64,000 nucleotides of DNA from Agroathelia rolfsii (taxonomy: Eukaryota; Basidiomycota; Agaricomycetes; Amylocorticiales; Amylocorticiaceae), in NCBI GenBank assembly GCA_018343915.1, contig JABRWF010000002.1:4278001-4342000 (forward strand), written 5' to 3'. Position numbers and translations under genes: made by a program. This document shows, in pieces, positions 1 to 64,000 of the stretch. Position 1 is the stretch's first letter, and each line of letters opens with the position of its first letter. The notes under the pieces were generated by a model that saw only the letters and a program-made list of their open reading frames with translations, ran no database searches and was not told the origin of the DNA.

Positions 1-1074
1 CGCTGAACTCCCAATAAGCAGCATCAATGAGTTCTGGTTCCGCCCAGATGCCGCTTCTGTAGGTTTTACCATGAGGCAAAGGTAAAGCCTTGTACCTGAC
101 ATTTCCGCATGCAATGGCAATCAAGTAAGACGGAATTCCGATAGGCTAAACAAAATCATTCTATTTGTAAGCGCATACATTTTGTATATAAGCACACAAA
201 CCTGATCGTACGTGTAAGTCACCAAATCTTTCCCGATCTCTTTCCCGTCATGAGGTAGTCCATCAGATGGAGGGGATACACGAATAGCAGACATCAGGGC
301 AGGAAGAACGGATGTGACCTTTGCACTGTATTTCTATGAAAGCCATTAGCATTGAACCGAGTTCGTGCGTCATGAAGGACTTGATCTTTACAATCTTCAA
401 CGAAGGAGTATCTATATAATCGGATCAATTTTACAGGTACAATCATCGAAGTGATTTTGACCGAGACTTACCCTGTAAGGGCGCTAATGCACGCGCATGG
501 ATAGGCTGGCATTGGCTAAACAAGTACGGGAAAGTTTTTCCTTGTGTTTGCCTGACAGAATCAAGTCACTATCGAATTTTCGAAGCCTAGGAATACGTAC
601 TCTTTATCCAACCATTGTAAAGCTGTGCAATCTTTGGTAGTGCTATACTTGATTGACACCAAGACACTCGACCCAGCCTTGATAGGGCTCGCCAAAGGGA
701 TATGCAGGGCAGACCCCATGACTGGATGTTTAGGCTTGACTTCATACTAGTAATATTAATGTCAATGATGTTCAAGCAAAGATAGCTGTACGGCTATAGC
801 CTTACGGAGACCTCGGTATCACCGACAGAGGCGCTCTCGATGATAAGATCGCTTGTATCAAAACTATTTTATACTTGGTTCAGAATTTGATATATGGGAG
901 ACAGGGTAATCGATAAACCGACATGACTTCATTCACATCGTCAATTCTGGCGATGAGTTTGTGAGTAGCAGTTCCCTTGATAATCGCAGCATTGAAATCG
1001 ACAAGCCAGTCCAGAGAGACATGATCGGTGGCAACTTGGAGATAATTAGACTGAGTAGTAGGATCTGGTTTCAT
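1..1074 (-). CDS. Leukotriene A4 hydrolase / M1 aminopeptidase homologue, N-terminal part
   Basis: Zinc metallopeptidase of the M1 family, usually cytosolic; homologues trim peptides and some hydrolyse LTA4-type epoxides. Seven minus-strand exons join in frame: 923-1074, 806-863, 601-746, 472-551, 392-411, 202-333 and 1-145 (733 nt, about 244 codons). The protein starts [15 protein letters not shown] and then reads [11 protein letters not shown], as the family does. Diagnostic stretches are [54 protein letters not shown] and [13 protein letters not shown]. The zinc site HExxH lies beyond the left edge, so activity cannot be judged. The 392-411 exon is only 20 nt. The first donor (GTCGGT) is non-typical and is chosen because it alone keeps the frame. 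Family identity is certain; the split between LTA4H and aminopeptidase B types rests on the conserved start. Confidence 0.92.
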
Positions 1075-1792
1075 GGTTTCTTAGTTCTTTCCTATAAAAC
1101 TCGGTTTATTGTGTTGATCGAGGTAAAGATAAGCCTAACGAACAGCCGTGTCAAATAAACAAATACAGCACTACCTCGCTGGCGTATGTATAGTGGCATA
1201 ATTGTATTGTTCTCGGAAGTATTATACCCCGGCGCCCGAGCAACCCTTCGGCCACATCAGTGGCGCTATGTAACAACCGTAGTAGTGCGATTCGCACGAA
1301 AATACAGATGTATCCAAGCTGGTTGACAACAATCATCAAGGATTGTCCACTGGTATATTTAACCCCATTTGGAGAGAATAATAATAATAATAATAAAGTA
1401 TGTACAATAGAAGGACATCACAGACACAAAAAGACGCGCAATTACATCAAATAACTTGGATAGCCCAAGTCCGATTGTCGTTGTTCCATTGATAAAAACA
1501 TCACAGGGGCCAAAATATCAAGGTAAATGAATGGATACACAGGTAGCGAGGGAAGATTACATAAAGAAAGATGAGATGAAAAGAAATACGATGGATGAGG
1601 CGATGCTGTTATGAAGCCGTAAGTGGTTTAGCGCTACACGTGTGATGAAGAAAATAAAGGAACGGAGATGAAGAAAATAAGTCCATTGGATATTTACAGA
1701 TGAGCATGCAGAGATCGTCGGTAAGAGGGGATTCGAAAAGCAATTTTTTAGACAAGAATATATGATACGACCGATGAAATCATTCTGCTCGC
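1075..1792. other. Intergenic region between the LTA4H-like gene and the hypothetical gene
   Basis: It serves as promoter and 5' leader for the LTA4H-like gene (minus) and as 3' flank for the hypothetical gene. A TATA-like ATTATA (TATAAT on the minus strand) lies at 1221-1226. I see no open frame with coding character. Confidence 0.6.
1378..1397. repeat. AAT trinucleotide microsatellite
   Basis: About six and a half tandem AAT units in the intergenic spacer; no function is implied. Confidence 0.85.
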
Positions 1793-2522
1793 TCATTGCA
1801 TGGCTGGCTGACGAATACCAAAAGGATACTGAAAAATTGAGATGAGGCCAGTGAACAAGGGAAAGACAAGTATGACGAACCTTGGAAGGCGATTCACGGG
1901 AAGTAATAAGCGATAGCTTTCGTTTGGAGGGCAAGCTCATATGTGGCAATACGGGACTATCTTCAGGTGTCTGTGGTCCAGAAAAGTCCTCTACACAAAT
2001 TTTAGTGGGATTAATAGGGGCTATTTACTATAGTGGCATGGGCCTACCGCTGCTATCACTTTCAATAGGGGTCAAGATTACTTCGTTCATCCACTCCCCA
2101 TCATCGACATAGGGGAGCTCGACAACTTCCAGAGCAGGAGCCCAGACTGCGGAGGGAGAGAGCATGACCGCAACAGGCCTGCGCACTGAGCCGATGATAG
2201 GGACGGTAATCGTTGGCATCTTAGGCTGCGGAGCGAGCTGCGGGCACTGTTTTAAAGACAGAGATGGGGACGTCGCAGACTCTGAAACGACGATCTCGGG
2301 CAGCGGCTCTTTTGAGACGTAGTTCTGGGGGCAGTTTCTTGCCATGTTGGTGTCGACCTTCAGGCCAAGGCATATGGCTATCTTCTTTGCGTGGAAAGTA
2401 CGATAACGGTATACGCGAGCATGTGCAGCGATCCATGAAATACGCTTAGCGGCACAGCGGTGGATGTAGAGCAAGTCCTGGAACGTCTCGATGTTTAAAG
2501 CGCGGATGGAGGTGGAAGGCAT
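1793..2522 (-). CDS. Hypothetical protein, 194 residues, three exons
   Basis: I do not recognise this protein. Exons 2082-2522, 1881-1988 and 1793-1828 (147, 36 and 11 codons) join in phase 0 at each intron. Donors are GTAATC and GTTCGT; acceptors are GTAGAG and a pyrimidine-rich TTTTTCAG. The first 50 residues are basic and helical-looking (FQDLLYIHRCAAKRISWIAA). The rest is rich in Pro, Ser and Val and probably disordered, with FSGPQTPEDSP, SLPSKRKLSL and a C-terminal YPFGIRQPAMQ. PQTP and SRESPSK look like proline-directed kinase sites (inference). A TATA box and a CT-rich leader lie upstream at the right distance. The start could be a downstream ATG if an extra intron exists. Confidence 0.6.
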
Positions 2523-2793
2523 AATTCTGACTATCGACGCGGGTGATTATGTTTTTAGAAGAGGAGGAAAAGATCAAAAGGTGAGGCCGTCAAATTTTGT
2601 GGCACCAAAGCAAAAGAGGGGAAATATAAATGCAAAAATGCAACAGAGTCCGTTAATGAAGAAATGAGAATAGAGAGTGCGGAATGAACACGCGCAGCGC
2701 GTCGAAGAAAACACAGCCCCAGAAGGAGGTGGAGGATAGAGAAAGAAGAGTTGAGCAAGCTGAAGAGAAGCGCTAGTTGTCAAGTAGTTCATC

Positions 2794-2800
2794 CTTTATA
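2794..2800 (-). promoter_or_regulatory. TATA box of the hypothetical gene
   Basis: TATAAAG on the minus strand, followed about 30 nt on by a CT-rich stretch (CTTCTCTTCAGCTTGCTC) typical of fungal transcription starts. The ATG at 2522 would then have a leader of about 240 nt. Confidence 0.5.
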
Positions 2801-3971
2801 CAGGTCTCAGAAAAAAGCGAGAGGCGGAGAGAAGCTCCGAAGACAAGAACAAAAAGAATGGGCTAGGTTCTTTCTCCGCCGTAGAAGCTGTTAGCGCGGT
2901 GGGCTTTGTTATCCAGTGAGCAAGATAAGAAGACCGGATGATGAAAAGGGATGATCCAGGTACTCGTCGAGATGGCGGGAAAGAAAAGAAAAAAATACAA
3001 GGACGTCATGGGGGCCAATCTTCGCGTTGCTCCCGATTGCAAGCGGGTAAAATATGTGCACATTCATAAATACAATATAGTAGGTAGGGTAGTCAGTCAA
3101 CTGTCCCAGCAGGGGTCAAATCGACGAGTTCTGGCTTTGTGCTCGAAAAAAGAACTCTGAAAGAGTATCGAGGACAAGAAGCGGTGCCGATACAAATTTG
3201 TGGCGTGGCTAAGCGCTGAGCCACTATGCAAAAGGTCCGGCCCCCACCGGGCCGAAGTACTTGGACACTATGGTGCTTACGGACGACAATTCATGGCCAC
3301 TCATGGGGTTCCCTCATTAACTTTCATGAACGCCGTGCACCCGGACACCGGGCTTGCCAATACACACAAGGCAGCGACAATCAGGCTGAGCATACAATTG
3401 TGATAGTCACCACGAATTCATGTCGATTTGATGATAAGGTAACCAAAGTTGCATCAATAATTGATAATTTCACGTGCATTGGGCCATAGTGCCCCATCAT
3501 GTTTACATTCAGCGCGGAGTTCAAGAATTTATTAATTGCCGCCAAATACAATATCACCAACCTAAATTATCGCTCGCTCACAGCTTATGTGCAAGCTGCC
3601 GACGTAAACAAGTCGTGGATGGCAGCGCTTGTCAACATGCAAATGGAAAAAAAAAGTCATGCATTGTGAAATGAAGATAAGTCACGTGGATGTAACCACG
3701 GGTTTTGATTAAGCGCATGCAAGCTATCGCAATAAGAGTGCGATGAACGCCAACGGTAGCACTAGGATGATCCAACAGCACTACGGAACAAGCTGATCTT
3801 GCAGGCAGAAAGAATACAGAAGATTAGGTTCAACATGCATCAGAAATGAAACTGAACGGGGTATCTACACGTGTCAAAAGCATGGGTAGTACGGGCCCAT
3901 GATAGAGATGAAGCTCGCAAGCCATACATCCGTGGAACTGAGCAAGGCAGGCGACACTGCAAGCTGGTACC
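2801..3971. other. Intergenic stretch, nothing recognised
   Basis: About 1.2 kb between the hypothetical gene's promoter and the OST5 stop codon. Short frames exist on both strands, but none has family resemblance or a consistent intron structure. Confidence 0.5.
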
Positions 3972-4272
3972 TTACACGTACACACCAACCGTGCAGAACA
4001 GGGCAACGACGCCGAAGCCGCCTAACAGGCTGGCAAGGAAGGCCACGGCAGCCTCGTGTGCTGGAATCAAGCTCTTGGGAAGCCTTGAAGTGTTGGACGT
4101 AGTATGAGCTATGGAGCACAAGATCATACAAATGACATGCGTACGTGGAGAAATAAAAGCCGAGTGCGAATGTCAAGCCGAGTGAAACGAAGGCGAGCGT
4201 GGGTAATGCATCGACGGAGATGTAAGGGGAGAAGGCAGGGAGCGTCGTATGCAGTGCCTGTGGAGGAGACAT
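3972..4272 (-). CDS. OST5: Oligosaccharyltransferase subunit OST5/TMEM258-like
   Basis: Small membrane subunit of the ER oligosaccharyltransferase that moves the lipid-linked glycan to Asn-X-Ser/Thr. Two exons, 4145-4272 and 3972-4083, are split by a 61-nt intron (GTACGC...CAAG) and give exactly 79 residues, the length of human TMEM258. Two membrane spans are visible: LPTLAFVSLGLTFALGFYFS near residues 24-42, and AAVAFLASLLGGFGVVALF near 54-72, ending TVGVYV. The C-terminal ASLxxGFGVxxL...VGxYV signature matches the family (PF05251). The ATG at 4272 is chosen because it begins MSPPQAL just ahead of the luminal segment; an in-frame upstream ATG would add six residues. It is head-to-head with YOP1. 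Confidence 0.9.
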
Positions 4273-4629
4273 GAGCAAAACATGATGCAATGCATGAGCA
4301 CAATCAATGGACTGGCCTGGATGGCGCTATAGGAATTCTGGTTGGCCATGAAGCTGATGTCGTCGTGTAGTGGAGAGCGTGGTGGCTGGCTCTATTACAC
4401 CCTCACCGAAGCCTGCTGACGTATACGGCCCAAACACACCACAACAATATTCGCTCATATCAACCCGCGCAGGCGCTGTCCACGCTCCTCTATCATCTCC
4501 CTCTCAGGTCCTTCACGCCCACCAGACGACGAAAACCAGTCTACTATCGTAAGCTTCGTCTTCTTCTGGTGCAGGCTTATCGCACTTTTACCCTCCTGAC
4601 AAAGTCTAACGTTGTTGTCGCGTGCTTAG
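4273..4629. promoter_or_regulatory. Shared divergent promoter of OST5 and YOP1
   Basis: Only 357 bp separate the two start codons, so both promoters must lie here. CT-rich runs near 4490-4570 suit the YOP1 start. A GTAAGC at 4550 and an AG directly before the YOP1 ATG could mark a 5' leader intron. Confidence 0.6.
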
Positions 4630-5334
4630 ATGTCTGCTCAGCAAAACATCAAGCAACACCCACTCGTGCAACAGGCATCGGGGAAAATTGACTATTATAT
4701 TCAGCAACTTGACAAGGAGGTTTGTTGTTTATTAGCTCTAAATTGTTTATTCCTTTTACCCTGACATGACTTTTTTTCGCACTAGTTGACCAAATATCCC
4801 GTCCTTGCCGCTTTTGAGCAACGCACACAGGTTCCTAAATCGTATGCTGTTATTGGTGCTGTGACGCTTCTTGCCATCCTTCACCTTGTCAACCCTCTTG
4901 CTGCTCCCATCTCCAACCTCGTTGGTTGGGCACTTCCTGCCTATCTCTCAGTCAAGGCTATCGAGAGCCCTGTTGCGCAGGATGATGTCCAATGGCTGAC
5001 GTACTGGACTGTCTTCGGAAGCTTCAACTTTATTGAATCCTTCGCTCTTCGTGCTCTCCTGTACTACTTCCCCTGGTACTTTGCTTTCAAGACCCTCTTC
5101 ATCCTCTGGCTGCAGCTTCCGGCTTTCCGCGTGAGTTTTCACACTTGCTAAGTTTCACCTGTTGACATCAGACGGTTTATTGACGTCATTGCCATGCACC
5201 AGGGCGCACAAAGGGCCTACTTCTCCGTGATTAGGCCTCTCCTTGCCAACGTCAATGCTCGTGCTGTCACTTCCGTGCCCGAGTCAACTGCGTCCGCTGA
5301 CACTCTTCGTGACCGCGTTGCTGCTGCTGAGTAA
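4630..5334 (+). CDS. YOP1: YOP1/REEP5-family ER-shaping protein
   Basis: TB2/DP1/HVA22-family protein that curves and tubulates ER membrane with reticulons. Exons 4630-4719, 4786-5130 and 5203-5334 (30, 115 and 43 codons) give 188 residues; yeast Yop1 is 180. The N-terminus MSAQQNIKQHPLVQQASGK is followed by two paired hydrophobic hairpins: SYAVIGAVTLLAILHLVNPL with ISNLVGWALPAYLSV, then YWTVFGSFNFIESFALR with YYFPWYFAFKTLFILWLQLP. The DDVQWLTYWTVFG signature is conserved. The C-terminal tail ends DTLRDRVAAAE. Introns are 66 and 72 nt, all GT-AG. Confidence 0.95.
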
Positions 5335-6386
5335 GGGAATGATAAAGTTGTGATGGTTTTTTTTGTTTTGTTTTTGTTTTTGTCCGCTTCCTTTCTTGCA
5401 CTAGACTTTTTTCTTTCTTTCTTCGCTATTTGTTGCGTGCTTAGCACTGCAAGATGTGAGATTACGGTAGTGTAATGAGTATAGTCGGTTTCCTTCACTA
5501 TCTTTATGTCGTCGACTGTATTCTGCTTTGATCGGGAATGTACGGTATAGTATATCGTGTGAGCCATTGGTCTAGTTCCCGGCGGAGCCTCGCTAGAGGT
5601 GCGAGAAGCCTGAAAGGAAGGAACATGATAGTGACAGGCACCAAATGGTATATGGTAGGGTACATCTTAGGGCCTAGGGGCTGGATGTCCATTTGCCGTC
5701 TGTATTTGCCACGGCATCCACTGGCCGGTTCTGTTCATTTTGATTTAACTCGGGGTCCCACATTGATGAATGCAAGTGGCCCGCATCAGTCTCAAGTTAT
5801 GTTTTGTCAAGTCCAGTTTATTTCTTGTGACGGTGCCTGACACATAGTAGGCTCACCCATGAATCACTTGTGGGATCCACGGCTTGGAGAAGGATGAGAT
5901 TCGGAGAGGCCCTGCATTGCAACTTTGCCGAGTGATACGATGATGGTGGTTGTCGCGAGTGTGAAATGCACCTGACGCCTGACCATGCTGTTCTCTGTCC
6001 TTAGGCGAACTCGTTTTGAGACTCGTGCAAAGTGTACAGCAGTATTATTTATGATTGCAGCAGCTGATGCAGCCATTGCAGACAGGGGGGGGGTGAGACG
6101 GAATTTGGGGAAGGAGTTGCTGTTCTTGACCGACAGGATGCAATCCTCTCGTCTTCTCCCCTGCTCCGAGCCGAGGTCAGCGAATGATTTTGATTATCTC
6201 TGGGCATTCCTTTCCTGGCCGGGTCGCCTGCGCTGGCATGCCGTGGCGGATAAGGGTCCATATGCCGTCCGAAGCCTTGCCATCAACCAAAGTCTAATAT
6301 CCCTTGTCCTCCTGCTGATGGGACCGACAGCGATAGGGCTATCGCATTCCCCGCGCCAACATTCTCCAAACACGCTCTCACACACG
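5335..6386. other. Intergenic region, YOP1 3' flank and UNC93-like promoter
   Basis: It begins with the T-rich YOP1 3' untranslated region. A plus-strand frame over 5985-6407 has no recognisable similarity and overlaps the promoter of the next gene. No RNA gene seen. Confidence 0.5.
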
Positions 6387-6393
6387 TATATAA
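6387..6393 (+). promoter_or_regulatory. TATA box of the UNC93-like gene
   Basis: TATATAA, 100 bp ahead of the start codon, followed by a CT-rich stretch (CCCTTTCCTTCTCTCC) that fits a transcription start. Confidence 0.6.
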
Positions 6394-6492
6394 TATCCGG
6401 TCCATGACCACTCGCATGCCCTTTCCTTCTCTCCAGGGTTGCTCTGCACCTTTTCTCTTCCTCTCACTGCGTTTCCATCCTTGTTGCCTGCC

Positions 6493-8653
6493 ATGGCTGA
6501 ACCAGTGAACGAGAAGTACGACGCAAGTGTCGATGGCTCGCCCGATGCTACCTCTGCTGCCCCCGCCCCTGCCGAGGTCGCCCCCCAGCGTAGGGGTCTC
6601 GCCGCCCTGTATTATCACCCCACAACCCAGGTTATCATGCTTGGATTTGTGTGTTTCATGGGTCCTGGCCTCTACAACGCCCTCAGTGGTATCGGTGGTG
6701 GTGGCCAAGTCACACCGACCACGGCCGATAACGCAAACTCAGCCCTCTACGCGACATTTGCATTCATGGCCTTCTTCGGAGGGTAATGCTGTTAAACTCT
6801 ATTGTTACCCTAAATGGCATTGTCTGACGGTGTCAAACACCCCGTTTAACAGGTCTGTCAACAACAAACTTGGATCTCGCATAACTTTGTTGCTGGGAAC
6901 GACTGGATACTCTCTTTACATCGGCTCCCTCCTGTCTGTATTTATATGCATTTGTCTGTCATTGAACAACAATATCTGACAGAGTGTATACTCCCAGTTC
7001 GTTGAACATTCATCCCAATGCTGGTGGTTTTGTCATTGCCGCCGGTGCCATTCTTGGCATCTGTGCCGGTTTGCTCTGGACGGCGCAGGGCTCGCTCATG
7101 CTTGCCTACCCCACTGAAGGTATAAAGGGAAGGTACATTAGTATCTTTTGGGCCATTTTCAACCTTGGTGGTGTCGTTGGAGCTGCCATCTCTTTGGGAC
7201 TCAATTACCACTCCACTGCCAATTCCGGTACGTCTCCGTCTAATACAATATGAATCTAGAGCTCAAATCGCCTTCAAATTATACAGTTGGAAATAATACT
7301 TACGTATGCCTTGCTTCCTCGAAATATTTCGAGTTGATAAGACCTGCTCATTGCTCCTACCCGATTTAGATTGCATTCTTGGTGCTGACTTTGATCGGTG
7401 TGGTGAGTGCCATGGTAATCAATATTTGACGGAGCAACAGACGCTTATCAAATTATGCAGGCCATCCCGATGACCATGGCCAACCCCAATAAGATGTATC
7501 GTGTCGATGGAACCCGAGTCATAACGGCCTCCCATCCGTCGTGGAGGAAGGAACTGCTTGGCCTTTGGGTCACACTGCGCACAGACCCAATGATTATCCT
7601 CCTGTTTCCCATGTTTTTTGCCAGGTTTGTTTTCTGATCTGCCATAATCATTCATCATCCATCATCACTGATGCACCCGACTAGCAACTGGTTCTACACT
7701 TGGCAGTTCAGCGATTACAACGGCACGCTTTTCAATATTGTATGTAGCCTCATATACATGTTGCTACCGTGTTTGTGGTCTCATCACTCATATCCATACA
7801 GCGCACCCGTTCCCTCAATAGTTTTATCTACTGGACTTCCCAGATCTTTGGCTCTGTTGCTATCGGTTTTCTTCTCGACCAGAATCGTCTCAGGCGCAGA
7901 TTCCGTGCCTTTGTCGGATGGACTGTTTTATTCGGCATGGTTTGGGTTGTTCACATTTGGGCATACTTTTACCAAAAGTTCGTCCTTGTGATAACACTAG
8001 GGTGTTTTCTTTCTGATGTCGCTCTCTACAGGGATTATACGCGCGCATCTATTGATGCCGACCCTAACAACAAGATTGATATACACAGTAGCGAGTACCC
8101 CTCTCGCGTCTGGCTCTACATCTTCTGTGGTCTCCTCGATTCCATGTGGCAGACGACCGCGTACTGGCTCATGGGCGCTATGTCAAATGATCCTGCAAAG
8201 CTTGCTTATTTGGCTGGCTTCTGTATGTTGGCTATCTTATCCCTTTTTCTTCATTCGTATTGACCTCTCTTCTAGATAAATCAATCCAGTCTGCCGGTGC
8301 TGCGGGTGCTTGGCGCGCGGATGGTGTTCTCTTGCCGTAAGTACATAATTCTATAACAGAGCAGTATTGGTGAAGAAATCAATCGTTTAACCACGGCCCT
8401 CGGGTTTCTTTGCACCAGTTACATGAACATCTTCATCTCCACCTGGGTTCTTCTGATTGCTGGTCTCCTCTTTGCACTCCCCATGGTGTACCTCCGTGTC
8501 AAGGATCATACTGATCAAGCCGACGAGGCCCCGCTGTAAGTCAAAAGTTTCTTGAGTCCTGTCGCTTTGCTAGAGAGCTAAGACTTGCAATTCTCTAGCG
8601 CTGAACTCAACCAAGAAAATGTGACGCAACCCAAGACTTCCACGACAGTATAA
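6493..8653 (+). CDS. UNC93-like major facilitator membrane protein
   Basis: Fungal member of the UNC-93/DUF895 branch of the major facilitator superfamily. Substrate is unknown; the founding worm protein regulates a potassium channel. Twelve exons: 6493-6782, 6853-6933, 6998-7227, 7287-7303, 7370-7402, 7461-7624, 7685-7739, 7802-7977, 8032-8222, 8276-8336, 8419-8535 and 8599-8653. They total 1470 nt, or 489 residues. A soluble acidic N-terminus precedes about eleven or twelve spans. Family marks are TQVIMLGFVCFMGPGLYNAL, IHPNAGGFVIAAGAILGICA, a TEGIKGRYISIFWAIFNLGG loop, NPNKMYRVDGTRV, and NSFIYWTSQIFGS with FLLDQNRLRRR. Exon 4 is a 17-nt microexon. All introns are GT-AG, about 50-80 nt. Confidence 0.93.
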
Positions 8654-9241
8654 GGGCTTATAACGACTTTAGGACATACTATTAGCTATCTTGTAGCTTT
8701 CTCTGTTTCTTTTATATTTTGGTATCTTCATAGTATGAATGATCTTTGCAGTGCTAATACAGTAGTAATACTGTAGTTTTATTATGATCAAATGCTTGTT
8801 CAGTTTGTTAGTGAGGGTCATGCGTTATAAATAACTAATTTTACTCGGGTGGCGGAAGCCCGTCGATAGATTTTAGCAATAGCTACCACGACGGGCAAAC
8901 TTGAAAGTACTATAGTAGACGTCATTAAAAAGCGGCACCCCCTTACATAAATATTAACCCCCTAGGTATCAATGCCTCTGTTGCTATAATCTTTGATATC
9001 AACTAGCAATAGCTGCAATAGATCAAATTAGCCTAAGAGGCCTGTGTCGCAAATTTTCCTAGGCTCTTTCAAGGCTCTAGCCTTGTGATAGACTGTAACA
9101 GCCTTAAAAGAGGCTTGCAAGCAACTTATACTGCTCACTAAAAGTCTGTTATACTTTTGAAATATCAATTTGTTTTATGTAAAATATATTGATTCTTTAC
9201 ACACTCCTTTATCATTATCTCAATTAGATACTTCTCAATAC
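8654..9241. other. Transition from gene space to the repeat block
   Basis: It starts with the 3' untranslated region of the UNC93-like gene. From about 8.9 kb base composition shifts to AT-rich, CpG-poor sequence. No element end or coding frame is recognised before the first L1 remnant. Confidence 0.5.
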
Positions 9242-9473
9242 TGTCAAGGCTTGCACTCTTGACTACCTTAATGATAGAAGTAGCTAGACCTATTATACCA
9301 CAATATGTATGCTATACTACTGTTGAGTATCATGGATACACCTAGACTGTCAAGGCTTGTGCTCTTAACTACCTCAACAACAAAAGTGGCTTAAGCCTAT
9401 ATACCACACTAAGATACTGTACCACTAATAAGTCATGCTGGTGTACTCCAAGTCTACAAGACTTTCCACCAAG
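9242..9473 (-). mobile_element. Three short L1 LTR remnants
   Basis: A minus L1 end (TGTCAAGGCTTGCACTC, 9242-9327) abuts the first 20 bp of a plus L1 (TATCATGGATACACC, 9328-9347). That abuts another minus L1 end, closest to subtype c (9348-9473). Truncation and strand switches point to repeated recombination. Confidence 0.7.
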
Positions 9474-10417
9474 TATTGAACTATTGTAGTTCTTGGTTGT
9501 ATAGTGTGGCTATTTACTAGCTCACAAGTTACCTATTATGAAGCAAACACTTATGAGAAAAGTGCAGGCTTGGATTTGTTCCTAAGATTAGGCAAGGTTT
9601 CCTAGGTGGGAAGCAATTAGTAACTATGCTATACTGAAGATAAGATTGTAGCCAGTGTCTCTTTGAGACTACCTACTTAGTTTCCCTTAGGAAAGGCTTG
9701 TAATCTTTGTCTTATAGACTTGGTAAGTCTGGGGTGAAGTTAGTACCCTAGGAGCTAGTCTTGTAGACTATTTAACTCACTATTTCAAGTGAAATAACTT
9801 ATATTTTAGAGCTGATTTAGCTAGGGTTTATATACTACAAAATATTCTAATTTCTAAAGGATTTGTAAGCAATGTCTTTGCTTAAGTAATCTGCTTGGTA
9901 AGCAAAGAGCATAAGGTTTATGCTTATAAATACTATACTTAGCTTACAGAGCAGATTTGTCAGCATAAACCTTACACTCTTTGCTTATCAAGCAGATTAC
10001 TTAAGCAAAGACATTGCTTACAAATCCTTCAGAAATTAGAATATTTTGTAGTATATAAACCCTAGCTAAATCAGCTATAAAATATAAGTTATTTCACTCA
10101 AAAATAGTGAGTTAAATAGTCTACAAGACTAGCTCCTAGGGTACTAACTTCACCCTAGACTTACCAAGTCTACAAGATAAGAAAACAAGCCTTTCCCAAG
10201 GGAAAACAAGTAGGTAGTCTCAAAGGAACACCAGCTATAATCTTATCTTAAGTATAGCAAAGTTACTAATTACTTCCCACCTAGGAAACCTTGCCTAATC
10301 TTAGGAACAAATCCAAGCCTGCACTTTTCTTAAAAGTAAGTGTTTACTTCATAACAGGTAACTTGTAAGCTAGTATATAGCTACACTATACAACCTGAGA
10401 ACTACTATAGTTCAATA
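9474..10417. repeat. 944-bp near-perfect palindrome built from L5 half-elements
   Basis: The left arm (9474-9924) is the inverted copy of the right arm (9962-10417) around a spacer of about 37 bp. Both outer ends read TATTGAACTAT or its complement. The right arm and spacer run colinear with one half of the solo L5 at 34031-34918. The left flank is L1c-like and the right flank L1a-like, so this is not one simple insertion. Any transcript through it would fold into a hairpin of about 450 bp. Confidence 0.9.
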
Positions 10418-10634
10418 ACTATTGGCTAATGACTTGTTACTGCTTGCTTAGTAAAGAAGGGAGTGCTAAACACTCTGAGACACTTAGATTCTTTCTTAGA
10501 GGGTAACAACCCTAAGTTACACTTTACCCTGGTTTATTAAGGGACTTGATATAGAGAGGGGGAGGCAGGCAATACAGCCTGTTCTATGGCTTGCTTAGGT
10601 CCTTATACAACCCCTAGGCTGACAAGGCACAAAG
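10418..10634 (-). mobile_element. L1a LTR fragment
   Basis: Minus-strand L1a from the GGCTAATGACTTGTTACTGC region to GGCACAAAG. It is the host into which the L1b at 10635 inserted; its right-hand continuation lies inverted at 14131-14420. Confidence 0.8.
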
Positions 10635-11242
10635 TGTCAAGGCTTGCGCTCTTGACTACCTCAATCAACCAAAGTGACGTTACCCATTACACTATACAAT
10701 ATGTATTGTACCACTAATAGGTCTCCTTGTATACTCTAAGCTTACAAAGCTTTCCACTAGGCTATTGTTTGCTAATGACACATGTAAGATGCTTAGTAAC
10801 GGTATGCAGTGTTATACTTTTGTTATGTATAAAGGTTTTAGCTTAGAAGGGAGAACTCCCTTAAGTTCACATGAATGCCCTTATATATATTAGGAACTTA
10901 AAGCAAGAGGTAGGGGTGCCAGAGGTAGTGTAGTAAGGGGGGGCACACATAGGGCTTACGTGGTCCTTATACAACCTAGGGGCTGACTAAGTGCACTAGG
11001 AGGGCTAATAGGTGTACAGGCTAGGATGATAAGCCTGAAGGCAAATTTATTAGTAAGAGTGTCTATTACATGAGCTATTACTCATCTGAAGGCAAAAGGT
11101 TGAAGCTAAGGTCTTCAGGGAGCATTACAGGGTCCTTATATACATGAACAAGGGCTGTGCTATAGTCTGTGTGCAGCCTCTTATAAACATCAAGGAAAGC
11201 TTTTAATAATAGTGCAAACGGATGACTAAGCATGATGGTATA
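10635..11242 (-). mobile_element. L1b LTR, part one, split by L6 and by an inversion
   Basis: Starts TGTCAAGGCTTGCGCTC and carries the L1 promoter and hairpin in reverse. It breaks off at GTATA against L6. The missing remainder is 14421-14670 on the other side of the inverted segment. The left flank CAAAG equals, after un-inversion, the flank CTTTG at 14416-14420. Confidence 0.85.
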
Positions 11243-12092
11243 TGTCACAACCCTAGTTGTACTATGTCATAGTTATTATAGCATTTATTCATGTTTACCA
11301 AGCATACACTCAGGTTTACCAAGCAAATATCTAGAATTACCATGCAGCTGTCAAAGGATTTCTTAGAGATTATATCAAGCTATATAAAAGCCATAGCATA
11401 TTATACTTTATAGCATACTAGTTATAAGTCATAGTATATCATAGTAAGCTATAGTTGCTATTTTATTACAGCTCAGTTCTAAGCCTTAGGCTTAGAAAGA
11501 GGCATACCTGTATTTCCGCTCCCTGGCTGCCATTGCTACGCTGGTTGTGACATGTGACATGTCACATCACAAAAAGAGCGTAACTTTGCAATCTCTCATC
11601 TTCAGGCACTATCACAGGTACAAAGGGACTACAGTACATATTGCTGATCACTGGAACAATCAAGGAGAATCTTAGGAGTAATAGTGGATTATTAGTAAGG
11701 AATAGAAGCTAGGAAAGCGTACCAAAGTAAGAGAACAATAGTATACAAATCATGTATTTAAGTTACTAAGGTCTAAGAGATGTCCCCCATCTCACAGACC
11801 TCTTTCGTCAATTCTATTGTCTTTTTCCTTGTCTAAAGTCCCCTCACAAGCCACTACTAGCTCTAAGAATATTTCCTTGCCTTTGTATTATTTCCTGCAA
11901 GCCCAAGTTATAGTCAAAGCTATTATAAGTCATAGTTCACTATCCCATAGTTAATCTCAGGGTTTCCAACCCTGAGAGCGTCACCTCTAGCCTTGGATTA
12001 GGCTAGAGAAATCATAAAATTTTACTAACAATTCCATAGGAACTATTCACAGTGTTCATAGTATTATTGTTTATTGCTATAGACCTGTGACA
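11243..12092 (+). mobile_element. Solo L6 LTR, copy 1
   Basis: 850 bp, TGTCACAACCC...CCTGTGACA. A TATA-like CTATATAAAAGCC lies near 11380. A palindromic TGTGACATGTCACA lies near 11555. It appears almost identical to copy 2 (14671-15520, opposite strand). Its left flank is GTATA and its right flank GGCTG, which do not match each other but do match those of copy 2. Confidence 0.88.
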
Positions 12093-12205
12093 GGCTGTCT
12101 ATTATGAATAAATAATATGTAGAAAGTCCAAGAAAAATCGTAAAAATACAAGAAAAATACAGGAAAATGAAGAAAAATTAGGAGAGTCTGGGTGTACCCA
12201 TGACA
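12093..12205 (-). mobile_element. L1a LTR fragment cut off by the L6 inversion
   Basis: The first 113 bp of an L1a in reverse, ending GGGTGTACCCATGACA. Its other 743 bp are at 15526-16268. Confidence 0.85.
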
Positions 12206-12611
12206 GTTATCTCCTTGTTAATCTTTTCAAGGTTTTCTTCCTCCTGTTCCTTGATCTACTTGTAGTTGCCTATGGTTACAAAGCTTAGGACCTCCTCTAG
12301 GTCTTCTGATTTTATAGAGGGGCTGAAGGGCAATGGGTAGCCTGATTAGGAAGGTATATCAGTTTCCTAATAGGGTATTTCCTTATCTATGCTTACTGTT
12401 GAGATCTAGAGGCCACTGATGGTCAATCTCTTGATCCTCAATAATCTGCTGATCAAGGGTTTCTGTGATAGCAACCTGATTGGCTGTGTTGATTGCCTGG
12501 ACAATGGCAAGGTTGAAAGAAGCTGTGTTAGATTGAAAAGACACTAGATAAGGAAATTATTTAGTTAGCTACTCCTGATCTATCTAAGTTGCTTATTTAG
12601 GCAGGGCTCAT
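12206..12611. other. Orphan 406-bp segment of unknown origin
   Basis: It lies between two L1a ends and matches no other repeat here. On the minus strand a patchy open frame reads, for example, NLAIVQAINTANQVAITETL, which could be a retroelement gag piece. I cannot assign it. Confidence 0.4.
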
Positions 12612-13043
12612 TGTCATGGGTACACCCAGACTCTCCTAATCTTTCTTTATTTTCCTGTATTTTTCTTGTATTTTTACAATTTTTCTTGGACTTTCTACAC
12701 ATTATTTATTCATAATAGACAGTCTAGGACAATTGGTTACAGAGTACTTAGTTATATGACCGGCCATCATTGTACCTTTATACTAGTACCTATTAGTAAA
12801 TAGAGTCTAGACCCTTCTAGTTCCTTCCAAGTCTAGACTCTTGATCAATCAGCTGATGATACAATAATTGCACCATCATGCTTAGTTATCTATTTATACT
12901 ATGTTTAGCATTCCTTTCTATTTCTATCTCTATGCATAGACCATTCAGAAGTACACAGACCACCCCTGAAACTTATATAAGGACCCTGTAACACTCCCTG
13001 AAGGCCTTAGCTTTGACCTTTTGCCTTCAGGTGAGTAAATAAG
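12612..13043 (+). mobile_element. L1a LTR, 5' part
   Basis: TGTCATGGGTACACCCAG to just after the splice-donor hairpin. It is cut at ATAAG by a second L1a. TATA, hairpin and GTGAGT donor are intact. Its continuation is not next to the nested copy, so the far half was lost or moved. Confidence 0.85.
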
Positions 13044-14420
13044 TGTCATGGGTACACCTAGACTCTCCTAATCTTTCTTTATTTTCCTGTATTTTTCTTG
13101 TATTTTTACAATTTTTCTTGGACTTTCTACACATTATTTATTTATAATAGACAGCCTAGAACAATTGGTTACAGAGTACTTAGTTATATGACCGGCCATC
13201 ATTGTACCTTTATACTAGTACCTATTAGTAAACAGAGTCTAGACCCTTCTAGTTCCTTCCAAGTCTAGTATCATAGGACACTCATGACTCAACCAACATA
13301 ACCCTAAGATACCTAGCCTAGAAGGGCCAGAAGCAAATAGGGGGGTACAACTAATATCTTTAAGCTCCCCTAGCAGGGAGGTGCAACTCATGTTTAAAGA
13401 CCTAGAGGCAAGGTCTCCTACTGTTTCATAAAGGCTTCCATGCAACATACAATCACTAGTATTCTTAAAGTCTTTTGCCAGGTAGGACATGCTGTCTTCA
13501 GCTTTGATATAATTCTTTATACTCCCTTATCCTAGGAGTCCATGTTCACACATCCTAGTAATACATGCATACCTTTACTCAGGTTTATACTCCCTTAGAG
13601 CATGGAGTCATAGCATATCTCCTTAACCTTGGGGTCCAGGTATAATAATAAAGATGATGATAGGGGGGGTAAAATACATAAGAAAGAGAATGGGGGAAGG
13701 AACTTCAGGTGTGAGTAAGAGTGACACAGAGGGCAAAAGGTGGTCAAGCTGGATTGCAAAGGTCTCAAGGGCAGGCCTCTATATACTGTTTACAAGTACT
13801 CTAAGAATAGTTCTTAACTCCACATTAAGAGAAATAGAAGCAAGGAAAGAAAAAGGATCAGAGGAGTTAGAACAGAAGTATAGTGTGGGAAGAAATCAAA
13901 GATGAAAGAAGCATCAAAGATGGGAGAAGCAAATCAATGATGTACATCAGAAGATTCAGAAGTATACCCAAATGAAGTACAGTACTATATAAACAATGCA
14001 ACAAGAAACCAAAAATAAAGAAATAAAGCTTATACACTTAAATCAAAAGATAAAAAGTCAAGAAAAATAGTAGAAAATAGAGAAAAATTAGGGGAACAAA
14101 ATAATCATGGGATCAACCCATGATATCTAGACTCTTAATCAATCAGCTAATGATGCAATGATTGCATCATTATACTCAGTCATCCATTTATACTATGTTT
14201 AGCATTCCTTTCTATTTCTGTCTCTGTACACAGACCATTCAGAAGTACACAGACCACCCCTGAAACTTATATAAGGACCCTGTAACACTCCCTAAAGGCC
14301 TTAGCTTTGACCTTTTGCCTTCAGGTGAGTAAATAAGCATGTACATCTCTCTTTACCATTTACTAATATATTTACCTTCAGGCTCATTGTCCTAGCCCTC
14401 TCACCCTTGCCCTCCCTTTG
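13044..14420 (+). mobile_element. L1a LTR interrupted by L2
   Basis: Two pieces, 13044-13268 and 14126-14420, flank an L2 insertion with target duplication TCTAG. It ends at CTTTG where an L1b inserted; the rest is at 10418-10634 in reverse. Confidence 0.85.
13269..14125 (-). mobile_element. Solo L2 LTR
   Basis: 857 bp, TATCATAGGACACTC...ATCAACCCATGATA, with TCTAG on both sides. It carries the conserved L2 open frame (ATG at 13490, minus) and a G-run from the poly-C tract. Confidence 0.88.
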
Positions 14421-14670
14421 TGTCATGGGTACACCCAGACTCTCCTGATTTTTCTCTATTTTTTCCTATTTTTCTTGTATTTTTACGATTTATTTTACAT
14501 TTTCTATACCTCTTTCATTATTTATTTCTCTAATAAGGCAAAAGTTCACATAGTGCTTGGTCACATGACCAGCCATCATAGTTTCCTTGTACCAGTGCCT
14601 ATTTAGTAAGCACAGCCTAGACCATTCTATTGTTAGGCTAAGGATCACTCAGCATGAATAATAAGTATAC
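14421..14670 (+). mobile_element. L1b LTR, part two, split by L6
   Basis: TGTCATGGGTACACCCAG to TATAC at the L6 boundary. With 10635-11242 it rebuilds a complete L1b of about 853 bp once the intervening segment is flipped. Confidence 0.85.
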
Positions 14671-15520
14671 TGTCACAGGTCTATAGCAATAAACAATAAT
14701 ACTATGAACACTGTGAATAGTTCCTATGGAATTGTTAGTAAAATTTTATGATTTCTCTAGCCTAATCCAAGGCTAGAGGTGACGCTCTCAGGGTTTCCAA
14801 CCCTGAGGTTAACTATGGGATAGTGAACTATGACTTATAATAGCTTTGACTATAACTTGGGCTTGCAGGAAATAATACAAAGGCAAGGAAATATTCTTAG
14901 AGCTAGTAGTGGCTTGTGAGGGGACTTTAGACAAGGAAAAAGACAATAGAATTGACGAAAGAGGTCTGTGAGATGGGGGACATCTCTTAGACCTTAGTAA
15001 CTTAAATACATGATTTGTATACTATTGTTCTCTTACTTTGGTACGCTTTCCTAGCTTCTATTCCTTACTAATAATCCACTATTACTCCTAAGATTCTCCT
15101 TGATTGTTCCAGTGATCAGCAATATGTACTGTAGTCCCTTTGTACCTGTGATAGTGCCTGAAGATGAGAGATTGCAAAGTTACGCTCTTTTTGTGATGTG
15201 ACATGTCACATGTCACAACCAGCGTAGCAATGGCAGCCAGGGAGCGGAAATACAGGTATGCCTCTTTCTAAGCCTAAGGCTTAGAACTGAGCTGTAATAA
15301 AATAGCAACTATAGCTTACTATGATATACTATGACTTATAACTAGTATGCTATAAAGTATAATATGCTATGGCTTTTATATAGCTTGATATAATCTCTAA
15401 GAAATCCTTTGACAGCTGCATGGTAATTCTAGATATTTGCTTGGTAAACCTGAGTGTATGCTTGGTAAACATGAATAAATGCTATAATAACTATGACATA
15501 GTACAACTAGGGTTGTGACA
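14671..15520 (-). mobile_element. Solo L6 LTR, copy 2
   Basis: 850 bp, TGTCACAGGTC...GGGTTGTGACA, inverted relative to copy 1. Flanks are TATAC (left) and CAGCC (right). CAGCC pairs with GGCTG beside copy 1, and TATAC with GTATA beside copy 1. Confidence 0.88.
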
Positions 15521-16268
15521 CAGCCTAGGACAATTAGTTACAGAGTACTTAGTTATATGACCGGCCATTATTATACCTTTGTACCAGTACCTATTAGTAA
15601 ACAGAGTCTAGACCCTTCTAGTTCCTTCCAAGTCTAGACTCTTAATCAATCAGCTGATAATGCAATGATTGCACCATCATACTTAGTCATCCATTTATAC
15701 TATGTTTAGCATTCCTTTCTATTTCTGTCTCTATGCACAGACCATTTAGAAGTGCACAGACCACCCCTGAAACTTATATAAGGACCCTGTAACACTCCCT
15801 GAAGGCCTTAGCTTTGACCTTTTGCCTTCAGGTGAGTAAATAAGCATGTACATCTCTCTTTACTATTTACTAATACATTTGCCTTCAGGCTCATCATCCT
15901 AGCCCTCTCACCCTTGCCCTCTCTTTGTGCCTCGTCAGCCTAGGGGTTGTATAAGGACCTAAGCAAGCCATAGAACAGGCTGTATTGCCTGCCTCCCCCT
16001 CTCTATATCAAGTCCCTTAATAAATTAGGGCAAAGTGTGACTTAGGGTTATTACCCTCTAAGAAAGAATCTAAGTGTCTCAGAGTGTTTAGCACTCCCTT
16101 CTTTACTAAGCAAGCAGTAACAAGTCATTAGCCAACAGTAGCCTTTGGTGGAAAGTCTTCTAGACTTGGAGTACACCTTTGGGACCTAGTAGCAGTATAT
16201 TGTTCTGTTTGTGGTGTGAGTAGGGGTCACCTCTGTTGTTTAGATAGTCAAGAGTGTGAGCCTTGACA
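15521..16268 (+). mobile_element. L1a LTR, 3' part
   Basis: Starts at CAGCCTAGGACAATT and ends GTGTGAGCCTTGACA. It contains TATA, hairpin, donor and acceptor. Joined to 12093-12205 it makes an 856-bp L1a. Confidence 0.87.
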
Positions 16269-17161
16269 GTTGCTACTCAACCTTTGATATCAAAGATTTC
16301 TTTTTGTATAAAATTTTCCCAGAAAATAAAATCAAATACACAATAATATCTAATGGTACTAAACTCCCAATCAAAGGAATAGGTACAGTTAAGATCAAAC
16401 ATGTTGATTCCAGTGGAAGAATACATGTTCTAGATATCTCAAATATGAGATATATTTTGGACACCAAAGAAAGATTACTCTTACCTCAACAAATATCCCA
16501 AAAAACAAATGGATATTGGGTAATCAGACAATCTAGAAAGATCATGGAATTAATCATCAATAAGAAAAAGATGCTAAGCATATATATCAATCAAAATAAC
16601 AATTTTGAGCTTAGAGGAAAAATTACTCAAAGCAAATATGCCATGTCTCTACTCACTAAAGATGAAATACCATATGATGTAATACACCAAAGATTTGCTT
16701 ATGCAAATAGAGATTCAATTTTGCATATATTATCAAGTACAGTAGGTAGACCAAGTAATATTGGAGCTACTACTGAAGAAACTTGTAAAGGATGTGCAAA
16801 AGCAAAGTCAATTAGAGCATCTCACCCTCCATCTCCAGACCATGCAATGCATCCAAATGATATAGTTCACTCAGATATTTACACATTACCAATAAATGCT
16901 ATAAGAAGTAATATCAAATATACTGTAGTCTTCCTAGATAATGCTACTTCATATTGTACAATGTATTTCTTATCATCAAAAGACCAAGTCTTTGAAGCAT
17001 TTAAGAAATATGTAAACTGGTCAGAAAGACAATCTAAAAGAAAGCTATATATATTTAGATCTAACAGAGGAGGAGAATTCATGTCTAAAGAATTCCAAGT
17101 ATATCTTGATCAATTAGGAATTGCTCATGAAACATCTATTCTGCATACATATCAGCAAAAT
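16269..17161 (+). pseudogene. Ty1/copia GAG-pre-integrase and integrase fragment
   Basis: An open frame of nearly 300 codons, truncated at both ends by L1 LTRs. The pre-integrase domain is seen as VIHQRFAYANRDSIL and ETCKGCAKAKSIRA (the HHCC zinc fold). The integrase core starts HSDIYTLP and continues YTVVFLDNATSY. The second catalytic Asp is replaced: RSNRGGEF where RSDRGGEF is expected, a G-to-A change. It ends LHTYQQN at the L1b start. No copia LTR adjoins it and no reverse transcriptase follows. Confidence 0.88.
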
Positions 17162-17415
17162 TGTCATGGGTACACCTAGACTCTCCTAATTTTTCTTTAT
17201 TTTTTGCTATTTTTCTTGTATTTTTATGATTTATTTTCCATTTTCTACACCTCTTTCATTATTTATTTGCCCAACAAGGCAAAGGATCACATGGTGCTTG
17301 GTCACATGACCGGCCATTATAGTTCCCTTGTACCGGTGCCTAGTTAGTAAGCACAGTCTAGACTGTTCTATTGTTAGGCTAAGGATCACTCAGCATGATG
17401 CAACAAGTATACCAT

Positions 17416-17826
17416 TGTCATGGGACACTCATAACTTAACCAATATAACCCTAAGATGCCTAGCCTAGAAGGGCCAGAAACAAATAGGGGGGGGGGGTAC
17501 AACTGATATCTTTAAGCTCCCCTAGCAGGGAGGTGCAACTCATGTTTAAAGACCTAGAGGCAAGGTCTCCTACTGTTTCATAAAGGCTTCCATGCAATAT
17601 ACAATCACTGGTATTCTTAAAGTCCTTTGCCAGGTAGGACATGCTATCTTCAGCTTTGACATAATTCTTTATACTCCCTCATCCTAGGAGTCCATATTCA
17701 TACATCCTGGTGACACATGTATAGCTTTACTCAGTTTTATACTCCCTTAGAGCATAGAGTTACAGCATATCCCCTTAACCTTGGGGTCCAGGTATAACAA
17801 TAAAGATAATGATGGGGGGGGGTAAA
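17416..17826 (-). mobile_element. Truncated L2 LTR
   Basis: TGTCATGGGACACTC up to the G-run and GGTAAAG, then directly L1b sequence. About 450 bp of L2 and part of the host L1b are deleted. It carries the L2 open frame (minus). Confidence 0.78.
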
Positions 17827-17964
17827 GTTCATGTATATAAGGACCCTGTAATGCTCCCTGAAGGCCTTAGCTTTGACCTTTTGCCTTCAGGTGAGTAGTA
17901 GCTCATATAATAGTTACACTTACTAATAAATTTGCCTTCAGGCTCATCGTCTTAGTACACATAC

Positions 17965-18820
17965 TGTCATGGGTACACCCAGACTCTCCTAATTTTTCTG
18001 TATTTTCCTGTATTTTTCTTGTATTTTTACGATTTTTCTTGGACTTTCTATACATTATTTATTCATAATAGACAGCCTAGGACAATTGGTTACAGAGTAC
18101 TTAGTTATATGACTAGCCATCATTATACCTTTGTACCAGTACCTATTAGTAAACAGAGTCTAGACCCTTCTAGTTCCTTCCAAGTCTAGACTCTTGATCA
18201 ATCAGCTGATGATGCAATGATTGCACCATCATGCTCAGTCATCCATTTGTACTATGTTTAGCATTCCTTTCTATTTCTGTCTCTGTGCACAGACCATTCA
18301 GAAGTGCACAGACCACCCCTGAAACTTATATAAGGACCCTGTAACACTCCCTGAAGGCCTTAGCTTTGACCTTCTACCTTCAGGTGAGTAAATAAGCATG
18401 TATATCTTTCTTTACCATTTACTAATATATCTGCCTTCAGGCTCATTGTCCTAGCCCTCTCACCCTTGCCCTCCCTTTGTGCCTCGTCAGCCTAAGGGTT
18501 GTATAAGGACCTAAGCAAGCTATAGAACAGGCTATATTGCCTGCCTCCCCCTTTCTATATCAAGTCCCTTAATAAGTCAGGGCAAGGTGTGATTTAGGGT
18601 TATTACCCTCTAAGAAAGAATCTAAGTGTCTCAGAGTGTTTAGCACTCCCTTCTTTACTAAGCAAGCAGTAACAAGTCATTAGCCAACAGTAGCCTTTGG
18701 TGGAAAGTCTTCTAGACTTGGAGTACACCTTTAGGACCTAGTAGCAGTACATTGTTCTGTTTGTGGTGTGGGTAGAGGTCACCTCTGTTGTTTAGATAGT
18801 CAAGAGCGTGAGCCTTGACA
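17965..18820 (+). mobile_element. Solo L1a LTR
   Basis: 856 bp with target duplication CATAC on both sides, inside an L1b. Promoter, hairpin, donor and acceptor are all present. Confidence 0.92.
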
Positions 18821-19203
18821 CATACTCCCCCCCTTACCCTTCTAGTGTACTTAGTTAGCCTCTAGGTTGTATAAGGACTAAGTAAGCTAAGTGCTCTCTA
18901 CATTACACATGAGCCCCTCCTATGCCCCTTTCCCTGTTTTGCTGAAGTCCCTAATAAATCAAGGGCATAAGTGTGACTTAAGGAATTATCTCTCTAAGAT
19001 AAGCCTCTAGATATTACAGAAGTCTAGAATTACATACTACTACTAAACAAAGAATATGCGTCATTAGCAAACAGTAGCCCAGCAGAAAGTCTTGCAGACT
19101 TAGAGTACGCCAGAAGACTTATTAGCGGTACAGCGTGCACCTTGTGGTGTAGTGGGTGTAATCACTTCTATTATTGAGGTAGTCAAGAGCGCAAGCCTTG
19201 ACA

Positions 19204-19389
19204 TATTGTGCTTACCTGAAGACAAAGAGAACAAATCTGGGGTCTTTAGGTAGAGGCACTATAAGGGTTATATACTATTTCTACCTGGTCTATACTAGTG
19301 ACTAGTACATAGTCTGTATACAGAGGTGCTAAGTATGATGCGATATTGCACTATAGTGAGTCTATAATAGTATTATAGTCCAGACCTAT
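19204..19389 (-). mobile_element. L3 LTR fragment
   Basis: Begins TATTGTGCTTACCTGAAG and runs to GTCCAGACCTAT, where L4 starts. The preceding L3 portion is not here; 53020-53576 ends at exactly the adjoining position. Confidence 0.8.
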
Positions 19390-20946
19390 TGTTAGGGGTT
19401 GATCTTTTGAATTTTTCACTTTCTTTGATTTTTCATTATTTCATTTTATTTTATGGATTAGTATTTTGCTTACTGTACTTGCAATTCTTCTTGGATCAAG
19501 ATCTTACTTTTTAGGGTCTATTTGGTACTGTTTCTTTACCTTATTTTCCATTCTAATCTTCTTATCTCTTGGTTGATCTCCTTAGTTTTGCATTTTACTA
19601 TACATGTCTTTATTTCTTCACTTTGTGGCTGATATGGCTGCACTTTTATACTCTTCAATATTGAGACTCAGCTACTGTATAGCTTATGTATATACTTAAG
19701 GCTGGCTATCCTAGAGAATACTTCTCTAGTTCAGACTACTCTGTTCACTACTTAGTGTTCTTTGCTCAATCCATTCTTTTACTTTCTTATGACTTAGTGA
19801 TGATAATGCTAGCTCACTCTGGCTTATGTTCTTTGTCTATACACTCAGGAAAGGCTATAGGCTCTAATAATCAGTGAGGGATAGGATATCCTAAAAGCCT
19901 GCTCTATTAGGGGTATAGATATATAAAGTTATATGATGATTGGCATTTATTAGCCCTTGCCAGGTGTCATGGGTACACCCAGACTCTCCTAATCTTTCTT
20001 TATTTTCTTGTATTTTTCTTGTATTTTTACAATTTTTCTTGGACTTTCTAAACATTATTTATTCATAATAGACAGCCTAGGTTAATTGGTTACAGAGTAC
20101 TTAGTTATATGACTAGCCATCATTGTACCTTTGTACCAGTACCTATTAGTAAATAGAGTCTAGACCCTTCTAGTTCCTTCCAAGTCTAGACTCTTGATCA
20201 ATCAGCTGATAATGCAATGATTGCACCATCATGCTCAGTCATCTATTTGTACTATGTTTAGTATTCCTTTCTATCTCTGTCTCTGTGCACAGACCATTCA
20301 GAAGCACACAGACCACCCCTGAAACTTATATAAGGACCCTATAACACTCCCTGAAGGCCTTAGCTTCGATTTTTTGCCTTCAGGTGAGTAAATAAGCATG
20401 TACATCTCTCTTTACTATTTACTAATACATTTGCCTTCAGGCTCATTGTTCTAGCCCTCTCACCCTTGCCCTCCCTTTGTGCCTTGTCAGCCTAAGGGTT
20501 GTGTAAGGACCTAAGCAAGCTATAGAATAGGCTGTATTGCCTGCCTCCCCCTCTCTATATCAAGTCCCTTAATAAATCAGGGCAAAGTGTGATTTAGGGT
20601 TATTACCCTCTAAGAAAGAATCTAAGTGTCTCAGAGTGTTTAGCACTCCCTTCTTTACTAAGCAAGCAGTAAAAAGTCATTAGCCAACAGTAGCCTTTGG
20701 TGGAAAGTCTTCTAGACTTGGAGTACACCTTTAGGACCTAGTAGCAGTACATTGTTCTGTTTATAGTGTGAGTAGGGGTCACCTCTATTGTTTAGATAGT
20801 CAAGAGTGTGAGCCTTGACACTAGGGGTATTCCCACTATGTTATATTTCTCAGTTTCCCACTACCTTCTCATTACTCCTTACCCCCCCCCCCCCCTTTTA
20901 TGGTTGTTTGGAGTGGTTAGTCATGGCTTCTGGCCATGCCCTGACA
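19390..20946 (+). mobile_element. Solo L4 LTR interrupted by L1a
   Basis: TGTTAGGGGTTGATC...CCATGCCCTGACA, pieces 19390-19964 and 20821-20946. It has a 14-15 C tract. Flanks CCTAT and GTAGT differ and lie in different elements (L3 and GypA leader), so the LTR is recombinant. Confidence 0.85.
19965..20820 (+). mobile_element. Solo L1a LTR inside L4
   Basis: 856 bp. Flanks are CCAGG (left) and CTAGG (right). The uninterrupted L4 at 62813 reads CCAGGGG here, so the right copy changed CpA to TpA after insertion. Confidence 0.92.
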
Positions 20947-21393
20947 GTAGTCTTCATTTTCACACATTTCTTGTTTTGGGAGTATTCTTGGCCAGCTTGC
21001 AAGTGGTATTAGTATCCACAGTTGCATTGGTTTTTTTGAGCTATTAACGGAAACATCACCTAAGTGGATAGATGAAAAAGACTCTGGTTACTATAAGTAG
21101 CCCAAAACAAGTAAATATTTTAGTAGAATTAGGCCTAGCTCAAAGGGCAAAAACACTTTTATCCATTTGTACAAATCACTTTGGGAGTCTCCAGTAATTA
21201 CTGTCTAGCTTGCCTATTATTTTACACCTAGACTATAACCCTAGTCCAACCCTAGAGGAAGAAAGTGGTGAAGACATCTCTTTAGGAGAGTATAAATCCT
21301 CCAACAAAGAAAACCCCACTTTCCTACCTCTATTCCCCTTCACACAAGTATCCACCCTTCCTACCCCTTTCACCCCATATACATGTTCTTCCA

Positions 21394-23475
21394 TGGCTGA
21401 GCAATCCCAACCCCCTACGCCAGTTGTCAAGAGTACACCTAACTCTTGCCACCAAAACTCAACTAAAGTCCATAGAAACTCCTCAAAGGTATGGGGTAGG
21501 CAGTAAGGCCTTTTTTACTCTTCCCAGAACTTGGGATGCAGGGGTGTACACTTCTCTGTGCCCTGTCTCTACTCTCATGCAAACTCGAGCTTCTCTACCA
21601 CCAGGCTTTACTCTAAGTCTACAAGACTTTCAAACAAGGTCTATAGTCAAGACACAAGTTATCTTGTATATACAGATAGGGGTTGAGGTATCTTAACCCT
21701 GGCCAACTAGGCATAAAGCTTTTGTTAGGGCAAGTGCACTAAGTAAAATGTGGTTTGTGTTATTGCTGATGCAAATGGTCACCCAGAGGGCTGGACCTAT
21801 CTTATGCATGTACACAAGGGTAGCACTAAGTACACCCTTACTACAAGTAGCACTAAGCATACTTGTAACCTCCTAGCACAAAGCAGAGAGGATTTGGAGA
21901 GGGGAGGGAAGGAGGAGATAGGCTCTAAAGATAAAGTTTTTATTGTGTTAGCTAACTATTAGATACAAAGCACTACTATGCTTACCTGAAGATAAAGAGA
22001 ACAAATCTAGGGTCTTCAGGTAGAGACACTACAGGGTTATATACTATTTCTACCTGGTCTGTGCACTGGTATATGGTCTGTGCACAGAGGTACTAAGTAT
22101 GATGCAATATTACACCATAGTAAGTCTATGATGGTGTCATATTCTAGACCCATGCTCTAGACCTACTTTACATAATAAGTCACATAACTAGTGGTCACAT
22201 AATGGCCAGTCACATGATGACTGATTACATGACTTTGCTTAGTCATCAGAGTGCTTATGTAATGTCTGCTTATATAATGTATATATTATATACCAAAAAA
22301 TAGAGAAAAATCGGAGAAAAATCAGAAAAATAATGAGAAATCTTAAATAAATTTATAGTACATAGATTGACTTATAACACCAGTTACTAACATAGATCTC
22401 TTGTAAATATTAGTGGCAAACCAAACCACTATGATGTAATAGATTCAAAACCAGCAAGGATCTACGTCTAAACCCAAGAAAATCGGGCACCCACCTCCTA
22501 CCTTTGATGGGCAATGGATTAATTTCCACCTATTTACCCAAAAATTCCAAGCTCACCTCGAACTCAACCCTAGAGTATATATAACCAAGAAAGAGAAAGT
22601 CAAGTACCTCTTGGGCTTAATGGTGGATGGTGTAACTGCATGGTCTAGCTTATGGTATAATGAGATAAGATGTACAGGAGAAGGAACAAGGGTAGAAGGA
22701 CCTGTAACCTTTGCCAAAGTTCTAAGGAGTTTCAAAACATTGTTTAGAGCCTTTGACAAAAAAATTGCAGCAAGAGACCAGCTACAAAATCTCAAACAAG
22801 GATTCACCTCTACTTGGAACTTTAGAATGGTATTCATGCTATTGGGAAGAAGGATAGGGTTATCAGATGATGATCTAAGAGAAAAATACCTAGAGAGGAT
22901 AAATATCAAACTCAGATGTATCATTACAGGTTGGGATAGAAATATATCCACCCTCTAACTCCTCATGAATACAGCACATGATGCTGAAGTCAACCTCATC
23001 AAGGAGGAAATGTTGTCCAATTGGAGATATTGGTATAACAATAACCCACAGGTAGATCTCCAACAAAGTGATCCAGATGCCATGGATATTTCAGCAACCA
23101 TTTTGGGAGGGAAACCCAAATCATCAAAAAACCCATTTATAAGTACAGGATCTGCCTAGCAGTCCTCCCTGTTATAAGTAGCTACAATACAAAATCAATC
23201 TACTATAATATCTAACAACCCCTTTCAACAAAATGACATTGTGTGCTACAACTGTCAAAAGAAGGGACATATTGCAAGGGATTGTTGAAGCCCTAAAGTA
23301 GACAGGGTTAAAACTAATAACCCATTCCAAAAAGTAGTAGTGGCTTCATCGACAACGCCAACACTAACACTGGTAGTGGATGGCTAGAATTCATCCACCA
23401 TGACATAGCAAGACATGCTCAATATGCTGCAAGAACAAGGCCAAATAATTGTAGCCCTTAAAGACAAACTGGGTT
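21394..23475 (+). pseudogene. GypA copy 1 gag
   Basis: Starts MAEQSQPPTPVTN, broken after codon 9 by the L3 at 21425 and resuming at 22380. The capsid-like part reads HPPPTFDGQWINF, KVKYLLGLMVDGVTAW and FKTLFRAFDKKIAARD. A zinc knuckle CYNCQKKGHIARDC ends in a stop (TGA). Several in-frame stops (TAA, TAG) occur where CAA or CAG is expected. Confidence 0.85.
21425..22379 (-). mobile_element. Solo L3 LTR inside gag
   Basis: 955 bp, TGTCAAGAGTACACC...GACTTATAACA, with target duplication CCAGT at 21420-21424 and 22380-22384. Its promoter points against gag. Confidence 0.92.
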
Positions 23476-23587
23476 TTTAGAATAGTTAGAGTATGAGGCC
23501 AATACTTCTGACCATTATATACAAAATAGAATCTCTTCTTTCTCTGTTTCTTCTTCATTTTCAATTTCCTTTTCTGCTGTACAAGAT

Positions 23588-24890
23588 GTGAATAGACAAC
23601 ACCTAAAAATTCCTCTTATATTCTATGGACATTTTTCCACTATTTCCATCTCTACAATGATTGATTTGGGAGCTTCCTCCACTTTTATTAATAAAAAATT
23701 TATAGACAAAAATAATATAAAAACACTAAAATTACAAAAACCAATTCCTTTGTATAATATTGATAATTCACCCAATTATCAAGAGCACACCAGTCTCTTG
23801 CCACTAAAACTCAACCAGAGCCTACGAAAACCTCTTTAAAGTGCAAGGTAGCCTGTAATGGCTGTTTTACTTCTCCCAAGGCCTGGGAAGCGCAGGTGTA
23901 CACTCCTTGTGCCCTGTCTTAACTTTCACTCACTCTGGAGTACGCTAGTCACCAAGCTTTACTCTAAGTCTGCAAGACTTTCAAGCAAGGTCTACTGTTG
24001 TAACACCCGGGGTCTTGTGTATGTTAATAGGGGTGCAGGGTATCTTAACTGCGACAAGCTTAGAGTAGAGTCTTTGCTTGCTTGGGTGCACTAAGCACTA
24101 TGATTGTTTGTGTTATTGCAAGTACAAATGGTCACCCAGAGGGCTGGACCTGTCTTATGTATGCATACAGAGGTAGCACGGAGCACACCTCTACTGTAAG
24201 CAGCACTGAGCACGCTCACAACCTCCTAGCACAAAGCAGAGAGGATTTTATGGGGAAGGGGAGAGAGATAGGGACTCTGAAGACAAAGTTTTATTATGTT
24301 AGTGACTACTTAATACAAAGCACTATATGTGCTTACCTGAAGACAAAGAGAACAAATCTGGGGTCTTCAGGCAGGGGCACTACAGGGTTATATACTAATT
24401 CTACCTGGTCTGTGCACGGGATACATAGTCTGTGCATAATGGTGCTAAGTATGATGCGATATTGCACCATAGTGAGTCATTGCTTACATAATGTGTCACA
24501 TGACTAGTGGTCACATAATGGCCAGTCACATGATGACTAATCACATGACTTGCTTAGTCATCAAAGTACTTATGTAATATCCGCTTATGTAATACACGAA
24601 TTATATACTAAAAAATAGAGAAAAATCAGAGAAAAATCGGAAAAATAATGAAAAATTCTAAGTAAATTTATAATACAACGAGCGACTTGTAACACCAATG
24701 CAATCAGATTCATTTTGGAATATGTCATACTTTTAACCTAGATAGGTACAGAATGACAAAGGCTAGTTTTCTTAGTAGTAGATATTGGTACAGAGGATGT
24801 AATCCTAGGTATTAATTGGTTACGACTAGAAAATCCTTTTATCAACTAGAAAAAAGGGTATGTTACTCTAATAGATAATTTGTTAAAAGA
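23588..24890 (+). pseudogene. GypA copy 1 aspartic protease region
   Basis: Retropepsin-like segment: QHLKIPLIFYGHFSTIS, then MIDLGASSTFINKKFI, where the catalytic DSGAS is DLGAS. It continues after the L3 insertion as VVDIGTEDVILGINWL. Broken by insertion and stops. Confidence 0.82.
23777..24694 (-). mobile_element. Solo L3 LTR inside protease
   Basis: 918 bp, TATCAAGAGCACACC...GACTTGTAACA, with target duplication CCAAT at 23772-23776 and 24695-24699. The leading TG became TA. Confidence 0.92.
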
Positions 24891-24894
24891 TGAG

Positions 24895-26330
24895 GAATAC
24901 AAAAAAATAAATAAAATCATAAAAGATGAGGACTCTCCTCTATTATTGGCAGCAACCTTGGGTTTACTGCCTCAATACCAGAAATATGCTAAAGTCTTCT
25001 CTGAAGCAGAGTCCTAATAATTCCCTACTAGCAAACCCTATGATTATAAAATAGAGTTAGTAGAGGGAGCCAAAATAAAGAGGGCTAAGGTATATCCATT
25101 ATCAATCCCAGAGTTGAAAGAATTGGACACGTATTTGGAGGAAAACTTGGCCAAAGGATATATAAGAAAATCGCAAAGTCCTTATGCATCTCTATTTTTC
25201 TTTATTCCAAAGAAGAATGGGAAACTCAGGCCTATAGTAGGTTATCATCAACTCAATAATATCACAATAAAAAACTCCTACCCACTTCCTCTGATCTCTT
25301 CTATTATGGATGGACTCCCTTGGGCAAAAGTATTTACCAAATTGGACTTACAGTGGGGATGTAATAGTGTCTTAATTAAAGATGGACACCAAGAACAAGC
25401 AGCCTTCATAACCCCTCAAGGACTATTTGAACCCCTTATAATGACCTTTAGTTTATGCAATGCCCTGGCTACTTTCCAAGCTATAATGGATGAAATATTT
25501 ACAGACCTAATTGTACAAGGATTAGTATATGTCTATATTGACAACATTATAGTTGCTACAGCTAGCTCAGAAGAACACCAGCATTTAGTGTATAAAGTAC
25601 TTAAGAGATTAGCAGAAAACAATCTTTTTGCTAATTTGGAAAAATACCTATTTGAAGTCTCTGAGGTGGAATTCCTAGGTGTAATAATTGGCTACAATTG
25701 TATATAAATAACCAATAAAAAGTCCAAGCCATTCTTGACTGGCCAACCCCTACAATAGTCAAGGATGTTCAGAAGTTCAGAGGTCTAGCCAACTATTACC
25801 AAAGATTTATCAAGGGGTTCAGCGAGATTACTAAATCCCTAGATAGGTTAACTGGCAAAGGCACTTGGAAATGGGAAAAAGAGGAATAAGAATCATTTGA
25901 CTATCTCAAGAAGGCTTTTACTACTGCCCCAGTATTAGCTATCTATAATTACCAGTGAGAAAGTCAGATTGAAACTGATGCCTCAGAATATGCAACAGAA
26001 GGAGTATTCTCCCAGTTGCAGGATGATAGTAAATAGTACCCTATTACCTTGCATTCCAAATCTATAGATGACATATAAAGAAATTACAACATCTAGGATA
26101 AGGAAATACTTGCAATTATTTGAGCACTGGAAGAATGGTGCCACTACATTATTAGGTTACCTAAACTGGTGGAGATCTGGTCAGATCACAAAAACTTGGA
26201 ATATTAGGCAACAAGTCAATACCTAAGCCATTGACAAGCACGTTGGTATTGGATCCTACAAGAATATAATTTTGTATTATGTTACAAAAAAGGATCAACC
26301 AATGGACAAGCTGATGCCCTGCCTCGGATT
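24895..26330 (+). pseudogene. GypA copy 1 reverse transcriptase and RNase H
   Basis: The best frame spans 25114-25707. Motifs: [28 protein letters not shown] (catalytic Asp), FSLCNALATFQAIMDEIF, and YIDN where YIDD is needed (G to A). RNase H follows with ETDASEYAT, interrupted by TGA and TAA codons. At about 26325 the frame jumps from DALPR straight to the chromodomain linker. Confidence 0.88.
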
Positions 26331-26640
26331 GGCACCAAAAGCCTTTACCTCTAGTAGAAGTAGAAGGAGAAGAAGAGTACAAAATGGAAGAAGTACTTAA
26401 CTCAAGAATGCAGCAGGGAAAACTAGAATTTCTGGTAATATGGAAAGGATACCCAGGGGAATAAAACATGGGTTAGAGAATCAGATATGCATGTAGATGA
26501 TGCAATCAGAGAATTCTATAAGTCTAATCCTAGTGCTCCAAGAAAAATTAGTGCTGCATTATTTAATCTTCTCCCATTCCAAAACTAGGACAATCTGATA
26601 GAATGGCAACCCAAGGCGGATTGCCCCTAAGGAGGGGGTA
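26331..26640 (+). pseudogene. GypA copy 1 chromodomain stub after integrase deletion
   Basis: Reads KPLPLVEVEGEEEYKMEEVL and KLEFLVIWKGYPGE, a chromodomain. About 1.3 kb of integrase, present in copy 2, is missing. It ends CCCCTAAGGAGGGGGTAA (polypurine tract) directly before the L3 LTR. Confidence 0.85.
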
Positions 26641-26641
26641 A

Positions 26642-27608
26642 TGTTACGAGTTGATCTATATACTATAAATTTATTTAGAATTTCTTATTATTTTTCCAAA
26701 TTTTTCCTGATTTTTCTTGATTTTTGGGTATATAATATGTATATTATATAAGCAGACATTACATAAACACCCTGATGACTAAGCAAGTCATGTGACCAGT
26801 CATCATATAACTGGCCATCATGTGACCACTAGTCATATGACTTATTATATAACAAGTCTAGACCACAATACCATTATAGACTTATTATGGTGCAATATTG
26901 CATCATACTTAGCACCTCTATATATAGACTATGTACCAGTGCATAGACCAGGTAGAATTAGTATATAACCCTATAGTGTCTCTACCTGAAGACCCCAGAT
27001 TTGTTCTCTTTGTCTTCAGGTAAGTACAGTAGTGCTTTGTATTAAATAGTTAACTAATATAATAAAACTTCATCTTCAGAGTTACTATACTCTAGGCTTG
27101 CAGAGCCTATCCTACCTCTCTCTCTCTCTCCCACAAAATCCTCCCTGGTTCATGCTAAGAGGTAATAGGTGTGCTCTATGCTACCTATTGTTTAGAGGCT
27201 GCTTAGTGCTCCTCCACGTGTATACTGTATAATATAGGCTTAGGCTTTATGCTAGCCACTTCCAGTTGTTGATCACAAAAATCATAGTGCTTAGTGCACT
27301 TAAGTAAACAAAGGCTTGCCCTGTATTTATCGAGGCTAAGATACCCTACATGCATATCTACATATACAAGACAGATTGGTGTCCCAACTGTAGACCTTGC
27401 TTGAAAGTCTTATAGACTTGGAGTAAAGCCTGGTGATAGTAAAGCTCTATCTTGAGTAATAGTGGAAACTGCACACAAGGCGTGTACATCCTTGTATCCC
27501 AGGCCTTGGGAGTTGTAAAACAGCTATTACAGGCTACCCTATACCTTACAGGGGTTAATGTAGGCTCTGGTTGAGTTTTAGTAACAAGAGCCAGGTATAC
27601 TCTTAACA
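26642..27608 (+). mobile_element. 3' L3 LTR of GypA copy 1
   Basis: 967 bp, TGTTACGAGTTGATC...GTATACTCTTAACA. This copy fixes the sense of L3: its promoter and splice signals read with the pol genes. The right flank is L1a sequence, so the original downstream flank is gone. Confidence 0.9.
26962..27079 (+). promoter_or_regulatory. L3 promoter, donor hairpin and leader intron
   Basis: TATATAA at 26962-26968. An 11-bp perfect stem pairs TACCTGAAGAC (26983-26993) with GTCTTCAGGTA (27012-27022); the donor G|GTAAGT starts at 27020, inside the stem. A 60-nt intron (27020-27079) has TAACTAATAT as branch-like site and ends CATCTTCAG. Splicing is inferred, not seen. Confidence 0.65.
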
Positions 27609-27792
27609 TCTTTACCATTTACTAATATATTTGCCTTTAGGCTTATCATCCTAGCCCTCTCACCCTCACCTTCCCTTTGTACCTAGTCAGCCTAGGGGCT
27701 GTATAAGGACCTAAGTAAGCCAAAGAATAGGCTTTACTGCCTTCCTCCCCCTCTCTATATTAAGTCTCTTAATAAATTAGGGCAAAGTATGA
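27609..27792 (+). mobile_element. L1a LTR fragment
   Basis: Runs from the intron end and acceptor (TTTGCCTTTAGG) to GGGCAAAGTATGA, then is broken by another L1a. Confidence 0.8.
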
Positions 27793-28576
27793 TGTCATGG
27801 GTACACCCAGACTCTCCTAATTTTTCTTTATTTTCCTGTATTTTTCTTGTATTTTTACGATTTTTCTTGGACTTTCTACACATTATTTATTCATAATAGA
27901 CCGCCTAGGACAATTAGTTACAGAGTACTTAGTTATATGACCGGCCATCATTATACCTTTGTACCAGTACCTATTAGTAAACAGAGTCTAGACCCTTCTA
28001 GTTCCTTCCAAGTCTAGACTCTTGATCAATCAGCTGATGATGCAATGATTGCACCATTATGCTCAGTCATCCATTTGTACTATGTTTAGCATTCCTTTCT
28101 ATTTCTGTCTCTGTGCACAGACCATTCAGAAGTGCACAGACCACCCCTGAAACTTATATAAGGACCCTGTAACACTCCCTGAAGGCCTTAGCTTTGACCT
28201 TTTGCCTTCAGGTGAGTAAATAAGTATGTACATCTCTCTTTACTATTTACTAATACATTTACCTTCAGGCTCATCGTCCTAGCCCTCTCACCCTTGCCCT
28301 CCCTTTGTGCCTCGTCAGCCTAGGGGTTGTATAAGGACCTAAGCAAGCCATAGAACAGGCTGTATTGCCTGCCTCCCCCTCTCTATATCAAGTCCCTTAA
28401 TAAATCAGGGCAAAGTGTAACTTAGGGTTATTACCCTCTAAGAAAGAATCTAAGCGTCTCAGAGTGTTTAGCACTCCCTTCTTTACTAAGCAAGCAGTAA
28501 CAAGTCATTAGCCAACAGTAGCCTTTGGTGGAAAGTCTTCTAGACTTGGAGTACACCTTTGGGACCTAGTAGCGGT
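27793..28576 (+). mobile_element. L1a LTR, 3'-truncated
   Basis: TGTCATGGGTACACC to CCTAGTAGCGGT, then fused to L2. The last 70-80 bp are missing. Internal promoter and hairpin are intact. Confidence 0.83.
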
Positions 28577-29083
28577 CCCTTAACCTTTGGGTCTAGGTAT
28601 AACAATAAAGATGATGATAGGGGGGGGGTAAAACACACAAGAAAGAGAGTGGGGGAAGGAACTTTAGGTGTGAGTAAGAGTGATACAGAGGGCAAAAGGT
28701 GGTCAAGCTGAATTGCAAAGGTCTCAAGGGCAGGCCTCTATATACTGTTTCCAAGTACTCTAAGAATAGCTCTTAACTCCATATCAAGGGAAATAGAAGT
28801 AAGGAAAGAAAAAGGATCAGAGGAGTTAGAATAGAAGTACAGTGTGGGAAGAAATCAAAGATGAAAGAAGCATCAAAGATGGGAGAAGCAAATCAATGAT
28901 GTACATCAGAAGATTCAGAAGTATACCTAAATGAAGTATAGTACCATATAAACAATGCAACAAGAAACCAAAAATAAAGAAATAAAGCCTATACACTCAA
29001 ATCAAAAGATAAAAAGTCAAGAAAAAAGTAGAAAATAGAGAAAAATTAGGGGAATAAAATAATCATGGGATCAACCTATGACA
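28577..29083 (-). mobile_element. L2 LTR fragment
   Basis: Minus L2 from CCCTTAACCTTTGGGTC to ATCAACCTATGACA, missing the half with the L2 open frame. The right flank is GypB pol. Confidence 0.82.
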
Positions 29084-29484
29084 ATATTGTTGAGCTTTCA
29101 GTAGTCCTGTACCAGGCAAAGTACTCCAGATTTCTTTAGAATGAAAAAGAAGGGGGAGCTCATAGAGCTTTCTGATTTTTATAGATACCCTTTTGCTAGG
29201 TTTTCCCTGATATATTCATCCAATAAATTCCTTTCCTTGACTACCAATGGGTATATCTTTGATCTTCCCATAGCTGCTCCTTCCTTTAGGACTATTTTGT
29301 GATCCCAAGGTTTTTGTATGGGCATTCAGGTTGATTCCTCCTTCAAAAAGACCTGTTTGTAAACCAGGTATTTCTTGGGTATTTCTGTAGGTTCAGCTAT
29401 TGTGGTGCATATCAATTCCTTCCAAAGTTCCACCATAGCATCCTTCCAGTCAATCTCAGGATTCTCTGCTCTGAGCCATTCTAT
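29084..29484 (-). pseudogene. GypB copy 2 reverse transcriptase N-terminus and protease tail
   Basis: On the minus strand the frame matches that of copy 1 (62007-62342): the MP.QKPWDHKIVLKEG linker, YPLVVKERNLLDEYI, and the FFFIPKK region, with stops. The L2 duplication TCTAT begins at 29480. Confidence 0.8.
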
Positions 29485-30349
29485 TGTCATGGGTTGATCC
29501 CATGATTATTTTGTTCCCCTAATTTTTCTCTATTTTCTACTATTTTTCTTGACTTTTTATCTTTTGATTTGAGTGTATAGGCTTTATTTCTTTATTTTTG
29601 GTTTCTTGTTGCATTGTTTATATGGTACTATACTTCATTTGGGTATACTTCTGAATCTTCTGATGTACATCATTGATTTGCTTCTCCCATCTTTGATGCT
29701 TCTTTCATCTTTGATTTCTTCCCACACTGTACTTCTGTTCTAACTCCTCTGATCCTTTTTCTTTCTTTACTTCTATTTCCCTTGATGTGGAGTTAAGAAC
29801 TATTCTTAAAGTACTTGTAAACAGTATATAGAGGCCTGCCCTTGAGACCTTTGTAATCTAGCTTGACTACCTTTTGCCCTCTGTATTACTCTCACTCACA
29901 CCTAAAGTTCCTTCCCCCATTCTCTTTCTTGTGTGTTTTACCCCCCCCCCTCTATCATCATCTTTATTGTTATACCTAGACCCCAAGGTTAAGGGGATAT
30001 GCTGTGACTCTATGCTCTAAGGAAGTATAAAACTAAGTAAAGCTATGCATGTGTTACCAGGATATATGAATATAGACTCCTAGGATAAGGGAGTATAAAG
30101 AATTATGTCAAAGCTAAAGATAGCATATCCTACCTGGCAAAGAACTTTAAGAATACCAGTGATTGTATGTTGTATGGAAGCCTCTATGAAACAGTGGGAG
30201 ACCTTGCCTCTAGGTCTTTAAACATGAGTTATACCTCCCTACTGGGGGAGCTTAAAGATATTAGTTGTACCCCACTCCTATTTACTTCTGGCCCTTCTAG
30301 GCTAGGCATCTTAGGGTTATATTGGTTGAGTCATGAGTGTCCCATAACA
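29485..30349 (+). mobile_element. Solo L2 LTR
   Basis: 865 bp, TGTCATGGGTTGATC...GTGTCCCATAACA, duplication TCTAT at 29480-29484 and 30350-30354. Its open frame (ATG at 30167) runs through the LTR end into GypB sequence. Confidence 0.93.
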
Positions 30350-30640
30350 TCTATCCCCAAGATTACATCTTCTTCTCTGATATCCACCACACTTATGTGG
30401 ATTTCTCTTTCTATGCCTCCTGTAATTATTATAACTGTAACATATTCTGTAATTTTTCCAATCTTATTTGTAGAGTTATCAATATTATACAAAGGAATTG
30501 CTTGGGGGAGAGATTTTTTTGGTATTTTATTTTTATCTACAAAGTGTTTATTTACAAATATAGATGAAGCACCTGAATCAATTATAGCCAAAGTATCAAT
30601 AGAAAAGGAATATCTATGTAATTCTATAGGTACATGTAAA
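30350..30640 (-). pseudogene. GypB copy 2 aspartic protease
   Basis: Frame 30331-30591 reads MAIIDSGASSIFVNKHFVD (intact DSGAS), PLYNIDNS, and VVDIREEDVILGID, the usual retropepsin order. It is cut at VILGID by the L2. Confidence 0.88.
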
Positions 30641-30855
30641 TGTTAGGTATTAACCCCTACTACAGAAGCAGAGATGGAAAGAGAAGAAACAGAAGAAAAT
30701 GGAGACATATCTATAGTACATAGTTCATTGGGCTCCTTAGTTTTGGCCTTAACCTTAGAGCCTTCTAAAAACCTGCCAAAGTAAGCTAGTCTCTTATCTA
30801 TGCAATCTGTTCTTTATATATATTAATCCTTGCTAGTAGGTTACTGGTACTTGGG

Positions 30856-32553
30856 TGTCAAGGCTTACGCTCTTGACTATCTAAACAACAGAGGTGACCC
30901 CTACCTGTCATGGGTACACCCAGACTCTCCTGATTTTTCTCCATTTTTTCATATTTTTCTTATATTTTTACGATTTTTCTCTGATTTTCTACGTATTATT
31001 TGTTTTTCACGAACATCCTGAAGGACAGTTGGTCACATGATACTTGGTCACATGACCAGCCATCATAGTACCCTTGTACCGGTGCCGTTTAGTAAAGCAG
31101 AGTCTAGACCCAAGTATTTATAGACTTAGGATCAGTCAGCATGGCACAACAAGCACGCCATCATGCTCAGTCATCCATATCGTACGATTTATAATTACTC
31201 CTTAGTTTCTCCAAAGGCTGCGTACGGATCATTGCACAGCCCTCACACACATATATAAGGACCCTGTAACACTCCCTGAAGGCCTTAGCTTCGACCTTCT
31301 GCCTTCAGGTGAGTAAGAACCCATGTAAATACGTACGCTTACTAATAAATCTGCCTTCAGGCTCATTGTCCTAGCCTCTACACCCCTTGCCCTCTTAGCG
31401 TGTTTAGTCAGCACCTAAGTTGTATAAGGACTAAGCCAAAGCCTTACGCCCACGCCTTCCCTATAAGCCCCTCTTCTGCTAAAGTCCCTAATAAATAAGG
31501 GCATGTGTGAACTTAAGGGTAATACCCTTTTAAGCCAAAGCCTCTAGACGTCTTAGGAGTCTAGTGTTTCAGCCTTTACTAAGCATCTCCTACGCGTCAT
31601 TAGCAAACAGTAGGCCTCCGTGGAAAGTCTTGTAGACTTAGAGTACACGAGCGTGACTTATTAGCGGTACAGCGTGGTAGTGTGGTGTATTGGCTCAAGC
31701 CACTTCTATTGTTGAGGTAGTCAAGAGCACGAGCCTTGACACTACCCACACCACAAATAGAACAATATACCGCTACTAGGTCCCAAAGGTGTACTCCAAG
31801 TCTAGAAGACTTTCCACCAAAGGCTACTATTGGCTAATGACTTGTTACTGCTTACTTAGTAAAGAAGGGAGTGCTAAACACTCTGAGACACTTAGATTCT
31901 TTCTTAGAGGGTAACAACCCTAAGTCATACTTTGCCCTGATTTATTAAGGGACTTGATATAGAGAGGGGGAGGTAGGTAATACAGCCTGTTCTATAGCTT
32001 GCTTAGGTCCTTATACAACCCTTAGGCTGACAAGGCACAAAGGGAGGGCAAGGGTGAGAGGGCTAGGACAATGAGCCTAAAGGCAAATGTATTATTAAAT
32101 AGTAAAGAAAGATGTACATGCTTATTTACTCACCTAAAGGCAAAAGGTCAAAGCTAAGGCCTTCAGGGAGTGTTACAGGGTCCTTATATAAGTTTCAGGG
32201 GTGGTCTGTGCACTTCTAAATGGTCTGTGCACAGAGACAGAAATAGAAAGGAATGCTAAACATAGTACAAATGGATGACTGAGTATGATGGTGCAATCAT
32301 TGCATTATCAGCTGATTGATCAAGAGTCTAGACTTGGAAGGAACTAGAAGGGTCTAGACTCTGTTTACTAATAGGTACTGGTACAAAGGTATAATGATAG
32401 CTGGTCATATAACTAAGTACTCTGTAACTAATTGTCCTAGGCTGTCTATTATGAATAAATAATGTGTAGAAAGTCCAAGAAAAATCGTAAAAATACAAGA
32501 AAAATACAGGAAAATAAAGAAAAATTAGGAGAGTCTGGGTGTACCCATGATAT
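30856..32553 (-). mobile_element. Solo L1a LTR with nested L1c
   Basis: TGTCAAGGCTTACGC...GTGTACCCATGATA, pieces 30856-30905 and 31747-32553. Duplication TTGGG at 30851-30855 and 32554-32558. Confidence 0.92.
30906..31741 (+). mobile_element. Solo L1c LTR
   Basis: 836 bp with duplication CTACC on both sides. It is much richer in CpG than L1a/L1b (CGTACG, TACGCG, TAGCGTG), so probably young. Hairpin and GTGAGT donor are intact; the predicted intron is about 52 nt. Confidence 0.92.
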
Positions 32554-34030
32554 TGGGGTTGTGCTTACTGCTACCAACTGTAGCAGAGAAGGAGAAGGTG
32601 ATGGGGTTGATATAGTTGCTGTTGGCATTGCTATGGATGCAGCAATATACACAGGGTTTTTTGGTGGATGTGATGGAGGACCTAATCCTGGTTTTACCCA
32701 AGTAGTTATTCCAGATGCAGATTTTACTGCTAGGTTAGTATAGTTAGCAGCAATATGCCCCTTCTATTGATAGTTAAAGCATTACACCTGCGTCATAGGC
32801 ACTGTTTTTGGGGTTACAATGGTAGGGTTGGTTAACCCTGGGCTGCTAGAAGCTGGGACTGTTACTACCACTGTTGAACTTGGCTGTAGTGGCTTATTTG
32901 GGTTGTTTCTTGGGTTAAAGGAGCCCATTTCCCTTAGTGCCCTTTCTACATTACTGGCATTTTCTATAGCTTTTTGGAAGGTTTCCATGGACCCCTTCCA
33001 TCCCAATATCATATTGTGGATCCTCTAGTTTAATCTAGCAATAAACCGAATGCACATATCTCCTAGCTCAAGCTCTACTATGTGTGCTAGTTCTATGAAC
33101 CTTGATATATAATCCTGGATAGTATGGGTTTCTTGTCAAAAGTTCTGGATCTTGGATAGTATATCCGCCTTGTAGTCAAAGTTGCTATAAGCAGCCTAGA
33201 ACTCCTAATATAGCCTAGTGAGATTGAAATCAGGGCTGCCTGATTTCTCAGCTTTCTTGATTTTAGGGATGAAGTATGCTGCCCAGTCTGTAGCTGACCT
33301 AGTTAGGCAGTGGATGAACTATTTTGCCTTGCTCTGCAGATCTCTATATAGTTCTTTATTGTCTGACATCTACAGTTTCCAGTTTCAAAGAAAGGTTCAG
33401 TACTTACATGTATCTCTATCATACTTCTCTAGTCTAGTCCCCACTTCCTTAGGTTTAGGTGGCTCTGGGGTATACTACTCTTCTACCTCTTTGTCTTCTC
33501 CACCCTTTGTCTTTTTAGTGGTGAACCAAATTTTTTATCCACTAGCAAATTGTGTCATATCTACATATTGGTCCTGCATGCTATTCATCATTTTAAGAAT
33601 GTCTACTTGTCCTAGAGCTAGGAGTTCCATGGTTTGGGATAACTGTGAGATGGCACCTTCTAAGGTCACAGGGGCTCCTAAAGTGCCCCCAACTCCTTCA
33701 AATTTGATCTCCTCTAGTTCTTCCTTGTATTTTCTATGATATGATGGAGCTCTTGATATTATACAGAGGGTTTTCTTTAGGAGAAAGTAGGTGTGTGTAT
33801 GTGTAGTGGAGCTAGGGCTCAACACAGAATATCTTTTGTCTTCTTCAACTTAGTAAGGCTACAAGTGGACAGCCTTTTGGTAATAGTAAGAAAATGCTAA
33901 TTCTAAAAGCTCTAAATTTGTCAAAGCAGTTATGCTCTCTTATGAGGAGTTTCTAGAAGCAGCTGACTAACTTAGTAGTAACGCCTTTGGGTAACAGCCC
34001 ATAATTTCCCAGGAACGTACTAGTACTTTT

Positions 34031-34918
34031 TATTGAAAGATATACATATTTCAATACATCCAATCTTTCTAAATATTCTAATGAATACTTCAATAAATCA
34101 GTTTATATCTCATCTATCACTATCATTTATTTCAAGAATTTACAACTATTAGTTGTGGAGATATAAAGTAATTATTCATTCACTTTATTCTGAATATTTC
34201 CAAAATATATTCATATTTCAATATTCATTTCTTAAAATCATTTAAATATTCATTTTAAAATATCTTTTATTCAAACAATTCACTTTACTTACTAATACAC
34301 AATTGTGATTATAAATCAGCTTACAAATCACACAAATAAATTAGTAATCACCTTCAAAGACATTAGTAATATTTGAGATATATTACTAATATCACTTTCC
34401 TATTCATTCAAATATTCAATTTGCTTACAAATACTATACTTAGCTTACAGAGCGGATTTGTCAGCATAAACCTTACGCTCTTTGCTTACCAAGCAGATTA
34501 CTTAAGCAAAGACATTGCTTACAAATCCTTCAGAAATTAGAATATTTTGTAGTATATAAACCCTAGCTAAATTAGCTGTAAAATATAAGTTATTTCATTC
34601 AAAAATAGTGAGTTAAATAGTCTACAAGACTGGCTCCATTGATACTAACTTCACCCTAGACTTACAAAGTCTACAAGACAAGATTAGAAGCCATTTCCTC
34701 AAGGAAATAAAGTAGGTAGTCTCAAAGGGACACCGGCTATATCTTATCTTCTGTGTAGAATAGTTACTAACCACTTCCCACCTAGGAAACTTTGCCTATT
34801 CTTAGGAAACACCCCAAGCCTGCACTTTTCTCTACAAGTAAGTGTTTGCTTTATAACAGGTAACTTGTGAGCTAGTATATAGCCACACTATACAACTAAG
34901 AACTACCATAGTTCAATA
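34031..34918. mobile_element. Solo L5 LTR-like element
   Basis: 888 bp with ends TATTGAA...TTCAATA and duplication CTTTT at 34026-34030 and 34919-34923. It is very AT-rich. Ends are TA...TA; TG...CA ends altered by C-to-T and G-to-A change would explain this. The right half equals one arm of the palindrome at 9.5-10.4 kb. Family unknown; the TGTTGAA-like start would suit a copia LTR. Confidence 0.8.
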
Positions 34919-35135
34919 CTTTTGCAGCTATGCCTTAATAGGTTGAAAGGATGTAATTAAGGTCCCTAATTGCTTCTGCTAATAGTTTAATGATAAAGAT
35001 GGCTTATAAAGGAAAAATGTAGCTATCTATATATAAATCTTTCCTTGCTTGTGCTGATTTGTAAGCAATTCTTTTCTTATACTAATCTAGAGCTAAGGCT
35101 CTACAGACTAGGCTCAGGTATTAGCTTTGACCTGA
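34919..35135. other. Probable GypB leader remnant
   Basis: Continues the sequence interrupted by L5 (GTACTAGTACTTTT|GCAGC) and ends at an L1b. By position it would be the leader between 5' LTR and gag of GypB copy 2 (minus). No frame seen. Confidence 0.4.
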
Positions 35136-35521
35136 TGTCAAGGCTTACACTCTTGACTACCTCAATCAACAAAAGTAATATTACCCACTATACCATACAA
35201 TACATGCTGTACCGCTAGTGAGTCTCCTAGTGTACTCTAAGCTTGCAAAGCTTTCTACCAGGCTATCATTTGCTAATAACACATGTATAATGTTTAGCTA
35301 TGGTATGCAGTATTATACTTCCATTATATATAGAGATTTGGCTTAAAGGAGATACTACTCCTAAGTTTATATAAATGCCCTTATATATTAGGGACTTAAA
35401 GCAAGGGATAGGGGTGTAGGGGTAGCATAGAAGGAGAGGTGCATGCATAGGGCTTATGTGGTCCTTATACAACCTAGGGGCTGACTAAGCACACTAGGAG
35501 GGTGAGTTGGTATACGGGCTA
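35136..35521 (-). mobile_element. L1b LTR, truncated
   Basis: TGTCAAGGCTTACAC to GGTATACGGGCTA, where an L6-like element begins. It could be the former 5' LTR of GypB copy 2, as strand and position fit. Confidence 0.75.
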
Positions 35522-36334
35522 TGTCACAGGTCTATAAACTATGACTATGAATACTTATGAATATTTATAAAGGATTGCTATAGAAAAGAATAAGAATACT
35601 TAATTAGTAAACAGGGGGAGGCAGGCAATACAGCCTGTTCTATAGCTTGCTTAGGTCCTTATACAACCCTTAGGCTGACAAGGCACAAAGGGAGGGCAAG
35701 GGTGAGAGGGCTAGGACAATGAGCCTAAAGGCAAATGTATTATTAAATAGTAAAGAGAGATGTACATGCTTATTTACTCACCTAAAGGCAAAAGGTCAAA
35801 GCTAAGGCCTTCAGGGAGTGTTACAGGGTCCTTATATAAGTTTCAGGGGTGGTCTGTGCGCTTCTAAATGGTCTGTGCACAGAGACAGAAATAGAAAGGA
35901 ATGCTAAACATAGTACAAATGGATGACTGAGTATGATGGTGCAATCATTGCATTATCAGCTGATTGATCAAGAGTCTAGACTTGGAAGGAACTAGAAGGG
36001 TCTAGACTCTGTTTACTAATAGGTACTGGTACAAAGGTACAATGATGGCCGGTCATATAACTAAGTACTCTGTAACCAATTATCCTAGGCTGTCTATTAT
36101 GAATAAATAATGTGTAGAAAGTCCAAGAAAAATCGTAAAAATACAAGAAAAATACAGGAAAATAAAGAAAAATTAGGAGAGTCTAGGTGTACCCATGACA
36201 ACTATGACTTTGACAACTATAATAACTATGGTTATGACTTGGGACAATAAGAGTGGTACAATAGGGGCTTAGAGGTGTAAAGAGAGCCTGGGACAATGAA
36301 TAACAATGATAGTATTGACGAAAGAGGTCTGTGA
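35522..36334 (-). mobile_element. Divergent L6-like LTR, interrupted
   Basis: Starts TGTCACAGGTCTATA as L6 does. It resumes after an L1a with ACTTTGACAACTATAAT and GACGAAAGAGGTCTGTGA, both close to L6. It is broken at both ends and clearly older than the two intact L6 copies. Confidence 0.6.
35613..36200 (-). mobile_element. L1a LTR, 5'-deleted
   Basis: From GGGGGAGGCAGGC to GTGTACCCATGACA, including promoter and hairpin; about 260 bp of one end are missing. Confidence 0.82.
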
Positions 36335-37188
36335 TGTCAAGGCTCGCGCTCTTGACTACCTCAACAACAAAGGTGACAAACCCACTACACCACAGAACGT
36401 ACGCTGTACCGCTGTTAAGTCTCCCGTGCGTACTCTGAGTCTACAAGACTTTCTGCATAGGCTACCATTGGCTGATGACATGTATATTATGCTTAGTAAT
36501 AGTATTTGTAGCTAGACCTTTAAGACGTCTAGAGGCTTAAGCTTAAAGGGGACAACCCCTAAGTCACACAAATGCCCTGTTTATTGAGGGACTTAAACAT
36601 ATGAGGGTAGCATAGGGCGTGGGGATGTATGTAAGGGGAAGTGTGGGAGCTTTTCTTGTTATTAGGCTTACGTAGTCTCGGTACAATGCAAAGGCTAACT
36701 AAGCTCAATGTAAGGGCAAGGGTGTAGAGGGGCTAAGACAATGAGCCTGAAGGTAAATTTATTAGTAAGGTAACTATTACATGAGCTATTTGCTTACCTA
36801 AAGGCAAAAGGTCAAAGCTAAGGCCTTCAGGGAGCATTACAGGATCCTTTATATACATGAACAATGACTGTGCTAAGGTCCGTGTGCAGCTTCTTGGAAA
36901 TGAAAAGGAAAGCTAAGAATAGTATGGACGGATGACTGAGCATGATAGCGTGCTTGTTGCATCATGCTGACTGATCCTGCATCTAACAATAGACTATGCT
37001 TACTAACTAGGTACTGGTACAAGGGAACTATGATGGCCGGTCATGTGACCAAGCACCACATGACCCTTTGCCTTATTAGGCTATTAGATAAAGAAAGAGA
37101 CGTATAAAATGGGAAATAAATTGTAAAAATATAAGAAAGGCATAGAAAAATTGAGAAAAATCAAGAGAGTCTGGGTGTACCCATGACA
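36335..37188 (-). mobile_element. L1b LTR, full length
   Basis: TGTCAAGGCTCGCGC...GTGTACCCATGACA, 854 bp. Flanks TGTGA and ACAGA differ; the left lies in an L6 relative and the right in L3, so it joins two formerly separate places. Confidence 0.82.
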
Positions 37189-37610
37189 ACAGAGAAGTGT
37201 ACACCCCTGCATCCCAAGTCCTGGGAAGAGTAAAAAAGGCCTTACTGCCTACCCCGTACCTTTGAGGGGTTTCTGTGGACTTTAGTTGAGTTTTGGTGAC
37301 AAGAGTCAGGTGTGCTCTTGACATTAGAATGAATCTCTCCCTTTCTACGCTAGTTGCTCTATGCACTAGAGGTGGTGTAGTGAGCCATGTTATTTTGAGC
37401 AAAAAACAATTACTGTAAAAATTTAGTAGACTACCACAGTCATTTTACCTACCAAAAGTAGTAGTCTTTACTTTCACTTTCTGTTATCTTTGGGAGTATT
37501 CTTGGCCAGCTTGCAAGTGGTATTAGTATCTACAGTTGCATTGGTTTTTTCGAGCTATTAAAGGGAACTTCACCTAAGTGGATAGACGAAAAAGACTCCG
37601 GTCACTACAA

Positions 37611-38100
37611 GTCCAAAGTAAACCTCATGAAGGAAGAAATATTATCCAGCTGTAGATTCTAGTATAACAACAACCTACAAATAGACCTCCAGCGTAGCGA
37701 CCCTGATGCAATGGATATTTCAGTGACCATCTTAGGAGGGAAACCCAAGCCATCAAAAAACCCATTCATGAATGCAGGATCTGCCCAGCAGTCCTCCTCA
37801 TTGCAAGTAGCTGCAATGTAAAATCAAACTGCTACAATATCCAGTAACCCCTTCCAATGACACAACATTGTATGTTACAATTATCAGAAAAAGGGTCACA
37901 TTGCATGGGATTGTCGAAGCCCAAAAGTAGACAGGGTTAAAACCAATAGCCCATTCCAAAAAGTGGCTGTAGCTTCATCAACAACACCAACACCCCCACT
38001 GGCAGTGGACGGCCAGAATTTATCCACCATGATGTAGCAAGACATAATCAATATGCTGCAAGAACAGGGTCAGATGATTGCGGCCCTTAAGGACAAGTTG
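37611..38100 (+). pseudogene. GypA copy 2 gag C-terminus
   Basis: Starts abruptly after the leader at KVNLMKEEILSS, so gag's capsid part is deleted. The segment DAMDISVTILGGKPKPSKNP matches copy 1. The zinc knuckle reads CYNYQKKGHIAWDC, with the second Cys changed to Tyr (TGT to TAT). It ends with a stop in both copies. Confidence 0.82.
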
Positions 38101-38216
38101 GGTTTTTAGAGCGGTCAGAGTATGAGGCCAATGTTTCTGACCAATATGTATAAAATAAAATTTCTTCCTTCTCTATTTTCTCTTCATTTTCAATTTCTTC
38201 TTCATCCATACAAGGT

Positions 38217-38786
38217 GTGAATGGACAACACCTGAAAATTCCTCTTATGTTCCATGGACATTCCTCCACCATTTCCACTTCCACAATGATTGACTCTAGA
38301 GCCTCCTCCACTTTTATTAACAAAAAATTCATAGACAAAAATAAAATAAAAACTTTAAAATTACAAAAACAAATTCCTTTGTATAACATAGACAACTCAC
38401 TAAATGCAATAGGATTTATTTCTGAATACGTAATTCTTTTAACTCAAATTGGTACAGAACAATGAAGGCTAGTTTTCTTAGTAGTAGATATCGGTACAGA
38501 AGATGTAATTCTAGGTATTGATTGGTTATGACTAGAAAACCCCCTTATCAACTAGAAAAAAGGATATGTTACTCTAATGGACGATTTGTTAAAAAATGAG
38601 GAATACAAAAAAATAAATAAAATCATAAAAGATGAGGACTCTCCTCCATTATTGGCAGTAACCTTGGGGTTACTGCCTCAATATCAAAGATATGCCAAAG
38701 TCTTCTCTAAAGCAGAATCCCAACGATTCCCTACTAGTAAACCCTATGATCATAAAATAGAGTTAGTAGAGGGAGCCGAAATGAAA
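38217..38786 (+). pseudogene. GypA copy 2 aspartic protease
   Basis: MIDSRASSTFINKKFIDKN shows DSRAS in place of DSGAS (GGA to AGA), removing the active-site Gly. VVDIGTEDVILGIDWL follows. The linker KPYDHKIELVEGAEMK leads to the reverse transcriptase, cut there by L2. Confidence 0.87.
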
Positions 38787-39648
38787 TGTTATGGGTTGAT
38801 CCTATGATTATTTTGTTCCCCTAATTTTTCTCTATTTTCTACTATTTTTCTTGACTTTTTATCTTTTGATTTGAGTGCATAGGCTTTATTTCTTTATTTT
38901 TGGTTTCTTGTTGCATTGTTTATATAGTACTATACTTCATTTGGGTATACTTCTGAATCTTCTGATGTACATTATTGATTTGCTTCTCCCATCTTTGATG
39001 CTTCTTTCATCTTTGATTTCTTCCCACACTGTACTTCTATTCTAACTTCTCTAATCCTTTTTCTTTCCTTGCTTCTATTTCCCTTGATGTGGAGTTAAGA
39101 ACTATTCTTAGAGTACTTGTAAACAGTATATAGAGGCCTGCCCTTGAGACCTTTGCAATTCAGCTTGACCACCTTTTGCCCTCTGTGTCACTCTCACTCA
39201 CACCTGAAGTTTCTTCCCCCACTCTCTTTCTTGTGTGTTTTACCCCCCCCCCCCATTATCATCTTTATTGTTATACCTGGACCCCAAGGTTAAGGGGATA
39301 TGCTATGACTCCATGCTCTAAGGGAGTATAAAACTAAGTAAAGCTATGCATATATTACTAGGATGTGTGAACATGGACTCCTAGGATGAGGGAGTATAAA
39401 GAATTATATCAAAGCTAAAGACAGTATGTCCTACCTGGCAAAGGACTTTAAAAATACCAGTGATTGTATATTGCATGGAAGCCTCTATGAAACAGTGGGA
39501 GACCTTGCCTCTAGGTCTTTAAACATGAGTTGCACCTCCCTGCTAGGGGAGCTTAAAGATATCAGTTGTACCCCCCCTATTTGCTTCTGGCCCTTCTAGG
39601 CTAGGCATCTTAGAGCTATATTGGTTGAGTCATAAGTATCCCATGACA
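38787..39648 (+). mobile_element. Solo L2 LTR
   Basis: 862 bp, TGTTATGGGTTGATC...TATCCCATGACA, duplication TGAAA at 38782-38786 and 39649-39653. The L2 open frame is present with one shift at the poly-C run. Confidence 0.93.
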
Positions 39649-40970
39649 TGAAAAGGGCTAAGGTATATCTGTTATCAATCCCAGAGTTGAAAGAATTAGA
39701 TGCGTATTTAGAGGAAAACTTGGCCAAAGGATATATAAGAAAATTGCAGAGTCCTTATGCATCCCCCTTTTTCTTCATTCCCAAAAAGAATGGGAAACTC
39801 AGGCCTATAGTAGATTATTGTTGACTCAATAATATCACGGTAAAAAACTCCTACCCGCTTCCTCTAATCTCCTCTATTGTGGATGGACTCTCTTGGGCAA
39901 AAGTATTTACCAAATTGGACTTACAATGGGGATATAATAATGTCTTAATCAAAAATGGACATTAAGAATGAGCAGCTTTCATAACCCCCTGAGGACTGTT
40001 TGAACCCCTTGTAATGACCTTTGGTTTATGCAATGCCCCAGCCACCTTTCAAGCTATAATAGACGAAATATTTACAGACCTAATTACACAAGGATTAGTG
40101 TATGTATATATTGATGACATTATAGTTGCCACAGCCAACTCTGAAGAACACCAACATTTAGTGTATAAAGTACTTAAAAGATTAGCAGAAAACAATCTTT
40201 TTGCTAATTTGGAAAAATGCCTATTCAAAGTCTCTAAGGTAGAATTCCTAGGTGTAATAATTGGTTACAATCATGTATAGATGACCAATGAAAAAGTCCA
40301 AGCTATCCTTGACTGGCCAACCCCTACAACAGTCAAGGATATTCAGAAGTTCAGAGGACTAGCTAATTACTACCAAAGATTTATCAAGGGGTTTAGCAAG
40401 ATTACTAAACCCCTAGATAGGTTAACTGGTAAAGGCACTTGGAAATGGGAAAAAGAGGAACAAGAATCATTTGAATACCTCAAAAAGGCTTTTACTACCG
40501 CCCCAGTATTAGCTATCTATGACCACCAGCAAGAAAGTTGGATTGAAACTGATGCCTCAGGATATGCAACCGGAGGAGTATTCTCCCAGTTGCAGGATAA
40601 TGGTGAATGGCACCCTATTGCCTTCTATTCTAAATCCATGGATGATGTACAAAGGAATTACAATATCTAGGATAAGGAAATGCTTGCAATTATTTGAGCA
40701 CTGGAAGAATGGTGCCACTACATTATTGGGTTACCTAAACCGGTGGAGATCTGGTCAGACCACAAAAACCTGGAATATTAGGCAACAAGTCAACACCTAA
40801 GCCATCAATAAGCACGTTGGTATCAGATCCTACAAGAATATAATTTTGTATTATATTACAAAAAAGGATCAACCAATAGACAAGCTGATGCCCTATCCAG
40901 AAGGCCGGATTTTTATACTGAAGATTCCCAGGATAACCTCAATGTCACCGTACTCCAATCCTCCTACTTC
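39649..40970 (+). pseudogene. GypA copy 2 reverse transcriptase and RNase H
   Basis: Continues [17 protein letters not shown], then FTKLDLQWG and FGLCNAPATFQAIIDEIF, with an intact YIDD catalytic pair. RNase H has ETDASGYATGGVFSQ and PIAFYSKSMDD. Stops remain (for example after NHV at 40278 and in the 39.8-40.0 kb stretch). Confidence 0.9.
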
Positions 40971-42536
40971 AAAATAATGGCTGCTAAAAGAGGATATATA
41001 CTAGTTGAAGGCAAAAAGGAGATCTTGGCAGAAATTAGAAAGGAGAGCACCGAGTTGCTGGAATTCCTCTATCAGATTGTCAAGATTGGCCCACGACGGA
41101 TTACACTAGGATTACAGGATTGGGAAACAGAGGACAGATTGGTTTTATACAGAGAAAAGGTCTTTGTGCCCCCAAAAAGGGAACTCAAGGAAAAGATTAT
41201 GGCTAAATACCATGATTCAGCCCTTGCTAGTCATCTCAAGCATACAAAAACATTAGAGCTGATTAGCAGAAACTACTACTGGATTAACATAACAAAGGAA
41301 ATAAACTAGTATATAGATTCCTGCTTACTCTGTCAAGCAAATAAACCAAGCTGATAAGCATTACCTAGACTCCTTCAACCCTTACCTGTACCTAGAAAAC
41401 TATGGGAACATATTACCTCAGATTTAATAGTCAAACTACCTAAGTCACAAGGGTTTGACTCAATTCTAGTAGTAGTAGATAGGCTTACAAAATTGGCACA
41501 TTTCATACCAACCCATGAAAATATATCAGCCAAGGACATAGCCAATCTCTATATCAAAAATATGTTTAAACTACATAGTGCCCCATCAACATGGACATCG
41601 GACCGAGGACCTCAGTTTGCTAGTCAAGTGATAAAAGATATATATACTAGTCTATACATCAAAACAGCCTTGTCCACTGCATATCATCCACAAAGTGATG
41701 GACAAACTGAGCATGTTAATTAAGAAGTAGAGCAATATCTAAGAATCTTTTGCAATCACAGGCAAACAAATTGGGTAGAATTGTTACCTTATACGGAATT
41801 TATGCATAACAATAGGAAAAATGAGAGCACACATGCTAGTACTTTTGAATTAACCTATGGCTATATTCCAAATTGGGAAGCAAGAGACATTCCGAATCTG
41901 ACTCCAGGAGCCTTCAATTGGATTGAAAATGCCAAAGAAGCACAAAAAGAGGCGTAGACAGTATTAAGTTTAGCAAGAGAACAAATGGAACAATCATACA
42001 ATAAAGGAAAAAAGATATTTCTGGATTTAGAAGAAGGACAAGAAGTTTGGCTAAATACACAAAATTTAAAGCTTAATAGACCATCCAAGAAGTTAAGTCA
42101 GAAATAGATTAGCCCCTATAAAGTGGAGAAAAAGCTAAACAACTTGAACTATCAACTGGACCTTCCGGCTAATCTCAAAATCCATAATGTATTCCATGTT
42201 CATTTGCTAAAGCTACATCATACCTTGGATCAGCACCAAAAGCCTTTACCTCCAGTAGAAGTAGAAGGAGAAGAAGAGTACAAAATGGAAGAAGTACTGA
42301 ACTCAAGAATGCAGTGGGAAAAACTAGAATTTCTGGTAATATGGAAAGGATACCCAGGGGAATAAACATAGGTTAGAGAATCAGATATATATGCAGACAA
42401 TGTAATTAGAGAATTCTATAAGTCCAATTCTAGTGCTCCAAGGAAAATTAGTGCTGCATTATTTAATCTTCTTCTATTTCAAAACTGGGATAATCTAACA
42501 GAATGGCAACCCAAGGCAGATTGCCCCTAAGGAGGA
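40971..42536 (+). pseudogene. GypA copy 2 integrase and chromodomain
   Basis: The zinc part has HLKHTKTLELISRNYYW and CLLCQANKPS. The core has DLIVKLPKS, WTSDRGPQFASQVIKDIY and YHPQSDGQTEHVN; DRGPQF and QSDGQTE are the usual Gypsy signatures. The C-terminal GPY/F-like part reads KISPYKVEKKLNNLNYQL and FHVHLLKLHH. A chromodomain LEFLVIWKGYPGE follows. Stops at about six places; all others in frame. Confidence 0.9.
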
Positions 42537-42694
42537 GGTAATGTTACAAGTCAATCTATGTACTATAAATTTATTTAGAATTTCTTATTATTTTTCCGAA
42601 TTTTTCCTGATTTTTCTCGATTTTTTGGTATATAATATATATATTACATAAGCAGATATTACATAAGCACTCTGATGACTAAGCAAGTCATGTA

Positions 42695-44327
42695 ACCTCC
42701 CGCTGCCCTGACTTCTATAAAGATGATGCAGATGACAATAAGGCACAAATTGTACTAAACCCATGCCTATTTCGTATCAATACTGGAAGAAGGGGACATG
42801 TTATAGTTGAAGGAGAAAAAGGTCTTCTAACCTAGATCAGAAAAGTAAATCCAGAACTAGAAGTAGCAGAAGCTCTTCAGGTGCTAAAAGATCTAGGGCC
42901 AGTAAAGCTCCGAAATGGAATTGAGGAGTGGAACCAAGAAGAAGGCCTAGTTCTATACTAGAGAAAGGTTTATATACCAAAGGATACCCAACTGCATACA
43001 GAAATTGTAAAGAAATTCTATGATGCGCCAACTGCAGGACATCCAGGGAAACATAAAACCTTAGAACTAGTATCACGTAATTATTGGTGGCCAAGCATGA
43101 CTAAATTCATTAATGAATATATAACTATATGCCCTCAGTATATTGTAAATAAGAGTTCACGCCAACCACCCCCTGGTTTACTTCAACCACTGCCTGCTCC
43201 GCAGAAACCCTAGGAACATGTGACAGCTGATATGATTGTGAAACTACCCAAGTTAGGAGAATTTGACTCTATCCTAGTGATTATAGACAAACTCACAAAG
43301 ATGTGTCACCTAATCCCAACTGTTAAAGCAGTGACTGCAGTAGAGGTAGTGGGATTATATCTAAAGCATGTGTTTAAACTCTATGGTATTCCTAAGGTCT
43401 GGACTACAGATAGAGGCCCCCTGTCAGGGCATGGCTAGAAGCTATAACCAACCACTCCAAATAACCATAAAAGGGGGGGGGGTAAGGAGTAATGAGAAGG
43501 TGGTGGGAAACTGAGAAATATAACATAGTAGGAATACCCCTGGCAAGGGCTAATAAATGCCAATCATCATAGAACTTTACATACCTGTGCCCCTAATAGA
43601 GCAGGCTTTTAGGATATCCTATCCCTTACTAATTATTAGAGCCCACAGCCTTTCCTGAGTGCATAGACAAAGAACATAAACCAGAGTGAGCCAGCATCAT
43701 CATCACTAAGTCATAAGAAAGTAAAAGAGTGGATTGAGCAAAGAACACTGAGTGGTAAATAGAGTGGTCTGAACTAGAGAGGCATTCTCTAGGACAGCCA
43801 GCCTTAAATATGTACATGAACTATACAGTAGCTGAGTCTCAATATTGAAGAGGAGCATGAAAGTGCAGCCACATCAGCCACAAAGTGAAGAAATAAAGAT
43901 ATGTACAGTAAAATGCAAAACTAAGGAGATCAACCAAGAGATAAGAAGATCAGAATGGAAAATAAGGTAAAGGAACAGTACCAAATAGACCCTAAAAAGT
44001 AAGATCTTGATTCAAAAAGAATTGCAAGTACAGTAAGCAAAATACTAATCCACAAAATAAAATAAAATGATGAAAAATCAAAGAAAGTGAAAAATTCAAA
44101 AGATCAACCCCTGACACCCCTAATTTGCAAGCCAGGTTATGAAAGAGATTCATTGTAAATTAGGCATTAAAACAGCCTTGTCCACTACTTATCATCTACA
44201 AAGTGATAGACAAACAGAAAGGCTAAATCAAGAAATTGAAACTTATTTATAAATTTACTCTAACCAAAGGCAGATCAATTGGACAGAAAACCTAGAGGTG
44301 GCAGAATTTGCATTAAACCAAAGACCC
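42695..44327 (+). pseudogene. GypB integrase fragment, split by L4
   Basis: Begins PDFYKDDADDNKAQIV after a broken L3. The zinc part is HPGKHKTLELVSRNYWWP, with CPQYIVNK where CPQCIVNK is expected. The core shows DMIVKLPKLGEF and WTTDRGP up to the L4, then FASQVMKEIH and QSDRQTERLNQEIE. It stops at ALNQRP, fused through a CCC overlap to an L1a. Confidence 0.87.
43422..44116 (-). mobile_element. Solo L4 LTR
   Basis: 695 bp, TGTCAGGGCATGGC...CAACCCCTGACA. Flanks are CCCCC and CCCCT; the changed base turns the next codon from CAA to TAA, a CpA-to-TpA change. Confidence 0.92.
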
Positions 44328-44579
44328 TTAATAAATCAGGGTAAAGTATGACTTAGGGTTATTACCCTCTAAGAAAGAATCTAAGCGTCTCAGAGTGTTT
44401 AGCACTCCCTTCTTTACTAAGCAAGCAGTAACAAGTTATTAGCCAATAGTAGCCTTTGGTGGAAAGTCTTCTAGACTTGGAGTACACCTTTGGGACCTAG
44501 TAGCGGTATATTGTTCCGTTTGTAGTATGAGTAGGGGTCACCTCTATTGTTTAGATAGTCAAGAGCATAAGCCTTAACA
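44328..44579 (+). mobile_element. L1a LTR 3' fragment
   Basis: TTAATAAATCAGGGTAAAG to GCATAAGCCTTAACA; the 5' two thirds are lost. Confidence 0.8.
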
Positions 44580-45163
44580 TCTTATGCACGTACACAGGAG
44601 TAGTATAAAGCAAACTCCTACTATAAGCAGTACTAAGCATGCTTATAACCCCTTAGCACAGAGTAAAGAGGATTTGTGGGGGAGAGGGGAAAAGGGGAGA
44701 TAGGAACTCTGAAGATAAAGGTTTTATTATGTTAGTTAACTATTTAATACAAAGCACTATTATACTTACCTGAAGATGAAGAGAATGAATCTAGGGTCTT
44801 CAGGTAGAGGCACTACAGGGTTATATACTAATTCTACCTAGTCTGTGCACCTAGTACATGGTCTGTGCATGATAATGCTAAGTATAATGTGATATTACAC
44901 CATAATGATTCTATGATGATATCATAGTCTAGGCCTATGCTCTAGGCCTTGCTTCTATAATATATCACATGACTAGTGGTCATATGAGGGCTAGTCACAT
45001 AATAACTAGTTACATGACTTGCTTAGTCATTAGGGTGTTTATGTAATATATACTTATCTAATATACATATTATATACCAAAAAATTGAGAAAAATCAGGA
45101 AAAATTCGGAAAAATAATAAGAAATTCTAAATAAATTTATAGTACATGGATCAAATCATAATA
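44580..45163 (-). mobile_element. L3 LTR fragment
   Basis: TCTTATGCACGTACAC to ATCAAATCATAATA; the proximal part, about 350 bp, is missing. It is older than the other L3 copies by eye, with many TA changes. Confidence 0.8.
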
Positions 45164-46096
45164 CTATACACCCTCCAAGAAACCTAGTATAAGTAGCTGC
45201 ATCAACAACCTAAGCTACACTATCCCCCTCTCTATTACAGATAGTGGCCACAAGCACCACCCCAAATACTAGTGACCTCTTAGTAAGAATTAATGCCTAT
45301 AAGGAGCAAATTGTGCAAATGAGAGACTAGCTTACATTGGTGGGTTTTTGAAAGGCTCTGAGGTTAAGGCCAAAACTAAAGAGCCCAAAGAATAAAAAAC
45401 AAAGATCTCTTCTTTTTCTTTAATTTCTTCTTTTTCTATTTCTACTTCTGTATTAGGGGTAAATACCCAACATTTATATATACCTATAGAACTATGTAGA
45501 CATTTATTTGCTATAGACACTCTAGCTATGATCAACTTAGGTACATTATCCATATTTGTAAATAAGTGTTTTATAGAAACAAACAAAATACCAAAAAAAC
45601 CTCTTCCCCAAGTATTTCTTCTATACAACATTGATAACTCTATAAATAAAATTGGTAAAATTACAGAATACATTACGGTCATGCTAATCATAGGAGGCAT
45701 AGAAAGAGAAACCCATATGAGTGTGGTAGACATTGGGAAAGAAGATGTAATCTTGGGGATAGACTGGTTAAGAGTAGAGAATCCCGAGATTAATTGGAAG
45801 AATGCCATAGTAGAACTTAGAAAGGAACAAATCCATGCTACCCTGATAGAAGAACCCCTGGAAATACCCAAAGAATACCAAGCCTACCATCAGGTGTTCT
45901 TTAAGGAAGAGTTAACCTGAATGCCAACACAAAAACCTTGGGATCATAAAATAGTCCTAAAGAAGGGAGTGCATATAGAAAGATCTAGGGTATACCCACT
46001 AGCAATAAAGGAAAGGAATGCCTTAGATGAATATATAAGGGAAAACCTAGCTAAGGGCTATCTACAAAAATTAGAAAGTTCCATAAGCTCCCCCTT
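45164..46096 (+). pseudogene. GypB copy 4: gag end, protease and start of reverse transcriptase
   Basis: Gag tail (NTSDLLVRINAYKEQIVQM) and protease frame 45528-45920 with MINLGTLSIFVNKCF, where DSGAS is lost (D to N, G intact, S to L). VVDIGKEDVILGIDWLRVEN is intact. The linker MPTQKPWDHKIVLKKG and YPLAIKERNALDEYI start the reverse transcriptase, cut by L2 at SSPF. Confidence 0.86.
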
Positions 46097-46958
46097 TGTC
46101 ATGGGTTGATCCCATGATTATTTTGTTCCCCTAATTTTTCTCTATTTTCTACTATTTTTCTTGACTTTTTATCTTTTGATTTGAGTGTATAGGCTTTATT
46201 TCTTTATTTTTGGTTTCTTATTGCATTGTTTATATGGTACTGTACTTCATTTGGGTATACTTCTAAATCTTCTGATGTACATCATTGATTTGCTTCTCCT
46301 ATCTTTGATGCTTCTTTCATCTTTGATTTCCTCCCACACTGTACTTCTGTTCTAACTCCTCTGATTCTTTTTCTTTCCTTACTTCTATTTCCCTTGATGT
46401 GGAGTTAAGAACTATTCTTAGAGTACTTGTAAACAGTATATAGAGGCCTGCCCTTGAGACCTTTGCAATTCAGCTTGACCACCTTTTGCCCTCTGTGTCA
46501 CTCTCACTCACACCTGAAGTTCCTTCCCCCACTCTCTTTCTTGTGTGTTTTACCCCCCCCCCATCATCATCTTTATTGTTATACCTGGACCCCAAGGTTA
46601 AGGGGATATACTGTGACTCCATGCTCTAAGGGAGTATAAAACTGAGTAAAGCTATGCATGTGTTACCAGGATGTGTGAATATGGACTCCTAGGATGAGGG
46701 AGTATAAAGAATTATATCAAAGCTGAAGACAGCATGTCCTACCTGGCAAAGGACTTTAAGAATACCAGTGATTGTATGTTGCATGGAAGCCTCTATAAAA
46801 CAGTGGGAGACCTTGCCTCTAGGTCTTTAAACATGAGTTGCACCTCCCTGCTGGGGGAGCTTAAAGATATCAGTTGTACCCCCCCCCTATTTGCTTCTGG
46901 CCCTTCTAGGCTAGGCATCTTAGGGTTATATTGGTTGAGTCATGAGTATCCCATGACA
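46097..46958 (+). mobile_element. L2 LTR with mismatched flanks
   Basis: 862 bp, full ends. Left flank CCCTT is in the GypB reverse transcriptase and right flank TGCAT is in the GypB RNase H-integrase linker. About 1.3 kb of GypB is therefore missing between its two sides. It carries the L2 open frame (ATG at 46734). Confidence 0.88.
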
Positions 46959-47256
46959 TGCATATAATAATAAAGCACAGATAGTACTTAGCCTACACTT
47001 ATTCTATATCAATATGGGAAGAAGGGGTCATATTACAGTAAAAGGAGAAAAAGGACTTCTGAACCAAATTTGGAAAGCAAACCCAGAACTAGAGGTAGTA
47101 GAAGCCCTTTAAATGCTCAAGGATTTTGGACCGGTGAAACTCCAAAATAGAATTGAAGAGTGGAACCAAGAGAAAGAACTAATTCTCTATAGAGGCAAGG
47201 TTTACATACCAAAAGATACCCAACTATGGGCACAGATTGTGAAGAAATTCCATAAC
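46959..47256 (+). pseudogene. GypB copy 4 linker before integrase
   Basis: Matches the 42.7 kb fragment: INMGRRGHITVKGEKGLLNQ, then LEVVEAL and VKLQNRIEEWNQEKELILY. It is cut at the zinc domain by the next L2. Confidence 0.83.
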
Positions 47257-48250
47257 TGTCATGGGATACTTATAACTCAACTAACATAACCCTAAGATGC
47301 CTAGCCTAGAAAGGCCAGAAGCAAATAGGGGGGGGGTACAACTGATATCTTTAAGCTCCCCTAGCAGGGAGGTGCAACTCATGTTTAAAGACCTAGAGGC
47401 AAGGTCTCCCACTGTTTCATAGAGGCTTCTATGCAATATACAATTACTGGTATTCTTAAAGTCCTTTGCCAGGTAGGATATGCTGTCTTCAGCTTTGACA
47501 TAATTCTTTATACTTCCTCATCCTAGGAGTCCATGTTCACACATCCTAGTAACACATGCATAGCTTTACTTAGTTTTATACTCCCTTAGAGCATGGAGTC
47601 ACAGTATATCCCCTTAACCTTGGGGTCTAGGTGTATTATAATGATAGGAAGAGTGATAAAACACACAAAAGAGAGAGTGGGGATAAGTGTAAGTGAGCAC
47701 TACTAAGGGACAAGGCATAGCACAGCTCATATAGGTTGCTGACTAGTACACTCCTCTTACAAGCTCATATAGGTAGCCACAAGAGAAGAAGCCCAAAGAG
47801 ACTAAGACAGAGTACTAAGCACAGAGCAAAGCACTAAGGCAGACAAGTAATAAGGGCAGAGACAAAGATAAAGACAAAGTAGTCAAGCTCCATTGCAAAG
47901 GCCCTAAGAGCAGGCCTTTATATACTAGTTACAAGTATTCTAAGAATAGTCCTTGACTCCACATCAAGGGAAATAGAAGAAAGGAAAGGAAAAGGATTAA
48001 TAGAGTTAGAATAGAAGTATAGTATGAGAAAAGATCAAAGATGAAAGAAGCATCAATGATTAAAGAAGGAAATCAATAATGTATATCAAAAGATCTAGAA
48101 TCATATCTAAATGTAACATAGTACCATGTAAACAATACAATAAGAAACTAGAAAATAAAGAAGTACATCCTGTATACTCAAATCAAAAGATAAAAACATA
48201 AGAAAAATAGGGAAAAATAAGGAAAAATTAGAGGCATACTGCCAACCCAT
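47257..48250 (-). mobile_element. Variant L2 LTR, about 110 bp longer
   Basis: Starts TGTCATGGGATACTT like L2, then carries extra sequence around 47.65-47.87 kb (CTCATATAGG repeated about 70 bp apart). It ends AGAGGCATACTGCCAACCC instead of the usual L2 start. This may be a distinct L2 subfamily. Confidence 0.72.
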
Positions 48251-49555
48251 AGAAATATATCTGTTTACATAGAAAATATGTTAGCCATCCTACAATAGCA
48301 TGTCTGTCATCTCATAACAATAACATACTAGTAGTAGGGCACCTAGAAAAGCATAAAACCTTAGAACTAGTATTACACAATTATTGGTGGCCTAGCATGA
48401 CACGGTTTATCAATGGATATATAACTATATGCCCCCAATGTATTGCAAATAAGAGTTCTTGACAACCCCCCTCTGGATTACTTTAGCCCTTGCCTGCACC
48501 ACAAGAATCCTAGGAACACATAATAGCAGATATAATTGTAAAGTTACCTCAGTTAGAAGAATTTAACTCTGTTTTGGTGATTGTGAATAAACTCACTAAA
48601 ATATGTCATCTAATCCCAACCATAGAAATGGTGACTGTCATAGGTACACCCAGACTCTCCTGATTTTTCTCTATTTTTCTATATTTTTCTTGTATTTTTA
48701 CAATTTATTCTATATTTTCTACACCTCTTTTATTATTTATTTTCCTAATAAGGCAAGAGATCACATAGTGCTTGGTCACATGACCGGCCATCATAGTTTC
48801 CTTGTACTGGTGCCTATTTAGTAAGCACAGCCTAGACCGTTCTATTGTTAGGCTAAGGATCACTCAGCATGATATAATAAGCACACTATTATGCTTAGTC
48901 ATCCATTTGCACTATTATTAAAAGCTTTCCTTGACATTTCTGAGAGGCTGTGTACAGACCATAGCATAGCCCTTGTTCATATATATAAGGACCCTGTAAT
49001 GCTTCCTAAAGGCCTTAGCTTCAACCTTTTGTCTTTAGGTGAGTAATAGCTTATGTAATAGACACTCTTACTAATAAATTTGCCTTTAGGCTTATTGTCC
49101 TAGCCCATACACCTATTTAGCCCTCCTAGTATACTTAGTCAGCCCCTAGGTTGTATAAGGACCACATAAGCCCTAAGTGTACCCCCCTCCCTCTCTACGC
49201 TATCTCTGGTACCCCTACCTCTTGCTTTAAGTCCCTAATATATAAAGGGCATTTATATGAACTTAAGGGAGATTCTCCCTTTTAAGCTAAAACCTCTATA
49301 TATAACAAAAGTATAGCACTGCATACCATTACTAAGCATCTTATACATGTCATTAGCAAATAGTAGCCCAGTGGAAAGCTTTGTAAGCTTAGAGTATACA
49401 GAGAGACCCATTAGCAGTACAGTGTACACTATGTAGTGTAACGGGTGACGTTACTTTAGTTGGTTGAGATAGTCAAGAGCGCAAGCCTTAATAGTAACTG
49501 CAGTAGAAGTAGCAGGATTATACCTAAAGAATATGTTCAAACTTTATGGAATTCC
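48251..49555 (+). pseudogene. GypB copy 4 integrase, interrupted by L1b
   Basis: Zinc part HLEKHKTLELVLHNYWWPSM with CPQCIANK intact. The core starts DIIVKLPQLEEF and reads CHLIPTIEMVT to the L1b. It resumes at 49494 as VTAVEVAGLYLKNMFKLYGI and is cut by another L1b. Confidence 0.85.
48636..49493 (+). mobile_element. Solo L1b LTR
   Basis: 858 bp, TGTCATAGGTACACC...CAAGCCTTAATA. Flanks are GTGAC and GTAAC, differing by one G-to-A (CpA to TpA on the other strand). Hairpin arms CCTAAAGGC and GTCTTTAGG still pair. Confidence 0.9.
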
Positions 49556-50401
49556 TGTTAAGGCTTATACTCTTGACTACCTCAACAATAGAAGTGATCA
49601 CACCCACTACACCACAAAGCACATGCTGTACTGCTAATAAGTCTCCTAGCATACTCTGAGTCTACAAGACTTTCCACTTGGCTATTATTTGCTAATAACA
49701 CGTTTTCTTTGTTTAGTAGTGGTATGTAATTCTAGACTTCTGTGACGTCTAGAGGCTTATCTTAAAGGGGTAGATCTTTAAGTCATACTTGTCAAGGCTC
49801 ACGCTCTTGACTATCTAAACAACAGAGGTGACCCCTACTCACACCACAAACAGAACAATGTACCACTACTAGGTCCCAAAGGTGTACTCCAAGTCTAGAA
49901 AACTTTCCACCAAAGGCTACTGTTGGCTAATGACTTGTTACTGCTTGCTTAGTAAAGAAGGGAGTGCTAAACACTCTGAGACACTTAGATTCTTTCTTAG
50001 AGGGTAATAACCCTAAGTCACACTTTGCCCTGATTTATTAAGGGACTTGATATAGAGAGGGGGAGGTAGGCAATACAGCCTATTCTATGGCTTGCTTAGG
50101 TCCTTATACAACCCCTAGGCTGACGAGGCACAAAGGGAGGGCAAGGGTGAGAGGGCTAGGACGATGAGCCTGAAGGCAAATGTATTAGTAAATAGTAAAG
50201 AGAGATGTACATACTTATTTACTCACCTGAAGGCAAAAGGTCGAAGCTAAGGCCTTCAGGGAGTGTTACAGGGTCCTTATATAAGTTTCAGGGGTGGTCT
50301 GTGCACTTCTGAATGGTCTGTGCACAGAGACAGAAATAGAAAGGAATGCTAAACATAGTACAAATGGATGACTGAGCATGATAATGCAATCATTGCATCA
50401 T

Positions 50402-51257
50402 TGTCATGGGTACACCCAGACTCTCCTAATTTTTCTTTATTTTCCTGTATTTTTCTTGTATTTTTACGATTTTTCTTGGACTTTCTACACATTATTTATT
50501 CATAATAGACCGCCTAGGACAATTGGTTACAGAGTACTTAGTTATATGACCGGCCATCATTATACCTTTGTACCAGTACCTATTAGTAAACAGAGTCTAG
50601 ACCCTTCTAGTTCATTCCAAGTCTAGACTCTTGATCAATCAGCTGATGATGCAATGATTGCACCATCATGCTCAGTCATCCATTTGTACTATGTTTAGCA
50701 TTCCTTTCTATTTCTGTCTCTGTGCACAGACCATTCAGAAGTGCACAGACCACCCCTGAAACTTATATAAGGACCCTGTAACACTCCCTGAAGGCCTTAG
50801 CTTCGACCTTTTGCCTTCAGGTGAGTAAATAAGCATGTACATCTCTCTTTACTATTTACTAATACATTTGCCTTCAGGCTCATCGTCCTAGCCCTCTCAC
50901 CCTTGCCCTCCCTTTGTGCCTCGTCAGCCTAGGGGTTGTATAAGGACCTAAGCAAGCCATAGAACAGGCTGTATTGCCTGCCTCCCCCTCTCTGTATCAA
51001 GTCCCTTAATAAATCAGGGCAAAGTGTGACTTAGGGTTATTACCCTCTAAGAAAGAATCTAAGCGTCTCAGAGTGTTTAGCACTCCCTTCTTTACTAAGC
51101 AAGCAGTAACAAGTCATTAGCCAACAGTAGCCTTTGGTGGAAAGTCTTCTAGACTTGGAGTACACCTTTGGGACCTAGTAGCGGTACATTGTTCTGTTTG
51201 TGGTGTGAGTAGGGGTCACCTCTGTTGTTTAGATAGTCAAGAGCGTGAGCCTTGACA
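50402..51257 (+). mobile_element. Solo L1a LTR, reference copy
   Basis: 856 bp, TGTCATGGGTACACC...CGTGAGCCTTGACA, duplication ATCAT at 50397-50401 and 51258-51262. It sits head-on inside another L1a of opposite strand, giving long inverted repeats. It is one of the least mutated L1a copies (keeps CGACC, CATCGTCC, AGCGGT). Confidence 0.95.
50764..50877 (+). promoter_or_regulatory. L1 promoter, donor hairpin and leader intron (reference)
   Basis: TATATAA at 50764-50770. A 9-bp stem pairs CCTGAAGGC (50787-50795) with GCCTTCAGG (50813-50821); with one bulge ACTC also pairs with GAGT, so all of AG|GTGAGT is covered. The 57-nt intron 50821-50877 holds TTACTAAT (50856-50863) and ends GCCTTCAG, repeating the donor-side arm. 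The same layout is seen in other L1 copies that retain this region. Confidence 0.68.
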
Positions 51258-52132
51258 ATCATCAGCTGATTGATCAAGAGTCTAGACTTGGAATGAACTA
51301 GAAGGGTCTAGACTCTGTTTACTAATAGGTACTGGTACAAAGATATAATGATGGCTGGTCATATAACTAAGTACTCTGTAACCAATTGTCCTGGGCAGTC
51401 TATTATGAATAAATAATGTGTAGAAAGTCCAAGAAAAATCGTAAAAATACAAGAAAAATACAGGAAAATAAAGAAAAATTAGGAGAGTCTAGGTGTACCC
51501 ATGACAATACTTATGCCCTTGATTTATTAGGGACTTTTGGCAAAAAGAGGAAAGGGGTATAGGAGAAAGGGGAGGTTTGTGCATAAAGTAGAGGGTACTT
51601 ACTTAGTCCTTATACAATCTAGGGGCTGACTAAGCACACTAGGAGGGCAAGAGGAGGTGTGTGTACTAGGATGATGAGCCTAAAGGCAAATTTATTAGTA
51701 AGTGTGTTTATTACATGAGCTACTACTCACCTAAAGGCAAAAGGTCAAAGCTAAGGCCTTCAGGAAGCATTACAGGGTCCTTATATACATGAACAAGGGC
51801 TGTGCTAAGGTCTATGCATAGCTTGTTGGAAATGACAAGGAAAGCTTTAATAATATTGCAAATAGATGACTGAGCATGATGGCATGCTTATTGCATCATA
51901 CTGAGTAATCCTTAGCCTAATAATAGAATGGTCTAGGCTATGCTTACTAAATAGGCACTGGTACAAGGGAACTATGATGGCCAGTCATGTGACCAAGCAC
52001 CATGTGATCCTTTGCCTTGTTGGGCAAATAAATAATAAAAGAGATGTAGAAAATAGAAAATAAATTGTAAAAATACAAGAGAAATAGAGAAAAATAGAGA
52101 AAAATCAGGAGAGTCTGGGTGTATCTATGACA

Positions 52133-52291
52133 GAAAATAAGGTAAAGGAACAGTACCAAATAGACCCTAAAAAGTAAGATCTTAATCCAAGAAGAATTGT
52201 AAGTACAGTAAGCAAAATACTAATCCACAAAATAAAATAAAATAATGAAAAATTAAAGGAAGTGAAAAATTCAAAAGATCAACCCCTAACA
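52133..52291 (-). mobile_element. L4 LTR fragment
   Basis: GAAAATAAGGTAAAGGAAC to CAACCCCTAACA, the first 160 bp of L4 in reverse. Confidence 0.82.
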
Positions 52292-53019
52292 ACTGTACAA
52301 TTACTAAGGAGTATAAGACTTATCATTCCAATTGGTTGCTCATTAGACTTAGTAAGAAAGCGCTGCCTCATGATATTCTTAGACTTTGGCTTACTCACCC
52401 TAGCTGTGCACAGACCCTTAAGGCTATATATGGGCCCTTCAGTTTATATATAAATATATCCCTGTAACCCTTACCTAAACCTTAGCTTTAACCTTCTTGC
52501 CCTCAGGTAAGGGTACCCCCTCTTGTATTTTATATGTCTTACACTAATGTTATTCTCGCCTTTAGGCTTGTACCTGTCCTAGCCCGTATTCACTCTCTTT
52601 TCTTATTAAGTATAAGGCCTATAGAGCATCTTAGTAAGTATACCCATAGTTGCCTATCTATAAAGGGCAAGTATAAGTCTTGAAAGCCCTTAATATACAA
52701 AAAGGCATTTGTATATAAAATAAAATCCACTTTATTGTGGTTGAGACAGAAAAAGACCTTGTAGTTGCTTTATAGACACAGAGGGCTAAGCCACTTCCCT
52801 TGAGTATAAGAAACTTCAAAAGTTATTAGATATAAAGCAAAGGTTATAAGGAAAGCATTCATGCTCAGAGTACCAATTATCTAGCCTAGCATAGTAACTA
52901 AGAAGTGCTCTTATTATAAGAGGAGATTAATAGGAGCATATGGGCAACTAAATAAACCAAATTGTTAATATGTGTAAAAGGGGTCTTACAACCCACCCTT
53001 GTACCTTTAAGAGGGTTTC
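52292..53019 (+). mobile_element. L8, single divergent LTR-like segment
   Basis: No second copy in the window. It shares the L1 layout (TATA, hairpin, donor, branch-like site, acceptor, then TAGCCCGTATTCAC) but little sequence. Ends are not defined; it lies between an L4 end and an L3 start. Confidence 0.6.
52445..52565 (+). promoter_or_regulatory. L8 promoter, donor hairpin and leader intron
   Basis: TATA-rich TATATATAAATATA at about 52445. A 9-bp perfect stem pairs CCCTTACCT (52468-52476) with AGGTAAGGG (52505-52513), and the donor GTAAGG lies wholly inside it. The 59-nt intron 52507-52565 has ACACTAATG as branch-like site and ends GCCTTTAG. Confidence 0.6.
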
Positions 53020-53576
53020 TGTTAAGAGCATACCTGACTCTTGCCACCAAAACTCAACTAATGCCTACAAAAACCCCTCTAAGGTATGAGGTAACCAGTA
53101 ATAGTTGTTTTACTTCTCCTAAGGCTTAGGATGTGAGGGTATACACTTCTCTATGCACTGTCCTTGTTGTCACTCACACTAGAGCTCTTTAATCCCTAGG
53201 CTTTACTCTAAGTCTACTAGACTTTTAAGTAAAGGCTATTATCAAGACACCAGTGTTCTTGTGTATACAAGTTGGTATTGGGGTATCTTAACCTCAACAA
53301 GCACTAGGCAGAGCCTTTGCTTGCTTGAGTATACTAAGCACTATGTGTTTTTGTGTTATTGCAGATGCAAATAGTTACCACAAGGGCTAGACCTATCTTA
53401 TATATGCATACACAGACTGCACTAAGCAAGTCTCTACTACAAGTAGCATGGAGCATGCTTATAACCTCCTAGCATAGAGCAGAGAGGATTTTTAGAGAGG
53501 GGAGGGAGGTAGAGATAGAGACTCTGAAGACAAAGTTATATTATATTAGTTAACTATTTGATATAAAGCACTATTG
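53020..53576 (-). mobile_element. L3 LTR, first 557 bp
   Basis: TGTTAAGAGCATACC to AAAGCACTATTG, where an L1b begins. The missing remainder matches in position the orphan fragment at 19204-19389. Confidence 0.85.
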
Positions 53577-54428
53577 TGTTATGGGTACACCCAGACTCTC
53601 CTAATTTTTCTCTATTTTTTGCTATTTTTCTTGTATTTTTACAATTTATTTTCCATTTTCTATATCTCTTTCATTATTTATTCACCCAACAAGGCAAAGG
53701 ATCACATGGTGCTTGGTCACATGACCAGCCATCATAGTTCCCTTGTACCAGTGCCTAGTTAGTAAGTGCAGTCTAGACTATTCTATTGTTAGACCAAGGA
53801 TTACTTAGCATAATACAATAAGCACGCTATCAGGCTCAGTCATCCATTGGTACTATCATTAAAGCTTTCCTTGTCATTTCCAAGAAGCTGTGCATGAACC
53901 TTAGCACAGCCCTTGTTCATGTATATAAGGACTCTGTAATACTTCCTGAAGGCCTTAGCTTTAACCTTTTGCCTTCAAGTGAGTAGTAGCTTATGTAATA
54001 GTCACGCTTACTAATAAATTTGCCTTCAGGCTCATTGTCTTAGTATATATGCCCCCCCTTGCCCTCCTAGTGTGCTTAGTCAGCCTCTAGGTTGTATAAG
54101 GACTAAGTAAGCTAAGTACTCTCTATATTATGTATGAGCCCCTTCCACACCCCTTTCTCTGTTTTGCTGAAGTCCCTAATAAATCAAGGGCATAAGTGTG
54201 ACTTAAGGGATTATCCTTCTAAGATAAGCCTCTAGATGTCACGGAAGTCTAGAATTACATACTACTACTAAACAGAGAATATATGTCATTAGCAAACGGT
54301 AGCCTAGTAGAAAGCCTTGCAGACTCAGAGTACACTAGGAGACTTATTAGTGGTACAGCATATGCCTTATGGTGTAGTGAGTGTGATTACTTCTGTTGTT
54401 GAGGTAGTCAAGAGTGCAAGCCTTGACA
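53577..54428 (+). mobile_element. L1b LTR with mismatched flanks
   Basis: 852 bp, TGTTATGGGTACACC...GCAAGCCTTGACA. Left flank TATTG and right flank TATAG; the true partner of TATTG is found at 19204-19208. Confidence 0.87.
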
Positions 54429-54560
54429 TATAGGGAATATAACAAACCCTATCTCTACTGACTATAATGAAGATCTCTCATATCTTGAAGAATTAAAAGA
54501 TACAGAGATAGAAGAACAAGAAAACCAATCAAGTCTATATAGAGGAGAAAGTATCTTAGA
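54429..54560 (+). pseudogene. Unassigned acidic coding fragment
   Basis: An open frame reads GNITNPISTDYNEDLSYLEE and IEEQENQSSLYRGESI. The acidic linker style would fit the region between integrase and reverse transcriptase of a copia element, but no diagnostic motif is present. Confidence 0.35.
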
Positions 54561-56279
54561 TGTTATGGGACACTCATAACTCAACCAACATAACCCTAAG
54601 ATGCCTAGCCTAGAAGGGCCAGAAGCAAATAGGGGGGGGGTACAACTGATATCTTTAAGCTCCCCCAGCAGGGAGGTGCAACTCATGTTTAAAGACCTAG
54701 AGGCAAGGTCTCCTACTGTTTCATAGAGGCTTCCATGCAACATACAATTACTGGTATTCTTAAAGTCCTTTGCCAGGTAGGACATGCTGTCTTCAGCTTT
54801 GACATAATTCTTTATACTCCCTCATCCTAGGAGTCCATGTTCACACATCCTGGTGACACATGTATAGCTTTACTCAGTTTTATACTCCCTTAGAGCATGG
54901 AGTCACAGCATATCCCCTTAACCTTGGGGTCCAGGTATAACAATAAAGATGATGATGGGTGTCATGGGTACACCCAGACTCCCCTAATCTTTCTTTATTT
55001 TCCTGTATTTTTTGTATTTTTACGATTTTTCTTGGACTTTCTACACATTATTTATTTATAATAGACAGCCTAGGACAATTGGTTACAGAGTACTTAGTTA
55101 TATGACTGGCCATCATTATACCTTTGTACTAGTACCTATTAGTAAACAGAGTCTAGACCCTTCTAGTTCCTTCCAAGTCTAGACTCTTGATCAATCAGCT
55201 GATGATGCAATGATTGCACTATCATGCTCAGTCATCCATTTGTACTATGTTTAGCATTCCTTTCTATTTCTGTCTCTGTGCACAGACCATTCAGAAGTGC
55301 ACAGACCACCCCTGAAACTTATATAAGGACCCTGTAACACTCCCTGAAGGCCTTAGCTTTGACCTTCTGCCTTCAGGTGAGTAAATAAGTATGTACATCT
55401 TTCTTTACCATTTACTAATATATCTGCCTTCAGGCTCATCATCCTAGCCCTCTCACCCTTGCCCTCCCTTTGTGCCTTGTCAGCTTAAGGGTTGTATAAG
55501 GACCTAAGCAAGCCATAGAACAGGCTATATTGCCTGCCTCCCCCTCTCTATATCAAGTCCCTTAATAAATCAGGGCAAGGTGTGACTTAGGGTTGTTACC
55601 CTCTAAGAAAGAATCTAAGTGTCTCAGAGTGTTTAGCACTCCCTTCTTTACTAAGCAAGTAGTAACAAGTCATTAGCTAACAGTAGCCTTTAGTGGAAAG
55701 TCTTCTAGACTTGGAGTACACCTTTGGGACCTAGTAGCAGTATATTGTTCTGTTTGTGGTGTGAGTAGGGGTCACCTCTGTTGTTTAGATAGTCAAGAGC
55801 ATGAGCCTTGACAATAGGGGGGGTAAAACACACAAGAAAGAGAGTGGGGGAAGGAACTTCAGGTGTGAGTGAGAGTGACACAGAGGGCAAAAGGTAGTCA
55901 AGCTAAATTGCAAAGGTCTCAAGGGCAGGCCTCTATATACTGTTTACAAGTACTCTAAGAATAGTTCTTAACTCTACATCAAGGGAAATAGAAGTAAGGA
56001 AAGAAAAAGAATCAGAGGAGTTAGAACAGAAGTATAGTGTAGGAAGAAATCAAAGATAAAAGAAGCATCAAAGATGGGAGAAGCAAATCAATGATGTACA
56101 TTAGAAGATTTAGAAGTATACCCAAATGAAGTACAGTACCATATAAACAATGCAACAAGAAACCAAAAATAAAGAAATAAAGCCTATGCACTCAAATTAA
56201 AAGATAAAAAGTCAAGAAAAATAGTAGAAAATAGAGAAAAATTAGGGGAGCAAAATAATCATGGGATCAACCCATGATA
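54561..56279 (-). mobile_element. L2 LTR with nested L1a
   Basis: Pieces 54561-54959 and 55819-56279, ending ATCAACCCATGATA. Flanks TTAGA and GTCTG differ. The right flank is the tail of GypB's own L1. The L2 open frame starts at 54785 (minus). Confidence 0.87.
54960..55813 (+). mobile_element. Solo L1a LTR inside L2
   Basis: 854 bp. Flanks ATGGG and ATAGG differ by one TpG-to-TpA change. It inserted next to the L2 G-run. Confidence 0.92.
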
Positions 56280-56299
56280 GTCTGGGTGTCCCTATGACA

Positions 56300-57649
56300 T
56301 CACACCTCTTCTAAGGGGCATTCTCCTAGAACCACCTATGTCCGTAGCACCATGAATCTATGATCTGAGTCTCCATCTATGTAAGATTTTCTACCTTTCA
56401 AAAGGGTAACTTGCCAAATGTAGTTGCTAAGATCCTTCTTGGAGCACTTGGGTTTTCTTTGTAGAACTGAGTAATAAGCCTTTTTGCATGTATATCTTTG
56501 GCAAATTCCCAGCTCTCTTCTCCTGGGTAACCCTTGTATTCTACTAAGAATTGCAGCTTCTTCCATCTTCCATGAAGTTAAGCATCTCTAATATGCGAGA
56601 CTTCCCATTCCTCTTCTCTCTCTACTTCTACCAGTGGGGGTTCTTCTAGGGTTCTCCCCGGAATCTCACTCTCTTAGTATAGTTGTAAAAGATTTACATG
56701 GAAGATATTGTGTACGTGCCAATTTTTTGGGATGTCAACCTGATAGTTCAGGTCTCCAACTCTTTTTACTACCTTATAGGGACCCAGCTTCTTAGGGCTA
56801 AGTTTCCTACTTAGTTGTTTGGCAAACTTGATGTTTTGTGCATCCAGCCATACTCTTGCTCCAGGTTCTAGTTGTAGGAAACTTTTCTTATTTTCATCAT
56901 AATATTGTTTCATAGTTTCTGCTGCTTTTTCTAGTGCTGCTTATGCTTCTTCCTGTATTTCTTTTAGGTTTCCTAACCAATCTCATGCTCTAATTGCCTG
57001 GGCCTGGGGTTGTGGTAGAATTTTCATTTTTGGCATAAACCTATAGTTTAGCTCAAAGAGGGTAAACCCTATTGCTGAACTTTGTCTTTGATTTAGTACA
57101 AATTCTGCTACCTCTAGATTCTCTGCCCAATTTGTTTGTTATTGGTTAGAGTAGATACGTAAGTAGGTTTCAATCTCTTAGTTTAGCCTTTTAGTCTGTC
57201 CATTGCTTTATGGGTGGTATGCTGTAGATAAGGCTGTTTTGATTCCTAATTTCTTGTGTATTTCCTTTATAACCTGACTTGCAAATTGTGGTCCTCTATC
57301 TGTAGTCCAGATCTTTGGGATTCCATGGAGTTTAAATACTTGTTTTAGATACAGACTTGCTACTTCTACTGTAGTCACCACTTCCATGGTTGGGATTAGA
57401 TGATACATTTTGGTAAGTTTATCTACTATCACCAAAATAGAATCAAACTCTCTAGACTAAGGTAACTTCACAATTATATCTACTGTCATATGTTCCCAGG
57501 GTTTTTACAGTATAGGTAGCGGTTGAAGTAGTCCCAAGGGGGGTTGTCTAGAACTTTTATTGGCAATACATTATGGGCATATTGTTATGTATTCATTAAT
57601 AAACTTTGTTATACTAGGCCACCAGTAATTGTGTAATACAAGTTTAAAG
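56300..57649 (-). pseudogene. GypB copy 1 integrase and chromodomain
   Basis: The core reads VDKLTKMYHLIPTMEVVT, WTTDRGPQFASQVIKEIH and KTALSTAYHP. The C-terminal frame 56674-56913 has ARVWLDAQNIKFA, LGPYKVVKRVGDLNYQVDI and NIFHVNLLQLY. The chromodomain follows as LQFLVEYKGYPGEESWEFAK, in another frame after stops. Ends with CCCCTTAGAAGAGGTGTGA before the LTR, like the GypA polypurine tract. Confidence 0.88.
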
Positions 57650-58120
57650 TGTCAAGGCTCACGCTCTTGACTATCTAAACAACAGAGGTGACCCCTACTC
57701 ACACCACAAACAGAACAATGTACCGCTACTAGGTCCCAAAGGTGTACTCCAAGTCTAGAAGACTTTCCACCAAAGGCTACTGTTGGCTAATGACTTGTTA
57801 CTGCTTGCTTAGTAAAGAAGGGAGTGCTAAACACTCTGAGACACTTAGATTCTTTCTTAGAGGGTAATAACCCTAAGTCACACTTTGCCCTGATTTATTA
57901 AGGGACTTGATATAGAGAGGGGGAGGCAGGCAATACAGCCTGTTCTATAGCTTGCTTAGGTCCTTATACAACCCCTAGGCTGACGAGGCACAAAGGGAGG
58001 GCAAGGGTGAGAGGGCTAGGACGATGAGCCTGAAGGCAAATGTATTAGTAAATAGTAAAGAGAGATGTACATGCTTATTTACTCACCTGAAGGCAAAAGG
58101 TCGAAGCTAAGGCCTTCAGG

Positions 58121-58960
58121 TGTCAAGGCTCGCGCTCTTGACTACCTCAATAATAGGAGTGGCTTGAGCCGATACACCACACTACTACGCTGTACCGCTA
58201 ATAAGTCGCGCTTGTGTACTCCAAGTCTGCAAGACTTTCCACGGAGGCCTACTGTTTGCTAATGACGCGCAGGAGATGCTTAATAAGGGCAGAAACACTA
58301 GACTCCTAAGACGTCTAGAGGTTTGGGCTTAAAAGGGGATTACCCTTAAGTTCACACGTGCCCTTATTTATTAGGGACTTAGCAGGGAGGGGCTTTATAA
58401 GGAAGACGTAGGGCGTAGGGCTTTTTAGCTTAGTCCTTATACAACCTAGGAGCTGACTAAGCTTCACTAGGAGGGCAAGAGGGTGTAAGGGCTAGGACGA
58501 TGAGCCTGAAGGCAGATTTATTAGTAAGCGTACGTATTTACATGGGTTCTTACTCACCTGAAGGCAGAAGGTCGAAGCTAAGGCCTTCAGGGAGTGTTAC
58601 AGGGTCCTTATATATATGTGCGAGGGCTGTGCAATGATTCGTGCGCAGCCTTCGGAGAAAATAAGGAGTAATTATAAATCGTACGATACGGATGACTGAG
58701 CACGATGGCGTGCTTGTTGCGCTATGCTGACTGATCCTAAGTCTATAAATACTTGGGTCTAGACTCTGCTTACTAAACGGCACCGGTACAAGGGTACTAT
58801 GATGGCCGGTCATGTGACCAAGTATCATGTGACCAACTGTCCTTCAGAATGTTCGTAAAAGATAAATAATACGTAGAAAATCAGAGAAAAATCGTAAAAA
58901 TATAAGAAAAATATGAGAAAAATAGAGAAAAATCAGGAGAGTCTGGGTGTACCCATGACA
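58121..58960 (-). mobile_element. Solo L1c LTR
   Basis: 840 bp, TGTCAAGGCTCGCGC...GTGTACCCATGACA, CpG-rich and very like the copy at 30906. Flanks TCAGG and GGAAA differ; the right one belongs to the L7 fragment. Confidence 0.88.
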
Positions 58961-59223
58961 GGAAAGAAGGCTGTACTTCTTAGGCTGTGCGTAATGATGA
59001 AATGGAAGGCGCACAGCCCTGAGATTACTCCTGTGACGTGCGGCTTGGAACACGTGAGGGCCAATCAGGTGACCACAGCACTGCCCACAGTCCACGCCCT
59101 AAAGGGTAATTTATTTAGAAAAATAAAGAAGGGAACAAAGAAAATGATAAAAGCAAGAGAAATATTAGTCCAAATATTACAAGAAATATACCGAAAAATC
59201 GGCAAAATTTCCATCTCATGACA
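58961..59223 (-). mobile_element. L7, fragment of a further LTR family
   Basis: 263 bp ending TTCCATCTCATGACA, that is TGTCATGAGATGG on the minus strand, an LTR-type start. It is CpG-rich (GGCGCACAGCC, GTGACGTGCGG). No other copy here. Confidence 0.55.
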
Positions 59224-59488
59224 ATAATGCAATCATTGCATCATCAGCTGATTGATCAAGAGTCTAGACTTGGAATGAACTAGAAGGGTCTAGACTCTGT
59301 TTACTAATAGGTACTGGTATAAAGGTATAATGATGGCCAGTCATATAACTAAGTACTCTGTAACCAATTGTCCTAGGCTGTCTATTATAAATAAATAATG
59401 TGTAGAAAGTCCAAGAAAAATGGTAAAAATACAAGAAAAATACAGGAAAATAAAGAAAGATTAGGGGAGTCTGGGTATACCCATGACA

Positions 59489-60607
59489 ATTAGGAAGTTA
59501 TACTCTGACAGGAACAAGGACTATCGAGCTTTTCTCCTAGTTAGATCTTTTGAGGTTTTCCAATATTCCAAATTTTTATAATCTGACCAGATTTCAAAGG
59601 GTTCCTCTATTCTAATTAGGTAATGTCTCTATTCCTTTAAAGCCCTGATAATAGCTAGCATTTCCTTATCCTAGATCTCATAATTACGTTCTGCTGGGTT
59701 TAGAGATTAGGATAGGTATGCTATTTATCAGGGTATAGCTAGAAACCATAACCAACCACTCCAAACAACTATAAAAGGGGGGGGGTAAGGAGTAATAAGA
59801 AGGTGGTGGGAAACTGAGAAATATAACATAGTGGGAATACCCCTGGCAAGGGCTAATAAATGCTAATCATTATAGAACTTTACATACCTGTGCCTCTAAC
59901 AGAGCAGGCTTTTGGGATATCCTATCCCTCACTGATTATTAGAGCCTACAGCCTTTCCTGAGTGCATAGACAAAGAACATAAGCCAGAGTCAGCCAGTAT
60001 CATCATCACTAAGTCATAAGAAAGTAAAAGAGTGGATTGAGCAAAGAACACTGAGTAGTGAATAGAGTAGTCTGAACTAGAGAAGCATTCTCTAGGATAG
60101 CCAGCCTTAAGTATATATATGAACTATATAGTAGCTGAGTCTCAATATTGAAGAGGAGCATGAAAGTGCAGCTACATCAGTCACAAAGTGAAGAAATGAA
60201 GATATGTATAGTAAAATGCAAAACTAAGGAGATCAACCAAGAGATAAGAAGATCAGAATGGAAAATAAGGTAAAGGAACAGTACTAAATAGACCCTAAAA
60301 AGTAAGATATTGATCCAAGAAGAATTGCAAGTATAGTAAGCAAAATACTAATCCACAAAATAAAATAAAATGATGAAAAATCAAAGGAAGTGAAAAATTC
60401 AAAAGATCAACCCCTGACACTATTAGGTGCCAGCTACCATCTTATAGTTGCAATATGACTGCTCATATAGCAAAATTTGATAAGTCAGTTTCTACTTGGG
60501 TTCTTTTCTTTGGGTCAAACATTGCTAGTACTGGAGCTGCCACAAATGCATTTTTTAATGCTTCAAAGGAACTTTGCTCTAACTCTGTCCATTGCTATGC
60601 CACATTG
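59489..60607 (-). pseudogene. GypB copy 1 RNase H, interrupted by L4
   Basis: Reads SSFEALKNAFVAAPVLAMFD and KKRTQVETDLSNFAI, then after the L4 NPAERNYEIWDKEMLAIIRA and FEIWSDYKNLEYWKTSKDLT. The catalytic ETD is kept. Stops occur at CAA/TGG-type positions. Confidence 0.86.
59726..60419 (-). mobile_element. Solo L4 LTR
   Basis: 694 bp, TATCAGGGTATAGC...CAACCCCTGACA, duplication CTATT at 59721-59725 and 60420-60424. Confidence 0.93.
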
Positions 60608-61501
60608 TGTCAAGGCTCACGCTCTTGACTATCTAAACAACAGAAGTGACCCTTACTCACACCACAAACAGAACAATGTACTACTACTAGGTCCTAAAGG
60701 TGTACTCCAAGTCTAGAAGACTTTCTACCAAAGGCTACTGTTGGCTAATGACTTGTTACTGCTTGCTTAGTAAAGAAGGGAGTGCTAAACACTCTGAGAT
60801 GCTTAGATTCTTTCTTAGAGGGTAATAACCCTAAGTCACACTTTGCCCTGATTTATTAAGGGACTTGATATAGAGAGGGGGAGGCAGGCAATACAGCCTG
60901 TTCTATAGCTTGCTTAGGTCCTTATACAACCCCTAGGCTAACAAGGCACAAAGGGAGGGCAAGGGTGAGAGGGCTAGGATAATGAGCCTGAAGGCAAATG
61001 TATTAGTAAATAGTAAAGAGAGATGTACATGCTTATTTACTCACCTGAAGGCAAAAGGTAGAAGCTAAGGCCTTCAGGGAGTGTTGCAGGGTCCTTATAT
61101 AAGTTTCAGGGGTGGTCTGTGTACTTCTAAATGGTCTGTGCACTTCTGAATGGTCTGTGCACTTCTGAATGGTCTGTGCATAGAGATAGAAATAGAAAGG
61201 AATGCTAAATATAGTACAAATGGATGACTGAGCATGATGGTGCAATCATTGCATCATCAGCTGATTGATCAAGAGTCTAGACTTGGAATGAACTAGAAGG
61301 GTCTAGACTCTGTTTACTAATAGGTACTGGTATAAAGGTATAATGATGGCTGGTCATATAACTAAGTACTCTATAACCAATTGTCCTAGGCGGTCTATTA
61401 TGAATAAATAATGTGTAGAAAGTCCAAGAAAAATTGTAAAAATACAAGAAAAATACAGGAAAATAAAGAAAAATTAGCAGAGTCTGGGTGTACCCATGAC
61501 A
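60608..61501 (-). mobile_element. Solo L1a LTR with internal tandem expansion
   Basis: 894 bp, duplication CATTG at 60603-60607 and 61502-61506. It is 38 bp longer than standard L1a, exactly two extra 19-bp units (see the next entry). Confidence 0.93.
61113..61180. repeat. 19-bp tandem repeat in L1a
   Basis: Units TGGTCTGTGCACTTCTGAA, three full copies plus a partial one just upstream of the LTR promoter (in LTR sense). Other L1a copies have one full unit plus the partial. Confidence 0.9.
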
Positions 61502-62342
61502 CATTGCCTATTAACCTATCCAGGGGTTTGCATAGGTTACCAAACCCTCTGATGAACCTTTGGTAGTAATTAGCTAGTCCTCTGAACTATCAGATTTCTT
61601 TAACAGTTTTTGGGGTTGGCCAATCTTTTATGGCTTGCACCTTCTCTAGCATCATACAGACAGAGTTATAGCCAATAATTAGTCCTAGGAATTCAACTTG
61701 ATTTGCATTAAATTTGCATTTTTCTGCATTCACATACAAGTTGTTTTCTTTTAGGCACTGTAGCACCTCCAAAACTAATGCAGTGTATTCCTTGTAACTG
61801 CTAGAGGCAATCAGGATATTATCAATGTACACAAAGACATGCCCTAATACTACTAAATCTGCTAATATCTCATCTATCATGCATTGAAATGTTGTAGGTG
61901 TATTTGTCAAACTAAAGGTCATTACTGTTAGTTCAAATAACCCCAAAGAAGTTATAAATGCTGCTTTGTACTTGTCCCCTTCATGGATCCGGATATTGTT
62001 GTATCTCTATTTCAGATCTAACTTGGTGAATATTTTACTTCCACTAAGTTTGTCTATGATAGTGCTAATAAGAGGAAGGGGGTAACTATCTTTGACCATG
62101 ATATCATTGAGCTTTTGATAGTCCTGGACTAGGCATAGTACTCCGGATTTCTTTGGGATAAAAAAGAAGGAGGAGCTCTTAGAGCTCTTAGATTTTCTTA
62201 AGTATCCCTTAGCTAGATTTTCCCTAATATATTCATCCAAAGAATTCCTTTCCTTTACCGCTAATGGATATACCTTGGATTTCCCTATCAATGCCCCTTC
62301 TTTTAGGATTATTTTATGATCCCAGGGTTTGCATGTAGGCAT
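61502..62342 (-). pseudogene. GypB copy 1 reverse transcriptase
   Basis: N-terminal frame 62007-62342: [59 protein letters not shown]-terminal frame 61590-61946: TFSLTNTPTTFQCMIDEIL and YIDN where YIDD is expected (G to A), then EFLGLIIGYNSV and IKDWPTPKTVKEI. A stop separates the two frames. Confidence 0.9.
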
Positions 62343-64000
62343 TCAGGTTGATTCTTCCTTAGAAAATACTTGTTGAAAAGGCAGGTATTCCTTAGGTATA
62401 TTTATTGGTTCCTCCAATATTGTGGTGCATATATGCTCCTTCCATAGTTCTACTGTGGTATCCTTTCAGTCAATCTCTAGATTCTCTGCTTGAAGCCAGT
62501 CTATCCCTAAGATGACGTCCTCCTTGCCTATGTCTACTATACTCATGTGAACTGTTCTTTCTATACCACCCATTACTAGTATGACTGTAATGTATTCTGT
62601 AATTTTACCAATCTTATTTGAAGAATTGTCAATATTATATAAAGGAATAGCTTGAGGAAGAGAAATTTTTTGTATTTTATGTTTTTCTACAAAGCATTTA
62701 TTTACAAAGGTAGATGATGCACCAGAATCAATTATTGCAAGGGTGTCAATAGAAAAGAAATATCCATGTAATTCTATAGGTATATGTAAATATTGGGTAT
62801 TAACCCCTATTATGTCAGGGGTTGATCTTTTGAATTTTTCACTTCCTTTGATTTTTCATCATTTTATTTTATTTTGTGGATTAGTATTTTGCTTACTGTA
62901 CTTGCAATTCTTCTTGGATCAAGATCTTACTTTTTAGGGTCTATTTAGTACTGTTCCTTTACCTTATTTTCCATTCTGATCTTCTTATCTCTTGGTTGAT
63001 CTCCTTAGTTTTGCATTTTACTGTACATATCTTCATTTCTTCACTTTGTGGCTGATGTGGCTACACTTTCATGCTCCTCTTCAATATTGAGACTCAGCTA
63101 CTGTATAGTTCATGTACATACTTAAGGCTGGCTATCCTAGAGAATGCCTCTCTAGTTCAGACCACTTTGTTCACCACTCAGTGTTCTTTGCTCAATCCAC
63201 TCTTTTACTTTCTTATGACTTAGTGATGATGATGCTGGCTCACTCTGGTTTAGGTTCTTTATCTATGCACTTAGGAAAGGCTATGGGCTCTAATAATCAA
63301 TGAGGGATAGGATATCCCAAAAGCCTGCTCTGTTAGGGGCATAGGTATGTAAAGTTCTATGATAATTGGTATTTATTAGCCCTTGCCAGGGGTATTCCCA
63401 CTATGTTATATTTCTCAGTTTCCCACCACCTTCTTATTACTCCTTACCCCCCCCCCTTTTATAGTTGTTTGGAGTGGTTGGTTATGGCTTCTAGCCATGC
63501 CCTGACATATTACAGAAGCAGAAATAGAAAAGGAAGAAATAGAAGAGAAAGGAGAAATATTTATAGTACACTGTTCTTTTGGCTTCTTGGTTTTGGCCTC
63601 AACCTTAGAGCCTTTCAAAAACCCACCAGAGCCAACTAATCCCTCAATTACACAATCTGTTCCTTGTATGTATCAATTTTAGCAAGGAAATCACTTGTAC
63701 TGGGTGTGACACTTATTGGCATAGAAGATGATGGAGGAGATGCAGCAGGTATAGATGAGGAAGCTGCTACTTGAGCTAGGTTCCTTATAGGGCATAGTGG
63801 TGTGGAACCAGGCTTAACCCAAGTAATTATTCTCAGCGTAGGTTTTATAGTTGGATTAGTACAATTTGCGGCGATGTGCCCCTTCTGTTGATAGTTGAAG
63901 CATTGCACCTGTGTTATAGGTACCATTTTTGGGGTTGCAATAGTGGGATTAGTTAACCCTGAATTACCAGAGGATGGGGCGGTTGCTACTACTATTGAAC
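62343..64000 (-). pseudogene. GypB copy 1 protease and gag C-terminus, interrupted by L4
   Basis: The protease occupies 62343 to about 62790 with the same NIDNSSNKIGKITEYITVIL order as copy 2. Gag beyond the L4 (63648-63926) has the zinc knuckle CFNYQQKGHIAANC (second Cys changed to Tyr). A Ser/Pro-rich tail and PSTSDFLAKIDTYKEQIV follow. Gag runs off the window. Confidence 0.86.
62813..63507 (+). mobile_element. Solo L4 LTR, reference copy
   Basis: 695 bp, TGTCAGGGGTTGATC...CATGCCCTGACA, duplication TATTA at 62808-62812 and 63508-63512. The related GypB copy 2 shows the empty site near 30650 (CCCCTACTACAGAAGC). Confidence 0.94.

Follow-up and report, generated by a model that had tools for sequence, protein, structure and literature searches.

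The window, i.e., the whole 64,000-nucleotide stretch of Agroathelia rolfsii DNA analyzed here, very probably contains an inversion of 2.6 kb (positions 12093 to 14670) that arose by crossing over between two inverted copies of the element L6. This is the best explanation for the exchanged flanks of the two copies, for the split LTRs and split arm/block unit around them, and for a pair identity above that of the other aligned copies. The setting is a transposon-filled chromosome region, and similar LTRs crowd the window. L6 copy 1 (11243 to 12092, plus strand) is LTR-like, running from TGTCAC to GTGACA, and L6 copy 2 (14671 to 15520, minus strand) is inverted relative to it; both are 850 bp long, and direct comparison in opposite orientation gave an identity of 846/850. 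Mismatched target duplications are a diagnostic sign of a crossover between elements, and the two L6 copies of the window carry them in exchanged form. Copy 1 lies between GTATA (11238 to 11242) and GGCTG (12093 to 12097), the partners of which are found beside copy 2 as TATAC (14666 to 14670) and CAGCC (15521 to 15525), all given on the plus strand. Read in the orientation of L6, the flanks are GTATA/GGCTG for copy 1 and GGCTG/GTATA for copy 2, a reciprocal exchange of 5-bp target duplications. The L6 coordinates, orientations, and flanks described in an earlier note on this DNA were all confirmed by alignment.

The LTR pieces around the L6 copies bear on the flip in the same way. Seven such pieces were aligned singly, without joining, to nine further LTR stretches that the window contains, one of which (35136 to 36200) is a composite. 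The a-subfamily LTR L1a consists of a 5′ piece at 12093 to 12205 (minus strand) and a 3′ piece at 15521 to 16268 (plus strand); against the LTR at 17965 to 18820, the reverse complement of the former aligned to positions 1 to 113 and the latter to positions 109 to 856. The b-subfamily LTR L1b consists of a 5′ piece at 14421 to 14670 (plus strand, positions 1 to 251) and a 3′ piece at 10635 to 11242 (minus strand, position 247 to the end). Against the LTR at 48636 to 49495, the alignment of the 5′ piece ran over positions 1 to 246 and left out the final 5 bases of the piece, that of the reverse-complemented 3′ piece began at position 250 and left out the 3 bases at its start, and extension of these alignments reaches 251 and 247, respectively. 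A third LTR, L1c, hosts both L1b and an insert at 13269 to 14125, and is found in pieces at 13044 to 13268 (plus strand, positions 1 to 225), 14126 to 14420 (plus strand, positions 221 to 515), and 10418 to 10634 (minus strand, positions 511 to 727), the last of which was left outside the inverted segment; the latter two were placed by alignment to the 17965 LTR.

Six of these pieces fit together at three junctions, one each in L1a, L1b, and L1c, and do so in the flipped order only. At each junction the alignments overlap by 5 bases, and these overlaps are the duplicated targets CAGCC, TATAC, and CTTTG. The last belongs to L1b itself, the target duplication of which lies at 10630 to 10634 on its left side (CAAAG) and, in reverse complement, at 14416 to 14420 on its other side (CTTTG, both given on the plus strand). 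The earlier note had proposed that flipping 12093 to 14670 would yield one continuous L1b and one continuous L1a, would restore the L1b duplication, and would thus repair three target duplications by one operation, and it had staked this reading on the L1 pieces beside the L6 copies joining into LTRs; in our alignments the pieces do join, those of L1c included, and the proposal stands in each of these points. A fourth junction, at 13268/14126 (TCTAG; position 225, then 221), lies wholly inside the segment and is uninformative on the flip. In the assembled order, copy 1 stands between an a-type piece (1 to 113) and a b-type piece (247 to the end), and copy 2 between a b-type piece (1 to 251) and an a-type piece (109 to 856). 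Each L6 thus has neighbors from two subfamilies at present, which leave a gap or overlap between them and do not fit together. The subfamily assignments rest on identities of 91 to 97% to a-type and 68 to 83% to b-type LTRs for the L1a pieces, with the exception of one 35-bp end match at 89% in the composite stretch, and of 76 to 93% to b-type and mostly 68 to 77% to a-type LTRs for the L1b pieces, with the exceptions of short matches of 31 and about 50 bp that reach 87 and 83% to a-type and of 80.6% against the non-a-type part of the composite. The insert at 13269 to 14125, wholly inside the inverted segment, is itself LTR-like and about 857 bp long, shows by eye a TCTAG duplication on both sides (13264 to 13268 and 14126 to 14130), and has 93 to 95% identical copies at 30345 to 29487, 39646 to 38791, and 46956 to 46099.

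The order of two other repeats at further loci of the genome, a test in which the target duplications play no part, is independent support for the flip. A search with the block at 12206 to 12611 (minus strand, inverted here) gave 18 matches, namely, the window, 13 single matches, and two loci split into two matches each. The block is therefore present at no fewer than 15 other loci of this genome, and all 15 were examined. In every one of the 15, three of which (L038 to L040) are nearly alike and possibly not independent, an arm resembling 9955 to 10417 (plus strand, outside the inversion) lay on the 12611 side of the block and had its 10417 end turned to it. The arm ends within 4 to 6 bases of the block in 12 of the 15 loci; another LTR lies between arm and block in L030, and the arm match stops about 145 to 150 bases short of the block in L035 and L041. 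In the window as assembled, it is the 12206 end of the block that is turned to the arm, and the flip restores the common order. Together, arm and block resemble an LTR and leader of the copia type of element, and the sequence GGTTATGAGCCC between them (in L031, near 1497 to 1508) resembles what we take to be a primer site complementary to the anticodon arm of the initiator tRNA. At 9474 to 10417, two inverted copies of one repeat arm make up a palindrome about 944 bp long (90%, for 953 aligned positions), and related arms occur at 34422 to 34921.

At two places the flip does not restore continuity. Even with the segment flipped, the flanks on the outside of L1a remain different (ATAAC, the reverse complement of 12206 to 12210, versus GTTGC at 16269 to 16273), and in the three relatives read (L030 to L032) the sequence beyond the block's 12206 end differs from that of the window at 16269. 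Because of this mismatch and the different continuation in the relatives, something besides the inversion must have changed on the right of L1a as well, and L1a was dropped on the same grounds as a candidate for a fourth repaired duplication. L1c ends at LTR position 727, at 10417/10418 against the palindrome, with its last 129 positions missing, and the remainder was not found beside 10418. This shortening calls for one additional event or more, a deletion being probable. A continuation of L1c to the left of the palindrome, at 9348 to 9472, was considered and rejected, given its identity of 74.6% to the a-type LTR versus 94 to 95% for the other L1c pieces and a flank, TAGAC, that by eye does not pair with ATAAG.

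The flanks of L6 copies elsewhere in the genome place the exchange in a wider context. The L6 search gave at least 54 listed matches, 40 of 198 candidates were scored, and flanks were taken for 28 copies, mostly complete, with partial copies and a few weaker near-complete ones left out. L6 has TG...CA ends and a 5-bp target duplication, as does the LTR of a retrotransposon, and some copies have mutated ends. Among the 26 copies outside the pair, 18 have an exact 5-bp duplication of their own, 3 have one with a single mismatch, and 5 have none (L012, L017, L019, L022, and L023, the matches of L017 and L023 stopping short of the element end). The left flank of one copy equals the right flank of another in 3 of the 756 ordered cross-pairs of the 28 copies, where about 1 is expected. 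Two of these three matches are the window pair and the third, L019/L027, is one-way, which leaves the window pair as the only reciprocal one among the 28 copies surveyed. The complete copies L012, L019, and L022, which lack both a matching duplication and a reciprocal partner within the set of 28, are candidates for other products of ectopic recombination.

The pair also differs from its relatives in its pattern of changes. Among the matches listed, the six closest other copies (L003 to L008) form nearly a star: their private changes number 3, 3, 4, 7, 6, and 7, and just three columns are common to two or three copies. Of the 30 private changes, 28 are C>T or G>A, 20 of them in CpA/TpG context (hand count), a pattern reminiscent of repeat-induced point mutation in fungi. 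The window pair has 7 shared changes absent from L003 to L008, each of them C>T or G>A; 4 are in CpA context, and 5 also occur in some more distant copies. No unshared change was found outside one 4-base cluster. If about 5 private changes are expected per copy, the chance of none in both is near e^-10, by a rough hand estimate. Gene conversion between the linked inverted copies likely explains this identity and would have homogenized the pair. The 7 shared changes could also stem from a late origin of both copies from one source element, a reading disfavored because the changes at alignment columns 619 and 676 are absent from all 26 of the other copies in the alignment.

All 4 differences between the two copies lie within a quasi-palindrome at 11955 to 11967 (plus strand), which reads CCTCAGGGTTGGAAACCCTGAGA in copy 2 and in L003 to L010 and TCTCAGGGTTTCCAACCCTGAGA in copy 1. 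In copy 1 the loop has become its own reverse complement and the arm is one pair longer, and a single hairpin template switch in this copy would explain the whole cluster. Four independent point mutations were rejected as an explanation; one event is simpler because every difference corresponds to the opposite arm and loop read in reverse complement. The same turned 3-base loop (TCC) occurs in L027, apparently independently of copy 1, and a TCT loop occurs in L018; template switching may thus recur in the L6 family. In yeast, template switching between short inverted repeat arms has been described as causing arm homogenization and spacer inversion (PMC8604942). The copy 1 cluster likewise combines arm homogenization with loop inversion, although it lies in an LTR-like element, whereas the yeast cases concern protein-coding genes (PMC8604942).

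The proposed course of events begins with two L6 insertions in opposite orientations within a nest of older LTRs, one of which would have entered L1b at the target GTATA and the other L1a at the target CAGCC/GGCTG. Homologous recombination between the two copies, on one chromosome or between sister chromatids, would then have been resolved as a crossover, presumably somewhere within L6, flipping the intervening DNA and leaving each element with one flank from either site. Crossing over between inverted near-identical L6 copies, the cause given in the earlier note, is the simplest one in view of the exchanged flanks, the joined LTRs, and the arm/block order.

A variant in which both L6 copies were still full-length at the time of the crossover, which may then have fallen in their inner parts, and in which each later collapsed to a single LTR would give the same end state, and the LTR-like ends and 5-bp duplications of L6 do lead one to expect a full-length parent. 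We regard this variant as unlikely, as it needs two extra events and as no equal-age same-strand pair at element spacing was seen among 54 matches inspected by eye, with 40 of 198 candidates scored; among the matches listed, same-strand pairs 3 to 7 kb apart differ in their identity to the query (98/79%, 94/80%, and 93/72%). Misjoining of reads through the two inverted 850-bp repeats, in a cell that carries the unflipped order, would look like the inversion itself, and the order of the pieces is known from one assembly of one strain; the breakpoints coincide with near-identical inverted repeats in a window full of similar LTRs. The 8 contigs for 37.7 Mb nevertheless suggest long reads, of which one about 5 kb long would reach across the site, and such an assembly error is in our judgment highly improbable. 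The inversion put forward in the earlier note is supported; because a misassembly would produce the same picture, the word "proved" used there is slightly too strong. Two independent L6 insertions into already scrambled L1 pieces, without any inversion, can practically be dismissed, for although the region is otherwise rearranged (the short L1c at 10418 and the unfitting right side of L1a), this would require three chance 5-base matches (computed at about 0.0014 for one given match and about 2.5e-9 for three), two chance LTR joins, and an arm/block order that also arose by chance. The favored origin of the present order, by a wide margin, is a genuine crossover of the inverted L6 copies in the organism rather than an artifact of assembly.

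LTR-mediated ectopic recombination is a well-known kind of event, of which the present inversion would be a clean instance. In Mycosphaerella fijiensis, 125 LTR elements kept separate from 515 that were analyzed differed between their 5′ and 3′ insertion sequences and were read as products of ectopic recombination (PMC3562529). They share with the L6 pair the different sequences at the two ends of an element, but their partners are unpaired in the available part of that account, whereas here both products lie side by side and the event can be traced (PMC3562529). Crossovers between endogenous retroviruses likewise rearrange chromosomes (Hughes and Coffin 2001, as cited in PMC11379458), and one macaque provirus apparently stems from a crossover that gave a reciprocal translocation, and no reciprocal pairs were identified in humans, according to the same source (PMC11379458). 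The principle of a chromosome rearranged by a crossover between elements is shared with these retroviral cases (PMC11379458); the present event differs from the translocation in that it inverted a local segment between two inverted copies and that both of its products can be seen. A small search of open papers, by titles and abstract openings, found none on exactly such a fungal LTR inversion, and we do not claim that it is unreported.

Within the flipped segment (12093 to 14670) there are no open frames of at least 150 residues, and because of this no functional effect of the inversion is expected. Elsewhere in the window, open frames at 16256 to 17179 and 25114 to 25707 match an integrase core (PF00665) and a reverse transcriptase (PF00078), respectively, and are retroelement remains. 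The copia-like frame matched 3 proteins, one from Linum trigynum and two listed under the source jgi, whereas a 5.8S rRNA search, in which 39 of 1193 candidates were scored, gave none. It is possible, if rather doubtful, that the L6 pair remains active as a site of recombination, still exchanging sequence and flipping the 2.6-kb segment. Both orientations would then coexist in the species or even in one culture, repeated conversion would have left the 7 shared changes as its record, and since the last exchange the only change would be the template switch of copy 1. Taken together, the locus documents one LTR-mediated inversion with unusual completeness: the two products are both there, a single move repairs three target duplications, and the order of an unrelated repeat agrees. 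Exchange also seems to maintain the identity of these two linked inverted repeats, so that dating them by their divergence would mislead.
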